Assembly: GCF_041361465.1 (NCBI RefSeq)
Contig: NZ_JBGKAC010000002.1
Span: 62,001 to 126,000 of the forward strand
DNA length: 64,000 nucleotides
From: Halobaculum sp. MBLA0143
Lineage (GTDB): Archaea > Halobacteriota > Halobacteria > Halobacteriales > Haloferacaceae
Direction: 5' to 3'
In this document: positions 1-64,000 of the stretch, one piece after another
Layout: each line of letters opens with the position of its first letter
Position numbering within the stretch: the stretch's first letter is position 1
Translations under genes and position numbers: made by a program
Notes under the pieces: generated by a model
Databases searched by the model: none
What the model saw: the letters and a program-made list of their open reading frames with translations, nothing else
Told to the model about the DNA's origin: nothing

Positions 1-2
1 GG

Positions 3-305
3 GGGACGAGCACCGTCGAACTCACCGGCGAGAAGACCGGCTCCTACCCCGACGCGGTGGTGTTCGGAGTGAACCAAGCGAGAGGCGGGTTCACCGAACT
101 CGACGTGTTCCACACGCTCGACCCCGAGGCCCCGACCGGGATCGACTCGGACCTCCTGTTCGAGGGAGAACAGCCACGCGGCAGCGGCAGTCGGCAGATT
201 CCAGTCGGTCACTCGTACTACGTCAGTCTCCTGATCGACACGCGGGGTATCTCCGCCGACGAGGTGCTGATCGACGGGCTCGAGCTCACGGCCGATGCAG
301 TGTAA
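3..305 (+). CDS. C-terminal part of a DUF1102-type secreted protein (5'-truncated)
   Basis: The reading frame is open from the first bases of the window and ends in TAA at 303-305, so the gene begins outside. Its last third (a PVGHSYYVSLLIDTRG-type stretch, then an alternating hydrophobic strand) matches in position and pattern the end of the DUF1102 domain of the next gene (LGVGESVSVGVFFDTTG). It therefore looks like the first visible member of a run of at least four related exported proteins. DUF1102 proteins are archaeal surface or secreted proteins of unknown function. The 48-bp gap to the next gene holds a tRNA-like hairpin and no clear TATA box, which suggests one transcript. Confidence 0.7.
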   Translation, partial: GTSTVELTGEKTGSYPDAVVFGVNQARGGFTELDVFHTLDPEAPTGIDSDLLFEGEQPRGSGSRQIPVGHSYYVSLLIDTRGISADEVLIDGLELTADAV

Positions 306-307
306 CA

Positions 308-349
308 ACCCACGTTCGGCGTACAGCGGTTCGACTCCGCTGGTGGGTC
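308..349 (+). promoter_or_regulatory. tRNA acceptor/T-arm-like hairpin, copy 1 (t-element candidate)
   Basis: ACCCAC (308-313) pairs with GTGGGT (343-348). Directly inside the 3' strand is a T-arm: CAGCGG (324-329), loop TTCGACT (330-336), CCGCTG (337-342). The loop fits the TTCRANY rule of tRNA T-loops, and the two stems stack to 12 bp as in tRNA (7+5). A single unpaired base (C349) stands where a tRNA discriminator would be. There is no D-arm or anticodon arm. The next gene's ATG starts at 354, so a cut after the discriminator would leave an almost leaderless mRNA. Pairing is read directly; processing is inferred. Confidence 0.6.
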
Positions 350-353
350 TCGA

Positions 354-1577
354 ATGAACAGGCGAACGCTACTCGCCGCACTCGGCGCGGTCGGAGGAGT
401 CAGCGGCGTAATCGGCTCGGGTGCGTTCACCAGTGTCGTCGCCGAGCGGACGATCTCCGTCGAGACGGCCGCCGACGAGGACGCGCTGGTCGGACTCGAA
501 CCCATCGACACGGCGAACGGGCGAGCGTACGCCACGACCGCGGCCGGCGACCGGCTCGCGCTGGCGTTCGGCGCGACCGAGGCGGGTGGTAGCGGGCTGG
601 GGGCGGACTCGACCTACCAGCTCGACGACGTGTTCCGGGTGACGAACCGTGGGACACAACCGGTCTACGTCTGGGCGACGTTCGCGGGAGCAGACGAGTC
701 CGCGTTGGAGACGACGGGTCCGAACCCGGACGTGTACGTCTATCCGAACGGAGACGCCGGGGACGTGTTGCGCGACAGCGAGGACGACGTGTCGTACCTC
801 GGGGTCGGCGAGTCGGTCTCGGTCGGCGTGTTCTTCGACACCACGGGTGTCGCGGTTGGAGAGCTAGACCTGACGGTGACGATCAACGCTGCGGCGACGA
901 ACCCCGCTTCCGGTGCGGTCGTTGCCGGCGACGGGACGACGATCCCGGGGCCGACGGGCGGACTTGCGGCACACTGGCCACTGGATCGAGTCGGGGAAGG
1001 GGTCGCCGAGGACGTCGTCGGCGGAGCAGACGGGTCGGTTCCGGAGGCGGTGACGGCTGCGGCCGGCAAGAGTGGCGGTGCAGTCCAGTTCCCAGAGGAA
1101 GACCAGTTCGTCGAGACCACGGCACGTCTGGGTGTGGGCAGTCCGTTCTCGCTGGCTGTCTGGGCGAACGCGGCCGGGTTCGACCAGACCGAGTACCCGT
1201 TGGCCGTTTCGAAGTGGCAGCGCGCCAGGAACCGTGACTACCTGATCGGGTATCACGGTCCGGAGGGGCGACTGTACACACAGTTCAACCGAGAGCCGGA
1301 CGGCAACAAAGCGACGTTGTTCGGTCCGGAGCCCGAGACCGGCGTCTGGTACCACTGTGTGCTGACGTACGACAGATCCGGTCGCGGACGGTTCTACGTC
1401 GACGGCTCGGTGGTCGGGGAGACGCAGGGGCCGTTCGGCACGTCGAGTTCACAGTTCGTGATCGGGTCGAAGGACGGCGGCGGGAACTCGTGGCACGGAC
1501 GTGTCGAGGACGTTCGGCTGTACGATCGGGCACTCGATCCAGGAGAGGTGACGGCGCTGTACGACGCGACGAAGTGA
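354..1577 (+). CDS. Exported DUF1102-type protein with C-terminal LamG/concanavalin-like domain
   Basis: The 407-residue protein starts at ATG with a signal peptide of twin-arginine type (NRRTLLAALG, hydrophobic to about residue 27). Residues about 28-185 form a DUF1102-like beta domain (ISVETAADEDALVGLEP, VFRVTNRGTQPVYVWATF), as in the next two genes. Residues about 200-407 look like a LamG/concanavalin-A-like jelly roll, with AAHWPLD at the start, RFYVDGSVVGE near the middle and GRVEDVRLYDRAL near the end. Such domains bind sugars or proteins on cell surfaces. It is probably attached to or released from the cell surface; the ligand is unknown. It lies second in the run of four related genes and is preceded by the tRNA-like hairpin. 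Confidence 0.75.
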   Translation: MNRRTLLAALGAVGGVSGVIGSGAFTSVVAERTISVETAADEDALVGLEPIDTANGRAYATTAAGDRLALAFGATEAGGSGLGADSTYQLDDVFRVTNRGTQPVYVWATFAGADESALETTGPNPDVYVYPNGDAGDVLRDSEDDVSYLGVGESVSVGVFFDTTGVAVGELDLTVTINAAATNPASGAVVAGDGTTIPGPTGGLAAHWPLDRVGEGVAEDVVGGADGSVPEAVTAAAGKSGGAVQFPEEDQFVETTARLGVGSPFSLAVWANAAGFDQTEYPLAVSKWQRARNRDYLIGYHGPEGRLYTQFNREPDGNKATLFGPEPETGVWYHCVLTYDRSGRGRFYVDGSVVGETQGPFGTSSSQFVIGSKDGGGNSWHGRVEDVRLYDRALDPGEVTALYDATK

Positions 1578-1579
1578 CT

Positions 1580-1710
1580 GCCCACGCTGGTGTACGTGTC
1601 TCCACGTTCGGAGACACGACGCGGACTCCGTGGACGGCGTCTCCGGTTCGTGCCGGAGACCCCCGACACGGAGTCACCGTGTCGCGGCGGTTCGACTCCG
1701 CCGGTGGGTC
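1580..1710 (+). promoter_or_regulatory. tRNA-like hairpin element, copy 2 (expanded, multi-arm)
   Basis: Outer strands GCCCAC (1580-1585) and GTGGGT (1704-1709) pair with one G-U. The T-arm is CGGCGG (1685-1690), loop TTCGACT, CCGCCG (1698-1703), and C1710 sits at the discriminator position. Between the outer 5' strand and the T-arm lie 99 bases with three perfect hairpins: 1595-1603/1610-1618, 1639-1646/1653-1660 and 1664-1671/1677-1684. An alternative 9-bp pairing (1624-1632 with 1667-1675) excludes the third arm. A further hairpin, CCCC-GAGAA-GGGG (1712-1724), follows just before the start codon at 1735. This fills nearly the whole gap between the genes. Confidence 0.6.
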
Positions 1711-1734
1711 TCCCCGAGAAGGGGTAGTGTGAGT

Positions 1735-4104
1735 ATGCAACGACGCAAACTACTGATCGGAATCGGAACCGCAGTCGGCGCAGGAGCGGTTGGAACCGGT
1801 GCGTTCACCAGCGTCTCCGCAGAGCGTGACGTGACAGTGCAGGTGGCGGACGACGCGGACGCGCTGTTGGGCATCGAGACGGGTGACGGGCCGAACGCGA
1901 GTGCGTTCGCCGAGACGACCACCGACGGGACGGTCGCACTGGACTTCTCGGAGACGAGTGCTGGCGGCTCCGGGCTCGGGACGGACTCGGAGTACCAGTT
2001 CGACGACATCCTGCGGCTCACGAACCAGGGGACACAGACGGTGTACGCCTGGGTGACGTTCGACTTCTCGGACGCAGACGACGACCTCACGAGAGGAGAC
2101 GTGTACTTCTACCCGCAGTCGAACGCCGACCGGGAGCTCAACGACGGCGAGAACAGCGTCTTGACGCTCCCCGTCGGGGAGTCAGTGTCGTTGGGACTGT
2201 TCGTGGACACGGAGGCAGTGAGTGGTGAACAGTCTCTCTCGACGACGATCAACGCCGACGTGGACGTTCCTAGTGGCTCACAGCCACGAGACGGGAGCGG
2301 TGAAGACGCAGCGGTCGTCACTGAAGATCGGAACGACGGAGAGTTCGACTCCATTCAGTCGGCCGTAGAGGAAGTCGACGGAACGACTGTATTCGTGGAG
2401 CCGGGAACTTTCGAGGAGTCCGTCGTCGTCGACAAACCGATCACGATCAGAGGGACGACAGACCCCAAGAACGGCGATGCGGCAACTGTCGTCGGGCAGG
2501 ATTCGGACACGTTCACCGTCAAGTCGGACGACGTGACGATCAGCAGATTGGACGTTCAGAACTCGGGTGAGGGCCTCGACACCAGTCCCGATGACAACGC
2601 GGGCGTTGTTGGCGTACACGTCGAGTCTGGCAACACCGGTGTCTCGGTGGTCGACAACGTCATCACCGGACTCGGAACCGAAAACGACGACGCGAATCCG
2701 ATGGCAGTGTACGCGGAGGGGGCGACGAGTGGTGTCAGGGTCGAGAACAACCAGATCGCCCAGTTGAGCGGGACCGACGAAGATCAGGGTGCCGTTCAGG
2801 CGATTCACATCAACTCGCAGCGTAAGCAGGAGGGAATCGACAGTGGAATCGACGACGTGCGCGTCGCCAACAACACGATCACTGACGTGTTAGACACGCG
2901 TTCGGCAGTCGCCGTCCGATTCAACGGTGACGTGTCGGGTGAGATCGTCGGCAACACGATCAGTGACCTGAACACCGAAGGCGACATTCCCGGAACGAAC
3001 GACCCCGGTGGGTTCACGCAGGTGCTGGCCCTGTCGAAGGGCGGCAACAGCACAACGGGACCATCGGATGTGACGATCAAAGGAAACGACATCTCGAACA
3101 TCGAGACGACGACACCCGGCAACTTCGCCCCGCCCGTTCACCTCATCGTCACAGGCTCTGCGTCGAACGTGTCGGTCACCGACAACACGTTCAGTGCAGA
3201 TAGTCCGGACGTAGAGCAGTTCGTGCTCGACACGGGTGGTGTGCTCGACCTGAACGCGGTGGCCGAGGCCAACACGTTCGAGCCGTCCGTTCAGGTGACA
3301 GAGAACGTGTTGTTCCCGGGTGACCTCCGACTCGTCTCCGGCGGCGGCAGCGCACTCCAGGACGCAGTCGACGCCGCGAGTGCTGGAGAGACGCTCGCCG
3401 TCGGAGCGTCCGACACGGCGTACGACGCGGTGTCGGTCGACAAGTCGCTCACGATCCAATCTGTATTCGGTCGGCCGACAATCGAAGCGACAGGAAGCCG
3501 TGTCGAGATCCAGGCACCAGACGTGCGGTTCGAAGGGTTCGACATCGACCTGCAGGAGGGCAAGCCAGTTTACGTCAACCCCGGGGAGGGACTGGTGTTC
3601 CGGAACAACGAGGTCTCGATCTCACCGGCGAGCCCGCACGGAATCCGTATCGACGCCGCCGGGACCGGCGAGACAGTCGTGTCGAACAACGTGTTCGACC
3701 AACGGTCGTCGGATCAAGAAAATCCACAGGCAATCCTGATCAGCGATGGCTCGAACTACCGGATCGAGAACAACGTTCTCGACGGGAACACGAAGGGACA
3801 GGCTGTGCTGGTCAGCACCCAGGGGCGCCCGACGACGGAGTTCGACATTCTGGACAACGTCGTCAGCGGTTGGGGGACACCCGTGGTCCTGTTCGAGGAG
3901 CCGGTGGACGGTGACATTGACCAGGGATCGATCCGCGAAAACGACATCAGCGGGTTCAGTGGTGACGACGCGATTCTCGCGGTCGAACGGAACGGCGACG
4001 GGTTCGAGGACTTGAACGGCGAGAGCACTGTGTCGGGTCAGGAGACTGCCCTCTCGGAGGACAACGGTGGTGTCTCGGCCAGTGTCAAGGTAGGTAGCAA
4101 CTGA
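1735..4104 (+). CDS. Exported DUF1102-type protein with parallel beta-helix region
   Basis: The ATG at 1735 is chosen because the N-terminus (MQRRKLLIGIGTAVGAGAVG) matches those of the flanking paralogues; an upstream in-frame ATG at 1630 would add 35 basic residues read from the structured leader. The protein has 789 residues: a Tat-like signal peptide to about 28, a DUF1102-like domain to about 185, then about 600 residues of repeated strands rich in Asn (NNVITG, NNQIA, NNTITDV, GNTISD, DNTFS). These are typical of right-handed parallel beta-helix (pectate-lyase or NosD-like) folds. No catalytic motif was recognised. It is probably a large extracellular adhesive or carbohydrate-related protein. 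Confidence 0.75.
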   Translation: MQRRKLLIGIGTAVGAGAVGTGAFTSVSAERDVTVQVADDADALLGIETGDGPNASAFAETTTDGTVALDFSETSAGGSGLGTDSEYQFDDILRLTNQGTQTVYAWVTFDFSDADDDLTRGDVYFYPQSNADRELNDGENSVLTLPVGESVSLGLFVDTEAVSGEQSLSTTINADVDVPSGSQPRDGSGEDAAVVTEDRNDGEFDSIQSAVEEVDGTTVFVEPGTFEESVVVDKPITIRGTTDPKNGDAATVVGQDSDTFTVKSDDVTISRLDVQNSGEGLDTSPDDNAGVVGVHVESGNTGVSVVDNVITGLGTENDDANPMAVYAEGATSGVRVENNQIAQLSGTDEDQGAVQAIHINSQRKQEGIDSGIDDVRVANNTITDVLDTRSAVAVRFNGDVSGEIVGNTISDLNTEGDIPGTNDPGGFTQVLALSKGGNSTTGPSDVTIKGNDISNIETTTPGNFAPPVHLIVTGSASNVSVTDNTFSADSPDVEQFVLDTGGVLDLNAVAEANTFEPSVQVTENVLFPGDLRLVSGGGSALQDAVDAASAGETLAVGASDTAYDAVSVDKSLTIQSVFGRPTIEATGSRVEIQAPDVRFEGFDIDLQEGKPVYVNPGEGLVFRNNEVSISPASPHGIRIDAAGTGETVVSNNVFDQRSSDQENPQAILISDGSNYRIENNVLDGNTKGQAVLVSTQGRPTTEFDILDNVVSGWGTPVVLFEEPVDGDIDQGSIRENDISGFSGDDAILAVERNGDGFEDLNGESTVSGQETALSEDNGGVSASVKVGSN

Positions 4105-4120
4105 CACGAGCAACATCACG

Positions 4121-4160
4121 ACCCACGCTGGCGCACGGCGGTTCGACTCCGTCGGTGGGC
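4121..4160 (+). promoter_or_regulatory. tRNA acceptor/T-arm-like hairpin, copy 3
   Basis: CCCAC (4122-4126) pairs with GTGGG (4155-4159). The T-arm is CGGCGG (4136-4141), loop TTCGACT (4142-4148), CCGTCG (4149-4154), where a G-T wobble replaces a pair of copy 2. A second hairpin TCCCC-GTCTC-GGGGA (4162-4176) follows; its loop differs from copy 2 (GAGAA) while the stem is kept. The start codon of the next gene is at 4185. Loop bases are identical in all three copies. Confidence 0.6.
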
Positions 4161-4184
4161 GTCCCCGTCTCGGGGAAGACTGAC

Positions 4185-5981
4185 ATGCAACGACGCAAAC
4201 TCCTACTCGGAATGGGAACGGCAGCCGGTGCGGCCGGAGCGGTCGGCTCCGGCGCGTTCACCAGCGTGCGCGCACAGCGTGACGTGTCGGTACAGGTCGC
4301 AGACGACAGTGACGCTCTGTTGAGCCTCGAACCTGGCACGGGCCCGAACGCGAACGCGTTCGCCACGGTCTCCGACGGGACCGTGGGTCTCGACTTCAGT
4401 TCGACGGACACCGGCGGGTCGGGTCTCGGCACGGACTCCACGTACCGGTTCGACGGGCTGTTGCAGGTGCGGAACCAGGGGACACAGTCGATCTTCCTGT
4501 TCGTGCGGGTCTCCGGCGGCGTGTCGAACGACGAACTGTACTTCTACCCGGACAGTGACCCGACGGTCCAACTGCGTGATCGAGCCAACGAGGTAGTGGA
4601 GCTGACTCCGGGGGAGGCGCAGACTGTCGGCGCGTTCGTCGACACGAGCGCGCTGGAGAGTGACGTGACCGCGACGGCGACGTTCAACGCGACGGCCGAG
4701 CGTCCCGACGAGAGCTTCACCGCGGGCGAGACGCCACAGGACGCAGTGCTGGTCAGCCGCCAGTCTGGGCGTGGCGACTTCGACGACATCCAGCCGGCGG
4801 TCGACGCGATCCAGGACGGCTCCGTACAGAAGTCGGCGATCCAGGTCGACCCTGGACGGTACGCGACGGACGGCCCGGTCGTCGTCGGCGACGTGACCGA
4901 CCTCCGTCTCCGCGGCGACGGCTCCGGGAACGACCCGGGGTCGAACACCGTCCTCGAAGACCAGGTGGAGGTCCGCGGCGGTGCCGACTCCGTCACTCTG
5001 CAGGACCTTCGGGTGACTGGCGCCGAAGGCGGCAACTCCGACACGGGCGACGGTGTGTTCACCGTCGGGACCACGAACTCGGTCTCGGCCGTCACGCTCG
5101 AGAACGTCGCCGTCGTGGACAACCGGCAGGCGGGACTCTCACTCCAGTCCGTCGAGCGGCTCGATGTCCGCAACAGCGTGATCGACGGGAACGGCGGCTC
5201 CGGGATCGACGCCAGCGGAATCTCCGGACGTATCGAGTTCACGCGGATCCGGAACAACGGCGGTAGTGGCGTCGACGTCGACGATTTCGGGGGCGGCTCC
5301 GAGCTGGAGTTGTACGACGTCCTCGTGGAGGGCAACGAGCGGCTCGGCGTCGACGTGTTCGGTGACGACGTCGGCTCCGTAACGGTGAGCGAGTCGGTGA
5401 TCGACGACAACGGCGGAACGGGTCTCGCCGTCGGGACGGGGTACGCCGACGGGCAGATCTCCGCCGTGGAGGTCACCGGCGTGTCCGTCAGCGACAACGG
5501 CGACAGCGGCCTGATCGTGTTCGGCGACTCGGCGTCCGATGTGACGGTGCAGAACGTGGAGGCGTCGAACAACGGTGCCAACGGGATCGACCTGAACGGC
5601 GTGGCGTTCGACACCCCGGTCGTCGAGCGCGTGACCGCCGACGGAAACGACGGCACCGGCGTCGTCCTCGGTAACCAGTTCGCCGGGGCGGTCGCCAAGG
5701 GCCAGATCAGACGAGCGTCGGTGGACGGGAACGGTGGCGCGGGCGGGTTCTCCGGTGTCGCCGTCTTCGACGGCGCCGCCACGGGGACCAACGTCGCCGT
5801 GAGCAACTCGAACGTGATCGACAACGCCGGCTTCGGTGTGTCGACGGACGACACCGACGGCGGCACCGAGGTGCAGCTCTCGAACGTCTTCCTCGATGAC
5901 AACGGGACCGGCACCTCACAGGGCGTCGCCGGTGGGACCGCCGGAGCCCCCGTCTCGGGCGTCGGTGCCGACGGGAACTGA
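4185..5981 (+). CDS. Exported DUF1102-type protein with parallel beta-helix region
   Basis: The start at 4185 gives MQRRKLLLGMGTAAGAAGAV, almost the same signal peptide as the upstream paralogue; an in-frame ATG at 4155 lies inside the hairpin element. The product has 598 residues: Tat-like signal, DUF1102-like domain (to about 175), then repeated short strands with Asn/Asp-Gly turns (NSVIDGNGGSGIDASG, DDNGGTGLAVG, NNGANGIDLNG) predicted as a right-handed beta-helix. The repeats are shorter and more Gly-rich than in the preceding gene, so this is not a simple recent duplication. It is the last gene of the run and converges on a subtilase gene. The substrate is unknown. Confidence 0.75.
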   Translation: MQRRKLLLGMGTAAGAAGAVGSGAFTSVRAQRDVSVQVADDSDALLSLEPGTGPNANAFATVSDGTVGLDFSSTDTGGSGLGTDSTYRFDGLLQVRNQGTQSIFLFVRVSGGVSNDELYFYPDSDPTVQLRDRANEVVELTPGEAQTVGAFVDTSALESDVTATATFNATAERPDESFTAGETPQDAVLVSRQSGRGDFDDIQPAVDAIQDGSVQKSAIQVDPGRYATDGPVVVGDVTDLRLRGDGSGNDPGSNTVLEDQVEVRGGADSVTLQDLRVTGAEGGNSDTGDGVFTVGTTNSVSAVTLENVAVVDNRQAGLSLQSVERLDVRNSVIDGNGGSGIDASGISGRIEFTRIRNNGGSGVDVDDFGGGSELELYDVLVEGNERLGVDVFGDDVGSVTVSESVIDDNGGTGLAVGTGYADGQISAVEVTGVSVSDNGDSGLIVFGDSASDVTVQNVEASNNGANGIDLNGVAFDTPVVERVTADGNDGTGVVLGNQFAGAVAKGQIRRASVDGNGGAGGFSGVAVFDGAATGTNVAVSNSNVIDNAGFGVSTDDTDGGTEVQLSNVFLDDNGTGTSQGVAGGTAGAPVSGVGADGN

Positions 5982-6096
5982 GACCAGGGCCCGTCGAGCT
6001 CTTCTGACGAACGTCTCTCGACCCCGCTCGTCGAACGAGAGAAGTGCCGTCACCGACGGATTCGTCGCGGTGACGGAGACGCGTGGACGGGACCGT

Positions 6097-7833
6097 CTAC
6101 CCTTGCAGGAACGGCTCGATAGCGGCCAGCACGTCGATGTGGCCGTTACCGCGGTGGTCGGCCGGGTCGAGACGACCGGAGACCCGCCCGGGAGCCGAGG
6201 GGCTGTCGCCGTCGAACACGGAGTCCGTCGCCGCGTTGGGGGTCCCGACGCTCGCGGCGGCCGTCTGCCCGGCACGACCGACGGGGAGCTGTTCTGCAGA
6301 CTCTTCGATGGTGGTCCGGACCGCCTCCGGCGTCGGATCGTCGCCGAATCCGTACAGGAGGGCCGCCAGTCCGGCCACGTTCGGCGCAGAGAAGGACGTG
6401 CCGGCAGTGAAAGTGAAGTTCGGTGAGAGGCTGCCGCCTCTCCTGTCTCCAGTGAACGCGGTCGTGTACAGGAGGTCGAAAATTGGATCACCGGCCTCGA
6501 TCGCGTCGATGGACGCGAACGCGCCGGAGTCGAAGTTCCCGCCCCCGGCCGTCACGTCGACGGCCGTCCCGCCGGCGATGGTCGGATCGCTCGTCCCGTA
6601 GTTCGAGTACTGGGCCGGTTCGTATTCCGGGAGTTCTGTCTGGAAGAATACCCCGTCGCCGTCGGCGGACCAGCCGTAGCCGATGGGGCCGGTGGCACCG
6701 ACACTCACGAACCCCTCCGCGTTCGCCGGGAACGTTACCGGCGCAGCGTCGATCTCGGGGTCTTGGAGCCTGGGCACCTGTCTGTCGTCGGACAACGGGA
6801 TCCCGAGCCCGACACCGCTGTTGCCGGCCGACGCGATCGGGAGTGTGCCCTCCGAGAGCGCGTACTGCGCGGCGCTGGTGTACATACCCCCGAAGAAGGC
6901 GATCGTCCTGAGCGGGACCGCGATGAGAGGGCTCGGAAGCGACGGGAGCGGTCCCTCCGGGATCGGCACCAGTGGCGGCAGTCCGAGACTCAGGTTGAGC
7001 ACGTCACAGCCGGAGCCCCTGACCTCTCGCGGCATCGAGTCGTCGACGACTTCGCCGACCGTGACGTTCACCGTCTCGTCTCTGGGGGTCGCTCCGGCGA
7101 CCATCGCGGCGAGGATGTCTCCCGTCGCGGCACCACCCTCTGCGGGGAACACCCGTAGGTCGACAATTTCTGCACCAGGGGCGATCCCGGCGACACCAGT
7201 GCCGTTGTCGGCCGCGGCCGCAGTGCCGGCACACTCCGTCCCGTGAGGATCCGTGACCGGTCCAGGGCCCGTGCCGTCCCCGGTGAAGTTGTACGACGGT
7301 CCCTCGAACACGCCGTCGTCGTTCGGCTCACCGGAACCCGTCAGCACCTTGGAGCCTCTGGGGAGATCGGGGTGTTCCGGTACACCGTCGCCCGCCTTCG
7401 CACCGATCACACCGGAGTCGACGATTCCAATTCGAGCACCCGAGCCCGCGTCTGCCGGGATCTGTCCGGCGTTCTGTTCGAGCTTGTCCCACTGTTGGAT
7501 CGACTGGGGGTCGAGTCCGTCCGGCTTCGCCACCTCGTCGGGCGACAACTGTGTCACCGGATCGTCGATCTGGATCACGCGGTCCCGGACGAACTCCGCT
7601 TCCGCCGGCATCCACGACTCGTCACCCTGGACGACGACGTAGCCGATCTCCTCGCTCAGGTCGTGGACGATCGTGTAGTTAGAACCGGACATCTCCCCCA
7701 TCGACACGGTGTCGGCGTCGGGGTCGTCGTCGACGCTAACGATGAACCGGTCGTCGCTCGTCTCCATCGAGACCGATCGCGTCGAGAAGTTCCCAGACGG
7801 ACCGTTCACACCGCCGAGCTGTCTGTCACTCAC
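6097..7833 (-). CDS. Subtilisin-like serine protease (S8 family)
   Basis: The 578-residue protein has the S8 catalytic triad: Asp139 in IGIVDSG, His197 in DPHGTECAGT and Ser480 in FTAGTSFSAP. The oxyanion Asn is at about 338 (ASAGNSG). Residues about 28-95 resemble an I9-type propeptide. Haloarchaeal relatives (halolysins) are normally Tat-exported, but no signal peptide is seen: the GTG at 7833 is the first usable start after an in-frame stop upstream. An AT-rich patch (GATAATTACT) about 25-35 bases before the GTG fits a promoter for a leaderless mRNA. It converges on the DUF1102 run and could process those proteins; that is inference. Confidence 0.9.
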   Translation of the reverse strand: MSDRQLGGVNGPSGNFSTRSVSMETSDDRFIVSVDDDPDADTVSMGEMSGSNYTIVHDLSEEIGYVVVQGDESWMPAEAEFVRDRVIQIDDPVTQLSPDEVAKPDGLDPQSIQQWDKLEQNAGQIPADAGSGARIGIVDSGVIGAKAGDGVPEHPDLPRGSKVLTGSGEPNDDGVFEGPSYNFTGDGTGPGPVTDPHGTECAGTAAAADNGTGVAGIAPGAEIVDLRVFPAEGGAATGDILAAMVAGATPRDETVNVTVGEVVDDSMPREVRGSGCDVLNLSLGLPPLVPIPEGPLPSLPSPLIAVPLRTIAFFGGMYTSAAQYALSEGTLPIASAGNSGVGLGIPLSDDRQVPRLQDPEIDAAPVTFPANAEGFVSVGATGPIGYGWSADGDGVFFQTELPEYEPAQYSNYGTSDPTIAGGTAVDVTAGGGNFDSGAFASIDAIEAGDPIFDLLYTTAFTGDRRGGSLSPNFTFTAGTSFSAPNVAGLAALLYGFGDDPTPEAVRTTIEESAEQLPVGRAGQTAAASVGTPNAATDSVFDGDSPSAPGRVSGRLDPADHRGNGHIDVLAAIEPFLQG

Positions 7834-7997
7834 GACCCAGTTGTGGGCCGGAACCGTTGTAGTAATTATCTCTCTGAAGTGACAGAATCTCGATCAACGT
7901 GTGATTGAGCGTGTCGGCGGCACGGCCGACGCCGAACAATCGCCGCGAGAAGAAGGTATCGCGGCGACTGTCGGCGTCACGCCCTCACTTCGCGGGT

Positions 7998-9440
7998 CTA
8001 CGAGCGCTCCTCGTCGCCCTCGTCGCCTGGCTCGCCCTCCCAGGTGGTGTCGGGCTCGTCTTCCGCGTCGGCGTCCGTCGGGTCGCCGTTACTCCTCTCC
8101 GACGGGTCGACCGTGGTGTCGCCGTCGTCCGGGTGGCCGTCTCGTAGTTCTTCGTCCGGGTCGCTATCGCGCAGTTCTTCGTCCGAGTCGCTATCGCGCA
8201 GTTCTTCCTCCAGGTCGCCGTCGGTCGTCGTCTCCTCGAACGACGGCGTGGCCCCGGCGCCACCCCCGTCGGCACGCGACGCTCGTCCGTCGGCCTGCTC
8301 GTCGTTCGTGCCGGACAGACCGACCGACGGCAGCCCGTCGCCCAGGTCGAACCCGCCGCGCGCTCGGACGACCTCGGGCTCGGGCGGGCTGTAGACGTAC
8401 ACTACCTCGCCGTACCGGACGAAGTAGTCGCCGGTGTCACCCCGGAGGACGGCCTCGTCGGCGTCGATTGCGAGATCCACCAGGTCGGAAAGCGAGTTCG
8501 CCTCGGCGACGGTCCCGTCCGTGAGCGTCCGTGGCACCTCGGCGTCGATCACCCACTCGCCGAACTCCGAGGCGTCGCTCCGGTAGGCCAGCCACTCCGA
8601 CTCGACGGGATCGAGCCGGAACGCGCCGGCGCGTCGACCGACGACCGCGACGGCGAGTCCGGCGAGCCCGACGAGCAACGCGACCGGGCCACCGACCTGC
8701 CTGGGGAGCCCGGGGTCGTTCGGGACGACGACCGTCCGCGTCCACTCTCGACCCCCGGGAGTCGCCCCGACGGGCGTGAGTCGGTAGACGCCGTCGGCGA
8801 CCTCGACGCGGAGCCGACGGGTCCACGTCGTCTCGACCGGTCTGTCGGCGACGGTGCCGACGAGCCGAATCTCGGCGCGTACCTCCGTGTACACCTCGCC
8901 GGGTGACCCGCCGAGGCTGGCGACGAGCGCGTCCGTCTCGCCGTCCAGCCGAGTAGCGTTCAGCTCCGTCTCGGCCGACAGCTGCTCGCCCGGCGCGAGC
9001 CGGCCCCGCTCCGTCCGGAGCCGGCGTTCCGTCTGCCAGAGCGTCTGCTCGTCGGCCCCGGGGCCCTCGCCGGTCACGACCGCGCGCCGGACGACCGACA
9101 GGACCACCGTCGTGGTGACGTTACCGTCGTCGGTCGCGGTGTAGCCGGGCGCGAACTGGGCTCTGAACCTCGGTGACGCTCGCGTGAGATACGCCGAGCG
9201 GTTCTCCAACGTGACGTTGCGCGGAAACACGGGGTTCAGTTTCGTCACGCGGGCGCTGTGCCGGACGGTGTCCGTCGGCGACCACGCCGCGACCGTCTCT
9301 CGTTCCGTGTGCGTCCCCGGGTCGACGTGCCCGGTGTACGTTGCCCAGCCGCCCACGGCCGCGAGGACGACCAACCCGACCACGACGACCCCGAACCACC
9401 TCCCGACCGTCCGCCGGAGTACCAACCAGAAACGATTCAC
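7998..9440 (-). CDS. DUF5305 family membrane protein
   Basis: The 480-residue protein has one N-terminal membrane segment (about 16-36), an extracellular beta-rich part with an R-x-S-A-Y-L-T-R-x-S-P-x-F stretch, a second membrane segment (about 248-268) and an acidic cytoplasmic tail. The layout fits DUF5305, an archaeal family that often sits with DUF1102 proteins and a signal peptidase. The tail contains repeats of the type DSDEELRD; at the DNA level these are near-identical 24-27-bp units around 8145-8215. It is divergent from the PKD-domain surface protein gene, which fits the known DUF1102/DUF5305 association, but no signal peptidase gene is in the window. Confidence 0.7.
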   Translation of the reverse strand: MNRFWLVLRRTVGRWFGVVVVGLVVLAAVGGWATYTGHVDPGTHTERETVAAWSPTDTVRHSARVTKLNPVFPRNVTLENRSAYLTRASPRFRAQFAPGYTATDDGNVTTTVVLSVVRRAVVTGEGPGADEQTLWQTERRLRTERGRLAPGEQLSAETELNATRLDGETDALVASLGGSPGEVYTEVRAEIRLVGTVADRPVETTWTRRLRVEVADGVYRLTPVGATPGGREWTRTVVVPNDPGLPRQVGGPVALLVGLAGLAVAVVGRRAGAFRLDPVESEWLAYRSDASEFGEWVIDAEVPRTLTDGTVAEANSLSDLVDLAIDADEAVLRGDTGDYFVRYGEVVYVYSPPEPEVVRARGGFDLGDGLPSVGLSGTNDEQADGRASRADGGGAGATPSFEETTTDGDLEEELRDSDSDEELRDSDPDEELRDGHPDDGDTTVDPSERSNGDPTDADAEDEPDTTWEGEPGDEGDEERS

Positions 9441-9717
9441 AGTAATCTATGGTGTGTGCCACACAGAAAATAGTTCCCGGTCGCGGGCACGGAAAGGGTC
9501 GTCTGCGCCGCGTCTGGCCTGGCCTGCGACGAGGGGCACGGCGTTCAACCGCCGCCTACGGACCCCTGGAGGGCGTCGGGGGGTCGGTCTCACCCCGTTC
9601 AGACCCGGCCTGAAGGCTTCCGGCGGTGGCTGAGGTGGTGCGAGGTGGGTCGTAACCAAGTCCCCGGGAGACGAACGACGTGACGATGCAGGTTGGAGTG
9701 TCGGTGGTGAGTCCGTC

Positions 9718-11370
9718 GTGAGGCGACGGCGTCTGGTGGCGGCGGTGGCCGTCGTCGCCGCGTTGTCCGCGATGACGGCGACCGGCGCCGTCGTGTTGGA
9801 CGGGGGTGACAGTCTGATGACTCCCGCAGAGGCGGTCGAACTGCGGCCAGCGGACGGCCCGAACGGGGCGTACGCCGGCTTCGACGGTGACGGCGAGCTG
9901 CAGGTGACCGTCGACAGTGCGCTCACGAACGGGCGAACGGTGCTCCGACGGGTGTTCGTCGTCGCCAACACGGGCAACGAAAGCGTCCGAGTGTGGCTCT
10001 CGGACGACTCGGAGTCGGTGTCGTTCCTCGCGGCCGGCTGCGAACTCGACCGGTCGGACCCGTGTCGCGTCGCCGGCGGCGACCGGTTCTCGGTCGGCGT
10101 GGTCGTCGACGCGGACGACGGGGTCGCCGTCTCGGAGCTGACCGTCCACGCGCTCGTCCCCGGAGCCAACGACAGTGATCCGAACGCGACCGTCGAGCAG
10201 ATGTCCGACGGTGTCCGGGTGACCGTCCCAGAGACGGGCCCCGACGGATCCGTCACTGCTGACGTGAACGTCTCGGGTGACGACGGCAACGTGACGGTGG
10301 AGTCCGTGGGCGCCAGCACGAACCGCGAGACGGCGTTGTCACTGACGGTCGAGACCGGGGCGAACCGGTCTGCGGTGGACGCGGACGCAGCGCCGGCGAA
10401 CACGACCGGCGAGCCGGTCGGCTACGTCCGCGTCGACCACGACACTCCCGAGTCGACGTTCGACCGCGTGACGTTCGGCATCGCCGTCGCCCGCGATCGG
10501 CTGGTGGCGATGGGAATCGAGCCGAGCAACGTCCGGCTGGCTCGGTACCACGACGGTGCCTGGACTCGCCTGCCGACGCGAGTCGTCGAGCGCGGGGCGG
10601 ACGTGATCCGGTTCCGGGCTCGCTCGCCCGGGGCCTCGACGTTCGCGGTCGTTGGAGTCCCCGACGACCAGTCGGTAGGGAGGGCCGGTGTCCCGTCGAG
10701 TCGGGTCCGTCCCCCGGAGGCGGCGGTGTCGGCACCGAAGACGGCGGCCGCCGGCGAAGCCGTCGTCGTCGACGCGAGCGGGTCGACGGACAACGCCGGC
10801 GTCGTGCGTTACCGTTGGGACACGGACGGCGACGGGACGGTGGAACGCGTGACGGGTGACGCGACGCTTCGGTGGACCCCGGATCGGCCGGGCGTCTACG
10901 AACTGCGGGTCGTCACCGTCGACTACGCCGGGCTGACCGACGCCGCGACGGTCACCGTCGACGTGCAGTCGAACGCGACGGCGACAGTGACCCCGACGCA
11001 GACACCCCAGACGACACCCACGCCGACGGAGACGCAGACGCCGCAGGCGACCCAGACGCCGACCGAGACCCAGACGCCGCAGGCGACCCAGACGCCGACC
11101 GAGACCCAGACGCCGCAGGCGACCCAGACGCCGACCGAGACACAGACGCCGACCGAGACCCGAACACCGACTGCCACACCCTCGTCGGCGGTGACACCGA
11201 CGGAAACCCGGACACCACAGGTCACCCAGACCCCCTCGTCGGCGACGCCGACTGCCGCGACGGAGCGACCGGTCGTAGAGCCGTTCGGGTTCCCGGCGAC
11301 GGAGTTCGGACTCCTGGTCGGCGCTATCTTACTGGTCGGCCTGGGGGCGTGGTACCGTTCGCGGTCGTGA
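9718..11370 (+). CDS. Membrane-anchored surface protein: DUF1102-like, PGF-pre-PGF and PKD domains
   Basis: GTG start; 550 residues. Order of parts: hydrophobic signal (about 4-25); DUF1102-like domain (about 30-150, VFVVANTGNESVRVWLSD); a PGF-pre-PGF-like domain (about 225-320, with RLARYHDGAWTRLPTRVVE and STFAVVGV); a PKD domain (about 325-415, DASGSTDNAGVVRYRWDTDG); a Thr/Pro-rich stalk of TPTETQTPQATQ repeats (about 425-520); and a C-terminal membrane helix followed by YRSRS. No PGF motif precedes the last helix, so sorting by archaeosortase is not indicated. It looks like a cell-surface protein held by its C-terminal helix, with a stalk likely to be O-glycosylated. Confidence 0.8.
   Translation: MRRRRLVAAVAVVAALSAMTATGAVVLDGGDSLMTPAEAVELRPADGPNGAYAGFDGDGELQVTVDSALTNGRTVLRRVFVVANTGNESVRVWLSDDSESVSFLAAGCELDRSDPCRVAGGDRFSVGVVVDADDGVAVSELTVHALVPGANDSDPNATVEQMSDGVRVTVPETGPDGSVTADVNVSGDDGNVTVESVGASTNRETALSLTVETGANRSAVDADAAPANTTGEPVGYVRVDHDTPESTFDRVTFGIAVARDRLVAMGIEPSNVRLARYHDGAWTRLPTRVVERGADVIRFRARSPGASTFAVVGVPDDQSVGRAGVPSSRVRPPEAAVSAPKTAAAGEAVVVDASGSTDNAGVVRYRWDTDGDGTVERVTGDATLRWTPDRPGVYELRVVTVDYAGLTDAATVTVDVQSNATATVTPTQTPQTTPTPTETQTPQATQTPTETQTPQATQTPTETQTPQATQTPTETQTPTETRTPTATPSSAVTPTETRTPQVTQTPSSATPTAATERPVVEPFGFPATEFGLLVGAILLVGLGAWYRSRS
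11041..11148 (+). repeat. 36-bp minisatellite coding the Thr/Pro stalk
   Basis: Three consecutive, nearly identical 36-bp units encode 12-residue PQATQTPTETQT repeats of the stalk. Shorter partial units flank them. As the period is a multiple of three, copy-number change would alter stalk length in frame. Confidence 0.85.
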
Positions 11371-11404
11371 CCGGGCGGCGGCAGCGAGCCGTCCCGTGAC
11401 CCCG

Positions 11405-12235
11405 TCAGGCGTCGATCTCCGGGAGACTGTAGGCGGCGACGAAGGTCACTGCGAACCCGAGGAGGTGGGTGTAGAGGTTGAGGACGGTGCCGTCGCCGGT
11501 CGGGTTCGCGGGGAACGCGACGGCCGGGAAGCCGGCGAGCGCGACACAGGCGACGACGGCCAGCTCCGCGAATCCCGGACGGCGGGCGGTCGGGTGGAGC
11601 AACGAGTCGGCCGCGCGGGCTCGGCGGCCGACGGCGACGGCGTAGCCGGCGGCGACGACGGCGGCGCCGGCGGCGACGGCCAGCGTGGCGGTGGTGTGGG
11701 GCCGGACCGCCAACGCGATCAGCGTCGCCTCGACGAAGAAGACGAGCGGCGCGTCCGCGCGGGAACACCACCCGGCCGACAGCGTCTGCGCGGTGTACTC
11801 GACGACCAACAGCCCGGTCACGGCCAGCAGCCCCATCGACAGCCCGGAGAAGCCGTAGCCGATCCGCGGACGGACGACCGCGAGGTTGAGCGCCGACAGC
11901 GTCACCGGCAGCGCCGTGACCAGCACGACGAACACGACACGGAACCGAGCCTGTTCACCCGCGAACACGGCCAGTGCGTACGCCGTCGGCGCCAACAGGA
12001 GGTAGCTCCCGAGGTTGACGAGCAGGTGTGTCGGATCGAAGTGGACGAAGTGGGCCGTGTACGCCGACAACAGCGTCGGGTGCGTGTAGTCGAACACGAG
12101 TCCTCGTTTGACCCCCGTGGGGAGCGCGTAGACGGCGACGAGCACCACCGGGACTGCGACGAGTCCGACCAGATCGACCGGGCGTGAGCCGGTTCGGAGG
12201 AGCCGCCAGAACCCAGTCTCGACAGCGTCGTCCAT
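11405..12235 (-). CDS. Rhomboid-family intramembrane serine protease
   Basis: The ATG at 12235 gives 276 residues; an earlier in-frame ATG adds 30 residues of non-membrane sequence and is less likely. Rhomboid hallmarks are all present: HLLVN (His70, Asn74) in an early membrane helix, GFSG with nucleophile Ser130, and a conserved His257 in the last helix region (NLYTHLLGF). Six or more hydrophobic segments are visible. Rhomboids cleave single-pass membrane proteins within the bilayer. Candidate nearby substrates include the C-terminally anchored surface protein that converges on it; this is inference from position only. Confidence 0.8.
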   Translation of the reverse strand: MDDAVETGFWRLLRTGSRPVDLVGLVAVPVVLVAVYALPTGVKRGLVFDYTHPTLLSAYTAHFVHFDPTHLLVNLGSYLLLAPTAYALAVFAGEQARFRVVFVVLVTALPVTLSALNLAVVRPRIGYGFSGLSMGLLAVTGLLVVEYTAQTLSAGWCSRADAPLVFFVEATLIALAVRPHTTATLAVAAGAAVVAAGYAVAVGRRARAADSLLHPTARRPGFAELAVVACVALAGFPAVAFPANPTGDGTVLNLYTHLLGFAVTFVAAYSLPEIDA

Positions 12236-12326
12236 CGCCCCCGGCTGGGGGCCGGCGACACTTGATTCCAGGCCCCGTGTCACCACTTCGGTCTCACCTC
12301 GAAACCCGGCTCGGCGGGTGGGCAAC

Positions 12327-12536
12327 TCACTCGCGGCCGGCGAGAACGACCGCGGCGGCGACCACCGCCGCGGCGGCGGCGACGTTCACGACCCCGAACG
12401 CGACCACGTCGAGCAGGTGCAGCCCCCACACCACCGCGGTGGCGAAACAGACGGCGAACGCGGCCGTCACAGAGAGCGACACCCCGTCGTCGTCGTCGAG
12501 CGCGTCCACGCCAGAACGTCGGACGTCCGTCGACAC
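12327..12536 (-). CDS. Small two-helix membrane protein
   Basis: 69 residues from a GTG start. After about 20 polar, Asp-rich residues (DALDDDDG) come two hydrophobic helices separated by only a few residues (about 22-40 and 43-65), ending in AGRE. The gene is 91 bp upstream of the rhomboid gene on the same strand. No family was recognised. High GC at third codon positions supports it as coding. Confidence 0.5.
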   Translation of the reverse strand: MSTDVRRSGVDALDDDDGVSLSVTAAFAVCFATAVVWGLHLLDVVAFGVVNVAAAAAVVAAAVVLAGRE

Positions 12537-12602
12537 GTAGCTTGCGGCCCCGACGACCGTCTGGGACGACTGATCCGTCTTGGTGTCCGTCGCCGGTGAC
12601 TC

Positions 12603-12747
12603 ACCGTCTCGATGCCTGTCGGCGGTGACTCACCGTCTCGATGCCTGTCGGCGACGACTCACCGTCTCGATGCCTGTCGGCGGTGACTCACCGTCTCGAT
12701 GTCTGTCGGCGGTGACTCACCGTCTCGATGTCTGTCGGCGGTGACTC
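12603..12747. repeat. Tandem array, five 29-bp units
   Basis: ACCGTCTCGA recurs at 12603, 12632, 12661, 12690 and 12719, exactly 29 bp apart. The units differ at one or two bases (for example GATGCC versus GATGTC, and GGCGACGA instead of GGCGGTGA in the second unit). Degenerate half units (CGTCGCCGGTGAC) flank the array at 12588-12600 and 12761-12773. The period is not a multiple of three and there are no unique spacers, so it is neither a coding repeat nor a CRISPR array. It lies in a 549-bp gap between a small membrane-protein gene and a peptidase gene. Confidence 0.9.
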
Positions 12748-12862
12748 GCCACTTTCGCTTCCGTCGCCGGTGACCCGCCGACGGGTCGAGACAGTGGTGG
12801 CGCCCCCGCAACCCGTGACGAACCGGCAGACAGTGGGGACGGACCTCTGCAACATGAGGCCA

Positions 12863-12920
12863 TAACAGGTAGTAGTAACAGACGTACATAACAGATAGCT
12901 GTAGCAGATAATCGTAACAG
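12863..12920. repeat. Iteron-like array, five TAACAG boxes with 13-bp period
   Basis: TAACAG occurs at 12863, 12876, 12889 and 12915, and TAGCAG at 12902, so the boxes start exactly every 13 bases with 7-base variable spacers (GTAGTAG, ACGTACA, ATAGCTG, ATAATCG). The stretch is AT-rich against GC-rich surroundings. Constant boxes with variable spacers fit repeated protein-binding sites rather than recent duplication. No replication initiator or partition gene is adjacent. It lies about 165 bp upstream of the S9 peptidase start. Confidence 0.8.
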
Positions 12921-13085
12921 ACGTGCGGGACGGACGACTGCGACGGACGGCCGCGACGGCGTCGAAGCGGACGGTCGACGCGGGGATACCGACGCGGACG
13001 GGCACTGTCCCGAGTATCGCTCCCGTGTTTCGACACGAGTACTCCTACCAGTAACATAAAATGCCTCCCACCCCATCCAGTTTAC

Positions 13086-14984
13086 GTGTCAACCGAGACA
13101 ACAGACACCGACGACGTGTTGCGGGAACTGGCGTCTCTCCCGTCGCTGCTCGCGCCCACGGTCGGGCCGGACGGCGAGCAGATTGCCGTCTACTACGACG
13201 TGACCGGGCGCAACGAGCTCCACCTCCTCGACCCGGAGACGGGCGACCTGGAGCAGCTGAGCGACGGCGAGGTGCCGCGGGCGGTCCGGGCGGGGTTCGA
13301 GTGGCACCCGGACGGCGACCGGCTGTTCTTCCACCGCGACGAGGCCGGCGACGAGCAACACGACATCCACCAGATCGACCTCGACGGCGAGACGGAGCCC
13401 GTCGTAGAGATGGACGGACAGTGTCGGCTCCAGGCGGTCGGCGACGACGGCGAGACGCTGTTGTTCGCCTCCAGCGCCGGCGATCAGCTCAACCTCTACC
13501 GACACGACGTGCCGACGGGAGAGACGACGAAGCTGACGGACTACGAGCGGGCCGCCAGCGGCGGACTGCTGTCGCCGGACTGCGAGCAGATCGCGTTCAC
13601 CACCAACGAGACGGACGACTACGACAACCAGGACGTGTACGTCGCCGACCGTGACGGCGAGGACGTACGGGTGTTGGACATCGGCGACACCGGCGCGGAG
13701 ACGGCGCCGGTCGACTTCGGCCCGGACGGCGAACGGCTGCTCGTGTCGGACAACACCACCGACGTGGGTCGCTCGGGCGTGTACGACCTGGAGACGGACG
13801 AGGTGACCTGGTTCGGCGGCGACGGGTTCGACGAGTCGCCCGACCGCTTCCTGGCCGACGGCGAGCGGTTCGTCGCGGATCGCTCCCGCGACTCCGTTCA
13901 GGTACCCGTCGTGTACGACGTCGAGACCGGCGAGGCGACGGAACTGGAGCTGGATCCGGGCGTGTCGGGACTGCTGGGTGAACCGCTGGCGGACGGCCGT
14001 CAGGTCGTCTACCACACGGCCGCTTCCACGCGAGCGACGCTGTTGACGTACGACCTCGACGACGACGAGACGACGGAGCTGCTCCAGGCGGAGTACGGGC
14101 CGTTCTCACCGTCGGACTTCGTCGAGCCGGAGACGATCCGGTTCGACTCCGACGGCGTGCCGGAGACGCCGGCACGGGCGGTCGAACACGAGCCGGCCGA
14201 GGAGTACGAGATCCAGGGGCTCCTGTTCGACTCCGGCGTCCGGCCGTCGCCGTTGATCGTCAACCCCCACGGTGGCCCGCGGGCACGCGACCTACGGCGG
14301 TTCAGCTACCGGACGCAGTTCCTGCTGTCGCGTGGCTTCTCCGTGCTCCAGGTGAACTACCGCGGCTCCACCGGCCGTGGCCGCGAGTTCGTCCGGTCGT
14401 TGTACGACGACTGGGGCGGCGCAGAGCAGGGCGACGTCGCGATTGGCGTCGAGCACGTCCTCTCGGAGTACGACTGGATCGACGACGACCGGATCGTCGT
14501 CTACGGCGGCTCCTACGGCGGGTTCTCCACCAACTGGCAGGTCGTCCAGTACCCCGACCTGTACGACGCCGCCGTCACATCCGTCGGCCTCTCGGACTTG
14601 GTCGACATGTACGAGAACACGATGCCGCACTTCCGGACGGAGCTGATGGTCAAGAACCTCGGCACGCCCGACGAGAACCCGACGCTGTACGAGGAACGCA
14701 GTCCCGTCGAGCACGTCGAGAACCTCGACTGTCCGCTCCTGATCGTCCACGGCGTCAACGACCCGCGCGTACCGGTGTCGCAGGCCCGTATCCTCCGTGA
14801 CGCGCTGGAGGAGTCCGGCTTCGAGGCCGGCTCGGACGGCGACTTCGAGTACGAGGAGCTGGGCGAGGAGGGCCACGGGTCCTCGGACATCGACCAGAAG
14901 ATTCGCTCGCTGGAGCTGTTGGACGACTTCCTCGACCGTCGGATCGGCACCGAGGAGGCGCCCGTCGCGTCGCTCGACGACTAG
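13086..14984 (+). CDS. S9 family peptidase (prolyl oligopeptidase/acylaminoacyl peptidase type)
   Basis: The 632-residue protein starts at GTG. Residues about 20-370 form a TolB-like beta-propeller with repeated DGE/DGD strand ends (GFEWHPDGDRLFFHRDE, VDFGPDGERLLVSD). The C-terminal third is an alpha/beta hydrolase with nucleophile Ser476 in GGSYGG, Asp559 in VNDPRVP and His597 in EEGHGSS, the S9 triad. The length is usual for the family. No signal peptide is present, so it probably acts in the cytoplasm on oligopeptides. An AT-rich stretch (ACATAAAATG) about 30 bases upstream of the GTG fits a promoter. Confidence 0.9.
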   Translation: MSTETTDTDDVLRELASLPSLLAPTVGPDGEQIAVYYDVTGRNELHLLDPETGDLEQLSDGEVPRAVRAGFEWHPDGDRLFFHRDEAGDEQHDIHQIDLDGETEPVVEMDGQCRLQAVGDDGETLLFASSAGDQLNLYRHDVPTGETTKLTDYERAASGGLLSPDCEQIAFTTNETDDYDNQDVYVADRDGEDVRVLDIGDTGAETAPVDFGPDGERLLVSDNTTDVGRSGVYDLETDEVTWFGGDGFDESPDRFLADGERFVADRSRDSVQVPVVYDVETGEATELELDPGVSGLLGEPLADGRQVVYHTAASTRATLLTYDLDDDETTELLQAEYGPFSPSDFVEPETIRFDSDGVPETPARAVEHEPAEEYEIQGLLFDSGVRPSPLIVNPHGGPRARDLRRFSYRTQFLLSRGFSVLQVNYRGSTGRGREFVRSLYDDWGGAEQGDVAIGVEHVLSEYDWIDDDRIVVYGGSYGGFSTNWQVVQYPDLYDAAVTSVGLSDLVDMYENTMPHFRTELMVKNLGTPDENPTLYEERSPVEHVENLDCPLLIVHGVNDPRVPVSQARILRDALEESGFEAGSDGDFEYEELGEEGHGSSDIDQKIRSLELLDDFLDRRIGTEEAPVASLDD

Positions 14985-15040
14985 CCCGCCCGTCGGGCCC
15001 CTGCGACAGGTTCAGGCGGCTTCGGGCCCGACAGACGTTC

Positions 15041-15190
15041 GTGCTCCGACGCTTCGACTGCCGTAACTGTGGGACGGTGTACGCCGCCGTCGACCCACCG
15101 AGCGCGTGCGACGACTGTGGCGGTCGTCGGTTCGTCGAACTCGACGGCGACGACGGCGCCGCAGGATTCTTCGCCGGCGCCCTCCGGTGA
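15041..15190 (+). CDS. Small zinc-finger protein (49 residues, two CxxC knuckles)
   Basis: GTG start at 15041 and TGA at 15188-15190. The sequence begins MLRRFDCRNCGTVYAAVDP; CRNC (7-10) and CDDC (23-26) give a four-Cys zinc site of the CPxCG-related type common in haloarchaeal small proteins. The acidic C-terminus is ELDGDDGAAGFFAGALR. It lies 56 bp after the S9 peptidase gene. Small zinc-finger proteins of this class have been linked to varied regulatory phenotypes in Haloferax; the role here is unknown. The Cys spacing and codon use make chance unlikely. Confidence 0.65.
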   Translation: MLRRFDCRNCGTVYAAVDPPSACDDCGGRRFVELDGDDGAAGFFAGALR

Positions 15191-15270
15191 GTCGCCTCCG
15201 AATCCCTGCTACTCTCCGGTGAGTCGCCCCGGGCCACAGGCTTACACCCCTGCCTGTCGTTGCCCGTGGT

Positions 15271-15960
15271 GTGACCGACGGCGAACCGTACGATCCTGCG
15301 TACGCAGATCACCCCTCCGACGAGTACCCGCCGGACTGGCCGGCGCGGCGCAAGCGCGTCTTCGAGCGCGACGCCAACGGCTGTCAGTCCTGCGGCGTCA
15401 GGAGCACTCGTGTCGACGACGTGCGTCTGGAGGTGGACCACGTCGTCCCGAAGGCGGACGGCGGGAGCCACGCGCTCGACAACCTCCAGGCGCTGTGTCC
15501 GAGCTGTCACGCAGAGAAACACCCGAACAACGAGACCGTCGCCGGCCGTGCCAGAGAGTACGAGCGTCGCAACGCTCGCCCGTTCTGGCTGCGACTCCTC
15601 CGGCTGGCGCTCGTCGTCCCCGTGTTGTTGTCGCTGGCCGGCGGCACGGAGCGTGACGCTCGGGGCCGACGGCTCCAGCCGTTGGACCTGGCAGGCGCGC
15701 TCGCCCAGCCGGACGGCACCGGCGTCACCGTCGACGTGACGGTCGCGGAGCTGTGGTCGAGCGACGACGACAACGTCGCCCAACTGGGCCGGTTCCGAGG
15801 CGGAGACGACGACCGCTGCCGGTTCGTGGTCTGGGCCGGCGGCGATCACCCTCGACTGTCCGAGGGGGAGTCCGTCCGACTCGTCGGCGCGGAGACGGCG
15901 ACGTACGACGGCGAACCGCAGTTGGTCGTCGACCGGTGGACGGCGATCCGTCGTCGGTGA
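15271..15960 (+). CDS. HNH endonuclease with a membrane helix and OB-like C-terminal domain
   Basis: The 229-residue protein starts at GTG. Residues 25-85 form an HNH domain: Cys38/Cys41 and Cys76/Cys79 bind the structural zinc, the catalytic pair is DH (56-57), Asn71 is the middle residue and His84 closes the motif. A hydrophobic stretch at about 106-122 (LLRLALVVPVLLSLAG) looks like a membrane segment. The last 100 residues (VTVDVTVAELW, ESVRLVGAETATYDGEPQLVVD) resemble an OB-fold of the single-strand-binding or RPA type. This arrangement is unusual. The role could be DNA uptake, defence or repair; the domains are seen and the role is open. Confidence 0.7.
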   Translation: MTDGEPYDPAYADHPSDEYPPDWPARRKRVFERDANGCQSCGVRSTRVDDVRLEVDHVVPKADGGSHALDNLQALCPSCHAEKHPNNETVAGRAREYERRNARPFWLRLLRLALVVPVLLSLAGGTERDARGRRLQPLDLAGALAQPDGTGVTVDVTVAELWSSDDDNVAQLGRFRGGDDDRCRFVVWAGGDHPRLSEGESVRLVGAETATYDGEPQLVVDRWTAIRRR

Positions 15961-16030
15961 CGGTTCCGTCACGGGCGTCGACACCCGACCACCGGACTTT
16001 TGCCGCGACCGCCGGAATCGAGCGACCGGA

Positions 16031-16741
16031 ATGGTCCCCACGAGACGCCGCCTCCTCGGCGTCGTCGGCCTCCTGGCCGTCGGCGCCGGCTGCGGAAGCA
16101 CCGACACGGAGACGGCGACGGTCGGCGAGGACGACACACCCGCCGGCCCCGACGCCGGGCAGCTCACCGACCCCCCGACACTGGTCGTCCGCGGTGAACC
16201 GGACGACGACCGCCCGCCGATCACGCTCTCGGAGGGCGGCGAGCCCGCCGAGTTCGACCGACGCCGCGGGACTGTCGACTCGGAGGTGGTCGCCGACCGG
16301 GAGACGGCCGCGACCGTCGCCACGACCGCCGCGGCCGACGACGACGCCGTCCGCTCGTTTCTCGACGCCACCGACTTCGACAGCGAGTCCGTGTACGTCC
16401 AGACGCTGCAGGTGTTGGCCTGTTACGACGTGACGCTGTGTTCCATCGGCTGGAGCACCGGCAGCGTGAACACGGAGTACGGCCGTCGGCTGAAGCCGTA
16501 CACGGAGGCGTGCCCGGCCGACACCCGGGTGTTCGAGACGCGGCTGATCCGCCTGCCGGGTCGCATCGGCAGGGTGAGCAGCCTGTCCACGTCGCTGAGC
16601 GGCGGGAGCTGTCGGGGGTCGCGGCGTGACGGCGACGGCGAGCGTGACGCCACCGATGAAGAGCGTGACGCCACCGACGGTGAGAGTGACAGTGACACGG
16701 ACACCGCGACGACGGCCGAATCCACGACGGAGGGAGCGTGA
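16031..16741 (+). CDS. Tat-type lipoprotein of unknown function
   Basis: The 236-residue product begins MVPTRRRLLGVVGLLAVGAGC, a twin-arginine signal with lipobox LAVGAGC (Cys21). Next comes an acidic linker, then a globular middle part with two Cys pairs (ACYDVTLCSIGW at about 135-147; a single Cys at about 160 and another near 198). The tail is rich in Asp/Thr and has the repeat ERDATDEERDATDGESD. The gene overlaps the next by four bases (GTGA), so the two are translationally coupled. No family was recognised. Confidence 0.65.
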   Translation: MVPTRRRLLGVVGLLAVGAGCGSTDTETATVGEDDTPAGPDAGQLTDPPTLVVRGEPDDDRPPITLSEGGEPAEFDRRRGTVDSEVVADRETAATVATTAAADDDAVRSFLDATDFDSESVYVQTLQVLACYDVTLCSIGWSTGSVNTEYGRRLKPYTEACPADTRVFETRLIRLPGRIGRVSSLSTSLSGGSCRGSRRDGDGERDATDEERDATDGESDSDTDTATTAESTTEGA

Positions 16742-18039
16742 CCCGACGAACGTACACCCGTCGCGGGGTGGCGGCGACGCTCGCGGCGACGGCGCTGGCG
16801 GGCTGTAGCGGCGGCGACGACCTCCGGCTCCCCTGGCAGGAACGCCGGCTGGACGCCGCCGACATCCGGGTCGACGACCCGGCGACGGACGACGACGGCG
16901 ACCCACGGCCACCCGTGGTCGAGACGTACCCGGTCACCGTCGCGCCGGCGCAGTTCCGGGGTCACCGCGACCGGACGCTCGCGCTGTTGGGACGGCTCCC
17001 GACACCGGTGCCGGCGGAGACGGTCCCGAACGGTGCCGTTCGGGCGGCGGTGGCCGACGGCGCCGTCGACGCCGGCGAGGCGTTGGGGGACGCACAGACC
17101 GCCCGCTCGGAGCGGATCGCACTGGATCGACTCCGGTACGCCCGCAGACGGGCGGCGTACGCCGCCGCGGGCTGGCGGTTCGCCGACGGTTCCCTGACGC
17201 TCGCGGCCGTCCGAGAGCGGCTGGCGGCGGTCCGGACCGACGCCCGAGACGCCGCCGCCGAGCACACGTACGTCGCGAGCGACCCCGTGACGGCTGTCGC
17301 CTGTCACGCGGCCGTCGAGTGGGGGTTCGAGGCCGCGACCGACCCCGACGAGCCACACACCGAGTCGGAGCTCCTCCGGGTCGCCGAGCACGCCGCCGCG
17401 GCCGAAGCGGCCCGCGCCAGACTGTCGGACGTCCGCCACCTCGCCGCCCGTGCCGCCGCCGGCGGCGACACGGACTACCACGACCGAATCCGGTCGGTCG
17501 CACGGGAACTGTTCGACCGCGTTCGGCGTGAACGTGAGTCCGTCCCGCCGGCGCCGACGGGCGACGACCGGCGGCTCGCCCGGCGGGCGCTGGACGAACT
17601 CGACTACGCCGCCCGGAGAGAGCAGGTCGGTCTCGACGAGTCTCCCGGTCCGGCCTCGGCCGTCGTGGACGCCACCCGTTCGTTGTCGGCGCTGTCGGCG
17701 CTGTCCTGGCTCCACACCCAGGTCGACCAGGGTGACCTGGATCGGGTCGACTCCGCCGAGTGGGCGGTCGAGGTGCGGAACGACGCCGCCGCAGTCCTGA
17801 CGACGGCCGTCGAGACGACCGAGGTCCCGGCGCTGGCGCGACCGATCCTCGTCGACGCCGGTCACCGACTCGCCGACGCCGACGCGGGACTGGAGCAGCT
17901 CGACGACTACGGCGAGATCGACCCCCGACGGCTCCACCGCCCGGTCGCAGCCAGCGTCGCCGCGTCGGGGCTCGCCGCGGCCGCGCTGGAGGTGTGTCCG
18001 CGGGTCGCCGCCCGACTCCGCGACACGGGCGAGACCTAA
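16738..18039 (+). CDS. Tat-type lipoprotein, alpha-helical, unknown function
   Basis: GTG start inside the stop of the preceding lipoprotein gene (GTGA overlap). 433 residues: twin-arginine signal with lipobox LAGC (Cys23), then an almost wholly helical, Ala/Arg/Asp-rich body with many RxxLAxxRxxA heptad-like patterns and no Cys except one near 195 and one near 420. The two lipoproteins are probably exposed together on the outer face of the membrane. The function is unknown; no enzymatic motif was seen. Confidence 0.65.
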   Translation: MTRRTYTRRGVAATLAATALAGCSGGDDLRLPWQERRLDAADIRVDDPATDDDGDPRPPVVETYPVTVAPAQFRGHRDRTLALLGRLPTPVPAETVPNGAVRAAVADGAVDAGEALGDAQTARSERIALDRLRYARRRAAYAAAGWRFADGSLTLAAVRERLAAVRTDARDAAAEHTYVASDPVTAVACHAAVEWGFEAATDPDEPHTESELLRVAEHAAAAEAARARLSDVRHLAARAAAGGDTDYHDRIRSVARELFDRVRRERESVPPAPTGDDRRLARRALDELDYAARREQVGLDESPGPASAVVDATRSLSALSALSWLHTQVDQGDLDRVDSAEWAVEVRNDAAAVLTTAVETTEVPALARPILVDAGHRLADADAGLEQLDDYGEIDPRRLHRPVAASVAASGLAAAALEVCPRVAARLRDTGET

Positions 18040-18116
18040 TACTGCCTTATACGGCCTTCGAGAAAGAGAACAACCTCGAAGGTCAGTTTAAGACGCTTCG
18101 GCGCCAGCGTACGCGT

Positions 18117-18680
18117 ATGAACGGAGACACCGAGGAGACGGCGACGCACGGACCGTCGACCGGGGTCGACGGACGCGAGCCCCCCGCAGGAACGAGTGTC
18201 GACCTCCCCCACACCGCGACGGACCGCACCGACCGCGAGGTCGTCTACCGAGTCTACGAGCCGAGCGACCGCGCGGCCGTCCGTGCGCTGCACGACAGCT
18301 TCCAGGCGGCCGACCGCTCACAGGGTGTCCCGCCGGCCGACGACGACGCCCTAGACGAGTGGCTGTCGTCCGTGCTGTCGGGGCCGTCCGTCGTCGCCTG
18401 GCACGACGGGACGGCCGTCGGACACCTCGCGCTCGTGCCGGACCGCTCGGGCGAACACGAGCTCGGCCTGTTCGTCGCCGCCGACTACCGCGAGGCCGGG
18501 GTCGGGACGGAGCTCCTCCGCAGCGGCCTGGCTCACGCCCGCGAGACGGCCGTCTCGTCGATCTGGCTGTCCGTCGCCCGGACGAACGAGGACGCCAGAC
18601 GACTGTTCCGCCGGGCCGGCTTCGTCGAGACGACGGAGACGGCGTTCACCGTGTACGCGGCGCGCGCGGTCAGGGAGTGA
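18117..18680 (+). CDS. GNAT family N-acetyltransferase
   Basis: The ATG at 18117 is preferred over an open frame running up from 17760, because that extension overlaps the lipoprotein gene and reads as a basic shadow. 187 residues: an N-terminal disordered part (1-40), then a GNAT fold with VAWHDGTAVGHLALVP (strands 2-3), LGLFVAADYREAGVGTELL (strand 4 and the acetyl-CoA loop, in place of R/Q-x-x-G-x-G/A) and NEDARRLFRRAGFVE (C-terminal signature). The substrate cannot be told. A TATA-like TTTAAGA at 18088-18094 lies about 25 bases before the start. Confidence 0.85.
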   Translation: MNGDTEETATHGPSTGVDGREPPAGTSVDLPHTATDRTDREVVYRVYEPSDRAAVRALHDSFQAADRSQGVPPADDDALDEWLSSVLSGPSVVAWHDGTAVGHLALVPDRSGEHELGLFVAADYREAGVGTELLRSGLAHARETAVSSIWLSVARTNEDARRLFRRAGFVETTETAFTVYAARAVRE

Positions 18681-18700
18681 CGGAGGGGTGGTGAAGCAGG

Positions 18701-19426
18701 TCAGTCGTCGACGAGCGCGTCCGTCTCGCGCAGTATCTCGACGAGTTCGTCGTTGAGTCCCTCCTGCTTCTCTTCGTACCACAACGAGAGACCGCCCGTG
18801 ACGACGAGAGACACTACTCCTGCCGCGGCCCCGACGGTGAGAAGCTTGGCACCAGCGTTGGCCAACTGCCAGGCAACCACACTCCCGACCGCGAGCAAGG
18901 GGAGGAGACCACTGGCGTAGTACGACCAGCGCGCGCGCCGCTGATAGGTGGTGTGCTCGCTCGGAATCTCGTCGAGCCGTCGCCGCCGCTGCATCGGATC
19001 CCGAAGTTCGTCGGTGAGCCGCTCTAACAGCTCTCCCTCGCCGCCTACGTCGGTGTCGAAGTCGTACTCGTCGGAGTCGATCACGTCTTTCAGGGAGATC
19101 TCCGTCGTGTTGTGTTCGTCGAGTGCCTCTGCCAGGATCGAACCCGGATCGCCAGACGTCACCGACTCACTGCGTCCGCCGTCGGTCTGTCCGTGTTCGT
19201 CGTCGAGCCGCTCTTCTAGTCGGTCTACCTCGAACTCCACGACTGTCGTCACAACTCCCTCTAACGGGTCGAGCGCCTCGTGTTCGAGACGCTCCCGTGC
19301 GACGCCGATGCTCCCGCTGTACTCTTCGTCGAGATACTCGCGTTCGCTGGCGTACGTACGACCGCCTCCGTACACGATCCCGACGATCACAGAGACTCCC
19401 CCGACGACGACCGACAGCTCCACCAT
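18701..19426 (-). CDS. Membrane protein of unknown function (three predicted helices)
   Basis: The 241-residue protein has one helix at the very N-terminus (about 2-20), a long charged, partly coiled-coil region (about 25-150) and two helices near the C-terminus (about 170-188 and 193-213), then an acidic tail. It starts 6 bp after the stop of the winged-helix-like gene on the same strand, so the two form an operon divergent from the CHAT gene. No family was recognised. A role as a membrane effector or sensor for that cluster is possible but unproven. Confidence 0.6.
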   Translation of the reverse strand: MVELSVVVGGVSVIVGIVYGGGRTYASEREYLDEEYSGSIGVARERLEHEALDPLEGVVTTVVEFEVDRLEERLDDEHGQTDGGRSESVTSGDPGSILAEALDEHNTTEISLKDVIDSDEYDFDTDVGGEGELLERLTDELRDPMQRRRRLDEIPSEHTTYQRRARWSYYASGLLPLLAVGSVVAWQLANAGAKLLTVGAAAGVVSLVVTGGLSLWYEEKQEGLNDELVEILRETDALVDD

Positions 19427-19432
19427 CGAGTG

Positions 19433-20032
19433 TTATCGCCGAACGAGGTTGCCCTCGAACATACTGCTGTCCTTCCGATAGGCGTAGGTGACGAGGTCGC
19501 CAGTGTCGCCGAGCGCGACCTGCCGTTTCACACGGTAGAGTTCGTTCCGTTCCTGATCGGAGAGGGAGTCGACTTGATCTTCTGCCCAGTCTCTCCCCTC
19601 CTCCGTCAGCGCGTACTCGTACTCGTCGATTTGGCCGTCGGACTCCGGGAGCGAGTTGCGAGTGAGGTACTCCCCGCGGAGATCGGAGACGACACTCTCC
19701 AGCTCGCCGTCGGTCGGCCCGAGTTCCGACGACTCGAAGGTGAACGGGAGTCGGGTGTCGAGGAACTCGTCGAAGTTCCGCTGGAGGACGAACAACGACA
19801 TCGACAGCGTCGGGAGACCGGAAACCGGAGCGTGATCGCCGTCCGTGTCGGTCGCGTACAAGAGGAGTAACAGCCAGTCGCGTCGGGACTGTGGCCCGGT
19901 TTGCTCCTGGGTCACGCCGCCGTCGGAGATCCACCCGTCGTCGGGCGCGGCCTCGGCCGAGTCAGACACGAGGCTGCCGGTCACCTCCTCGTTTTGCTCC
20001 GTACGAAACCCGAGCAGGCTCCTCACGGACAT
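19433..20032 (-). CDS. Probable winged-helix-like regulatory protein
   Basis: 199 residues from ATG at 20032. The middle and end read like a winged-helix module: a helix run RDWLLLLLYATD, a segment with SGLPTLSMSLFVLQRN, the strand-like YALTEEGRDWAEDQVDSL (typical of the wing and last helix in PadR-like proteins), and a final helix ERNELYRVKRQVALGDTGDLVTYAYRKD. Exact family unsure. It is the first gene of a two-gene operon, divergent from the CHAT protein gene across a 103-bp spacer with AT-rich promoter-like patches on both sides. Confidence 0.5.
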   Translation of the reverse strand: MSVRSLLGFRTEQNEEVTGSLVSDSAEAAPDDGWISDGGVTQEQTGPQSRRDWLLLLLYATDTDGDHAPVSGLPTLSMSLFVLQRNFDEFLDTRLPFTFESSELGPTDGELESVVSDLRGEYLTRNSLPESDGQIDEYEYALTEEGRDWAEDQVDSLSDQERNELYRVKRQVALGDTGDLVTYAYRKDSSMFEGNLVRR

Positions 20033-20135
20033 CTGCGGCCCTCCATCTCGTGTCCCGCCGACGCCGTTGTTCCTTTAACTTTCATTCTGAACCACCGCGT
20101 CCACACAGCCAAATGACGCCCGACCCCATATAATT

Positions 20136-22244
20136 GTGAGGGATTCGGAACGTACGCATCGCGTCGGCGACAGCGCCGGCGTGAGATACTTACGATACCG
20201 AGGGAGTAGGCCGAACGTGAACTGTCGTCTAACTGACGAAGGGGTCGCCGCGGGCGACGGGGGGAGCGCGGTCAGGGTGCGTGCGCCGGGGTGGGAGGGC
20301 GGGTCGGTGTCCCCTCGTCCGGTGTCGACCGACGACTACGACGTGTTGCGGCTGTCGCCGGAGTCGCTGCGGTTCCCGCTGGCGACGATCGCGGTGTTGG
20401 ACGAGACCGGACGACGGATCGGCACGCACGACAGCAGCACGGCCGCGTCGGACTACGAGTCGCCGATCCGACTCCGGGTCGACGCACAGACACCGCTCCG
20501 TTGCTGGGTGGACACACCGGCCGCGGCTGTCACAGTCGAGACCGACGGCGAGGAGATCGAAGTCGACGCTCTCGGACGACTCCACTGTTGGATCGGTGCC
20601 CTGAGCGGGACGACCCGACCGACCGTGCGAGTTCCCGAGTCGATACGTGGCTTCGCCGAGGCGTTGTCCGTGGTTCACGGTGGCACCGAGCGAAGCCCGC
20701 TGCGAACCTCGCCGCGGGAGGACACGACTCCTGCGCCGGTCGAGTGGACGGACCACCGACAGATACCCGAGCAACTGTCGCCCGACCGCCGACCGGGGGT
20801 CGTCTTCCGCCTCCCGGCCGACCTCGCGGAGATGGCTGTGGCGGCACCACTCGTCTACTACCTCCGTGGCGCCGTCAGCGTCGGACCGATGACGACAGCA
20901 CCGACACTGCAACTGAACGGTGAGGAGTTCGACGTCGGTCGGAACGGGGAGTACACGCCACAGCAACTGCTACAGTACGTCTTCTGGCTCGACAGGCTCG
21001 TGCGGTGTGGCCACAGGGAGGGGCGAGAGGTAGCTCGTTTCGGTCTGCTCGACAGTTACGGGCTCGATCCGGAGCGACTCCTAGAGGAGTCGCCCGCGAG
21101 CCGACTCCGTCGGTACCTCGACGTCGTCGAGCCGGCGACCGTCCTCGACGAGTTCCCGGAGTGGCACTTCGCCGTCTCCGTCGCGCCGAGCCTGGAGAAC
21201 GTCCGGTCGCTCCTCCCGTTGCTAGACCGGTGGCCGGTCGTCACCGTCGCCGAACACGACGGTGAGACGGAAGACGTGCCGATGGCCCACGACGACGAGC
21301 CCATGACGTCGTCGATCACTCATGTGACACCGGCGTCCGTGTCCGGGCGGACACACGGCTGGCTGGCTCCGAACGTCCCCACCGAGGGGTTCGTCCTGCT
21401 CCCGGACACCGTGGAACCTGGTCACAGTGTCGTTCCGTCGGGCGGCAGCGACGAAGGTGAACGACTGGAGATCGTGGTTGCCTCCCACTTCGAGGAAGAC
21501 GACGGCGAGTTCGTCGACACGACTGCCGAGCTAGAGGCGGCGACCTCCGCCTTCGAGGGACGGGACGGGAGCTTCGAGATCACGGTCGACCGCCTCGTCT
21601 CGCCGACGGTCGACGAGTTGGCGTCGACGTTCGAGTCGTCCCCGGATCTGGTTCACTTCATCGGGCACGCGGACGCCGACGCCGGACTGTCCTGTGTCGA
21701 CGGCGGTTTCTTGCCGGAGACCCTGTCGGGAACGGAGACGACCGCGTTCTTCCTCGACGCCTGCGAGACGCACCCCATCGGGCGCAGCCTGATCGAGGCT
21801 GGGGCGACCGCCGGCGTCGTCACCCGAGACATCATCTACTCGCTGGACAGTCGTGAGGTCGGCCGCGACTGGGCCAGGCTCGTCGCTCGGGGGTGGCCCG
21901 TCGCGTCCGCACTCGAGCGGGCACAGGCGCCTCGTGACAGCGACGAGTACGTCGCGATCGGGGACGGCACGAGGGTGATCGCGCTGAGCGACGCGAAGCT
22001 CCCGCCGACGGTGACTGTCGAGAGCCCGACCGACGGTCGCTACCGGGTCGAGATCGTCCACGACCAACCGATCCTGCCCGGCGCTGCGATGAGCGGTGAC
22101 CTGAACGACGGCTGCCGAGTCCCCGGCGACGGGAGCGTTCACGAACTCGACCGCAGAGAACTCCACGAGCTACTGGATCAGCTAGACAGTCCCGTCACCG
22201 TCGACGGGAGTCTCAGGTGGCCGAACGACCAGTCCTGGGTGTAG
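20136..22244 (+). CDS. CHAT-domain protein (caspase-like putative protease)
   Basis: Up to 702 residues from the GTG at 20136. The C-terminal 250 residues match the CHAT (caspase HetF associated with TPR) fold: His511 in LVHFIGHADAD and Cys543 in FFLDACETH, followed by GRSLIEAGATAGVVTR, form the expected catalytic dyad context. The N-terminal 450 residues are beta-rich and unassigned. Start uncertain: a TATA-like ATATAA (20128-20133) is only a few bases before this GTG, so translation may begin at the GTG at 20181 or 20217. CHAT proteases often act in defence or programmed cell death after a sensor signal. The divergent regulator/membrane pair may be its partner. Confidence 0.8.
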   Translation: MRDSERTHRVGDSAGVRYLRYRGSRPNVNCRLTDEGVAAGDGGSAVRVRAPGWEGGSVSPRPVSTDDYDVLRLSPESLRFPLATIAVLDETGRRIGTHDSSTAASDYESPIRLRVDAQTPLRCWVDTPAAAVTVETDGEEIEVDALGRLHCWIGALSGTTRPTVRVPESIRGFAEALSVVHGGTERSPLRTSPREDTTPAPVEWTDHRQIPEQLSPDRRPGVVFRLPADLAEMAVAAPLVYYLRGAVSVGPMTTAPTLQLNGEEFDVGRNGEYTPQQLLQYVFWLDRLVRCGHREGREVARFGLLDSYGLDPERLLEESPASRLRRYLDVVEPATVLDEFPEWHFAVSVAPSLENVRSLLPLLDRWPVVTVAEHDGETEDVPMAHDDEPMTSSITHVTPASVSGRTHGWLAPNVPTEGFVLLPDTVEPGHSVVPSGGSDEGERLEIVVASHFEEDDGEFVDTTAELEAATSAFEGRDGSFEITVDRLVSPTVDELASTFESSPDLVHFIGHADADAGLSCVDGGFLPETLSGTETTAFFLDACETHPIGRSLIEAGATAGVVTRDIIYSLDSREVGRDWARLVARGWPVASALERAQAPRDSDEYVAIGDGTRVIALSDAKLPPTVTVESPTDGRYRVEIVHDQPILPGAAMSGDLNDGCRVPGDGSVHELDRRELHELLDQLDSPVTVDGSLRWPNDQSWV

Positions 22245-22430
22245 TTACGACGACCCGCCCGAGTCGGGTCCGAGGTCCGCGTCCCCGTACTCCGCGGGAG
22301 ACGCCACGAGGTCACCGGACTCGGCGACTGCTCCCTGTGTCGCCAGCAGAACCAGGACGACCAACGAGACGACGAGCCGCGGTCGACGTGCGAGTGCCGA
22401 AGCCACTGTGAACAGGCTGTTGCGTGCCAT
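22245..22430 (-). CDS. Small single-helix membrane or secreted protein
   Basis: 61 residues from ATG at 22430: MARNSLFTVASALARRPR, one hydrophobic helix (about 19-36, VVSLVVLVLLATQGAVAE) and a short acidic tail (DADLGPDSGGSS). It could be a signal peptide cleaved after AVA-E, or an anchor. A TATA-like stretch (AAATACTAT on the minus strand) about 25-30 bases before the ATG supports a leaderless transcript. It converges tail-to-tail with the CHAT gene. No family assigned with confidence. Confidence 0.55.
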   Translation of the reverse strand: MARNSLFTVASALARRPRLVVSLVVLVLLATQGAVAESGDLVASPAEYGDADLGPDSGGSS

Positions 22431-22609
22431 ACACGCATCGGGCTCCGAACCTACATAGTATTTACCGTATCGGAAGTAGTTCTAATAGCCGTCACAGTTC
22501 TTCTACTCGATCTCGGGTCGGACACTCGGTCTGTGACGAGAGACGGTCGGATCTCTGCCGGACCGGCGACCGTCGCTTCGTCCGTGGAGAGCCGGACCCT
22601 CGACAGCCC

Positions 22610-22738
22610 TCACAACAGCTCGTGGCACTCACACTCCCCGGAAGGGGACTGCGAGACTGCGACGTGAACCGTCGCGTCGTCTGGCACCCGGTCGCACTTC
22701 ACGTGGTGGATCGTACCGTCTCTCGCCTGCGCGTACAT
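22610..22738 (-). CDS. Small Cys/His protein (42 residues)
   Basis: ATG at 22738 and TGA at 22610-22612. The peptide has a beta-like centre (VPDDATVHVAVSQSP) with Cys/His residues near both ends (IHHVKC and CECH), giving a plausible metal site. Third codon positions are GC-rich. A TTTACG patch about 30 bases before the ATG could be the promoter. It is too short for routine gene callers, and a larger frame on the same strand (22629-22856) is a shadow. Function unknown. Confidence 0.5.
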   Translation of the reverse strand: MYAQARDGTIHHVKCDRVPDDATVHVAVSQSPSGECECHELL

Positions 22739-22879
22739 TCTTAGCCGTAGTTGTGTCTGTGGCGTAAACAACTTTATGGTCCACACGAGGAAGTGAACAC
22801 AGCGGGCCGGCGGGGCGATCGGCCGACCGACGGGTCGACACCGTCCGAGGCGGCACGGTCCGGAGCCGACGGGGTGTGG

Positions 22880-23722
22880 CTACACTCGACAGACCAGGTG
22901 TTCACGCAGCGCCCGCTGTGCTTCTGCACACGTCTCGTCCAGTCGTCCGACCGTGACCAAGACGGGGTGCGTGTCGTCACTCCCGTCACCGTCGTAGAGG
23001 TACGCGACGAGGTCGGCGTGTCTGATCCCGACGGTGCCGTTCTCGCCGGTCGTCTCGTCTAAGAACCTCTGTCGCTCGGCGACGGTCTCGTCCAGTCGGT
23101 CGCGGAACGCCGAGAGCGTCCGGTGCCAGCGCGCCAACTCGTCGAACGACAGCTCCGACAGCGGCGTCGGGTCGTGCTCCCGGAGCCAGTCGACGGTCGT
23201 GTCGACGGGCTCGGTCACCGTCGCGAGGCTCTCGTCTTCGCGCCGGAGTGCACTCTCCATCACCGACAGCTCCGAGCGTCGGCGGCTCGCCTCCGCGAGC
23301 ACGCCCCGCTGGAGCTGTGGGGTGAGCCGACCGCCGCCGTCGGCGGCCGCGAGCGCCACGGCCACCTCGTCGGACAGCTCCGCCGCGATCGCCTCGTGGA
23401 CCGTGTCGTGGCTGTCACCCGGGTCGCCCGCAGCGTCGCCGAGGCAGTCGGCGAACGCACGTCGCACGGTGCGACAGCCGCCGCCCGAGGCGCGTGTGTC
23501 CACGTCCGTCCCGACGCCGCCGAGGCCCCCGCCGGGCGTCGCCGGCGACACTCCCGGCCCGTCGGGGGAGCCGGGCTGGCCCGGGTCGGCCGGCTCCAAC
23601 GACTGGACGCGGTCGCGGAACTCGTCTAACGCCGACAGCTTCCGTTTCGTGCGCTCCCTCTCGGCCGCGACCCGATCGCGGGCGGTGTCGATCTCCGTCC
23701 GGACGCCGGCCCCGTCTGTCAC
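22880..23722 (-). CDS. Haloarchaeal protein of unknown function, coiled-coil (DUF7260-like?)
   Basis: 280 residues. It starts with a coiled-coil (RTEIDTARDRVAAERERTKRKL, about 8-40), has a Gly/Pro-rich linker, then helical segments with CRTVRRAFADC and a C-terminal part VGIRHADLVAYLYDGDGSDDTHPVLVTV. The ATG overlaps the stop of the upstream oxidoreductase gene by four bases (ATGA), so translation is coupled. I associate the pattern with a haloarchaea-only family, possibly DUF7260, but could not check. No enzymatic motif was seen. Confidence 0.5.
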   Translation of the reverse strand: MTDGAGVRTEIDTARDRVAAERERTKRKLSALDEFRDRVQSLEPADPGQPGSPDGPGVSPATPGGGLGGVGTDVDTRASGGGCRTVRRAFADCLGDAAGDPGDSHDTVHEAIAAELSDEVAVALAAADGGGRLTPQLQRGVLAEASRRRSELSVMESALRREDESLATVTEPVDTTVDWLREHDPTPLSELSFDELARWHRTLSAFRDRLDETVAERQRFLDETTGENGTVGIRHADLVAYLYDGDGSDDTHPVLVTVGRLDETCAEAQRALREHLVCRV

Positions 23723-24633
23723 GTCTCGTCACCCCGCGGCTCCAACGACGGGTGTGTCTCCTGTGGCTCCGGGTGTGGCTCCGCGAACGTCTCGCGGGTC
23801 GCCGTCCGGGCGGTCTCCCCCCGGCGCTCGCGTTCTGCGGCGTCGATCTCCTCACAGCCCGGCGGTACCTCGCGGCCGCGGTCGGTGAAGTAGCCGGCCG
23901 GTGTCACCCAGTCGTGGTAGAACGGCTCGTCGGAGTCCTCCAACACCGTCACCGCGACCTCGGCACCGTGGCCGGCACAGACGGCCGCCTGGTGTGGCTT
24001 GCCCGCCAGCCGTCCGGCCGCGTACAACCCCGGAACGCCCGTCCGGCCGCGCTCGTCCGTCTCGACGAACGTCTTCCCGTGCTCCCGGAGATCGACGCCG
24101 ACGCCGTCGAGGTAGCCGACCGCGTTCTTCGTCGCCGCGACGATCCGATTCGTCGTGAGCACTGTCGTGTCGTTCGGCTCGTCGCCTGCGTCGCCGTCGG
24201 TCGCGTCGGTCGCGTCGGTCGCGTCGGTCGCGTCGGTCGCGTCGCTATCGCCAACGTCGCGGGTGTTACCGTCGTCCGTCTCGTCGTTCGGGTCGCCCGC
24301 GTCGCTCGTGCCGTCCTCTGGGTCGCCGCCGGCGACGGTCACCCGGAAGCCGTCCTCGACCGCGGTCACGTCGGTCACGCGGCCGGTGGCGTGGGTCGCG
24401 CCGGCCGTCGCGGCCTGCTCGGTCTGGAGACTCAGGAGTCGTCTGGGGTCCACACCGTCCGGGAACCCCGGGAAGTTCTCCAGGTGTGCGTTACGACGGA
24501 GGATCGACCCCCCGGCGTCCACCACCAGCGTCGCCTCGTCTGCCCGTGCGAGGAACGTCGCCGCCGTCAGTCCGGCGACACCACCGCCGACGACGACGGC
24601 GTCCCACGCTCGGTCGCTCGTCTCCTCGTCCAT
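23719..24633 (-). CDS. FAD/NAD(P)-dependent oxidoreductase, thioredoxin-reductase-like
   Basis: 304 residues. The FAD-binding motif is at 13-18 (VVVGGGVAG), the second-half motif GVPGLYAAGRLAG near 220 and a final CAGHGAEVAVTVLED helix match the thioredoxin-reductase superfamily. The active-site CxxC of true thioredoxin reductases is absent, so it is not a disulfide reductase of that type. A short in-frame repeat (ATD)n interrupts the protein at about 133-145, encoded by 9-bp units. Two overlapping perfect palindromes lie 5 bases before the start codon. The substrate is unknown; redox or iron metabolism is possible. Confidence 0.8.
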   Translation of the reverse strand: MDEETSDRAWDAVVVGGGVAGLTAATFLARADEATLVVDAGGSILRRNAHLENFPGFPDGVDPRRLLSLQTEQAATAGATHATGRVTDVTAVEDGFRVTVAGGDPEDGTSDAGDPNDETDDGNTRDVGDSDATDATDATDATDATDGDAGDEPNDTTVLTTNRIVAATKNAVGYLDGVGVDLREHGKTFVETDERGRTGVPGLYAAGRLAGKPHQAAVCAGHGAEVAVTVLEDSDEPFYHDWVTPAGYFTDRGREVPPGCEEIDAAERERRGETARTATRETFAEPHPEPQETHPSLEPRGDET

Positions 24634-24637
24634 ACGT

Positions 24638-24668
24638 TTTAGGCTTGCCTAAAGACACGAGTGTCTTT
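24638..24668. promoter_or_regulatory. Double palindromic operator candidate
   Basis: TTTAGGC-TT-GCCTAAA (24638-24653) is a perfect 7-bp inverted repeat. It shares its last three bases with a second perfect palindrome, AAAGACAC-GA-GTGTCTTT (24651-24668). Both sit directly before the ATG (24633) of the oxidoreductase, where core promoter and start site should be. The first palindrome resembles TTAGG...CCTAA operators of DtxR-family metal-dependent repressors; that link is inference. Confidence 0.65.
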
Positions 24669-24748
24669 CGGTCGGTCGTGGGGGGACGGGTGAGGCGACG
24701 GCGCCGCCGCACCGCAGGAGAGATACGGCCGGCGCCCTTGGCACGGAC

Positions 24749-25174
24749 GTGACACGTACAGAGACGAAGCCGGCCACGCTGGCCGTCGAGTCGTGGGCCT
24801 ACGAGACCGCGAACCTCCCGCGAGTGCTCCCGGACGGGTGGACCCACTTCGAGATGATCGCCGTCGCCCTCGAAGTCGAGGTCGACGGGGTCGTCGCCGT
24901 CGACCCGGACCCGGACGGTGCCGTCGGCAGTGCCACACACTGGTACGACGCGACCGTGACGACGGACGCGACCGACCACGATCACGTCCGGGTCGCGTCC
25001 GTCGGGAACGACGACGGAGGCGACGACGGCACCGAGGGAGACGGCGCGGGCGACGAGTCCGCCGACGCCGACGCGGGGAGTGACCCCGACGAGAGCACGC
25101 AGACGACGCTCGGCCACGACGGGGAGACGACGACCGAGGAGTTCGACGTGAACGACGCGTTGGATCGGTTGTGA
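24749..25174 (+). CDS. Hypothetical acidic protein
   Basis: 141 residues from GTG. A compact N-terminal half (LAVESWAYETANLPRVLPDGWTHFE, VALEVEVDGVVAVDPDPDG) is followed by a very acidic, low-complexity stretch (about 88-120) and a short conserved-looking tail (EEFDVNDALDRL). It is divergent from the oxidoreductase gene across the double palindrome, so one regulator could control both. No family was recognised. Confidence 0.55.
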   Translation: MTRTETKPATLAVESWAYETANLPRVLPDGWTHFEMIAVALEVEVDGVVAVDPDPDGAVGSATHWYDATVTTDATDHDHVRVASVGNDDGGDDGTEGDGAGDESADADAGSDPDESTQTTLGHDGETTTEEFDVNDALDRL

Positions 25175-25202
25175 CACCGACTGCGAGCGACCCGAACCCT
25201 CG

Positions 25203-25976
25203 TCAACGACCCTCGTCCAGTCGCCAACGGAGCGGAAACGCACCGTCCTCGCCGTAGAACGCCAGTTCGATCTCGGTCGCCGAGAACTCGGCTGGCAACA
25301 ACCCGACGTACCAGACGCGACCGGTCTCGCCAGGGACCAGTGCGTACCCACTGGTGAGCCCCTGTTTGAAGTGGCCGACCCGTTCGAGTTCGTAGACCGG
25401 CTGGTCGCGTCCCGGCCACGGAATCGAGCCGAGAACGTCGTACTGCCCACAGTCGGCAGTGACGTACTCGAACGTCCGGACTTCGGTCCACTCGTCACGT
25501 CTGTGGGAGAGATTCGTCACCTCGAACTCCGTGATGACGTACTGTCTGTCGGAGAGTCGGTACGTCTCCTCCGTGTGATCGAGCCCGTACGTCTGTGTCA
25601 GCGTCGCTCGCCTCGCCGTGAGTTCGAACGTGTCGATCTCGACAGGCTCCCCGAACGCGGGGTACCGAGTCCCCTCGCCGAAACAGAGGTCCGGCGTCGG
25701 CGTCCACTCCTCGGTCGGGCTGTCGGTCGGAGCCGTCGGCTCGGTGGCGGCGTCCGTCTGGGCCGGTGTCTGGGTGTCGCGCTCCGTCGCCGTCGGCGCC
25801 GACCTGTCAGTCTCCGTCGGTGTCGCCTGCGCCGTCGACGTCTGGGTGTCCCGCTCCGTCGTGTGACTCGTTCGCCGGGACTCCGTCGTGGTCGACTGAC
25901 TGCTCCCGCCGCCGAGACAGCCGGCGCTCGTCGCCGCTGCTGCGCCCACGAGACGGAGGAGTCGTCTTCTGTTCAC
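25203..25976 (-). CDS. Tat-type lipoprotein with Thr/Ser-rich linker
   Basis: 257 residues. The signal MNRRRLLRLVGAAAATSAGC has a twin-arginine and a lipobox ending at Cys20. Residues about 22-100 are a Thr/Ser/Pro linker with ERDTQT repeats, probably glycosylated. The globular part (about 105-257) has alternating strands (VEIDTFELTARRATLT, YRLSDRQYVITEFEVTN) like DUF4352-type immunoglobulin folds, and a Cys pair (about 106 and 174). Attached to the outer face of the membrane; ligand unknown. Confidence 0.7.
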   Translation of the reverse strand: MNRRRLLRLVGAAAATSAGCLGGGSSQSTTTESRRTSHTTERDTQTSTAQATPTETDRSAPTATERDTQTPAQTDAATEPTAPTDSPTEEWTPTPDLCFGEGTRYPAFGEPVEIDTFELTARRATLTQTYGLDHTEETYRLSDRQYVITEFEVTNLSHRRDEWTEVRTFEYVTADCGQYDVLGSIPWPGRDQPVYELERVGHFKQGLTSGYALVPGETGRVWYVGLLPAEFSATEIELAFYGEDGAFPLRWRLDEGR

Positions 25977-26003
25977 GGGATCTAGCTCGGATAGAGTAGT
26001 AGT

Positions 26004-26699
26004 TCAGAGTTTCGCTACGTCTAGTTTCCCGTGGTTCTTCAGCGTCACCGTCGGTACCGCCTGAACCGTCGTCGAGTCGAACTCCGTCTTCACCCCCCAC
26101 TCGTGTTCCGGGACACCCTCGACGGCGACCACCTCGTCCGTCTCGTGTCGAGTGGTCACGGTCAGTTCGACGGGGTCGAGTTCGAGCCTGCGCCGTTCTC
26201 CCGACGAGAGCGTCACCCGGTCGCCTTCGACGACTACCATCGGCTCCTGCGTTGGGCCGCGGGCGCGAGCGACGACGGTCGGCGGTCTGATCGGCTCCGC
26301 CAGACTCACCGACCGCCGAACGATTCGGTTCCGTGACAGTTCGGTGGGGACGCGCTGCACCTTCGGTCCGGAGATTCGTTCCGGTGGTGCGTGTACGTCG
26401 ACCGCTCCGAAGACAGTGTGTTGCTGCTCGAACAGGTCGTCGACCCGATCGGGAACGTGACGGTGGACGACGACCCGCTCGCCGGGTTCGACGGTGTAGA
26501 GGTAGTCGCCGTCGACCTCGGTGGCGAAGTAGTCGGGGCCGTCTGGGAGTTCGTACTGAACCCCGACGTCGACCGTTCGCGTCGGGGCGTGGCCCGTCGG
26601 CTCCGCCTCCGCGAGTCTCGCGCCGCCGATCACCGCACCGCCGACGCCGGCCGCGCCGACGGAACGGAGAACTTCGCGACGACCGACGCCGTCGGTCAC
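26004..26699 (-). CDS. Exported protein of unknown function, second gene of a pair
   Basis: The GTG at 26699 is chosen because it overlaps the stop of the upstream gene (GTGA) and directly gives a signal-like start: MTDGVGRREVLRSVGAAGVGGAVIGG (twin-arginine RREVL). An ATG 81 bases further upstream would read through the preceding gene. 231 residues; the mature part is strand-rich without Cys (TVDVGVQYELPDGPDYFATEVDGDYLYTVEPGERV). No family was recognised. Coupling suggests it works with the Cys-rich upstream product. Confidence 0.6.
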   Translation of the reverse strand: MTDGVGRREVLRSVGAAGVGGAVIGGARLAEAEPTGHAPTRTVDVGVQYELPDGPDYFATEVDGDYLYTVEPGERVVVHRHVPDRVDDLFEQQHTVFGAVDVHAPPERISGPKVQRVPTELSRNRIVRRSVSLAEPIRPPTVVARARGPTQEPMVVVEGDRVTLSSGERRRLELDPVELTVTTRHETDEVVAVEGVPEHEWGVKTEFDSTTVQAVPTVTLKNHGKLDVAKL

Positions 26700-27526
26700 G
26701 ACGAACACCCCCCTTCGAGCGTCGGCTGGTCGTTGCACGTCGAGTCGTACGCGATGTCCTCGACCGCCTTCTTCGTACACTCGGAGAGACTCGCCGTGTA
26801 CGTGTCACCGTAGTCCGACGCACTCCCGTTGCACGTCTCCGACGGGTCGAACTCCAGTTCGTGGTACGCCAACATCGGCGTGACCTCGTAGGCGCTGTTG
26901 ATCCGACCCAGCGAGTGTTCGTCGATGTGGTCGATTCCGCCCCCGTCGTGATCGTACAGTCGTGACTTCACGTCCGGGTGGGTCCACATGATGAACTGGT
27001 GGAGCGGCTCCTGAACGGCACCGGCCTTGACCTTGCTCGACTGAGTGGAACAGGTCGCGCTCGTCCAGCACATCCGGCCCGTCGAGAATGCAGAGCCCTC
27101 CGTGCTCGAACCACAGTCGTCGCCGGCCCCGCCCGAGACCTCTTCCGTCTTACACTCCCCGTTGTGGACGAGCGTGTGGGCGCCGATCACCGAGAACAGA
27201 TCGTCACCGGTTCCGTTCGGGTTCGGACACCCCGGGCTCGCAGACCCGTCCAAGAACTCCCTGAACGCTCCCCCGATGTCACCGTCCGTGCTCACGCACG
27301 GGTAGTAGTAGTCGTCTGCGTGGAATCGGTAAATCTTGTAGTAGTTGATCGCACCGTGCGCGAGCAGTTCCTCCAGTGCGGTCTGGAGTGCGCTCACGAG
27401 CGTCGACGACGTGTCCTGTACGTACTGTTCGACCGACGAGCTGTTGGGATACAGGCGAACGTACGCGCGCCTGTTGTCCGCACACTCGTCACCGCCGTCG
27501 GTGACAGTATGATAGATCGATCCCAC
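26696..27526 (-). CDS. Cys-rich protein of unknown function
   Basis: 276 residues from GTG at 27526. At least ten cysteines occur, many apparently paired (C-x7-C type spacing around 96-150, and in ETCNGS, LSECTK and DSTCND), together with YYKIYRFHADDYYYPC and LAYHELEFDP. Disulfide-rich proteins are usually extracellular, yet no signal peptide is seen; export may need another route, or the true start may be missed. An AT-rich promoter-like patch (AAAGGTATAAGAA on the minus strand) is about 30 bases before the start. No family was recognised. Confidence 0.6.
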   Translation of the reverse strand: MGSIYHTVTDGGDECADNRRAYVRLYPNSSSVEQYVQDTSSTLVSALQTALEELLAHGAINYYKIYRFHADDYYYPCVSTDGDIGGAFREFLDGSASPGCPNPNGTGDDLFSVIGAHTLVHNGECKTEEVSGGAGDDCGSSTEGSAFSTGRMCWTSATCSTQSSKVKAGAVQEPLHQFIMWTHPDVKSRLYDHDGGGIDHIDEHSLGRINSAYEVTPMLAYHELEFDPSETCNGSASDYGDTYTASLSECTKKAVEDIAYDSTCNDQPTLEGGCSS

Positions 27527-27615
27527 ACTTCGTAGAAGACCACCTGTCTTCTTATACCTTTTGTTCTTTCTCGTATATTAATTGGTGATGACATTCAACA
27601 ACAGTCGACACCCAC

Positions 27616-28392
27616 TCACTCCACGTCGGTCCGTTCGACCGCCGCGGCGACCACCAACGCGAACGGTAACCCGACGGCGAGCGTGCCGAGCGCGGTCCCG
27701 ACGACCACCGGCAGCCCGAGCAGTGCCGGGAGACTGACGGCGGTGTTCGCGGCGACGCCGACGGCGACGAGCGTGACGGTGAACGTCCACGGCTGGCGGC
27801 CGGTCAGTCGGATGGAGCGGGCCAGTGCACGCGGCAACGACAGGCCTTCGACGAGCGCGGCGGGAGTGAGCAGTGTCAGCCCGCCGAGGAACGTCCCGAC
27901 GAAGAACAGCCCGTGCGCCAGGATGCCGCGAGTGACGGCGACGGCAGTCAGTGCCGTCGCGGCGGCGACCACGAGCAGTTCGAACGCGGCGATCTGTGGC
28001 GCCGCCCACGCCACCCGGCGGGGCAGCGAGCCGTCGACGGTCGGCCCGAACGGCGCGCGGTGGATCACGACCGTCGTCGCGGCCGCGCCGGCGACCGCCG
28101 TCCCGCCGGCGGCCACGAGGAACCACGCGAGCGACGCGGGCGCCAGCCCGAGCGTCGCCCACGGTGTCGTCCAGACGGGGCTCACCACGCCCGGGGCGGG
28201 CTGGGTGTAGACGTTCGTCCACCCCCCCGAGACGGCGGTGGAGACGCGGACGGGGAGGGGACCGACGAGCCGGAGCGCGTCGGCGACGGCGCCGACGACC
28301 GCGGCGACCAGAAACGGGACGGCCAGGCGCGGCCGGCGCCGCAGCGTCGTGACGGCGTCGCGGACGAACAGGAGGAAGTCCGAACGCACCAC
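27616..28392 (-). CDS. Polytopic membrane protein
   Basis: 258 residues from the first of two adjacent GTG codons (28392 and 28389); the first sits 2 bp after the stop of the lipoprotein gene upstream. Six hydrophobic segments are visible (AVPFLVAAVVGAVADAL, SLAWFLVAAGGTAVAG, IAAFELLVVAAATALTAV, LFFVGTFLGGLTLLTPAAL, FTVTLVAVGVAANTAV, VVVGTALGTLAVGLPFAL). There are few charged residues between them. It is translated with the PQQ-like lipoprotein and may anchor or partner it. No transporter motif was seen. Confidence 0.65.
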   Translation of the reverse strand: MVRSDFLLFVRDAVTTLRRRPRLAVPFLVAAVVGAVADALRLVGPLPVRVSTAVSGGWTNVYTQPAPGVVSPVWTTPWATLGLAPASLAWFLVAAGGTAVAGAAATTVVIHRAPFGPTVDGSLPRRVAWAAPQIAAFELLVVAAATALTAVAVTRGILAHGLFFVGTFLGGLTLLTPAALVEGLSLPRALARSIRLTGRQPWTFTVTLVAVGVAANTAVSLPALLGLPVVVGTALGTLAVGLPFALVVAAAVERTDVE

Positions 28393-28393
28393 G

Positions 28394-29683
28394 CTACGTC
28401 CCTCCCAGCGCGTAGACGGTCCCGTCGCCGACGACGTACAGCGCGTCGTCGTCGATCGCGGGCGTCCCGAGCGCCGCCGCGCCGTCGACGTCCGTCCGGA
28501 ACTGTCGGCTGCCGTCGGCCGCCGCGTGTGCGGCGACACCGCCCCCGTCGCCGTAGTACAACAGCCCGTCGGCGAGCACAGGCGTTCCAGACAGCCGGGC
28601 GACGACCACGCGCCACTGGCGCTCGCCCGTGGCGGCGTCGAACGCCGACAGCGCCGTCTCGTTGCCGCCACCGGGGTTGATCGGGAGGTACACCGAGCCG
28701 TCGCCGACGGTGATCGCCTGGCGCGTCGCCGGGTCGAAGCGCCCTTCGAACGGTGTGCGCCACAGTTGCGTCCCGTCGGCGTGGTCCAGCCCGACGAGAG
28801 CGTTCGGCGTGACGGTGACGACCGCGTCCGGCGCGCCGACGACCGCCGCCGGCGATCGAACGTCGTCGTCGAGACCGTGGGTCCAGACGCGCCGTCCCCC
28901 TGCCAGCTCGAAGCCGTAGACGGTGCCACGCAGCGACCCCACGTACACCCGGCCGTCGTAGACGGACGGGCGCCCGAACGGCACCGGATCGCCGTCGTCC
29001 GTCTCGCGGTGTCGCCACAGCGTCCGGCCGCTCCCGGTGTCGACGGCGACGACTCCGCCGAACGCTCGCCGCTCGGTGACGTTCTCGACGTAGAACCGGC
29101 CGCCGAAGAGGACGCGGTCGCCGGCCGCGACGGGCGCGACCGGGGAGTCCATGTCCCAGGGCGTCACGGCCCCGGGCGGTCCGGGGTAGCGCCACCGCCA
29201 GCGCGTCCGGGGACCGGCCACGGGGTCGGCGTTGACCGCGACGAACGCGCCCAGGAACTCCGGCCCCAGCAGCGTCTCGCTCGCGTGGGTGTTGCGGAGC
29301 CCGACGACCGTCGCGTTCCGGTAGCCGTCGGAGACGGCCACGGCCGGCGTCGACCGGAACGAGACGCCGTCGCGGTCCACGGCACCCGTCGCCGTCTCCA
29401 CCCTCACCGGCGTGTCCTGCGCGGGGTAGATCCGACCGCCGTACACGATCGGCTCCTGGCCGGGGGAGATCTCGTCTGCGGTCGCCCGCCACAGTAGCTC
29501 CGGGTCGTCCGTCGGTGCGCCGCTCGCGGTCGTGTGGTAGCTCCCCGCCGGGTCGCCGCCCCGCGTCGGCCACTCCGTCTCGGTCGGGGGGTCGTCCGCG
29601 TCCGGGACCACTCCGCCACAGCCCGCCGTCGCCGCCGTCAGCCCGGCCGCGAGGAGGCCACGACGCGTCGGCTGTCGTGTCAC
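28394..29683 (-). CDS. PQQ-like beta-propeller lipoprotein
   Basis: 429 residues. A Tat signal with lipobox (TAATAGC, Cys22) is followed by repeated blades of the PQQ type: GGVVAVDTGSGRTLWRH, RVYVGSLRGTVYGFELAGGRRVWTHG, NALVGLDHADGTQLWR, TALSAFDAATGERQWR and ALYVVGDGTVYALGG. The residues binding the PQQ cofactor in dehydrogenases are not evident, so it is probably a structural or interaction propeller exposed on the cell surface. The gene directly precedes a membrane-protein gene. Confidence 0.85.
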   Translation of the reverse strand: MTRQPTRRGLLAAGLTAATAGCGGVVPDADDPPTETEWPTRGGDPAGSYHTTASGAPTDDPELLWRATADEISPGQEPIVYGGRIYPAQDTPVRVETATGAVDRDGVSFRSTPAVAVSDGYRNATVVGLRNTHASETLLGPEFLGAFVAVNADPVAGPRTRWRWRYPGPPGAVTPWDMDSPVAPVAAGDRVLFGGRFYVENVTERRAFGGVVAVDTGSGRTLWRHRETDDGDPVPFGRPSVYDGRVYVGSLRGTVYGFELAGGRRVWTHGLDDDVRSPAAVVGAPDAVVTVTPNALVGLDHADGTQLWRTPFEGRFDPATRQAITVGDGSVYLPINPGGGNETALSAFDAATGERQWRVVVARLSGTPVLADGLLYYGDGGGVAAHAAADGSRQFRTDVDGAAALGTPAIDDDALYVVGDGTVYALGGT

Positions 29684-29930
29684 GGTCTCGTCTCCGTCGG
29701 GAGGGATTTAAATTGGGCGGGAGTGGCTCTGCGGTGGAGTCGGACGGTGAGTGGGTGACCGCCGACTCGGTCGTCGTCCGCACCCGTCCCGCACAGCGCG
29801 GCGACGAGGGGCGTCGACGGCTCGCGGCGACGGGAGGGACCGACGGCTCTCGGCGACGGGGGAGCGCCGACAGTTCTCGGTCCCCCACACCACCGGATTC
29901 ATGTCCTCGCCTCGGTAACGACCGGCAGAG

Positions 29931-30653
29931 TTGACCACGAGCGACGAGGCGGACGGGACCGACGCGGCGAGCGACAGCCCGTTGTCGAGCGACCTCGAGA
30001 CGAGACAGAAGCTAGTCGAGCTCGTCGACCGCGGCCACCTCACGGAGTCGGAGGCGGAACGGCTCTGTGCCGGGCTGGAGCGTGTGGAGGGGGCCGAGAG
30101 TGACGGGAACACGAGCGACGCTGACGACGATACGGGCGGCAGCGACACGAGCGACGACGACGACACGACGAACGGCACCCCCCCGAGCGAGCGTGTCGAG
30201 ACGCTGGAGTCCGAGGTGGAACGGCTCCGCCGGGCGGTCGCCGAGCGGGAGCGGCAGCTCCAGGCCAAACGCGAGGAGGTGGACGACTACATCGAGACCC
30301 AGGAGGAACGACTGGCGGAGCGGCGGCGGCGGCTGACGGCCGACCTCGTCGAGGGGCTGCTCGCAGAGGTGTACGCCCCGCTCGGGCGGGCACTGGGAGA
30401 CGAGACGACGGACGCCGAGGCGCTGCGCGAGGGGGTGGAGATGACGCGCTCCGGGTTCGAGGCCGTGCTCGCCGACCAGGACGTGGCGATTCTGGACCCG
30501 GGGCCCGAGACGGAACTCGACCGCGAGCGTCACGCGGTCGAGCGGACGGTGGCCGCCGACGCTCCGTCGGGGACCATCGTCGAGGTTCACGCCCCGGGCT
30601 TCGCCGTCGAGGGCGACGTGGTCTCGAAGGCGAGGGTGTACGTCGCGGAGTGA
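29931..30653 (+). CDS. GrpE-like nucleotide exchange factor (divergent)
   Basis: 240 residues from a TTG start. A long coiled coil (about 85-140, RVETLESEVERLRRAVAERERQ) leads into a C-terminal domain with ERHAVERTVAADAPSGTIVEVHAPGFAVEGDVVSKARVYVAE. This matches the beta domain of GrpE (in the family: P-x-x-H-x-A, then GTVVEVLRPGY and RPARVVV). Acidic linkers at 60-80 are unusual. GrpE releases ADP from DnaK. The gene lies 106 bp before a DnaK-like gene and the set is completed by a J-domain gene, so they probably act together. It is likely a second, specialised set beside the housekeeping one. Confidence 0.7.
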   Translation: MTTSDEADGTDAASDSPLSSDLETRQKLVELVDRGHLTESEAERLCAGLERVEGAESDGNTSDADDDTGGSDTSDDDDTTNGTPPSERVETLESEVERLRRAVAERERQLQAKREEVDDYIETQEERLAERRRRLTADLVEGLLAEVYAPLGRALGDETTDAEALREGVEMTRSGFEAVLADQDVAILDPGPETELDRERHAVERTVAADAPSGTIVEVHAPGFAVEGDVVSKARVYVAE

Positions 30654-30759
30654 CAGTCGCCGCTCGAGAGTGGTCCGCGGCTCGGACGGTCTCGGCGTCC
30701 GGGCGTGATCGGGGGCCCGTGCGGTGGGTATAAGACTCGCGCCCGGGGATACCAGTTCG

Positions 30760-32301
30760 ATGACAGCCATCGGAATCGACCTGGGGACGACGAACACGGT
30801 GGCCGCACAGCAGGTCGGCGACCTGCCGAAGGTAGTGGACTTCCGCGGGGAGCGGACGACCCGCTCGGCGGTCGCGTTCACGGAGGGCGACGACGAGGTG
30901 ATCGTCGGCAACGACGTGACGGGCTACCTGGAGACGGACCCGGAAGCGACGTTCGAGTCTGTCAAACGCGACGTGGGGACGGACGCGACCTACCAGGTGC
31001 CGGACGACAGCTACACGATGACGGAACACACCCCCGAGACGATCTCGGCGCTCGTGCTCCGGAAGGCCCTGGACACGGCCGAGGAGTCGCTGGGCTCGCG
31101 CCCGGAGGAGGCGGTGGTGACGGTCCCGGCGGACTTCCCGGAGCCGGCGCGGCGGGCGACGGAACGGGCTGCGGAGTACGCCGGCGTCGACGTGTTACGG
31201 CTCCTCCCCGAACCCTCGGCGGCGTGTGCGGCCTACGGGCTCCGGGAGCGCGACGACCCTATCGAGACCGTGGCCGTGTACGACCTCGGCGGCGGCACCT
31301 TCGACGTGAGCGTCGTCGAGATCGTGCCGGAGGCGGACCTGTACGAGGTGCAGGGGACGGACGGCCGCCAGCGGCTCGGCGGCGACGACTTCGACGAGCG
31401 ACTGCTGGATCACGTCGCCGAGGCGTTCGAAGCCGAATCCGGAATCGACGTGCGCGAGGACCACCAGGAACGCGAACGGGTACGTCAAGCCGTCAAGTCC
31501 GCGAAACACACGCTGTCGAACGCCTCGGAGGCGGAAGTGCGGGTGCCGTTCATCCGGCCGGAGACGAACCTGGAGCTGACCGTCGACCGCGAGACGTTCG
31601 AGGAAGTGACGGGTGATCTGGTCGACGAGACGGTCGAGGTGTGTGGGGACCTGTTCGACGAGCTCGACGGGATCGCAGTCGACGACGTGGACACGGTGTT
31701 GTTGGTCGGCGGCGCTTCGAAGATGCCACACGTCGAGGACGCCGTCTCGGAGTTCTTCGGCCAGGAGCCCTCGAAGGAGGTGAACCCGGACGAGGCGGTG
31801 GCGATGGGCGCCGCCAAACAGGCGGAGATCATCGCCTCGCGAGCGGGACTGGACCCGGACGCGGACGGCGCCGACGGGGGCGGGATCTTAGGCGTCGCGC
31901 CGGATCCGTTGGGGATCCGCGTCCACGACGGCTCCTTCTCGCGGATCATCGAGAACAACGAGACGCTGCCGGTACGGGCGACCCGCGACGGCTACAGCAC
32001 CGTCGAGGACGGCCAGGAGAAGGCCAGCATCGAGGTGTACCAGGGTGACGCCGACCGGGCGCGCGACAACGAGCTGATCGAGTCGTTCGTGTTGGACAAC
32101 ATCCGCGACGCGCCGGCGGGTGTCCCCAACATCGCCGTCGAACTCGAGCTCGACGAGAGCGGCGTGCTCCGACCGCGGGCCTGGGACGAGTCCGTCGGCG
32201 AGGAGTCCGGCATCGAGGACGGCGTCGAGATCACGCGAGAAGAGGCTGCGACCGACGAAGAACTCCGGCGTGTCCGTGAGGACCTGCCGACCGTCCTGTA
32301 G
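30760..32301 (+). CDS. Hsp70/DnaK-like chaperone (short form)
   Basis: The ATG at 30760 gives MTAIGIDLGTTNTVAAQQVG, the phosphate-1 motif of Hsp70; a possible GTG at 30724 would add 12 residues and lies on the TATA-like GGTATAAG (30726-30733). 513 residues, against about 600-640 for DnaK: the ATPase domain is complete (VYDLGGGTFDVSVVE phosphate-2, LVGGASKMPHV adenosine motif), the substrate-binding beta domain is recognisable (ETLPVRATRDGYSTVEDGQ), and the helical lid is missing. A lidless Hsp70 suggests altered substrate handling. It sits in the middle of a GrpE-DnaK-DnaJ-like triad. Confidence 0.9.
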   Translation: MTAIGIDLGTTNTVAAQQVGDLPKVVDFRGERTTRSAVAFTEGDDEVIVGNDVTGYLETDPEATFESVKRDVGTDATYQVPDDSYTMTEHTPETISALVLRKALDTAEESLGSRPEEAVVTVPADFPEPARRATERAAEYAGVDVLRLLPEPSAACAAYGLRERDDPIETVAVYDLGGGTFDVSVVEIVPEADLYEVQGTDGRQRLGGDDFDERLLDHVAEAFEAESGIDVREDHQERERVRQAVKSAKHTLSNASEAEVRVPFIRPETNLELTVDRETFEEVTGDLVDETVEVCGDLFDELDGIAVDDVDTVLLVGGASKMPHVEDAVSEFFGQEPSKEVNPDEAVAMGAAKQAEIIASRAGLDPDADGADGGGILGVAPDPLGIRVHDGSFSRIIENNETLPVRATRDGYSTVEDGQEKASIEVYQGDADRARDNELIESFVLDNIRDAPAGVPNIAVELELDESGVLRPRAWDESVGEESGIEDGVEITREEAATDEELRRVREDLPTVL

Positions 32302-32327
32302 CACGACCGCGACCCGGTGATCGATCC

Positions 32328-33665
32328 GTGACCGACCCCGATCCGACGGCAGAGACGGCCCACGAGTGTCTCGGCGTCCCGCCGGACGCCTCCCACGAGG
32401 AGGTGAAGCTGGCGGCCGCTCACGCCAAGTCACAGTTCAACCCCGACCACCACCCGGAGCCAGAGAAGCGTGCCGTCCGCGACCGCTTCCACGCCGTCCG
32501 GGCGGCCGAGGAGGCGTTGCTCTCGGACGGTGAGTTCCCGCCGCCGCGTCTGCGTCTCGACCGCGAGACGGGCGACGACGCGGACGACGGTGACAACGAG
32601 GCGGACGGGCCCGACGACGAAGCGGACGACACAGACGACGAACGACCGACGCTGTCGGTACTCCCACGCTCGGAGACGGTGGTCGTCGGCGAGCCGGTGG
32701 TGGTCGAGGTGCGGGAGGCCACCGGCGACAGGCTCGACCACGGGGAGGTGGTCGTCGGCGACGCCGCGGCGTCGGTGGCCCACGGCCGCGCGACGGTGAC
32801 TGTGACGGAGCCGGGCTCGAAGACGGTCGTCGCCCGGGCGGACGGCCGGGTCGCGCGGACGACCGTCACGGTGGTGCCGGAGACGGTGGCGCTGTGTCTC
32901 GACTGCTCGGCGACACGGGTGGCGGTCGGCGACAGCCTCGAAGTCGCCGTTCGGCGACAGTCCGACGGCGGACTCGTCCGCGGGGCGACCGTCCACACGG
33001 ACCGCGGAGAGACGCACGACGCGACTCACGGCACCGTGACCCTCGGGCCGACTCGCCCGGGTGAGCTCCGGGTCACCGCGACCGACGACGCCTCCGACCG
33101 GAGCTACGAGCCCGCGACGACGGTCGTCACGGTCGAGCCTGCCGGCGACGCGCTGTCGGTGGAGGCGCCAGCGACCGTCCGGCCGGACACGTCGTTCGGT
33201 GTGATCGTCCGCGACACGGCCGGACGCCCGGTCGAAGCGGCTCGGGTCGCCGTCCGCCGCGGCGAGGAGTCGTTGGTCGCCGACACGACGGACGGCGCGG
33301 GGCGGACGCGGCTGTCCGTCCCGGTGCCGGGGTCGTACACGCTGCGGGCGACGGCGTCGGAGCCGGGGGTCGACCCCGCCGAGCGTACGCTGACGGTCGC
33401 GCCCGAACGGACGACGCTGGCGTTGTCCGTCGTCGACCGGCCGACGGCGCGCAAGCCCGTCGGCCGGGTCGTCGTCAGAGACGAGTGGGGGCGCCCGGTG
33501 GCGGGCGCGACCGTGACCGCCGCCGGTGAGGAGACGGCGACGGACGACCGCGGTCGGGCGGCGATCCGGCTCCCGCCGGGCGAACACGTCGTCACGGCGC
33601 GGAAGGCCGGCGGGTTCGAGTCGGGGGAACTGCGGGTCACCGTCGACCGGGAGCGATCGTCGTGA
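32328..33665 (+). CDS. J-domain-like protein with Ig-like repeats
   Basis: 445 residues from GTG. Residues about 8-65 read as a J domain (HECLGVPPDASHEEVKLAAAH, then helix III), but the invariant HPD loop reads NPD (FNPDHH), so stimulation of Hsp70 ATPase may be weak or lost. After an acidic linker (about 80-110) come four to five beta-sandwich repeats of the bacterial Ig/carboxypeptidase-regulatory type (VTVTEPGSKTVVARADG, GRPVAGATVTAAGEETATDDRGRA). No signal peptide, so the Ig-like repeats would be cytoplasmic, which is unusual. The gene starts 26 bp after the Hsp70 gene. Confidence 0.65.
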   Translation: MTDPDPTAETAHECLGVPPDASHEEVKLAAAHAKSQFNPDHHPEPEKRAVRDRFHAVRAAEEALLSDGEFPPPRLRLDRETGDDADDGDNEADGPDDEADDTDDERPTLSVLPRSETVVVGEPVVVEVREATGDRLDHGEVVVGDAAASVAHGRATVTVTEPGSKTVVARADGRVARTTVTVVPETVALCLDCSATRVAVGDSLEVAVRRQSDGGLVRGATVHTDRGETHDATHGTVTLGPTRPGELRVTATDDASDRSYEPATTVVTVEPAGDALSVEAPATVRPDTSFGVIVRDTAGRPVEAARVAVRRGEESLVADTTDGAGRTRLSVPVPGSYTLRATASEPGVDPAERTLTVAPERTTLALSVVDRPTARKPVGRVVVRDEWGRPVAGATVTAAGEETATDDRGRAAIRLPPGEHVVTARKAGGFESGELRVTVDRERSS

Positions 33666-33682
33666 CGGGCGACCCCGACGAC

Positions 33683-33715
33683 GGGCCCGCGAGTGTTGTG
33701 TGGCGACGCGGGCCC
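33683..33715 (+). terminator. Stem-loop after the chaperone triad
   Basis: GGGCCCGCG (33683-33691) and CGCGGGCCC (33707-33715) form a perfect 9-bp stem with a 15-base loop, 18 bases after the stop of the J-domain gene. No T-run follows, so it may be a processing or stability structure rather than a simple terminator. Confidence 0.5.
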
Positions 33716-34000
33716 GGAACTCCAGACGCCGTCGCAAAGACGACTCGGGCGTGTGAAGCGTCGCTCGCGGGCCCGCTCCCGGTCGATCTCGCCGGGCCGC
33801 TCGACTGAACGGTGTTGGGGAGGGGACCGTCGTCGGGATGGCGGCGTCGCAGTTGCCGACAGTGTCTGACGGGTGTGTAGTTCTCTGGATCGAGCGACGA
33901 ACCAGCCCCACGACTCCGGCTCTTGTTCCAACTCCCCGAGAAGATCCGGGTATCCCTACCACCACAGGGTGTGTCAAGTGTAACCACACGGGGCGTGAGA
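33716..34000. other. Non-coding gap before the GvpJ-like operon
   Basis: No gene is supported here. An open frame from 33838 continues into the 44-residue gene at 34001, but its third-codon-position bias is lost before 34001, so I read it as leader. The AT-richer part (33870-33990, with GTATCCCTA and GTGTAACCAC) probably holds the operon promoter; no clean TATA box was found. Confidence 0.4.
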
Positions 34001-34134
34001 TGGACATCGAGATCACACGGCGCGGCGAGGCGGCCGTTCCGTACGGGGAGTTCCCACTGACGCCGGTGCTCGGGATCGGCGTCGACGGGTCGGGTGCGGT
34101 CCGCGAGATCACACGCACGGAGATAGTCCAATGA
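34001..34134 (+). CDS. Small protein (44 residues), first gene of the GvpJ-like operon
   Basis: ATG at 34001: MDIEITRRGEAAVPYGEFPL, then a Gly-Val-Asp turn and a charged end REITRTEIVQ. GC-rich third positions start exactly here. The stop overlaps the next ATG by four bases (ATGA), so it is coupled to the PadR-like gene. No family was recognised; it may be a short beta protein. A longer start at 33838 (98 residues) is possible but less likely. Confidence 0.5.
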
Positions 34135-34619
34135 ACAGACTACTAGCAGAGCTCCTGGCGGAGATCGAGGGTGAAGACCCGGTCCCCGTCCCGGAGGCAG
34201 AGACACTGCTCGGGAGTACTGACGGCACAGCGACGGACGAACAGACCCTCGGCGGCGAGGGGCTCCACGAGGTGCGTGACGAGGTGGTGCTCGTCTGCCT
34301 CGACGAGATCCTGTTGTTGCTGATCGCCAGCCGGGAGGGTGCGTGTGGCAAACAGCTCCTGGGAGACGTGCAGCGGTTGTTCGGGACGGAGCTGAGCCCC
34401 GGCACCGTGTACCCGCACCTCAACGACCTCGCGGAGGAGGGCGCCGTCGAGGTGAACGAGCTCACGCGACGGAAGATGTACACGCTCGCGGAGCCACGAG
34501 CGGAGCTGGCGGCGGTGGACCGGCGGGTCAACAGACTCCTCGTGTTCGCGCTGCTGGTGAAGCGGCTGTCGGTGGCCAGCGCAGACCGAGCGGCTCCGGA
34601 GGCGGTCGGCCGTGAGTGA
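34131..34619 (+). CDS. PadR-like winged-helix protein
   Basis: 162 residues. After an acidic N-terminus of about 60 residues comes a PadR-type winged helix: LDEILLLLIASREGACGKQLLGDVQRLFGTELSPGTVYPHLNDLAEEGAVEV, then KMYTLAEPRA in the wing. This covers about residues 60-125. PadR proteins repress stress or drug-response genes and often autoregulate. Here the gene is inside an operon with overlapping ends on both sides (4 bp upstream, 8 bp downstream), so it may be a structural partner or an in-operon regulator. It could control the upstream gap. Confidence 0.75.
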   Translation: MNRLLAELLAEIEGEDPVPVPEAETLLGSTDGTATDEQTLGGEGLHEVRDEVVLVCLDEILLLLIASREGACGKQLLGDVQRLFGTELSPGTVYPHLNDLAEEGAVEVNELTRRKMYTLAEPRAELAAVDRRVNRLLVFALLVKRLSVASADRAAPEAVGRE

Positions 34620-34812
34620 CCGCGCCGGCAGACCGACCGAGACGGTCGGCGGGAGCCACCCCGACGCCTCACGCGAGAACAGACTGCCGTTCGAGACCGG
34701 CGAACGCGGCCGCGAGACGTCCCACGAGCGGAAGACGGCGTCGGCGGGCCGGCCAGTGACGGCCGAGACGACCCACGAGCGACCCCACGACCGGGTGGAG
34801 GTGGTGCGGTGA
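34612..34812 (+). CDS. Small basic protein (66 residues)
   Basis: GTG at 34612 overlaps the PadR-like gene by 8 bases. The product is Arg/His/Glu-rich and lacks hydrophobic stretches (SRENRLPFETGERGRETSHERK), so it is probably disordered. Its own stop overlaps the next start (GTGA). In gas-vesicle operons a small basic protein, GvpI, lies just before GvpJ; position and character are similar but sequence identity cannot be claimed. Confidence 0.5.
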   Translation: MSDRAGRPTETVGGSHPDASRENRLPFETGERGRETSHERKTASAGRPVTAETTHERPHDRVEVVR

Positions 34813-35069
34813 CTCACCGAGACCGCGGCGACGACCGGAGGGACCACGGCGGCGACAGTCTCGACACACCCGACCGCGGCGGCGACGGCGCGGAGGTGGT
34901 CGTGCTCGCGGACGGACGAGAGATCGGCCAGGTGACCGTCGGTGACCCGAACGCACGGGTTGCCGACGCGACGATCCGGAGCCGGGTGTCGGCCGTGCAG
35001 CTCGCAGTCGAGGGTGGGTACACGACCGTCGGGTCGGGGCTCGGCGACGGAGGTGACGACAGTGAGTGA
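34809..35069 (+). CDS. Small protein with beta-rich core (86 residues)
   Basis: GTG start in a GTGA overlap. A polar, Asp/His-rich N-terminus (1-27) leads into GAEVVVLADGREIGQVTVGD and RVADATIRSRVSAVQLAVEGGYTTV, a small beta or beta-alpha fold. Its last 8 bases overlap the start of the GvpJ-like gene. No family was recognised. Expression must be tightly linked to the neighbours. Confidence 0.5.
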   Translation: MTHRDRGDDRRDHGGDSLDTPDRGGDGAEVVVLADGREIGQVTVGDPNARVADATIRSRVSAVQLAVEGGYTTVGSGLGDGGDDSE

Positions 35070-35658
35070 CTCGGAAGCGACCCGAGAGGAACTCGCGGAG
35101 TTGCTGGAGGCGTTGCTCGGCGACGGAGTGGTCGTGAACGCGGACGTGGCGGTGTGCGGCGAGGAGACGCAGCCCGTGGAAGTCGAGATCCGAGCGAAGG
35201 TAACCGACACGGACACGGTCGCGTCTCACGGCCTCGGCGCTCCCGTCGACACCGGTCGCCCGGGCACCGCCGGCACGGGCGACGGGGGGACCGATCGACC
35301 AGGTGGCCGCGAGCGGGAGCGAGCCGACAGGGGAGAGAGTGAGACCGCACGGACGAGAGAAGGTAGTGAGACTGCACGGACGAGAGAGGACAGTGGGACT
35401 GTGGGGACGAGAGAGAACAGTGAGACAGCGGATGCAGGCGAGTCGAAAGGAGTCGAGGGGGAGTCGGACGACACCGTCACCACCGGGGCGACGGACTCGA
35501 CCGGGACGACGAGAACGGCCAGGCCGTCGGATCTCGATCTCACGCCGGCGGAGATTGCGGCGGCGCTGGAGCGGACGGACCGTCCGGAGACGGACGGTGG
35601 TACCGCGACGACGTGGCCGGGGCGGTGGATCGAGAGCGACCCGAAGCGACGGTCGTGA
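35062..35658 (+). CDS. Gas-vesicle GvpA/GvpJ-family protein with long repeat-rich tail
   Basis: 198 residues from GTG. Residues 8-58 fit the alpha-beta-beta-alpha core of the gas-vesicle GvpA/J/M family: REELAELLEALLGDGVVVNADVAV, then VEVEIRAKVTDTDTVASHGLG. Known haloarchaeal GvpJ reads LELLLDKGVVVNADIAV with an ELRAAIAS strand and a YGL end, so J is the nearest form. The tail (about 75-150) carries repeats of SETARTRE type and ends in a DLDLTPAEIAAALERTDRP segment. No GvpA, F, G, K, L, N or O gene is near, so gas vesicles cannot be made from this locus alone. Confidence 0.65.
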   Translation: MSDSEATREELAELLEALLGDGVVVNADVAVCGEETQPVEVEIRAKVTDTDTVASHGLGAPVDTGRPGTAGTGDGGTDRPGGRERERADRGESETARTREGSETARTREDSGTVGTRENSETADAGESKGVEGESDDTVTTGATDSTGTTRTARPSDLDLTPAEIAAALERTDRPETDGGTATTWPGRWIESDPKRRS

Positions 35659-35666
35659 GGCGAGGA

Positions 35667-36041
35667 CTAGCTCGCCAGGAACTGCCGGAGGTCCGACTCC
35701 GTGACGATCCCCTCGACGCTGTCACTCACGACCGGAACGTGACCGATGTCGTGGTCCTCCATCACGGCGGCGACCTCGTGGATGTCGTCGTCGGGCGCGA
35801 CCGTCACCACGTCGGCGGTCATGTAGTCGCCGACGGTGGCCGCCTCGAGGGCGGTGTCGTCCGCGACCGCCCGCAGGAGGTCGGTCGAGGTGAACACCCC
35901 CTCTGCGAGACAGTCGTCCGTGACGACGACCAACGAGTGGATCTGTTTGGCGTCCATCGCTCGGACGGCCTCCGAGAGAGGTTCGTCGGGCTCGACGGTC
36001 AACACGGGAGTGGTCTGGTACTCCGAGACTGGGTTCGACAC
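35667..36041 (-). CDS. CBS-domain pair protein
   Basis: GTG at 36041 gives 124 residues and starts directly with the CBS-typical VSEYQTTPVLTVEPDEPLSEAVRAM; the longer frame adds 31 unlikely residues. Two CBS motifs: residues about 5-60 (IHSLVVVTDDCLAEGVFTSTDLLRAV) and 65-124 (VGDYMTADVVTVAPDDDIHEVAAVM, IGHVPVVSDSVEGIVTESDL). Such pairs bind adenosyl nucleotides and regulate partners. Stand-alone CBS proteins are common in haloarchaea. It converges with the GvpJ-like gene, leaving 8 bp between stops. Confidence 0.85.
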   Translation of the reverse strand: MSNPVSEYQTTPVLTVEPDEPLSEAVRAMDAKQIHSLVVVTDDCLAEGVFTSTDLLRAVADDTALEAATVGDYMTADVVTVAPDDDIHEVAAVMEDHDIGHVPVVSDSVEGIVTESDLRQFLAS

Positions 36042-36382
36042 ACGTTCACCCGCACCCGCCCGGGACTTGAACGGCGGGGAAACGGAACGCGACGTGGTCG
36101 GGGGCGGGGAACTACTCTCACGATACGTCCACACCGGCTGATCCTGTGGACGACACGGCCCACAGTTCAGTTCCTGTGCGATCGCCGCTCCGCCCGTCGG
36201 TTCGCGGTCGCAGGTCTCGTCGGCTCCGGGACCGTCGGCTCCGCCAGTTCGACGCCTTCCGGAACGACTTCGCCCCGGCTACGGCGCCCTGGCGAGTCCC
36301 CCCGACGTGACGGCACCGAGCCGAGGGGAAGCGACCTGGACTCACGAGTGAGGCCGTCGACCCGCCAGCGAGTCGGTCTGCC
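36042..36382. other. 341-bp gap without a supported gene
   Basis: Frames here are short, basic and lack third-position bias. No tandem repeat, tRNA or strong palindrome was seen. The right part presumably carries the end of the SDR transcript, and the left part the promoter of the CBS gene. Confidence 0.4.
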
Positions 36383-37114
36383 TCACCGGAACTGCATCCC
36401 GCCGTCGACCGGGAGCACCTGGCCCTGGATGTAGTCGTTCTCCAGGAGGTACTCTACGGTGTGGGCGACCGTTCCCGGCTCGCAGGCGTACTGCGGGAGG
36501 TGGGTGTCGACGTTCTCGTGACCGCGGAAGTCGACCGACTCCAGGTACGTCAGGATCTCGTCGTTCATGTCCGTCTCCGCCGGGCCGGGAGCGACCGCGT
36601 TCACCTGGACGCCCTCCTCGCCGTACTCTCGGGCCAGCGCCCGGGTGAGCCCGTGGAGCCCGGCCTTGCTCGCGGCGTAGCTCGCGTCGACCGTCCCCGC
36701 GGTGCCGCCGACGGACGACAGGAAGACGACGTCGCCGCCGGGGGCGACGTGTTCGAGCGCCGCCCGCGCGACGGAGAACGAGCCCGTCAGGTTCGTCTCG
36801 ATCACGCGCCGGAACTGCTCGTCGGTCGTCTCCGGCGTCCGGGCCGGGTCGACGACGCCGGCGCTGTCGACGACGGCGTCCAACCCGCCGAGCCCGTCTG
36901 CCGCGGCCGCGACCATCTCGTCGACCGCGTCCGGGTCGCGCACGTCCGCCTGGACGGTGACGCTCGTCGCCCCCGCGTCCGAGACAGTTTCGGCGACGGT
37001 CGCCGCCGCGTCTGCGGACTCCCGGTCGCCGACCGCCACGTCGTGGTCGCCGCCGAGTCGCTCTGCCGTCGCGCGTCCGATCCCTCGACTGCCGCCAGTG
37101 ACTAACACTCGCAC
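36383..37114 (-). CDS. Short-chain dehydrogenase/reductase
   Basis: GTG at 37114 gives 243 residues starting RVLVTGGSRGIGRATAERL, the NAD(P)-binding TGxxxGIG motif; a GTG 21 bases upstream would include the palindrome and is less likely. Other SDR hallmarks: the DVRDPDAV acidic loop, NLTGSFSVARAALEHV, catalytic Ser (LSSVGGTAG), SYAASKAGL (Tyr and Lys), and a C-terminal GQVLPVDGGMQFR. It is FabG-like in layout. Substrate unknown; candidates are a 3-oxoacyl or a sugar or steroid-like alcohol. Confidence 0.85.
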   Translation of the reverse strand: MRVLVTGGSRGIGRATAERLGGDHDVAVGDRESADAAATVAETVSDAGATSVTVQADVRDPDAVDEMVAAAADGLGGLDAVVDSAGVVDPARTPETTDEQFRRVIETNLTGSFSVARAALEHVAPGGDVVFLSSVGGTAGTVDASYAASKAGLHGLTRALAREYGEEGVQVNAVAPGPAETDMNDEILTYLESVDFRGHENVDTHLPQYACEPGTVAHTVEYLLENDYIQGQVLPVDGGMQFR

Positions 37115-37125
37115 CCGATACCCTC

Positions 37126-37135
37126 GTGGTACCAC
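37126..37135. promoter_or_regulatory. Palindrome GTGGTACCAC upstream of the SDR gene
   Basis: A perfect 10-bp palindrome lies 11 bases before the chosen start of the SDR gene. The same 10-mer lies 10 bases before thiC (39540). Equal position suggests a shared regulator or a start-proximal mRNA feature, but two copies may be chance. Confidence 0.3.
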
Positions 37136-37177
37136 CGTATTGTCGGCTTCGGTTCGGCGGTCGCGCGGCCCGACGGC

Positions 37178-38491
37178 TCAGGCCTCGTCCGTCGCTGGTG
37201 GATCGGTCCGGATCTCGAAGCGGGCGCCGCCGGTCCGCCCGTCCGTCACGTCTATCTCCCAGCCGTGTTCCACGGCGATGCGTTCGACGCCGGGGAGGCC
37301 GTAGCCCGTCCCGTGGTCGTTCGTGGAGTAGCCCACCTCGAACACCCGGTCCCGGTTCGCGGGGGCGATCCCGGGGCCGCTGTCCTCGACGTAGAAGCCC
37401 GCTTCGTCCGGGAGCTCCCCGACCCAGACGGTCGGTGGCTCGTCGGCGTGTTCGACGGCGTTGCGGAACAGGTTCTCCAACACCTGGCGTAACTGTGACT
37501 CGACGGCCTCGAACGACCCACCCGACTCCAGCGACGACGACGCCTCGCCGGTCTCGACGGTGTCCCAGGCCATCGACGCGACACGCGACAGCGACAGGTT
37601 CTCTAGCTCCGCCTGTGAGACGCTGTCGCCGGCGCGGGCGTACCCCAGCGCGTCGGAGATGAGCTCGTCGATCCGGTCTAGGGAGTTGGACAACGCCCGG
37701 AGGCGTTCCTCGCTGTTCTCCGGCTCCATCTCCACGAACTCCGCGTTCGCCCGCGCGACCGCCAGCGGGTTCCGGAGGTCGTGTGCCAGGAGCCGGGAGA
37801 ACTCGGTCAGACGCTCGGCGCGAGCCCGGAGCTTCGCCTCTCGCTCCCGACGCTCCGTCACGTCCCGGACGACACACACCACGCGCTCGTCCGGAGTGAG
37901 ACTCAGCGACAGCTCCTGTGGGAACGTCGACCCGTCGCGGCGGAGCCCGGTCGCGTCCCCGCGCCAGGTGCCCGTCTCGTACAGCTCTGGTATGACCTCC
38001 TCGCGGAACCGTTCACACTCGGCTGGCTCGTAGCACATCTCCCACGTCTCCCCGTAGAACGGGGTCCGAGAGTCGTAGCCGTACACCGCGGCGTGGGCGT
38101 CGTTGAGGTAGTCGTACGTCTCGTCGGTCGCCAACACCGCGATCCCGTCCATCGACGCCTCGATCGCAGTCGCCCGTGCCTCGTAGTCCGTCTGTGCCGG
38201 GCTGGCGGCCGTCAGGCCGACGACGACGACTCCCTCGTCACGCTCGTCCGGTCGGCCGACGAGGGTCACCTGTGTCCGTTCTTCGGGGTGGTCGGCCGGC
38301 GTCGTCGGCCACTCCACGCTGCGAGCCGCCCGCCCGTCTACGTGTGCCGTCGCCGTCAGCGCTCGCACCTCGTCGGCGACCGACCCCGGCGGCACCGTCC
38401 CGTCGAACCACGACGCCCCGACCGTCGGCTCGTCGGCACCTGCACGAAACACGAACGCCACCGAGTCCTCCGAGTCGGGCCCGTAGTACAT
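37178..38491 (-). CDS. PAS-domain sensor histidine kinase
   Basis: ATG at 38491 (a TTG 9 bases upstream is less likely) gives 437 residues. An N-terminal sensor region (about 1-105, PTVGASWFDGTVPP) is followed by a PAS domain (about 115-225, SMDGIAVLATDETYDYLNDAHAAVYGY to VVRDVTERRER), a HisKA box with His237 in LLAHDLRNPLAV, and an ATPase domain with N box FRNAVEHAD, G1 VEDSGPGI and G2 GTGYGLPGV. No membrane helix, so the sensor is cytoplasmic. No response regulator is adjacent. Its PAS resembles the first PAS of the Bat-type protein at 42.6 kb, hinting at related signals. Confidence 0.9.
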   Translation of the reverse strand: MYYGPDSEDSVAFVFRAGADEPTVGASWFDGTVPPGSVADEVRALTATAHVDGRAARSVEWPTTPADHPEERTQVTLVGRPDERDEGVVVVGLTAASPAQTDYEARATAIEASMDGIAVLATDETYDYLNDAHAAVYGYDSRTPFYGETWEMCYEPAECERFREEVIPELYETGTWRGDATGLRRDGSTFPQELSLSLTPDERVVCVVRDVTERREREAKLRARAERLTEFSRLLAHDLRNPLAVARANAEFVEMEPENSEERLRALSNSLDRIDELISDALGYARAGDSVSQAELENLSLSRVASMAWDTVETGEASSSLESGGSFEAVESQLRQVLENLFRNAVEHADEPPTVWVGELPDEAGFYVEDSGPGIAPANRDRVFEVGYSTNDHGTGYGLPGVERIAVEHGWEIDVTDGRTGGARFEIRTDPPATDEA

Positions 38492-38582
38492 ACCGTGCAA
38501 CTCTGACCCGACAGATAGAGAGTGTTGCGTTCAGATACTGTGGAATCGTGTCAGATACGACACATTCGCGGGGGGAGTCGGG

Positions 38583-38732
38583 TCACTCCTCGTCGCCGGC
38601 GCGGGCCGCGGCGGCCCAGAACCCGATCGCGGCGACGAACATCGCCCCCGAGAGGTACGGACCCGAGTCGAACGTCACGGTGGCGACGACCGTGAGCGCT
38701 GTCGCAGACGCGACGTAGTCGTCGTGGTCCAT
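38583..38732 (-). CDS. Small membrane protein (49 residues)
   Basis: ATG at 38732 gives MDHDDYVASATALTVVATVT, a first helix, a short turn (FDSGPYLSG) and a second helix (AMFVAAIGFWAAAARAGDEE). Hydrophobic pattern, Gly turn and charged ends look like a real two-helix protein. The longer frame upstream is unlikely. It lies 91 bp upstream of the histidine kinase start on the same strand. Function unknown. Confidence 0.55.
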   Translation of the reverse strand: MDHDDYVASATALTVVATVTFDSGPYLSGAMFVAAIGFWAAAARAGDEE

Positions 38733-38983
38733 CTCCGCGCAGGTCAGTCGTGAGACGATTCCTCCGTCGTCTCCCTGGGCTTCCGTGCTCACACCTCCCT
38801 CGACGACCCGTTCCCTCCTCACTCCAGTGGCTCGTGACGCCGACTCACCCAGTGTCTGCACTGTGAGACACGGAGGGGAGGTACCGCCGACGGGGGGACT
38901 GCACTGTGAGACCGTTCGGACGACGCCCGTCTGGACAGTCGCCCAGACCAGTGAGGGGGGTGGCACCTGTAGAGAGAGGTACG

Positions 38984-39196
38984 ATGAACGGGTCACACTA
39001 CGGAACGGTCGCACACGGGACAGTCGACGAGACGACCACCGACGCACAGACCGGTCGGCGCGGGTCCGTGGCGGCGACTGTCGCGGCCGCGGTCCTGGCA
39101 CACGTCGCGCTGGCGACGCTGCTGTTTCCCGGCGCTGCCGGCGTCGCCGCGGTCGGCGCCGTCGGCGCGGTCTTAGGCGTCGCGGCGGCGGCGTGA
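38984..39196 (+). CDS. Small two-helix membrane protein, paralogue A
   Basis: 70 residues from ATG. A polar N-terminus (about 1-25) leads to RGSVAATVAAAVLAHVALATLLFPGAAGVAAVGAVGAVLGVAAAA, read as two helices joined at the FPG turn (quoted in segments: RGSVAATVAAAVLAHVALAT and GVAAVGAVGAVLGVAA). The next gene has the same layout with AVLAHVALA at the same place. They are tandem paralogues of unknown role. Confidence 0.55.
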   Translation: MNGSHYGTVAHGTVDETTTDAQTGRRGSVAATVAAAVLAHVALATLLFPGAAGVAAVGAVGAVLGVAAAA

Positions 39197-39204
39197 GCCG
39201 CAGA

Positions 39205-39240
39205 ACGACGCTTCTGTTTCCGCGCGAACAGAAATGTCGT
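39205..39240. promoter_or_regulatory. 36-bp interrupted palindrome between the two small paralogues
   Basis: ACGAC (39205-39209) pairs with GTCGT (39236-39240) and TTCTGTT (39212-39218) with AACAGAA (39227-39233); all arms share one centre. It could be a terminator-like hairpin for paralogue A, or an operator for paralogue B, which starts about 40 bases downstream. Confidence 0.5.
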
Positions 39241-39280
39241 TCAGATTACACTTACTGCGTGGCGAACCGAACGAGCGTAC

Positions 39281-39490
39281 GTGACGACACCAGGCACCCA
39301 CGCACACGGCGTGTCGACGACCGACGGGCAGCGACAGACACGGGCACGACGACCCGGGGGGCACGGATCGGTGACGGTGACCGTCGTCGCCGCGGTCCTG
39401 GCGCACGTCGCGCTGGCGGCGGTGTTCTACCCGGTCCTCGTGGCCGTCGGCGTCGTCGGGGTCGTCGGGGGGATCGCGGCGGTCGGGTGA
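39281..39490 (+). CDS. Small two-helix membrane protein, paralogue B
   Basis: 69 residues from GTG: MTTPGTHAHGVSTTDGQRQT, then GGHGSVTVTVVAAVLAHVAL, a turn (FYP) and a second helix of Val/Gly type (LVAVGVVGVVGGIAAVG). The shared AVLAHVALA motif and equal length show common ancestry with paralogue A, though the second helix has diverged. An AT-rich patch (CAGATTACACTTAC, 39243-39256) about 25 bases upstream is a plausible promoter. Confidence 0.55.
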   Translation: MTTPGTHAHGVSTTDGQRQTRARRPGGHGSVTVTVVAAVLAHVALAAVFYPVLVAVGVVGVVGGIAAVG

Positions 39491-39539
39491 GTGGTCGCGG
39501 TCGGTCGATCCGGCAACGGCCCACAAGTTCTATTACATT

Positions 39540-39549
39540 GTGGTACCAC
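39540..39549. promoter_or_regulatory. Palindrome GTGGTACCAC and promoter before thiC
   Basis: AT-rich TTCTATTACATT (39527-39538) lies about 25-30 bases before the thiC ATG and is the likely core promoter. The palindrome follows directly, 10 bases before the ATG, where a repressor could block the start of transcription or translation. No TPP riboswitch was recognised in this short leader. Confidence 0.4.
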
Positions 39550-39559
39550 TGCGTAGTCG

Positions 39560-41038
39560 ATGGCGCGAACACAACGCGAGCGGGCGGTCGACGGCGAGGT
39601 GACGGCTGCCGTGGAGCGGGTCGCGGAGCGTGAGAACTGCGAGCCGGAGTTCGTCCGGTCGGAGGTAGCCGCGGGGCGAGCGGTGATCCCCGCGAACCAC
39701 GCACACGACAGTCTCGACCCGATGGTGATCGGCAGCGCCTTCTCCACGAAGGTGAACGCCAACATCGGCAACAGCGAGGAGACGGGTGGGATCGAGTCGG
39801 AGTTGGAGAAGCTCCACGCCGCGGTCCACTACGGTGCGGACACGGTGATGGACCTCTCGACGGGCTCGAACCTGGACGCCGTCCGGACGGCCAACGTCGA
39901 GCACTCGCCCGTGCCGGTCGGCACCGTCCCGGTGTACGAGGCGGTCAAGCGCGCCGGCGGCGCGACGGAGCTGTCGGCGGACCTGCTCGTGGACGTGATC
40001 CGGAAACACGCCGAACAGGGCGTCGACTACCAGACCATCCACGCGGGCGTACTCGCCGAACACCTCCCGCTGACGGACGGTCGCAAGACCGGAATCGTCT
40101 CCCGCGGCGGGTCGATCCTCGCGCGGTGGATGGAGGACCACGGCGAGCAGAACCCACTGTATACGGCGTACGACCGGATCTGCGAGGTGTTGGCCGAACA
40201 CGACGTGACGATCTCGCTGGGCGACGGGCTCCGGCCGGGCTGTATCGCGGACGCCAACGACGCCGCACAGAACGCCGAACTCGACACGCTGGGGGAGCTG
40301 ACTCGGCGTGCCTGGGACCACGGCGTCCAGGTGATGGTGGAGGGACCGGGCCACGTCCCGATGGACGAGATCGAGACGGCCGTCGAACGCCAGCGCGAGG
40401 TGTGTGACGGGGCGCCGTTCTACGTCCTCGGGCCGCTCGTGACGGACGTCGCGCCGGGGTACGACCACATCACGAGCGCCATCGGTGCGACGGAGGCCGC
40501 TCGCGCCGGCGCGGCGATGTTGTGTTACGTCACGCCGAAGGAACACCTCGGCCTGCCGAACGCCGAGGACGTGCGCGACGGGCTCGCCGCCTACCGGATC
40601 GCCGCCCACGCCGCGGACGTGGCCGTCGGCCAGCCAGGTGCCCGCGACTGGGACGACGCGCTCTCGGAGGCACGCTACGAGTTCGACTGGAACAGACAGT
40701 TCGACCTGGCGCTGGACCCCGAGCGAGCGCGGTCGTTCCACGACCAGACGCTGCCGGGGGACAACTACGAGGACGCCCGCTTCTGTTCGATGTGCGGCGC
40801 GGAGTTCTGCTCGATGCGGATCGACCAGGACGCCCGCGACGCCGACGGGGAGACGACCGCGTTGGAGGGCGCGACCGATCTGGACGCCTCTCCCGCGGCA
40901 GAGACGAACCAGCCGCCCGTCGGCACCCACGACACGAGTCGGGTCCCCGACGAGATCGAGATCGACGGCGTCCGGTTCACCCCCGCCGACCACCCGGAGA
41001 CGGAGTCCACGGAGTCGACGGAGTCGGCAGACGACTGA
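39560..41038 (+). CDS. thiC: Phosphomethylpyrimidine synthase ThiC
   Basis: 492 residues with strong matches to ThiC along its length: [17 protein letters not shown] near the start, NANIGNSEE (about 65-75), [53 protein letters not shown], and the C-terminal radical-SAM iron-sulfur motif CSMCGAEFC (Cys409, Cys412, Cys417). It converts aminoimidazole ribotide to HMP phosphate in thiamine synthesis, with SAM and a 4Fe-4S cluster, in the cytoplasm. The acidic tail (about 430-492) is longer than in bacterial forms. No other thiamine genes are adjacent. It converges on the recombinase-like gene. Confidence 0.97.
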
Positions 41039-41065
41039 GCGACGGCGTTCGGTCGGCGTCGCCGG

Positions 41066-42514
41066 TCAGTTCGCGTCGTCGCCAGCGTCGTCGGTCCCCC
41101 CGTCGAACGCCGCGGCGAGGCGGTCGCGCATCCCCTCGCGGCGGAGCCGCCGGCGACGCTCCGGCGAGAGGTACTCCTCCAACACCACCTCGGCGCTCGC
41201 GGACCCCTGTTCGGCGGCGATCTCGCCGACGCTCGACAGGATCTCCTCCCGGGTCGCCGCGAACTGGTCGTACCAGAACCGCCGGGCCATCTGCGGCACG
41301 GGCTTGCGGCCGCCGATCTCCGCCGGCAGGCCCGCCCGCTCGGCCAGGCGGTCGAACCGTGCGAGGATCGTCTGGCGGGTCCGGTGGCCCGTCTGTGACC
41401 GCTTCGACGGGAAGAGGTAGCCGTTCCAGTCGTCTCGCTCGGCAGACAGCGTCTCGATCCTGTCCGTGACCGCGTCCAGTCCGTAGAGGATCGACACGCG
41501 ACCGGGGCCGTTCTTCCGGCTGTCGAAGGTGACCGCCGGGACGGTGTCGGTGTCGTCGTCTCCCTCACCGTCGTCGTCTCTGTCGACTGTCGCCCGACCG
41601 CCGTCGGCGGCGGTCGTCCCCGCGTCGTCGTCGGATGTCGTTCCCCCGGTCTCGTCCGCGCCGGCCACCGACACGCCCGCGAGGTCGATCTGGTCGCGGT
41701 GGAGCGCCGCCACCTCGCCCGAACGGAGCCCCCAGGCGCACAAGGCGACGACGAGCAGCCGCTCGGCGGGGTCGTCGGTCGCCTCGTACAGCCGGCCGAC
41801 GTGAGCGGCCGACAGCGCCGGGTTCGACGGTGTCTCGCCGTCGTCGCGGCTCCAGTTGTACTCGCGGTCGACGCCGGTCACGGGGTTGAGCCGGACGCGA
41901 CGGCGCAGACGGAGGTAGTCGTACCACCGGTCGACGGCCTCGAACACGCGCCGAGTCGTCCGGTCCGCGAGCTCCCGGTCCAGTCGGTCGACGGCGTTCC
42001 AGGCCGCCTCTACCGCCTCGTGGTCCGGAGTGTCGCTGTCGGGTGCGACCGGCGAGAGGAGGTCGCCCGTGTCGTTGACCGCGACGTACGCCTCGACGTA
42101 GTCCGACAGCCGGTAGCGGGCGGTCCGGACGGACGACTCCGCCAGCCCCCCGCGCTCGCGCCGGGAGTCGACGAACGACTCCAGACGCGCGACCGTCTCC
42201 GCGTGGCCCGTCCCCCAGTCGTAGCCGTCCGGCTCCGTCGTGAGCCCGAGGTCGTCCGCCCAGAACTCCCCGAACGAGCGGTCGTGGTACTCCCGGAGCG
42301 CGTACACGAGCCCGCGGAAGTCGTTGTCCGCGAGCCACTCGTGGCTCGGCCGCTCCGTCTCCGGGTCGTGGCCGTCGGCTGCGAACGCCGGCGCCACCGT
42401 CTCCCAGTAGGCGTCGACGATCTCCGAGCGGTCCAGGAGCGTCCACGACACCTCCGTGGCCGTGCCGTCGTCCGTCGCTCTCGTCACGCTCCCCGGTTCG
42501 GTCAGACTCCGCAT
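41066..42514 (-). CDS. Tyrosine recombinase/integrase-like protein
   Basis: ATG at 42514 gives 482 residues. The N-terminal half holds a SAM-like core-binding domain (ESSVRTARYRLSDYVEAYVAV). The catalytic half has CAWGLRSGEVAALHRDQID (first Arg), a PQMARRFWYDQF segment in place of the usual HxxR motif (His appears replaced by Gln), and EEYLSPERRRRL with a candidate nucleophile Tyr. An acidic insert (about 310-340, DDDGEGDDDTD) splits the domain. It may still be active or may have a structural role. No attachment-site repeat or element boundary was found nearby. Confidence 0.7.
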   Translation of the reverse strand: MRSLTEPGSVTRATDDGTATEVSWTLLDRSEIVDAYWETVAPAFAADGHDPETERPSHEWLADNDFRGLVYALREYHDRSFGEFWADDLGLTTEPDGYDWGTGHAETVARLESFVDSRRERGGLAESSVRTARYRLSDYVEAYVAVNDTGDLLSPVAPDSDTPDHEAVEAAWNAVDRLDRELADRTTRRVFEAVDRWYDYLRLRRRVRLNPVTGVDREYNWSRDDGETPSNPALSAAHVGRLYEATDDPAERLLVVALCAWGLRSGEVAALHRDQIDLAGVSVAGADETGGTTSDDDAGTTAADGGRATVDRDDDGEGDDDTDTVPAVTFDSRKNGPGRVSILYGLDAVTDRIETLSAERDDWNGYLFPSKRSQTGHRTRQTILARFDRLAERAGLPAEIGGRKPVPQMARRFWYDQFAATREEILSSVGEIAAEQGSASAEVVLEEYLSPERRRRLRREGMRDRLAAAFDGGTDDAGDDAN

Positions 42515-42628
42515 AGGTGTTGTGGAGCGCCCGACCCGACGGTGGAACCGAGACGACTGCAGCGAATCCGTATATTCTTTACAGTAATAATGTGCAGCTT
42601 TGAATACACCACCGCGCGACTCCACGCC

Positions 42629-45571
42629 ATGAGCAGAGGAGAGACCGAGGCGGATCCCGAGCCGGGTGGGCTGGCTGGCGGGGAGCGCCGGCGGTTCGAA
42701 CGGCAGGCGCGGGCGATGGACGCGTCACTGACCGGGATCGCGTTGCTCGACGACGACGGCGTGTACACGTACATGAACGACGCCCACGCGGGCATCTTCG
42801 ACAGAGAGCCGTCGGAGCTTCTGGGTGAGGCTTGGCGACAGCTGTACGACGAGGATCGGGTCGAGGAGATCGAGTCGGTGGTGTTTCCGGAGCTCGAAGA
42901 GACGGGATCGTGGGCGGGTGAGCTCGTCGGACGGCGTGCCGACGGGACGGCGGTGCCGCAACACGTCGAGCTGACGGCGTTGGAAGACGGGCTGATCTGT
43001 GTCAACCGGGACGTGACCGACCGGCGGCAACGGCGCGACCGACTGGTGGCCATCCGTGACCGTGTCGAGTCGTTGATGCTCGCCGACGACACAGAGACCG
43101 TGGTGTCGGAGCTGTTGGCCGTCGTCGACGAAGTCGTCGAGCGGAGCCTGGCCGGGTTCTGGCGTTACGACGAGGCGACCGACCGACTGTGTCCGGTCGA
43201 GATCTCGCCGGCGACGACTGAGCTCCCGGTCGAGATACCGACGTTCGAACGAGACGAGGGGCTCGTGTGGCGCGCGTTCGAGGAGGCGGAACTACAGTAC
43301 CACCCCGACCTCGCGGGCGCCGAGGGGACGTACGCCGACGAGACGGTGTTGGGGTCGGAGGTGGCCGTCCCGGCGGGCGACCACGGCGTGTTGCTCGTCG
43401 GCTCCGAGCGAGTGGACGACTTCGACGCCGACGAACGGGAGCTGCTCCGTATCGTCACCGGTCACGTCGACACCGGGCTCCAGCTGCTGTCGCGGGAGGC
43501 GGAGCTGGAGCAGACTCGCCGACGGCTGTCGGAGGAACGCCGCCAGCTCCGGGAGGTGATCGACTACATCCCGCACCTGGTGTTCGCGAGAGACGAGGCT
43601 GGAGAGTTCGTGATGGCCAACGAGGCTGTCGCCGAGGTGTACGACAGCAGCGTCTCCGAGCTGGAGGGGTCGACCGACGCCGACTTCTCGCCGAAACCGG
43701 ACGAACCGGCGGCGTTCCACGCCGACGACAGCCAGGTGTTGGAGTCCGGGGAGGCCATCCACCGGCCGAGAGAGACGGTGACGGACGCACACGGCGACGA
43801 ACGGGTTCTCGACACCTGGAAGGTGCCGTTCGTCCCCGCCGACGACGAGAAGCCCGCAGTGTTGAGCGTCGCGACGGACGTGACCGACCACCGAGAGACG
43901 CAGACTGCACTGCGGCGACAACGCCGGCTGGCCGCGTTGGAACGGGTCGGTCGACTCCTGTTGTCTGCCGACACGGAGGAGGCGGTGTACGGCACGGCGG
44001 CGGCCGCGACCGCAGAGGCGTTGGACGCCGACACCGTCACGGTGTATCGGTTCCGGGCGTCCGAACGCCGACTCGTTCCCGTCGACACGACCGGCGAGGC
44101 GGAGCCGACGCCGGTCACCCCCGGCGACGATCCGCTGTGGCGAGCGTTCGGCGGGCGCGAGACGACGACCGGCGGCGAGACAGAGGGCGGCGACGGAGAA
44201 GTCGAGCGAGCGACGGGGGAGACGACCGAGGAACTCGACAGTGGGCCGGTACCCGTGACCGCGACGCCGTTGGACGAGTACGGACTGCTCGTCGTCGAGG
44301 GGTACGACCGTGTGGACGGGGACGTACAGTTCGTGGAGACGGCAGCACGGACGGTGACGGCTGCGCTCCGCCGAACGGAGCAGGAAGACCGGCTGGAACG
44401 GCTGAACGAAGAGCTCCGGGAGACCAACGTGCGGCTCCGGTCGAACGAACGAGTGGCCGTCGCGTTTCGGCGCGTCCAGCGTCGTCTCCGGGAGGCGATG
44501 ACCCCGGAACGGGTGTTCGACGTCCTCGTTGAGTTCGCGGCGACCGTCGGCGACGACGCCTGGGCCTCGGAGTGGCACTCCGGTCCGGGGCGACTAGAGC
44601 CGACGGCCGTCGTTCACGACGGCGGCCCGGCACGGACGGAGACGGGTCAGACGCCCGGCACGGCGGCCGCACGCCGCGACGAGCCCGTCACGGTCGACAG
44701 TACCGCCCGAGACACCACTTACGCCGACTGGTCGGCCCGGCTCCTCACCTTCGGCTTCCAGTCGACAGTCGCCGTACCGGTGGCCGCAGACGGGCTCGTC
44801 CGCGGGTGTCTGTCCGTCGTGGCCGAGTCGACCGCGGCCTTCGACGGAGAGCTCCGGACGTACCTCACGGAGGCGGCCCGGACCGCTGGCGCTCGGCTGG
44901 CGGACGTGACCGACGGCAGCGGCGAGACGACTGTCGTCGCCGACCTCCAGTGGGTGGACGAACGACCGTTCGTCCCTGTGCTGCCGGAGGAGGTGTCGTT
45001 GACCGTCACCGACCTCACGCCCGCCGACGACGGCGGTGTCGTCGTCGAGGGGACGGTGACGGGACCGGCTGGCGAGTCTCTCCGGGCCACCCCCGGAGTC
45101 GCCGACCTGACCGTGTTCGACGGCGACGGCGGCGGGCCGTTCCGGGCGAAGCTGATGCCGGCGGGAGACCGCGACCCCGGCCGGTTCCTCACCGTCGTCC
45201 GCCGTCACGACGCCGTCGTCTCGCGGGTCGAGATCGACACGACGGAGTCGACCGTGACTGTCCGCGTCGACGGCGACCGGCTCGCGACACTTCGTAGTGA
45301 GCTGTCGACGGTCGCCGCCGACTGTCGGCTCGTCGCCAAGCGACCCGCGGGCGAGACAGGAGAGAGTTCGACCGCGCTGTTGTCGGCGTTGACCGACCGC
45401 CAGCGCGAGGTGTTGTCGACTGCCTTCGCGGGCGGGTACTACGACCGCCCGAAGGGGATCACCGGCGACGGCCTGGCCGACAGGCTCGACGTGAGTCGGT
45501 CGACCGTCCATCAACACCTCCGGACCGCAGAACAGAAGCTCCTCGCCCGGTTGTTCGATCCGGTCGACTGA
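42629..45571 (+). CDS. Bat-type (bacterio-opsin activator-like) multi-sensor regulator
   Basis: 980 residues from ATG at 42629 (an ATG at 42590 is in frame; the TATA-like TATATTCTTT at 42570-42580 favours the later one). Domains in order: PAS (about 25-130), GAF (140-285), PAS (310-430), GAF (440-580), a third GAF-like domain (610-760), the bacterio-opsin-activator domain (about 775-900, LTVTDLTPADDGGVVVEGTVTG) and a C-terminal HTH_10 (about 915-975, LTDRQREVLSTAFAGGYYD, VSRSTVHQHLRTAEQK). It probably activates transcription in response to redox, light or oxygen cues, as Bat does. No opsin gene is near. Confidence 0.9.
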   Translation: MSRGETEADPEPGGLAGGERRRFERQARAMDASLTGIALLDDDGVYTYMNDAHAGIFDREPSELLGEAWRQLYDEDRVEEIESVVFPELEETGSWAGELVGRRADGTAVPQHVELTALEDGLICVNRDVTDRRQRRDRLVAIRDRVESLMLADDTETVVSELLAVVDEVVERSLAGFWRYDEATDRLCPVEISPATTELPVEIPTFERDEGLVWRAFEEAELQYHPDLAGAEGTYADETVLGSEVAVPAGDHGVLLVGSERVDDFDADERELLRIVTGHVDTGLQLLSREAELEQTRRRLSEERRQLREVIDYIPHLVFARDEAGEFVMANEAVAEVYDSSVSELEGSTDADFSPKPDEPAAFHADDSQVLESGEAIHRPRETVTDAHGDERVLDTWKVPFVPADDEKPAVLSVATDVTDHRETQTALRRQRRLAALERVGRLLLSADTEEAVYGTAAAATAEALDADTVTVYRFRASERRLVPVDTTGEAEPTPVTPGDDPLWRAFGGRETTTGGETEGGDGEVERATGETTEELDSGPVPVTATPLDEYGLLVVEGYDRVDGDVQFVETAARTVTAALRRTEQEDRLERLNEELRETNVRLRSNERVAVAFRRVQRRLREAMTPERVFDVLVEFAATVGDDAWASEWHSGPGRLEPTAVVHDGGPARTETGQTPGTAAARRDEPVTVDSTARDTTYADWSARLLTFGFQSTVAVPVAADGLVRGCLSVVAESTAAFDGELRTYLTEAARTAGARLADVTDGSGETTVVADLQWVDERPFVPVLPEEVSLTVTDLTPADDGGVVVEGTVTGPAGESLRATPGVADLTVFDGDGGGPFRAKLMPAGDRDPGRFLTVVRRHDAVVSRVEIDTTESTVTVRVDGDRLATLRSELSTVAADCRLVAKRPAGETGESSTALLSALTDRQREVLSTAFAGGYYDRPKGITGDGLADRLDVSRSTVHQHLRTAEQKLLARLFDPVD

Positions 45572-45670
45572 GCAGCGACCTGTCGACCGTACCTCACACG
45601 TCAGGTGTGAGGTTTCGACACGCACCTGTCCGGCACAACAGACGTTAGCCCCGGACGCGTCTCCTCTCGT

Positions 45671-46813
45671 ATGAGTTCCGATCGGAGAGGCCCAGAACGT
45701 CCCGGCAGCGACAACGGGAGCCAGCGTCGAGTGACGAACGGGGACGCCGGAGAGAGTGGCGACGGCGAGAGAGCCACCCGTGACGGCGACACGTCCCTCG
45801 AGGTCGCACTCGACGGCGTTTCGGCGTCGGACGAGTCGAGAGCGACATCGGAGGCGGAGGCAGCCGTCGCCGAGCGGCTGACGGCCGAGGCAGCCGCCCA
45901 CCGCGGCGTCGACCCCGACGCGCTGACGCCGGTGGGGGAGGCCGTCGACCTCACGCTCGCCACGGCGATGCTGTCCGGCGCCAGGGACTCCCGGTGGGGT
46001 GTCGGTGACGCTCTCGCCCCGTCCGTAACCTCCGGCCACCTCCGGTTCGTCTGGGACGGGCTCGTCGTGACGCTCCACGCCGACGGCCGGCTGACGTTTC
46101 CAGACGGCGGGAGTCTCGTGACGCCCGTCGTCGACGAGGGGCGGCTCTCCGTCCCGGAGCTGTGCTCACACGCCGGCGTCGGCCCGACCGACCTCGTCAG
46201 CGTCGGCGGGACGGCGACGGCGGCCGCCGACGCCGTGTTCGACTACCTCCTCGACGCCGGCCAGAGGGCGACGGTCGTGTCGACGACCCGGGCTACCGAG
46301 GAGTTTCGAGCGACAGTGACGGGCGAGACGACGGTGCTGGACTGCACCGGCGCCAGGGTGCCCGACGGTGTCGGCGACGCGACGGCAGCCGACGAGCGGC
46401 CGGATACTGCCGGAGCGACGACGGCGGGTGCAACCCCGAGCCACAGTGGCCACGGGAGAGTCGTGTCGCTCGACAGTTGCACGGATCTGACGACGCTCGG
46501 GTCGAACATCGTCGCCACGACGGAGCCACGCCGCGACGAGAACGTCGTGTTCGGGTTCCACAGTCTGACACACCTCGGGCTCTCACAGTCGGCGCGTGCC
46601 GTCGGTCAGTTCCTCCACGTCCTCGCCGGGAAGCTCCGGGGGTGGGACGCCGGCGGCGTGTGGCACGGCACACCGGTGACCGTCGAGACGGGCACTGTGC
46701 TCCAGACGGTCGACTACCGGGTCGAGACCCGCCAGAGGAAACACGGACCGGAGGCCCGAGTCCGCAGTCGGCGTGACGTGCCGACCGGATGGCTGCCGCT
46801 GGCCGTCGAGTGA
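45671..46813 (+). CDS. HalOD1 output domain protein with DUF7504-like C-terminus
   Basis: 380 residues from ATG. After a 50-residue disordered N-terminus, residues about 65-140 resemble the HalOD1 output domain (VAERLTAEAAAHRGVDPDAL, GHLRFVWDGLVVTLHADGRLTF). The second half (about 155-360) looks like the DUF7504 RecA-like family, with an ATVVSTTRATEEFRATV stretch and FGFHSLTHLGLSQSARAVGQFLHVLAGKLR. Both families are haloarchaeal and appear in two-component signalling contexts. The gene follows the Bat-type regulator by 99 bp in the same direction and may be part of the same pathway. Confidence 0.65.
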   Translation: MSSDRRGPERPGSDNGSQRRVTNGDAGESGDGERATRDGDTSLEVALDGVSASDESRATSEAEAAVAERLTAEAAAHRGVDPDALTPVGEAVDLTLATAMLSGARDSRWGVGDALAPSVTSGHLRFVWDGLVVTLHADGRLTFPDGGSLVTPVVDEGRLSVPELCSHAGVGPTDLVSVGGTATAAADAVFDYLLDAGQRATVVSTTRATEEFRATVTGETTVLDCTGARVPDGVGDATAADERPDTAGATTAGATPSHSGHGRVVSLDSCTDLTTLGSNIVATTEPRRDENVVFGFHSLTHLGLSQSARAVGQFLHVLAGKLRGWDAGGVWHGTPVTVETGTVLQTVDYRVETRQRKHGPEARVRSRRDVPTGWLPLAVE

Positions 46814-47093
46814 TCGCTCGCTCCCGCAGTGAGACGGGAGTCGAGAACGAACTGGTACGCCCGCAGCGGCCCGACTGGCCGCCGCAGGCCGACAGGTCCC
46901 CCGAGTCGGCAGTCGCCGGTCGCGCCGCGGCCCGCACGTTCGGCCCACCGTGTAATAACTCTAAGGTGTCAGGCAGACTTCGTGTCTCGCCGACTCCTCG
47001 AAATTTCTCGACCGGCGGAAAGTTCCGGTCTGCCGTCCGTCTTCGTCGGGGGAGACGCGTTTCGGGGGGGACAGCGACCGAGATGCCGGGGGG

Positions 47094-47648
47094 TCAGTCT
47101 CCGTCGACCGGCCGCACGCCCATGGCGCCCTCACAGGTACACTCCACCTCGCACTTCGGGCACTCGGCGGCCGGGCGCTCGATCGGTGTCGTCCGGACGG
47201 TCTCGTAGCCGTTGGGAACCAGCAGTTTCTGCGGGGAGTCCGGGCCACCGTGGTACCAGGAGTCGACGACGAACGAGTCCACGTCACACTCGCGGCCGAT
47301 GCGCTCTACCGTCTCCAAGAGTCGACTGCCGAGCCCCTGGCCGGTGGCGTCCTCGCGGACGTACCCCATCTCCAACAGCCCGTACCGGTCTGCCGGAGGG
47401 ATCCCCTCCGGGTCGTCGAAGAAGTACATCTCCTCGGCGACGGCCGCGGCGTCGTCGAGACAGTTCACCCCCATCGCGCCCAGTACCTCTTCGTCGTCGA
47501 CCGCGACCCGGACGTGTCGGGTCGGGTCCGAGATGGAGAGATCGACGCCGTAGGAGGCGCCCTCGGAGAAGTGGGCCGTGATCAGGTCCTCCAACGGCTC
47601 CTCGTCGCCCGGCACCGGCTCGCGGATCTCGATCTGTCTCACTGTCAC
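47094..47648 (-). CDS. GNAT N-acetyltransferase with Cys-rich tail
   Basis: GTG at 47648 gives 184 residues. GNAT features: RHVRVAVDDEEVLGAMGVNCLD (strands 2-3), LLEMGYVREDATGQGLGSRLLETVE (strand 4 and the acetyl-CoA loop, GQGLGS) and VPNGYETVRTT near the end. A short tail carries CPKC-x4-CTC (ECPKCEVECTCEGAMG), a likely metal site not usual in GNAT enzymes. The substrate is unknown. It is followed on the same strand by no close gene; the potassium-channel gene upstream is a separate unit. Confidence 0.85.
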   Translation of the reverse strand: MTVRQIEIREPVPGDEEPLEDLITAHFSEGASYGVDLSISDPTRHVRVAVDDEEVLGAMGVNCLDDAAAVAEEMYFFDDPEGIPPADRYGLLEMGYVREDATGQGLGSRLLETVERIGRECDVDSFVVDSWYHGGPDSPQKLLVPNGYETVRTTPIERPAAECPKCEVECTCEGAMGVRPVDGD

Positions 47649-47719
47649 GTTACAGGGGCGCGAGCAGTATGTTCTCGTCGGTCCCACGAGGGCTTGCGAA
47701 CGGGTCACAGCCGCCGTCG

Positions 47720-49852
47720 TCACAGCTCCGACCGCTTGACGAGCGCGTAGACGAACAACGCCGACAGGACGACGCTGAGGTACGCCTCGCCGGCGGCGAG
47801 CAGCCGTGCGACGGCTCCCTGGGGCCCGATGTTGCCGTAGCCGATGGTCGTGTACGAGACGTAGCTGAAGTGGATCACCTCGAAGAACGTCGCCCGGCCG
47901 GCGGCCGTCGACAGCTCCCCGAGCGACGACAGTTGGCCCGCTCCCGTGAGGAACGGCTGGCCGCCGAAGGCGTACAGCGGGACGAACAACAACGGCGCAC
48001 CGAGGAAGGCAACCCCGATCCGGAACGGACGCACGCCGTAGCCACACGTCAGCTCCAGCAGGCGGTTCTCCACCACCCGGCCGACGTTGGTGAGACGCGG
48101 CCAGAGGTCCACGTCGCCGTCCCGGGCGACTTCGGCGTTCTGCTGACGGATGAACTGCTGACGCCTCACCCGGAAGGAGCCGGCCGCCTCCATGTCTCCG
48201 TCGTTGCTGGCGGCCTGTTTGGCCTTGAGGTACGTCGTCGAGGCGGCGTCGGGCGTCATCTCGGCGGCGTACTCCGGCGACAGGTCCGGCGGCTCGTCGA
48301 ACGTGTGGATCACCCAGTCGTTGCGGTCGAGGTACGCCCGGTGTTCGCCGAAGTCGAACTCGTGGCCGTCGAACTCGGTGAACTCCGTCCGACAGAACCG
48401 GAAGTAGTCCAACAGCTCCCGGCGGTCGGTCTCGTCGGCGACGAGGCGGACGTCGCCCAGACTCGCCAGCGTGAGGTCGTACCGTACCCACTCCTCGGAG
48501 GGCTGTTCGACGTGGCCGCTGACGATGGTCGCTCGGGTGAAGTCGACGTACACGTCCGTGTCGATCCCGCGTGGCGCGAACTCCACGTGGTCGGTGAACG
48601 ACGCCTCCGTGAAGTCGACGACCCCACCGAACGCCGTCTCGCGGAAGTTGCCCGACCGCGCGTGGATCCCCCGGAAGGTCGCGTCCGTCTCGAACCGGAC
48701 GCCGTGGAAGCGAGCGTCCTCCTCCGTCTGGTTCGCGCCCCCCTCGAACGCCGCGCCGACGAAGTCACACTCGGCCGCGAACGCGGCGTCGGTGAAGTTG
48801 CCGTCCTCGCGGAACCGCGCCTCCTCGAAGACGGCCTCGCCCTCGAACCGCGCCTCGCAGAACCGGGCGTCGCCGTCGAACTCCGCCTCGGTGAACCGTG
48901 CGCGGCCCGCGAACTGGACCCGATCGAAGCGAGCGAACCGGAACGCGACGGCCTCGAAGTCCGCGAGCGCGTCGAAGTGAGCGTCGACGAAGCTGAGGTC
49001 GTCCTCCAGCGTTCGCTGACCACCCGCCACGACGGCGCCACGGAAGTGTGCCTCACCGTCGAACACCACCCGCTCGAAGCCGGCGTCCTCCCGGGCGCGG
49101 ATCTCGTCGAAGTCCGCACGGTCGGCGAACCGGGCGTCGTCGAACGTCGCGTCGCCGTCGAACGTCGCCGACTCGAACTGCGCGTCCGCCTCGAACGTCG
49201 AGTGTTCGAAGTGAACGGCACCGAACTGTGCCTGCCGGAACGTCACTGGCTCCGTGAACACGGTGTCGGTGAAGCTCGTGTTGTCGTCTAGGAGGTTCGA
49301 GTCCCCCCGGAACGTCGTCCCTCGGCCGGACACCGACCCCTCGAACCGGCTCTCGTCGAACGACACGTCGTGTGCGAACTCTGCGCCGTCCACGTCGACG
49401 GGCCCCTCGAACGCCGTCCGCTCGAACTCGACCTGGCCGTCGATCACCGCGTCGACGGCCGACAGTTCGCCGACGGTCGCGTCGTGACCGTGGATGTCGT
49501 CACCGATCCGGGCTTCGTCCAGCGTCAGGCGACCGACGTCGGCGTCGTCCAACCGGATCGGCAGGTCCACCACCGCCTCTTCGGCCGACAACGCCTCGAT
49601 CTCGGCTCCGCGTAGGTCCAACGGGTGGCGGTCGGCGGGCTCGACGGTCACGCGGTCCAGCGACACTGCCGGGAGGGTGACGCCCTGGAGGTCCTTCTGC
49701 TCGCCGCTCCCCTCGCGGGCGACCGCGAGGAGCGCCGCCGACACGTCGGCCGGCGTGATCCCTCGTTCCTCTCGCTCGGCCGGCGAGAGCCGTAACACGG
49801 ACGGGTCGACACCGTCGGTGGTCGGCGCCGACGGCTCGCTCTGTCCTGGCAT
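47720..49852 (-). CDS. Pentapeptide-repeat protein fused to a two-helix potassium channel
   Basis: ATG at 49852 gives 710 residues. Residues about 60-420 are pentapeptide-type repeats with A(D/N/R)F or L at every fifth place (for example FDGDATFDDARFADRADFDE, FEGEAVFEEARFREDGNF), a quadrilateral beta-helix. About 430-600 is a linker. The C-terminal 110 residues form two membrane helices flanking a pore loop with selectivity filter TIGYG (669-673, in SYTTIGYGNIGPQG), as in the ion-transport 2 family. The large cytoplasmic beta-helix may gate the channel or bind a partner. The fusion is rare in my experience. Confidence 0.9.
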   Translation of the reverse strand: MPGQSEPSAPTTDGVDPSVLRLSPAEREERGITPADVSAALLAVAREGSGEQKDLQGVTLPAVSLDRVTVEPADRHPLDLRGAEIEALSAEEAVVDLPIRLDDADVGRLTLDEARIGDDIHGHDATVGELSAVDAVIDGQVEFERTAFEGPVDVDGAEFAHDVSFDESRFEGSVSGRGTTFRGDSNLLDDNTSFTDTVFTEPVTFRQAQFGAVHFEHSTFEADAQFESATFDGDATFDDARFADRADFDEIRAREDAGFERVVFDGEAHFRGAVVAGGQRTLEDDLSFVDAHFDALADFEAVAFRFARFDRVQFAGRARFTEAEFDGDARFCEARFEGEAVFEEARFREDGNFTDAAFAAECDFVGAAFEGGANQTEEDARFHGVRFETDATFRGIHARSGNFRETAFGGVVDFTEASFTDHVEFAPRGIDTDVYVDFTRATIVSGHVEQPSEEWVRYDLTLASLGDVRLVADETDRRELLDYFRFCRTEFTEFDGHEFDFGEHRAYLDRNDWVIHTFDEPPDLSPEYAAEMTPDAASTTYLKAKQAASNDGDMEAAGSFRVRRQQFIRQQNAEVARDGDVDLWPRLTNVGRVVENRLLELTCGYGVRPFRIGVAFLGAPLLFVPLYAFGGQPFLTGAGQLSSLGELSTAAGRATFFEVIHFSYVSYTTIGYGNIGPQGAVARLLAAGEAYLSVVLSALFVYALVKRSEL

Positions 49853-49942
49853 ACCCCTACCGTGTACGTGACTGTACAAAATCTTCCCGAGGCGATCCAG
49901 CGTTCGAGACACGGCGGGGACGGCGTCGACCCGGCCCCGGCG

Positions 49943-50629
49943 TCAGTCTCGCCCCGACGCGACGCGCTCTAGTGTCGTCCGGGTGTACAGCGCCAGGTCG
50001 AACTCCGGGTACGTGTGGTACGTCTCGAATCCGCCGTCGAACGGGTCTAGCGTCGTCACCGCCCCCGGACCGGCGCAGCCGCCGGCGGGGGTAGCGTGGC
50101 CGGAGTCGTCGGTGTCGCTGCCGTCGAGGTCGCCGGTGGCCTCGGTGTCGTCCCCGTCGGCCAGCGGGAACTCGTGTGACAGCACGAACGTCTCGTCGTC
50201 GGGGAACGCCGCCAGCGGCCGCGGCTCGACGACCGTCTCGGCGACGACCGTCTCCCCCTCGAACCGGAAGCGTCGCCGTCGACCGTCGGGCTCCAACGCC
50301 ACCGACGCCGCGCCTGCGACAGCCTCACACGACGACAGCTCGTAGTAGTCCAGTCCGGGTGCGGCGACGGCGTGTGAACTGCCGATCACGCGGAGACGGA
50401 CCGCTTCGCCCAACAGCCGAGTCGTCGTCTCGGCGTACACCGTCGGCTCGACGGCCGGCGGGGTCGCCGACTGACGGAACTGGAGTCGCTGGCGTGCCGT
50501 CGCCGGCGCGTCGTCGCCCGCGTCGTCGGCGTCGCCTGCGCCGTCGTCGCCCCGTTCGTTCGTCGCGTTCGTCGGGTCCGTCGCGTCCGTCGTGCCCGCC
50601 GTGCCGGCGGGAGGAAGATTCCGGGTCAC
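49943..50629 (-). CDS. DUF2617-like protein
   Basis: GTG at 50629 overlaps the stop of the aminopropyltransferase-like gene by four bases (GTGA). 228 residues: a disordered N-terminus, then LQFRQSATPPAVEPTVYAET, LGEAVRLRVIGSSHAV and a beta-rich remainder (YELSSCEAVAGAASVALE). This fits DUF2617, which in bacteria lies beside a spermidine-synthase-like membrane protein, and the neighbour here agrees. Molecular function unknown; a Gly/Cys patch (AGGCAG) near 200 is odd. Confidence 0.65.
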   Translation of the reverse strand: MTRNLPPAGTAGTTDATDPTNATNERGDDGAGDADDAGDDAPATARQRLQFRQSATPPAVEPTVYAETTTRLLGEAVRLRVIGSSHAVAAPGLDYYELSSCEAVAGAASVALEPDGRRRRFRFEGETVVAETVVEPRPLAAFPDDETFVLSHEFPLADGDDTEATGDLDGSDTDDSGHATPAGGCAGPGAVTTLDPFDGGFETYHTYPEFDLALYTRTTLERVASGRD

Positions 50630-52365
50630 GATCCGATCACGATGTCGTAGTTGGGGTCGAACACGCTGTTCGGGTCGACACCGCGGTAGCGGACGAGCGG
50701 CCGCCACCGCACCGGGCCGATCCGGTCGCTGTGGCGGTCGACGTACGGCGACCGCGCACGCGAGAGCTCGAACGTCGGCGTCGGTCCGTCCGAGAGCACG
50801 TAGAACTTCTCGGCCCGCTCTCGATCGCCGTCTGCGTCCGGGTCCTCGTACACGTAGTACGGCGCGAACCGGTCGAAGCCGGCCGCCCGGACGGTGTTGA
50901 CGTACGCCCGGTGGTGGACGGGGTAGCTGTACTTCGAGTACACCCAGGAGACGACCACGCCTCGGTCGGTGAGGTGGTCGGACAACAGTCCGTAGAACTC
51001 CCGGGAGTACAGCGACAACGAGTCGTCGCTCCGGGCGCCGGGGACATCCAACAGGATCAGGTCGTACTCGCGGTCACTCCCGCGGAGGAACCGGAAGGCG
51101 TCGCCGACGGTCGTGTTCAGCCGGTCGTAGCGGTAGGCGCCGTCGTTGAACTGCCGGAGGTACTCCCGCTCGCGGCCCATCTGGAGGAACTCCCCGTCGA
51201 TGTCCACCTGGTCGACGGCGACGCCGTACTCGCGGAGGTTGTCGACGGCGATGTAGTCCCCGCCGCCGATCAACAACACGTCGAGGTCGGCGTAGTTCTC
51301 CGTCCCGTACGCCGACAGCGGCACGTCGACGAGCCCGGCGTGGTAGGACTCCACCCAGGAGTCACACAGTTGGATCGCGTGGTCGAGTCGGAGACACCGC
51401 TCCGTCCCGGCCCGGTCTGCGACCGTCCGGTCGTACACGGTCACCCGCTGGTAGGCGGTCGTCTGGTAGCTCCGGAGGTCCACTTCCACCTGACCCGGGG
51501 CGTAGTCGGCGCGGATGTCGTCTTCCACGTACGACCCCGTGACGACGCGGTCGACCGTCTCCCCGTTGGCGACGAGCCCGGCGTAGCTGCCGGAGACGAG
51601 CAGGCCGACGAGGAGGACGGCCCGCCAGCGGCCGCCCGTCGGCCGCGCTCGGGGGATGGTGAACCTGGACAGCGTCCAGCCGGCGAACGTCACCGCCGCC
51701 AGCGCGTTCAGGAGCCCGAGCGCGAGTACGCTCACGACGAGCCCGTGATCGGGGTACAACACGAGCGCGTAGACGACGGTGCCGGCGAGGCTCCCCAGGT
51801 AGTCGACGCCCAACACCTCCGAGAGCGGGTCGTTGTCGGCCGGCTCCGTCGTGAACAGGGTCGACAGCGTCCCGACGACCGCTCTCCTGGGGAGCCCGCC
51901 GACGAGCGCCAGCCCGGAGCCGTCTCGTTCGTCGACCAACGACTCCAGCAACGGGATCTCGAAGCCGGACAGGAGCCCGACGACGAGGATCGGGAGGTGC
52001 GAGAGCGCCAGCGTCACCGTCGCCTTCGCCGGGAACACCACTCCCGGGAAGGAGTTGAGTGCGATCACGAAGCCGGCGCCCAGCGGCCCGGCGACCGCGA
52101 GGTACACCTCCGTCCGGAGGAAGTTCGACTCCGCGTCGCCCAGCTGCGAGGACAACACCGCGCCGACACCCAGCGAGAACATGTACAGCCCGATCGTGAC
52201 GGAGTAACGCACGACCGTCCCGCCGTAGAAGACGGTCAACAGCTCCGAGTAGACGAGTTCGTACGCGATCGAGCAGAACGCCACCACGAACGTCAACGCC
52301 AACTTCACCCGTCGGTCCGTCACCACACCGAAGACGGGCTCGCGGACCGCGTTCGTGTCACTCAT
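50626..52365 (-). CDS. Membrane-bound aminopropyltransferase-like protein (SpeE family)
   Basis: 579 residues. Seven or so N-terminal membrane helices (KLALTFVVAFCSIAYELVYSELL, VTIGLYMFSLGVGAVLS, ILVVGLLSGFEIPLLESLV and others, to about 265) precede a spermidine-synthase-like Rossmann domain: DVLLIGGGDYIAVDNLREYG (SAM-type glycine loop), VDIDGEFLQMG, VGDAFRFLRGSDREYDLILLDVPG. The polyamine-binding residues cannot be confirmed. Membrane forms of this type are often called spermidine synthase but may have other substrates. It is the second gene of a lipoprotein-SpeE-DUF2617 operon. Confidence 0.8.
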   Translation of the reverse strand: MSDTNAVREPVFGVVTDRRVKLALTFVVAFCSIAYELVYSELLTVFYGGTVVRYSVTIGLYMFSLGVGAVLSSQLGDAESNFLRTEVYLAVAGPLGAGFVIALNSFPGVVFPAKATVTLALSHLPILVVGLLSGFEIPLLESLVDERDGSGLALVGGLPRRAVVGTLSTLFTTEPADNDPLSEVLGVDYLGSLAGTVVYALVLYPDHGLVVSVLALGLLNALAAVTFAGWTLSRFTIPRARPTGGRWRAVLLVGLLVSGSYAGLVANGETVDRVVTGSYVEDDIRADYAPGQVEVDLRSYQTTAYQRVTVYDRTVADRAGTERCLRLDHAIQLCDSWVESYHAGLVDVPLSAYGTENYADLDVLLIGGGDYIAVDNLREYGVAVDQVDIDGEFLQMGREREYLRQFNDGAYRYDRLNTTVGDAFRFLRGSDREYDLILLDVPGARSDDSLSLYSREFYGLLSDHLTDRGVVVSWVYSKYSYPVHHRAYVNTVRAAGFDRFAPYYVYEDPDADGDRERAEKFYVLSDGPTPTFELSRARSPYVDRHSDRIGPVRWRPLVRYRGVDPNSVFDPNYDIVIGS

Positions 52366-52395
52366 CGTCGAACTGGGTCCCGGACGGGCGCGTGT

Positions 52396-53115
52396 TCACA
52401 CCTGCGGTCTGACGTGCCAGGCCTTCTCCATCGTCCAGTTCCCCTCGCGGTCCACCTTCGCGTCGGCCGCCTGCCAGCCGAAGTCCGCGCCGCCGTTCGC
52501 GTGGACGAGGTGGACGCCGAGCCGGTACCAGCCCTCGCGGGGGGTGTCGGCGTCGGTCAACTTCGACAGCGGCGCGCGGACCGTCCCGCCCGGCTCCGGG
52601 TCGTCGCGGGTGCTGTCCCACGGCACCGGCTCGGGGCCCGGGGGGTCGTCCTCGTACTCCGCCGTCGGGCCGAGGTACGCGAAGCCGAGCCGGTCCACCC
52701 GCGCGGGGTACATCCGGAGCTCGTCGTCGTGGTTGTCCCGCCACCGGTTGGCGCCGCCGTAGCCGTGCCAGACGGCCCAGCCGTGACGCCCCTTCGGCGC
52801 GGAGCCGTAGCCGCCGGTGCCGCGACCGGTCGCGCCGCGACCACCGCGACCGCCGCGACCCTTCTGGGCGCTCGCGACTCCGACCGGCGCGAGGTCGTAC
52901 ACGCCGTCGAGACTCGCGTTTACGCTCTGTCGGGACTCCACCTCGATTCGGTCGGCGAACTCCACGACGACGGCGGCGTCCTGCACCCGCACGTCGGCGA
53001 ACACCTGTGCGCGCCGGGGCGGCGGGGACAGGTCGCCGCCGAGGAAGCCGAGACAGCCGGCGAGCCCTGCCGTCGCCGCGCCCGCCGTAGCGCGGAGGTA
53101 CTGGCGTCTGTCCAT
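52396..53115 (-). CDS. Tat-type lipoprotein, Gly-rich, first gene of the SpeE-like operon
   Basis: 239 residues. The signal MDRRQYLRATAGAATAGLAG ends in lipobox Cys21. The mature part has an N-terminal strand-rich domain (VFADVRVQDAAVVVEFADRI), a Gly/Arg-rich low-complexity loop (about 85-105, KGRGGRGGRGATGRGTGG), then a Trp-rich beta part (HGWAVWHGYGGANRWRD, LGFAYLGPTAEYEDDP). It starts the operon, with 30 bp to the SpeE-like gene. No family was recognised, but lipoproteins are common first members of such operons. Confidence 0.65.
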   Translation of the reverse strand: MDRRQYLRATAGAATAGLAGCLGFLGGDLSPPPRRAQVFADVRVQDAAVVVEFADRIEVESRQSVNASLDGVYDLAPVGVASAQKGRGGRGGRGATGRGTGGYGSAPKGRHGWAVWHGYGGANRWRDNHDDELRMYPARVDRLGFAYLGPTAEYEDDPPGPEPVPWDSTRDDPEPGGTVRAPLSKLTDADTPREGWYRLGVHLVHANGGADFGWQAADAKVDREGNWTMEKAWHVRPQV

Positions 53116-53346
53116 ACGCTACCTTGTCTTCGGCTTCTCTCAAGTGTCTTTCTCACCGTGTCAGTGGCTGTGGTGTGACCGCCGAGTGCTAGATCCGCAA
53201 ACGATTTGTGACTATTCCATTTACGTAGACTACGTGATCGCAGTCAGCGCGTCTCCGTCAGTTATCGAATTGGTTTTTGCTAGAACACCTCTTGTCAGCG
53301 CAAATAATTAGACTTAGATACTCTTGTTCTAGACTGGAGCCCACGC

Positions 53347-54522
53347 ATGCAGGGCAGGGCCCAGACTCGCAACGGCGTCTCGCGGCGACAGACACTTGCA
53401 GCGGTGGGGGGCGCGACGGTGTCCGGGCTCGCGGGCGTGCCGGCGACCGTCGTCGGCGACAGCGGACGGGAGAAGCGGATCACGACGCTGGCGACCGGTA
53501 GCAAGAGCCAGGAGACGGTGACGGTCAGCAAGCGGTGGTACCGTCACAAAGAGCAGGCGATCAAGGTGAAGGAGGCACTCAAGCGTCAGCACCTCGGCGA
53601 GAAGGGCGTCCACTCGGTCGGGATCGAGACGGACGACCGGAGTGTCGGTGGCCTCCGCGGGAAGCGCGTTCGGGTCGCGGCGACGCCGGAGCAGGCCGGT
53701 GCGTTGGACGCGGTGCCGAGTTCTGTGGAGGGGATTCCGGTGCGGGCGGTGGAGGCAGAACGGCCGCAGCAGACTGACTGCTACACTGGATCGGCAGACG
53801 ACAGCGACGGTAACGGGAAGAGTGAGTACATCGGAGGAATGACGTTCGAGGGGCTCGAAGACCTCGGCACGAGCAACCCGAGTACCGTACAGGGCGGGAC
53901 GCTGTGCTGTAGAGTCTACAAGGGTGGTACGAAGTACATGATGACGGCACGGCACCCGATAAGTAACGGCGCGTGTGAAAATACCGACATCACTGACGGG
54001 AGCTACGGCTGGGGGCGTTCGAGCAACGACGGGGTCGACTGGCTCGGCGGAGTCGCGCAGGCGTATCAGAAGTTCGACGCTGCGTTGCTCGACCTACGGT
54101 TCCCGAACTACGACGAGTTCACTTACGACATTACAGCGGAGTCGTCTGGTGGGATCATCGGGCGTGTAACCGGTGACGGAATCGACTACCTCCAGTCTGC
54201 AGCAGGCGCCACCGTTCGGAAGCGTGGGCGGGTGACGTGTGAAACAATCGGGACCATCGAAGAGATCCGAGGTGACGTTAGCTACTGCAACGGCTCGGTC
54301 ACCGAGGAGAATCAGATCGTCACCTCACTGGACCAGAAGGTTGGTGACTCGGGCGGTCCAGTGTACAGACACCTCGACGACGGATCGAACCCCGACGACC
54401 TCTACCTCTTGCATATCGCAACTAGACGAACGGATACCAACGGCTACGCACAGGGCTCGTCGGCGAACGCGATGAACAAACAGGAGGGAATCACCTTCGG
54501 CGGGAACCCCTACGACGGGTGA
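53347..54522 (+). CDS. Exported trypsin-like serine protease (PA clan)
   Basis: 391 residues from ATG. A Tat-type signal (VSRRQTLAAVGGATVSGLAG) is followed by a pro-region (to about 155). The protease domain has the chymotrypsin-fold triad: His203 in MMTARHPIS, Asp244 in KFDAALLDL and Ser335 in KVGDSGGPVY. Four to six cysteines (about 187-188, 210, 298, 314) may form disulfides. It probably degrades or processes extracellular protein. Inverted repeats and an AT-rich patch (AAATAATTAGACTTAGATA, 53301-53319) upstream give a likely promoter. It is followed by a membrane-protein gene 18 bp downstream. Confidence 0.85.
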   Translation: MQGRAQTRNGVSRRQTLAAVGGATVSGLAGVPATVVGDSGREKRITTLATGSKSQETVTVSKRWYRHKEQAIKVKEALKRQHLGEKGVHSVGIETDDRSVGGLRGKRVRVAATPEQAGALDAVPSSVEGIPVRAVEAERPQQTDCYTGSADDSDGNGKSEYIGGMTFEGLEDLGTSNPSTVQGGTLCCRVYKGGTKYMMTARHPISNGACENTDITDGSYGWGRSSNDGVDWLGGVAQAYQKFDAALLDLRFPNYDEFTYDITAESSGGIIGRVTGDGIDYLQSAAGATVRKRGRVTCETIGTIEEIRGDVSYCNGSVTEENQIVTSLDQKVGDSGGPVYRHLDDGSNPDDLYLLHIATRRTDTNGYAQGSSANAMNKQEGITFGGNPYDG

Positions 54523-54540
54523 ACGGACGCGAGACAGTTG

Positions 54541-55392
54541 ATGACCACGACTAGAACGGTCGCACGAGGCTCGATCACGCTGGGGCGCCTCTTGACGCGG
54601 GGTGTCGGGACGGTGTGCGCCGCACTCGTCGTCGTGACGCTCCTCACGCCCAGCTACGTCGCTCCCGAGCCCGGCGTCTCCGCCGAGGTCGTTCCGCTGG
54701 CGTATCTCACCGGGACAGGCGACGCACAGAGTGTGTTCGTCTTCCAGTCGATCCTGCTGGCGTTCTACTGGACAGTGGGACGAGCAGCACGCACGGACCG
54801 TCTCGGATTCGTCACCGGCACAGCGCTGTTCGGACTCCTGTCGTCCGTCGGCACCTACGTCTTCGTCCCGAACCCTGGGCCACTGGGGGAGTGGGTTCCG
54901 CTGATCGACGAACTGACGAGAGGAACGGTTCGGGTTCCGTTCGCGGCGTTGCTCACGGCCGCTGCCGTGGCGTGGAACGCCGGACTGCTCGTCGACGACG
55001 ACCCTCGGGCAGTCGCGTCTGACGGCGGTGACTCCGTCTCGCGTGACGACGAGGCGACCCGACGCCGGTCAGTTGTCGCACGGCTCGCTGGGGGGGCGCT
55101 CGTGGGTGCGTGCTTGGTCGTTGGACTCGGCTCGCTCGTGAGTCACTCCCTGCTGCCGACTGTGACGCCCCACACCGCGACGCTGTTCACCGCGTTCGGC
55201 GCGGTCGTCTACGAACTCGTCTCCACGGACTCACTGTACGGCACTGCCGCCCTCGCCGTCGGCGCCTGGATCACCGGCCTCGCCGCGCTCCAGTACGACA
55301 GCGCGCTCCAGGGCGTCGCGCTCCCGGCGGCCGTGCTGCTCACGCTCGCGGCCGGTGGGCTGTGGCTCGACGGACGGTCGCAGGACAACTGA
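54541..55392 (+). CDS. Six-helix membrane protein, tandem paralogue A
   Basis: 283 residues from ATG at 54541 (a TTG directly before it is in frame). Helices at about 22-40, 60-82, 90-108, 135-152, 180-200, 210-225, 232-248 and 255-273. The C-terminal 60 residues (STDSLYGTAALAVGAWITGL then AALQYDSALQGVALPAA) are almost identical to those of the next gene. It lies 18 bp after the protease gene, so it may be a dedicated immunity, anchor or export partner of that protease. No family was recognised. Confidence 0.65.
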   Translation: MTTTRTVARGSITLGRLLTRGVGTVCAALVVVTLLTPSYVAPEPGVSAEVVPLAYLTGTGDAQSVFVFQSILLAFYWTVGRAARTDRLGFVTGTALFGLLSSVGTYVFVPNPGPLGEWVPLIDELTRGTVRVPFAALLTAAAVAWNAGLLVDDDPRAVASDGGDSVSRDDEATRRRSVVARLAGGALVGACLVVGLGSLVSHSLLPTVTPHTATLFTAFGAVVYELVSTDSLYGTAALAVGAWITGLAALQYDSALQGVALPAAVLLTLAAGGLWLDGRSQDN

Positions 55393-55496
55393 GACGACGA
55401 GACTGGCGGAAGCGAACGAAACAGCCCGAACCGGACCATCGCGCCGCCGCCACAACCACAAGTATCGTACTAATCGAGACGAAACAGGCAACGACG

Positions 55497-56357
55497 GTGT
55501 TCGACACACTGGAGCCGTTCACCACGAACTCACGAGCAATCGGCGACCGAGTGGCAACGATCGGCTACTGGCTCGTCCGTGCGGCCACGGTTGTCGGCAC
55601 AGCCGTTTTTCTCCTCGGACTGCTACTCCCGGCCTCGACGGGACCGTACGGTTCCGGGTTCGCGGTGTCGTATCTCGTCGGGAACCTGAACGCGCGACGG
55701 GTCTTCTTATCGTACGGGACGGCGATGTGCTTCTACACTGCGTTCGACAGGATTGTCAAGACGAAGCAGATAACCTCTGCGGGTGTTCTCGCATTAGTCG
55801 CGTTCGCTTTGCTCGGAGACGTGAGCCTCTCGCTCCGGTCACGGCCGCTCCAGCTGCTACCGTTTGTCGACGGGCCAATCCCGTTCTACTTTCAGTTCCC
55901 CTCCACGACGGTACTCACCGCCGGAATCGCAGTGTGGGCAGTTGGATCTATCGTCTGCGACGGTGTTGCCGCCACAACCGGAGTCGACGACAGTCGAGCT
56001 ACTGACAAGGAGTCGCTCAGTGCCCAACTCGAACGACGGCGGTGGTACGTCGTCTCACTGATTGCAGGGTACACGGTCGTCGTAGCCTGCCTCGTCTCGG
56101 GGGTGACGCCGGTGTTACCCGTTCCATTCGTGCCCAGGACCTGGAGCGAGGTGGCACCGGTTCTCCTGCTGTTCGGCTTCGCCGCCTACGGATTCGTCTC
56201 GACGGACTCCCTGTACGGCACCACTGTCCTCGCGGCCGGCGCGTGGATCACCGGCCTCGCCGCGCTCCAGTACGACGGCGCTCTTCCGGGTGTCGCGCTC
56301 CCGGCGGCCCTCCTCCTCACCCTCGCGGCCGGCGGGCTGTGGCTCGACGGGCGGTAG
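55497..56357 (+). CDS. Six-helix membrane protein, tandem paralogue B
   Basis: GTG at 55497 gives 286 residues; the longer frame to 55110 is a shadow of the previous gene. The same helix layout as paralogue A and a near-identical end (STDSLYGTTVLAAGAWITGL, AALQYDGALPGVALPAALLL). At DNA level a 33-base block is identical between the two ends (around 55267 and 56247), while the N-terminal halves have diverged. This fits a duplication with recent gene conversion at the 3' end. Function unknown. Confidence 0.65.
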   Translation: MFDTLEPFTTNSRAIGDRVATIGYWLVRAATVVGTAVFLLGLLLPASTGPYGSGFAVSYLVGNLNARRVFLSYGTAMCFYTAFDRIVKTKQITSAGVLALVAFALLGDVSLSLRSRPLQLLPFVDGPIPFYFQFPSTTVLTAGIAVWAVGSIVCDGVAATTGVDDSRATDKESLSAQLERRRWYVVSLIAGYTVVVACLVSGVTPVLPVPFVPRTWSEVAPVLLLFGFAAYGFVSTDSLYGTTVLAAGAWITGLAALQYDGALPGVALPAALLLTLAAGGLWLDGR

Positions 56358-56386
56358 TGAGCCACCACACTCGCCCGGACACCATC

Positions 56387-57670
56387 TCACTCCTCCCGCT
56401 CCACTTCGCGGTCGAAGACAGCCACCACGGGGTCGACGCTGGAGAGGTGTGGCAGTCGGTGATTCGTCTCGCGGCACTCCACGACGAGCGTCTCCGTGTC
56501 GAGCAGGCGGTCGACGAGGTCGCGTTCCACCCGGAGTCCGGTCTCGTCCCACGGCGCGACGCGCCACAGCGTCGCCTCGAACCGCGTGTCGCGCGCGGTC
56601 ACGCCGTCGTCCGTGACGCGGTACACCACCGCCCCGAAACGGAGCCAGTGGTCGAGACACGACAGTCCCGCCACGACGAGCGCCGTCACGGAGAGAATCC
56701 CGACCACGAACGACCACACACCGCCGATGGCGAACGGGACCGCCGCGAGCCCCCCGAGGACGGCGAGCGTCGGGACCCCGCCGTCGGCGAGACGGGTCAG
56801 CCCACCCAGGACGCGACTCCACGACGCCGGGCGGATCCGTCTGGCGTCCGGCGCGGCGGTAGCGACATCGCCGTCAGACACTGGCGTGTCGCCCGACGAA
56901 GCGTCGTCTGCTCGGTTGTCCCCGTCGCCGTCGAGGCCGACGGACGCACGGATTCGGTCGCCGTACAGCCCCGCGAGGTCGAGGAGCGACTTGCCCGCGA
57001 GGATCACGAACAGCAACGGGAGTTCGGCCACGTCCGGGTCGACGGAGCCGATGGTCGCTTCGGGGCCACGGGTCACCGTGGCGGCACCTACCAGCGTGAA
57101 CAGGCCCAGGAGGAAGAACGCGGTGAGTCGGACCGCGGCGCCGAGGGCGGCCCGACGCGGGTCTCTCGTCCGGTCGCCGCCGTCGACGGCGTCCGCGATG
57201 CTCCCGGCCAGATCCGTCCCGACGACGAGCACGGCGACGACGCCGACGCGTTCGATCGCTCGGGCGTCGACCGGCTCCGTGCCGAACGGGGCCAGTAGGA
57301 CGCCGCCGGTGGCGACCCAGACGAACAGGAACACCGCGAGCAACAACGGGAAGGTGAGCGCCGACGCGATCCAGAGGCGACGGCCGACGACCGGGAGCCG
57401 GACGTTCGCTCCGCGGGCGGCCAACGGGCCCAGGATCGTCGCGTCGCTGTCGACGCTCTGGGGCGGGCCGGCGAACGGCACCCGCACCAGCGTGAACACG
57501 GCGACGAAGCCGAGTTCGAGCCAGTACAACACGAGGAGGTCGACGACGCTCCAGCCGAGCGCGACGACGCCGACGACGGGCAGGAGGTTCGTGACGGCGA
57601 GCGCGAGCAGCCGACGGCGACGGGGGTCGTCGCGGAGCCACGCCCGCAGCGAGTGGTGGAGGGCAGGCAC
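56387..57670 (-). CDS. DUF6498-like membrane protein with C-terminal PH-like domain
   Basis: 427 residues. The start LLALAVTNLLPVVGVVALGW and VVDLLVLYWLELGFVAVFTL is the pattern of the haloarchaeal DUF6498 family. About seven helices follow, with an acidic loop near 245-275 (DGDGDNRADDASSGD). The last 100 residues (VVYRVTDDGVTARDTRFEATLWRVAPWDE) are cytoplasmic and resemble a bacterial PH-like domain. No transport or catalytic motif was seen. It converges on paralogue B. Confidence 0.6.
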   Translation of the reverse strand: MPALHHSLRAWLRDDPRRRRLLALAVTNLLPVVGVVALGWSVVDLLVLYWLELGFVAVFTLVRVPFAGPPQSVDSDATILGPLAARGANVRLPVVGRRLWIASALTFPLLLAVFLFVWVATGGVLLAPFGTEPVDARAIERVGVVAVLVVGTDLAGSIADAVDGGDRTRDPRRAALGAAVRLTAFFLLGLFTLVGAATVTRGPEATIGSVDPDVAELPLLFVILAGKSLLDLAGLYGDRIRASVGLDGDGDNRADDASSGDTPVSDGDVATAAPDARRIRPASWSRVLGGLTRLADGGVPTLAVLGGLAAVPFAIGGVWSFVVGILSVTALVVAGLSCLDHWLRFGAVVYRVTDDGVTARDTRFEATLWRVAPWDETGLRVERDLVDRLLDTETLVVECRETNHRLPHLSSVDPVVAVFDREVEREE

Positions 57671-57738
57671 CGACGGCGGTTCGGTGGGGGGTCGCGTAAG
57701 TGGGTCGGTTTCGGCAGCCGATCGTCTCTGGATGGGTG

Positions 57739-59424
57739 TCAGTCGTCGTCGGTGCTCTCACCCAGTGTGACCTTTTTAGGGTCTCGTTCGAGTTCCCGCC
57801 GCTGATCCTCCGGGAAAGCCTCGACGATCGTGTCATCGGAGGTCGTGAGGATGTACTGGCGGTCGTCGTCTTCGGTGACGAACGAGAGCAGTTCCCCAGT
57901 CGCCCGATCGTCGAGGTGGTCGAACGGCTCGTCGAGGACGAGCGCGTTCAGCGGGAGCCGATCACCGAGCGTCTCGTGGAGCGTGACAGCGAACGAGAGG
58001 CACAGGACCTGTTCTTCTGCGTCTCCGAGTCCGTTGTCCTGCGCGTGGTAGCTGCGGTCTGGGTCGCCAGCGACGACGATGCCGTCGTTGGCGTTCAGAC
58101 CAATCTCCTCCGCGAGCGACGGAGCCATCGTCTCGAAGTTGGCTGTCCAGCGCTCCTGAAAGTCGATGACTCGGTCTCTGACCTCCCGCTGGATCGACTG
58201 GAACTCCTCTTCGAGTTCTTCGGCTCGTGCCTCCCGCTCCTCGATCTCTCTGGGGATCTCTTCCAGCCGCTCTTCATCCGTCTCGATCTCGGTCTCGCAC
58301 CGCTCGATCTTCTGGCGAAGCTCCTCGGCCTCCTCGCGCGCCTTCTCTACGAGTCGATCGACATTCCGGTTGCGGAGGTTCAGCCGACGGAGGAGTTCAT
58401 CGTCCAGTTCTCCCAGGCCTGGCTGTTCCGACTGGAGTCGTTCGATCCGCTCTTCGACCTCCTGTAGGTCCTCCTCCAGTTCTGCGATCTGCTCGTCCAG
58501 TTCTTCTGTCGCCTCGTCGTCCTCGTCCGGCAACAGGAGCGTGTCGAAGCTCGCCTCACGGGCGCACAGCGGACAACAGTCAGAGTCGATCCGGCTCTGC
58601 GCGGTCTCGTCCGACACGGAACCGCCGCACACCCGACAACCGAGGTCGAACTCCTCGGGCGACGGCTTCGAGGAGTCGTTTTCGAGGCGCTGGCGGCGGT
58701 GGCGAGCCTCCTGAAGTTCCTCTTCCAACTCCTGGCGCTCCTCGTAGGCGACCTGGATCCTCTCGTCCAACTCTGCGTGTTCTGCCAACGTCTCGCGGAT
58801 CTCCTCAAGCAGACCGTCCTCGTAGAGGTCCACGATCCGTTCTTCCTCCGCAAGCTTCTCTTCGAGGTCCTTGAGTTTCGAGCGGTACCTCTCCAGGCTG
58901 GTCTCGGTGCTCGATCTCTCTCCTTCGAGGTCTCTGATCTCGTCCTTCTTGTCGTCCTTCTTACCGCGGAGTCTGTCGATCTCGTCGTACTTCTCTGGCG
59001 CGACAGCTCTGCGGACGAGGTTCATCACTTCGTCCTCGCCTGTCTTTGAGAGTGGGAGGTCACTGACCTCTGAGGGGAAGAAGAAGTACTCACGGAAGGG
59101 GAGGCCACTGAGCCTCTCCCCCCGCTCTTTTCGAGCCATTCCAGCCTCGAACTCCTCTCCACCAGGCGTTGTGAGTACGTGTCCACTGCTGTTCGCGTCG
59201 TACTCTGTACCGTCTGAGAACCTCGTTTCGACACGAGCACCGTTGCCCGCGGTCTTGCCCCAGCGCTCACTGGTGAGACAGTGACTAACGGCCGAGAACG
59301 TCAGCGACTTCCCCACCTTGTTCCGACCGTGGATGACGTGTGTCTTACCGCGTGGCTCCAGCCGTGGCTCCTCGTATCTCTGCGACTCTCCGAACGTCTT
59401 GATGTCGATCTTGTTGATTTCCAT
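57739..59424 (-). CDS. SMC/Rad50-like ATPase with CxxC hook-like motifs
   Basis: 561 residues. Walker A is GRNKVGKS (33-40). A long coiled coil runs from about 140 to 440, interrupted at about 262-294 by CRVC and CPLC pairs, like a zinc hook or zinc finger. The C-terminal head has the signature-like GLGDAEEQVLCLSFAV (about 460) and Walker B LNALVLDEPFDHLDD (about 493-507). It is much shorter than Rad50 (about 800-900) and no Mre11 gene is near, so it probably belongs to the archaeal SMC-related proteins. It may act in chromosome maintenance or defence. The 306-bp AT-rich gap upstream holds its promoter. Confidence 0.85.
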   Translation of the reverse strand: MEINKIDIKTFGESQRYEEPRLEPRGKTHVIHGRNKVGKSLTFSAVSHCLTSERWGKTAGNGARVETRFSDGTEYDANSSGHVLTTPGGEEFEAGMARKERGERLSGLPFREYFFFPSEVSDLPLSKTGEDEVMNLVRRAVAPEKYDEIDRLRGKKDDKKDEIRDLEGERSSTETSLERYRSKLKDLEEKLAEEERIVDLYEDGLLEEIRETLAEHAELDERIQVAYEERQELEEELQEARHRRQRLENDSSKPSPEEFDLGCRVCGGSVSDETAQSRIDSDCCPLCAREASFDTLLLPDEDDEATEELDEQIAELEEDLQEVEERIERLQSEQPGLGELDDELLRRLNLRNRNVDRLVEKAREEAEELRQKIERCETEIETDEERLEEIPREIEEREARAEELEEEFQSIQREVRDRVIDFQERWTANFETMAPSLAEEIGLNANDGIVVAGDPDRSYHAQDNGLGDAEEQVLCLSFAVTLHETLGDRLPLNALVLDEPFDHLDDRATGELLSFVTEDDDRQYILTTSDDTIVEAFPEDQRRELERDPKKVTLGESTDDD

Positions 59425-59730
59425 TGTGATCGATCGTGTTCACTCATCTGCCGTTACAGCCGTCCAGTCTGTGTCTGGCTTCGACAGACTGCCACCGTTA
59501 GAACTGATTACCGTTCTGTGCTTGCACATCGACTGCACCGGGTAATAAGAATTGTCGTTAATGTGCTAAGCTAAGTATCTAGCGCAAGACAAATCGTCAG
59601 CTCAGTAACAAACACGATTCTGTTAGAATTTCAACTTTACTGGAACGACCCCCGGTTTACTCCACACACCACCCCCAGCCACGGAGACACACGACGGAGA
59701 TTCAAGTGACTCCGGGCGGGCAGGACGGAC
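59425..59730. other. AT-rich intergenic region between divergent genes
   Basis: No gene is seen. The stretch 59500-59640 is markedly AT-rich (GGGTAATAAGAATTGTCGTTAA, quoted in part; GTTAGAATTTCAACTTTACT), far from the window average. GCTAAGCTAAG (59567-59577) is a short direct repeat. It should hold promoters of the SMC-like gene and possibly of the bactofilin-like gene. Such a patch could also be a recent insertion remnant or a protein-binding region. Confidence 0.5.
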
Positions 59731-60684
59731 GTGAACGACTGGACAGTCGACCCGGAGCGGGTGAGTGGAGACGTGCGACTCGACGGCTACGCCGGAACGG
59801 TCGGGCTCTCGGAGACGGCGGACGTGTACGTCCACGGCGGCGCGGTCACGGGCGAACTGATCGTCGACGACGCGGAGTACGTCTACACGGACGTGCCGGC
59901 CGAGGGCGGCGGCCCCCCGGGCGAGCGAACCGTCGACACGGCGGTCGCGGGCGAGGAGGACGGCTACGTCCGAGACGTCGACGGCGACCTCGTCGTGCGG
60001 AACGTGGAGGACGTGTTCGTCGCCGACGCCGGCGCGGCGACGCTGTCGGCACCCGGCGCGGAACGGGTGTTCCACGACGACGAGGCCACACCGACGAAAC
60101 CACCAGACGACTACGAGGTGTCCGTCGCGGGGTGGGAGCAGACGGAGACGGCACGAGACCCACGCGACGGCGTCGCGGTCTTGGGCGCCCGCAACGAGGT
60201 GACCATCGAGAAGGCGGCCCACGACATCACCGTCTACGTCGTCGGGTGGGGCAACGAGGTGACCGTGGAGGGGAGCGACGCCGACGTGACGACGTTCTTC
60301 GTCGGTCGGGACAACCGAGTGTCCGTCGGGCCGTACCTGGAGGCGACGACCGCGGCCGACAGCGGCACGGACAACGAGCTCCACCGCGAACCGATTCCGC
60401 CGGAGGCGTTGATCCAGACCGCCGAGTCGGAGGCGAAGTCCGGCCTCCTGTTCGGTCGCCACCGACTCACCTGGCAGGCGCCGACGGACGAGGAGTGGTG
60501 TCAGAACTGCGGGGCCGACGCGGACGCGGTGATCGTCCGCCGACAGTCCGACGCCTTCTACCTGTTCGGGGTCCCGGTGTGGACGTTCGACGAAGGCGGC
60601 GCCGCCTACGAGTGCGAACAGTGCTCGACTCACGTCGGCCGCGTGTCGCTGTCGGAGTCGGAGCGACGCGAAGCGCTGCGGTAG
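59731..60684 (+). CDS. Bactofilin-like beta-helix protein with C-terminal zinc ribbon
   Basis: 317 residues from GTG. Residues about 10-215 consist of short regular strands (GDVRLDGYAGTVGLSETADV, GAVTGELIVDDAEYVYTDV, NEVTIEKAAHDITVYVVGWG, NEVTVEGSDADVTTFFVGRDN) typical of bactofilin or polymer-forming beta-helix folds. The last 80 residues form a zinc ribbon (CQNC at about 256-259 and CEQC at about 293-296). No signal peptide, so it is cytoplasmic. It could be a scaffold or cytoskeletal element with a metal-binding end. Confidence in fold is moderate and in role low. Confidence 0.55.
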   Translation: MNDWTVDPERVSGDVRLDGYAGTVGLSETADVYVHGGAVTGELIVDDAEYVYTDVPAEGGGPPGERTVDTAVAGEEDGYVRDVDGDLVVRNVEDVFVADAGAATLSAPGAERVFHDDEATPTKPPDDYEVSVAGWEQTETARDPRDGVAVLGARNEVTIEKAAHDITVYVVGWGNEVTVEGSDADVTTFFVGRDNRVSVGPYLEATTAADSGTDNELHREPIPPEALIQTAESEAKSGLLFGRHRLTWQAPTDEEWCQNCGADADAVIVRRQSDAFYLFGVPVWTFDEGGAAYECEQCSTHVGRVSLSESERREALR

Positions 60685-60840
60685 AGCGGCTCCAGTTCTC
60701 CGTCGTCTCCAGTTCTCCGTCGTTTTCGGTTCCCTGTCGTCTCCAGTTCCACGCCGTCCTGGGAGTCTCGGTCGGGACGCGGCGTCGGGCCGGCTGGAGT
60801 CACGCCGCCGCCAGAAGTCGCGAAACTACAAGTTCTCCCG

Positions 60841-61473
60841 GTGTCTGAGTGTCTTCTCGTGGTCCCACTCGACACTCCGACGTCGCTGGTCTCGCTGGTC
60901 TCGACGGCCTCGCTCGTCTCGCCCGGCGTCACTCCGTTCCCGTTGATCGTCGGGACGCTGGAGCGACTGCTCGCCGCCATCGTCGCCGCCGACACCGCGA
61001 TCGCGGAGTTCGTCGCCGGCGTTCGTCACCCACTCGTGACGAAGGTGTTCACCTCCGCGACCGGGCTGGGGTCGGCGACGGCCGCGCTGGTCTTCCTGGG
61101 CGTCTGTTACCTCGCCGGCTGGCGGCGCGAGCTCCGAGTCGGCTCGGTCGCCCTGCTCGTGTCCGGTGTCGTCGTCGCGTCGCTGATGGCGCTCGTCGGC
61201 CGACCGTTCCCACCGTCGCCCGTCTGTGTCACCGACGGCGGGCTGACGGCCCACTCGTTCCCCTCCGGTCACGCCGCGGCCGTGACCGTCTACGCGGCCG
61301 TCGCCCGCCGCTCCAAGCAGATCCCGTTCGGCCCCGTGGCGCTCTTAGCGGTCGTCGTCGCCGTCTCTCGGGTGTATCTGGGGACTCACTACGCGAGTGA
61401 CACCGTGGTGGGTGTGGTGATCGGGCTCGCTGCCGTCGTGGTGGCTCGGCGGATCGTGCGGTATCAAGTGTGA
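60841..61473 (+). CDS. PAP2-family membrane phosphatase
   Basis: 210 residues from GTG; later GTG starts are possible. Five to six membrane helices. The PAP2 motifs two and three are clear: PSGHAAAVT (catalytic His) and SRVYLGTHYASDTVVG. Motif one is weaker: the RP of K-x6-RP is present (LVGRPFPP) but the Lys is not in its usual place. Such enzymes dephosphorylate lipid phosphates such as isoprenyl or phosphatidate species at the membrane. The gene is transcribed away from the bactofilin-like gene, 156 bp after it. Confidence 0.8.
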   Translation: MSECLLVVPLDTPTSLVSLVSTASLVSPGVTPFPLIVGTLERLLAAIVAADTAIAEFVAGVRHPLVTKVFTSATGLGSATAALVFLGVCYLAGWRRELRVGSVALLVSGVVVASLMALVGRPFPPSPVCVTDGGLTAHSFPSGHAAAVTVYAAVARRSKQIPFGPVALLAVVVAVSRVYLGTHYASDTVVGVVIGLAAVVVARRIVRYQV

Positions 61474-61600
61474 CCGCAGCGGGCTCTCCGCGATGGTCCT
61501 CGCCGTGATCGGGGTACGGGTTAGTGTGACCCCGACGGCGGTCAGTTCGGATTTCGGCGGTCGTGATAGCCGCCGGAGTCAACTGTTCTGACGGCCTAGG

Positions 61601-62479
61601 TTACTGAAGCGGATTGTCGAACCAGTCTGTCTTGTACCCAATACCAACCTTCACGAGGGTGACACAGACCGAACAGTCGATCGGCGAGCAGAGATTGGCG
61701 CAGACATCCGCGCCTCCGACGGCGAGCCCGAGTCGGGCGTCCTCCCCTCCGTTCCTCGTCTCGTAGGTGACTTCCCCACAGATTTCGGCGGAGCCGGCGG
61801 GAAGCTTCCCAGGGAGCTTGGTACCGACATCGACACAGAAGCCATCGTACTTCCCCGGTCCGACGGAGAAACTCAGCCCCGCCAGTCCCAGCGTGACCTC
61901 GGTGTTCCCGGACGAGAAGACGAGGTCCATGAACAACGATCCGCTGAGTTCGATTGCGCTCGTCCCCGATACTTTCAGGCCGGCACTTACAGAAGAACAG
62001 AGTTCCACGCCGTCCAAAGTGGCGCAGCCGAGCTTCCCGCCGACAGTGAAGGTGTTGGAGTACTGACTTTGGTACCTCTGATCGAGTGTGATTGGAACGT
62101 CCCGTTCCTGGTACGCACCGGGCTGGGAGATCTTGTAGTACTCACCGGACGGCGGTCGTGCGTTTCTGAACTCACCGAAATAGATGTCTGGGTGGTCTTC
62201 ACCCATCGTCACGGACTCGTCGACTTCGCGGAGCGAGTCGGCTCCGCCGAGAAGTTCCTCCCGTCGGTCGTTGTACTTGCGACGGAGGCCAACGTGGCGC
62301 GACTCGCGCAGCGACTTTTCGAGTTCGTCTGCGGTCAACTCGTCACTCTCTGCTGCAACCTGTCCGGTGATGCCGCCCAGACCGATCACTGCACCGCCGA
62401 GTCCGCCCGACGCTGCGAGTACGTCCCGTCTGGTGGTGTCCTGACGCTCCTGTGACATTTTGTCTCTGTTGTCTTCCAT
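61601..62479 (-). CDS. Exported Cys-containing protein (halocin-precursor-like layout?)
   Basis: ATG at 62479 gives 292 residues; the ATG at 62458 or a longer frame to 62527 are alternatives. A Tat signal (TTRRDVLAASGGLGGAVIGL) is followed by a helical part (LTADELEKSLRESRHVGLRR), a beta-rich middle (residues about 110-240) and a C-terminal Cys cluster CANLC-x4-CSVC near 268-280. Total cysteines are about ten. The plan (Tat signal, long pro-part, Cys-rich end) recalls precursors of peptide halocins such as HalC8, but the sequence is not recognisably similar. Function unknown. Confidence 0.6.
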   Translation of the reverse strand: MEDNRDKMSQERQDTTRRDVLAASGGLGGAVIGLGGITGQVAAESDELTADELEKSLRESRHVGLRRKYNDRREELLGGADSLREVDESVTMGEDHPDIYFGEFRNARPPSGEYYKISQPGAYQERDVPITLDQRYQSQYSNTFTVGGKLGCATLDGVELCSSVSAGLKVSGTSAIELSGSLFMDLVFSSGNTEVTLGLAGLSFSVGPGKYDGFCVDVGTKLPGKLPAGSAEICGEVTYETRNGGEDARLGLAVGGADVCANLCSPIDCSVCVTLVKVGIGYKTDWFDNPLQ

Positions 62480-62664
62480 CGCAGCCACTGATATGCATTC
62501 CCGGCATTCATAGATTTTGAAGATCATGAAATGTGCATACTTATCAAGACTGAAAATAAATCATAGACTCTGTTTCTGATCTCAAGCTGACACTGACCAT
62601 CCCGACAAGCGAGTGTAATTTGGGTCGTTCCGACGGACCAGGCTCTCTCGTGAGAACGACTCGT

Positions 62665-63531
62665 TTACTGGCCGTTCGAACGGCTGGGTTGTGGCGTCGA
62701 TCCGTCACCAGAGTCTCCCTCCGGCGGGGGCGTCGGTGAGAGTCTCGCCGTGGACTCCTCACCGTCGAGTCCCGGCCGTCGTTCCCCCCGGACACGGGAC
62801 CGTTCGAGAACGAGCTTGGCAGCCCCGCCAGTGACGGCAGCGACGACGACCCACAAGAGGAGTGCCGTCAACTCGCCGATGGCTGAGGCCACGAGAGAGT
62901 CGGCGACGAGGCCAGTCACAAACACGAACACGGCGAACGGGAACAGTCCGAAGGCGTACAGCAGCATGTACGTCACTTGCATGTCGAGCACCATGTACGC
63001 CGTCAGCCGTTCGTGTCTGCCGGTGGCGACGTGGCTCCTGTAAAAGCGGGCCACCTGTGCGAGAACGACGGCCGCCCCGACGACCGCGACGGCCGGCCGT
63101 TCGAGCACGGCGAGCGCGCCGAGCAGTTCCGAGACGGTCCCGCCGCTCCGCCGACCGAGGCCCCCGTCGGTGGCGACGCCGGTCCCTACCCCGAGCACGA
63201 CAATCGACATGAGGATCGACACCGGAACGGCGAACCGGAGGTTCTTCGGGTAGATCGATGGCATCCCCGGGAGCGACACCCGGGAGTCCGCTCCGAAACG
63301 GTCGTCGATCCACCCGACCGGCCCCGGCAAGAAGAGGTTCCCACGGGCCTGAACCGTCTCTTCGGGCTTCGTGACCATCGCAACACCACCGTACAGGAGC
63401 CACACCGTCGCTAGGTCGAGAAACAGCCACACGCCGACCACACTGATCCCGGCGTCGAGCACGACAGCCGTGACCACGGCGAGCGCCACCGGAACCGCGA
63501 GAATCACAAAATCAATTTGTTCGTCGTCCAT
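62665..63531 (-). CDS. Polytopic membrane protein of unknown function
   Basis: 288 residues from ATG at 63531. Helices at about 7-25, 28-50, 100-120, 135-160, 185-205 and 210-238, with a charged amphipathic loop (about 55-95, TKPEETVQARGNLFLPGPVG). The tail (about 250-288) is Pro/Ser-rich and probably disordered. It is divergent from the next partial regulator gene. No family or transport motif was recognised. Confidence 0.65.
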   Translation of the reverse strand: MDDEQIDFVILAVPVALAVVTAVVLDAGISVVGVWLFLDLATVWLLYGGVAMVTKPEETVQARGNLFLPGPVGWIDDRFGADSRVSLPGMPSIYPKNLRFAVPVSILMSIVVLGVGTGVATDGGLGRRSGGTVSELLGALAVLERPAVAVVGAAVVLAQVARFYRSHVATGRHERLTAYMVLDMQVTYMLLYAFGLFPFAVFVFVTGLVADSLVASAIGELTALLLWVVVAAVTGGAAKLVLERSRVRGERRPGLDGEESTARLSPTPPPEGDSGDGSTPQPSRSNGQ

Positions 63532-63825
63532 TTCGAGTGCGTGCCGAGCGTATCGAGCCGTGGAGTATATCGCTTTCGATGGGTCGGCCCACTACTGAAC
63601 AGACGGCGTCTGCTCACGGGCACGAAACACCTGTTTACACGAGACGCGGGGAGAGAAAACCCGGGCTTTTCGAGCACACGCTTCCGGGTGTGTTCGGTCT
63701 CCCACGCCAGGAGACCGCGGTGAGGCCGGTCCCGGCTACCGACTGAGGAGGGATGATCTGATCGTTCAAGTCGACTAGATTGTCGTTCCGTAAGATACAC
63801 AACACAGCCCGACCCCGTGTGACGT

Positions 63826-64000
63826 GTGCCACAGTCGAGAGACGAACTGAAGACACCCGGTGAGGTGAACTCGGCCCCCGCTCCGGGCTCACACAAGGCG
63901 TCCGTCCTCGCGCTCCTCGTCCGCGATCCGGACACGGGCTACGAGCCCAGAGAGATCACGGCCGAGACGCCCGTCCCGCAGTCCAGCGTGTACAAAGTCC
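63826..64000 (+). CDS. Winged-helix regulator, MarR-like (3'-truncated by window end)
   Basis: GTG at 63826 opens MPQSRDELKTPGEVNSAPAP, then HKASVLALLVRDPDTGYEPREITAETPVPQSSVYKV up to the last base, which has the first three helices of a winged helix with SSVYKV as recognition-helix start (quoted: KASVLALLVRDPDTGYEPRE). The frame is still open at the window edge. In haloarchaea proteins like this are common as stand-alone regulators or antitoxins. A GTAAGATAC patch about 30 bases upstream is a candidate promoter. Confidence 0.65.
   Translation, partial: MPQSRDELKTPGEVNSAPAPGSHKASVLALLVRDPDTGYEPREITAETPVPQSSVYKV

Follow-up and report, generated by a model that had tools for sequence, protein, structure and literature searches.

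The three hairpins that lie between tandem genes in the DNA analysed here belong to a haloarchaeal RNA element that is missing from Rfam. Its fold is conserved by compensatory base changes, it sits between genes in the orientation of the downstream gene, and that gene mostly encodes a protein with a Tat signal. The hairpins are probably mRNA t-elements, serving as punctuation in operons whose Tat-exported products resemble TasA and Tat-fimbria proteins; cutting of the tRNase Z type is predicted. From the sequences we infer that transcripts would be cut at these elements, that the enzyme would be tRNase Z, and that gene expression would be affected.

Three hairpins in tandem intergenic gaps

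The window, the whole 64,000-nucleotide stretch analysed, corresponds to positions 62,001–126,000 of C2, a 589-kb replicon of a haloarchaeon whose main contig measures 2.99 Mb. All three hairpins reported in the initial annotation were verified on the sequence: the gaps at 306–353, 1578–1734 and 4105–4184 each contain a T-arm loop TTCGACT and an outer CCCAC/GTGGG stem. That observation is confirmed, and the interpretation given to it is, overall, partly supported. The features of the region, all on the plus strand, are as follows.

3–305, plus: 3' end of a DUF1102/TafE-type Tat gene, which starts outside the window at about C2:61709 and whose stop codon lies 2 nt before copy 1
308–348, plus: putative t-element copy 1 (covariance model, 57.0 bits); 5' acceptor arm 308–313, GG 318–319, T-stem 324–329/337–342, T-loop 330–336, 3' acceptor arm 343–348
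354–1577, plus: Tat-signal gene with DUF1102 and Laminin_G_3 domains and a TafE-like N-terminus
1580–1709, plus: putative t-element copy 2, a long-insert, multi-arm form (folding z −5.4); 5' arm 1580–1585 (CCCAC at 1581–1585), GG 1589–1590, T-stem 1685–1690/1698–1703, T-loop 1691–1697, 3' arm 1704–1709
1712–1725, plus: CCCC...GGGG hairpin between copy 2 and the start codon, overlapping a Shine-Dalgarno-like stretch
1735–4104, plus: Tat-signal gene with a DUF1102/TafE-like N-terminus and NosD-like repeats
4121–4160, plus: putative t-element copy 3 (covariance model, 60.8 bits); 5' arm 4121–4126, GG 4130–4131, T-stem 4136–4141/4149–4154, T-loop 4142–4148, 3' arm 4155–4160
4185–5981, plus: Tat-signal gene with a DUF1102/TafE-like N-terminus and a right-handed beta helix

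Copy 1 combines an outer stem ACCCAC/GTGGGT with a T-stem CAGCGG/CCGCTG and the loop TTCGACT, giving 12 pairs interrupted by a 10-nt insert. The same loop caps copy 3, which has a 9-nt insert, an outer stem ACCCAC/GTGGGC whose outermost A·C is unpaired, and a T-stem CGGCGG/CCGTCG that includes one G·U. Copy 3 has 11 pairs in all. Copy 2, earlier described as a simple minihelix, is a long-insert variant, in which the 99 nt between the 5' arm and the 3' half (1685–1709) fold into additional hairpin arms (z-score −5.4). The folding energy of the two short copies is no better than that of shuffled sequences (z −1.4/−1.6 for copy 1 and 0.1/−0.5 for copy 3), so the case for them rests on comparison; in its sequence context, copy 1 has a different minimum-energy fold. 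Chance nevertheless falls far short of accounting for copies 1 and 3, as the core occurs eight times in the genome on one strand and they score 57–61 bits with a covariance model among whose training sequences they themselves were.

By the rule of the 5S rRNA element discussed below, RNase Z is predicted to cut copy 1 at 349/350, copy 2 at 1710/1711 and copy 3 at 4161/4162. The discriminator base of copy 3 is 4161 and not 4160, so that one of the cut sites proposed earlier was off by one. Cutting of copy 1 would leave a leader of TCGA ahead of the ATG at 354.

A conserved fold and its distribution

From 5' to 3', the element consists of (A)CCCAC, two to four bases, GG, the rest of an insert that varies in all from 8 to more than 100 nt, one strand of a 6-bp T-stem, TTCGA(C/T)T, the other T-strand and GTGGG(T). 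A single base comes next, then in most cases T(C/T)CCCC...GGGG, and then the start codon. The hallmark of t-elements, an acceptor stem and a T-arm stacked into some 12 pairs and ending in a TTCRANY T-loop, is present. CCA is an anti-determinant of RNase Z, and it directly follows the discriminator in none of 140 copies.

Among 49 aligned short-insert copies, 95.1% of the pair cells form, versus 87.0% after shuffling, and two-sided changes number 48, versus 10.3 in shuffled alignments, in counts that ignore kinship. Such changes occur at 10 of the 12 pairs of this alignment; none of 500 shuffles equalled any covariation measure, and slid registers reached 64% at most. The outermost pair, at the 1:72 position, is formed in only 26 of the 49. 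Acceptor variants that preserve pairing, namely CCCGC/GCGGG, CCCAT/ATGGG, TCCAC/GTGGA and CTCAC/GTGAG, were found in separate genomes. The invariance of the T-arm is partly built in, because the collecting pattern fixes part of it; the 5' arm was absent from that pattern in the searches of the own genome and of 60 relatives. The copy at C2:61645, which has a doubtful short-range 5' arm, was excluded from the covariance model.

The unpaired GG stands at insert offset 2–4 in all 35 short-insert copies that were collected without requiring it (expected, about a third of copies), and in 46 of the 47 copies of this set with inserts of up to 40 nt. Lying 3' of the 5' arm, it is placed like G18G19 of tRNA, an analogy that would fit the contact between G18G19 and the T-loop.

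The count of three copies given initially was too low for this genome, which holds eight near-perfect ones (3'-half pattern, up to three mismatches), all at C2 47,032–66,159 on the plus strand and each directly preceding a Tat-signal gene; the reversed pattern has no match there. A 3'-half match with up to two mismatches is present in 41 of 60 relatives. Class-wide, with up to one mismatch, 73 of 195 genomes have the core, and they belong to 32 of the 65 genera; this count includes a few 5S-spacer copies (acceptor ending GTCGG), and the reversed-pattern control gave no match among the genomes listed in that search. Together with the covariation, this bears out the expectation of conserved pairing in related genomes, the absence of which had been named beforehand as a refutation. 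The architecture occurs 127 times, and never reversed, in 824 kb of loci that were chosen by the motif and hence do not measure prevalence. In a phylum-wide model search with strict filters, the matches listed were all in the order of the window genome, with none in the genomes of other orders shown. An exact scan of the whole GTDB for the complete short-insert form returned 68 stretches, of which 64 are haloarchaeal and four are from Lactobacillaceae; in the latter, the same minimal fold lies 3' of stop codons in prophage regions.

Passive remnants copied together with duplicating genes would account for the fact that the copies of this genome precede paralogous genes with similar signal peptides. 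This explanation is barely credible, since compensated changes and free inserts extend across many genera and covariation persists in further genomes. The element can also be lost, as some junctions of the same cluster lack it, including the one before C2:45115.

No Rfam 15 family reached its gathering score for the element. The reading as a tRNA gene was rejected: the best match, to tRNA-Sec, scored 18.8 bits, below the cut-off of 47, ARAGORN found no tRNA, and Rfam found no cloverleaf with an anticodon arm.

Relation to the 5S rRNA t-element

Although covariance model R1 was built solely from intergenic copies, it also matches the 23S–5S spacer in whole genomes. Seven spacer loci were checked with Rfam for 23S and 5S rRNA; six score 45–50 bits, and that of the own genome, with the non-standard loop ATCGTTC, scores a low 25.3 bits. 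In all seven, the element ends 2 nt before the Rfam 5S start. Spacer elements read ACCGAC...GTCGGC, followed by one base and then TTAAGG or a similar sequence, which looks like the mature 5S 5' end; in most checked loci, one base separates the element from the apparent mature end. Their arms differ from those of the mRNA form by compensated changes (C-G to G-C, also A-T).

According to the accessible part of the literature, a tRNA-like structure upstream of the 5S rRNA is processed by tRNase Z in Haloferax volcanii (H. volcanii), where t-elements flanking a crRNA also release the crRNA in vivo (PMC4326828, PMC3296008). The published t-element primer itele1, ACCGATATTGGTATGGCAACC (PMC4326828), gives an alignment with the spacer elements that covers their 5' half and takes in the GG. 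Judged from such sequence matches, the 23S–5S spacer element is the known H. volcanii t-element cut by tRNase Z. As R1 detects this element, the tRNA acceptor/T-arm reading and the idea of an RNase Z t-element, both put forward in the initial annotation, are strongly supported; the accompanying remark that no such intergenic t-element was known from haloarchaea had overlooked the one at the 5S rRNA.

The element of the mRNA operons and the 5S rRNA t-element are identical in architecture: they agree in the arms, the GG and the T-loop, in having a T-stem of 6 bp, and in how far they lie from the 5' end that is, or would be, released. By the papers cited above, the 5S t-element releases rRNA from the rRNA operon, whereas the elements of the window sit in tandem in protein-coding operons. 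Alignment pair 4:43 is C-G in the window type but G-C in the 5S t-element, and only the window type has inserts of up to more than 100 nt. The H. volcanii 5S rRNA t-element was reportedly described by Hoelzle et al. (2008, RNA 14:928) and Hoelzle et al. (2012, Biochimie 94:940). The 2012 survey of H. volcanii may already list t-elements at protein genes.

Gene context and proposed function

Genes were called by a simple codon-bias heuristic. By these calls, about 129 of 146 elements are flanked by two genes that share a direction, none falls within a gene, and for 11 the gene upstream is on the opposite strand. The 5' arm begins a median of 36 nt after the preceding stop codon, the spacing to the next start codon is short, mostly 20–30 nt, and the orientation matches the downstream gene in about 140 of the 146. 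Some copies precede a gene that stands alone or opens an operon, so separating cistrons is not the sole role of the element. A separate promoter for each gene was considered and rejected: the intercistronic copies have no AT-rich or TATA-like signal upstream, with a TATA-like box within 100 nt before the element in four of 121.

The closeness of the 5' arm to the preceding stop codon would suit a transcription terminator or a 3'-end stabiliser acting on the preceding gene only. This is very unlikely, as CCCC instead of a T run lies downstream, the space left for a promoter before the next gene is short, and elements also occur before genes that have no co-directional gene upstream. It is very improbable that the element is a DNA recombination or integration site with the tandem genes as cassettes. 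The T-arms of tRNA genes are common integrase targets, and the T-arm-like sequence would be in keeping with such a site, as would the tandem arrays, some of which are carried by plasmids, viral contigs or a secondary replicon; however, the compensatory changes preserve RNA pairing and not sequence, the inserts between the arms vary freely, the orientation tracks the downstream gene, and the array of the window has no copy after its last gene (4185–5981). An uncut 5' leader structure, governing translation or stability of the downstream gene, for example through the CCCC/GGGG hairpin over the Shine-Dalgarno region, is unlikely, though it would suit the nearby start codon, the elements ahead of first or lone genes, and a CCC-N3-9-GGG sequence within 30 nt after 97 of 140 elements. 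What such a leader leaves unexplained is the identity with a processing element of 5S rRNA, which stands ahead of a non-translated RNA.

The proteins encoded 3' of the elements show matches to DUF1102, to the N-termini of TafE, TafC or TafA, or to the SipW-cognate signal that TasA-like proteins carry, those of the window being of the DUF1102/TafE type. A Tat motif stands at the start of the downstream gene for 66 of the 72 copies of the first set and at 26 of the 30 non-5S loci from the covariance-model search. The downstream genes of the window pass the DUF1102 Pfam gathering score (22.5–25.7 bits versus 22.2); their best TafE scores, 53–65 bits, are below the NCBIfam equivalog cut-off of 155, and the window proteins stay under the NCBIfam cut-offs for TafA, TafC and TafE. 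They are therefore only relatives of these proteins, and by sequence they may form fibres. The element is not universal in the SipW-type and TafE-type families and marks a subset only: in a gene-centred test with the short-insert model, it was directly upstream in about eight of 30 SipW-type and about three of 30 TafE-type loci.

If the hairpins are mRNA t-elements, their broken 12-step helix would mimic a tRNA's acceptor stem stacked on its T-arm, the TTCGA(C/T)T loop the T-loop, and the GG two to four bases past the 5' arm the D-loop G18G19 that docks there. tRNase Z would recognize the element and cut on the 3' side of the discriminator, the single base that follows the 3' arm; an RNase Z gene was found in the genome. 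RNase P might cut at the 5' arm, as it does with engineered t-elements. The element lies right after a stop codon and right ahead of the ribosome-binding hairpin of the following gene. Cutting would split a polycistronic transcript into shorter mRNAs whose 5' ends are defined; the upstream product would have a stable hairpin at, or just beyond, its 3' end, and the downstream one a short leader. Definition of the 5' end or translation may matter as well, given the copies before first genes, and ribosome binding may come under additional control by the adjoining CCCC/GGGG hairpin. Cutting could also set unequal amounts of subunits. In the pap fimbrial operon of E. coli, intercistronic mRNA cleavage changes subunit stoichiometry; by analogy with such bacterial fimbrial operons, one might guess that subunit ratios are tuned here, although pap processing involves RNase E and unrelated hairpins.

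Similar punctuation is known from mitochondria: in the accessible part of the literature, mRNA ends are marked there by tRNAs, or structures like them, that lie between genes and serve as substrates of RNase P and RNase Z (PMC4125048). The t-elements of plant mitochondria and the tRNA punctuation of animal ones resemble what is proposed here as intergenic, tRNA-like marks of mRNA ends; these systems are organellar and derive from tRNA genes or larger tRNA-like folds. The Tat-fimbria (Taf) and SipW/TasA surface-fibre operons encode proteins with N-termini or signals akin to those downstream of window-type elements, and the literature found on them describes no RNA element. We lean slightly towards a broader view, that free-standing t-elements are a general mRNA punctuation in haloarchaea, through which tRNA enzymes would cut surface-fibre and some plasmid or viral transcripts to gene size, doing in archaea, without tRNAs, what tRNA punctuation does in mitochondria, with the Lactobacillaceae fold pointing to repeated invention or exchange.

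To our knowledge, archaea have few known signals for mRNA processing. If the elements are cut, a tRNA enzyme would shape protein-coding transcripts in a whole archaeal class, exact cut sites would be at hand, and the differing amounts of subunits made from long fibre operons could be explained. Haloarchaeal genetics would gain a short element, ready for use, with which to split operons, in line with the t-elements that already work around crRNAs.

Where the element is carried by plasmids, the downstream genes are annotated as SipW-dependent.

Settings of the element in haloarchaeal genomes

The fibre genes are not the sole setting of the tRNA-like element, because at least two of the four copies on the 226-kb contig G001:C4 precede genes without a Tat signal.

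Elements on G001:C4 (local coordinates of the fetched loci)
L061:3509-3550
L061:4198-4240
L061:4714-4753
L057:3404-3442

The 5S element in the window genome's own 23S-5S spacer (L151:1625-1664, minus strand) retains the arms and the GG, with the loop ATCGTTC in place of the standard T-loop. Next after the fibre operon of the window lies a convergent subtilase-family protease gene (6097-7833, minus strand).

Minimal folds and elements in prophage-like regions and viruses

The minimal fold of the haloarchaeal elements also occurs, as CCCAC-TCTGG-...-T-arm-GTGGG, in Lactobacillaceae prophage-like regions, where repressor, ImmA-like and integrase genes adjoin it, and on viral contigs, where its start follows a stop codon by 6-13 nt. 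These folds score 37-52 bits with R1, the covariance model built from intergenic copies only.

Minimal folds in Lactobacillaceae prophage-like regions and viral contigs
L083:1163-1205, minus strand, prophage-like region
L086:5154-5196, minus strand, prophage-like region
L086:3806-3848, minus strand, prophage-like region
L112:3611-3653, prophage-like region
L142:1440-1483, minus strand, prophage-like region
L182-L188, viral contigs

In the tailed haloarchaeal viruses HSTV-2 and HCTV-6 the element is complete, has an insert that forms a hairpin, and lies close to a tRNA-Gln gene.

Full elements in tailed haloarchaeal viruses
L270:2470-2525, Halovirus HSTV-2
L271:2470-2525, HCTV-6

A hypothetical ORF (gene 68) overlaps the element in the HSTV-2 annotation; that of HCTV-6 places no ORF over it. 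On a metagenomic viral contig, an integrase-like gene lies downstream of the element at L189:1506-1544 (minus strand).
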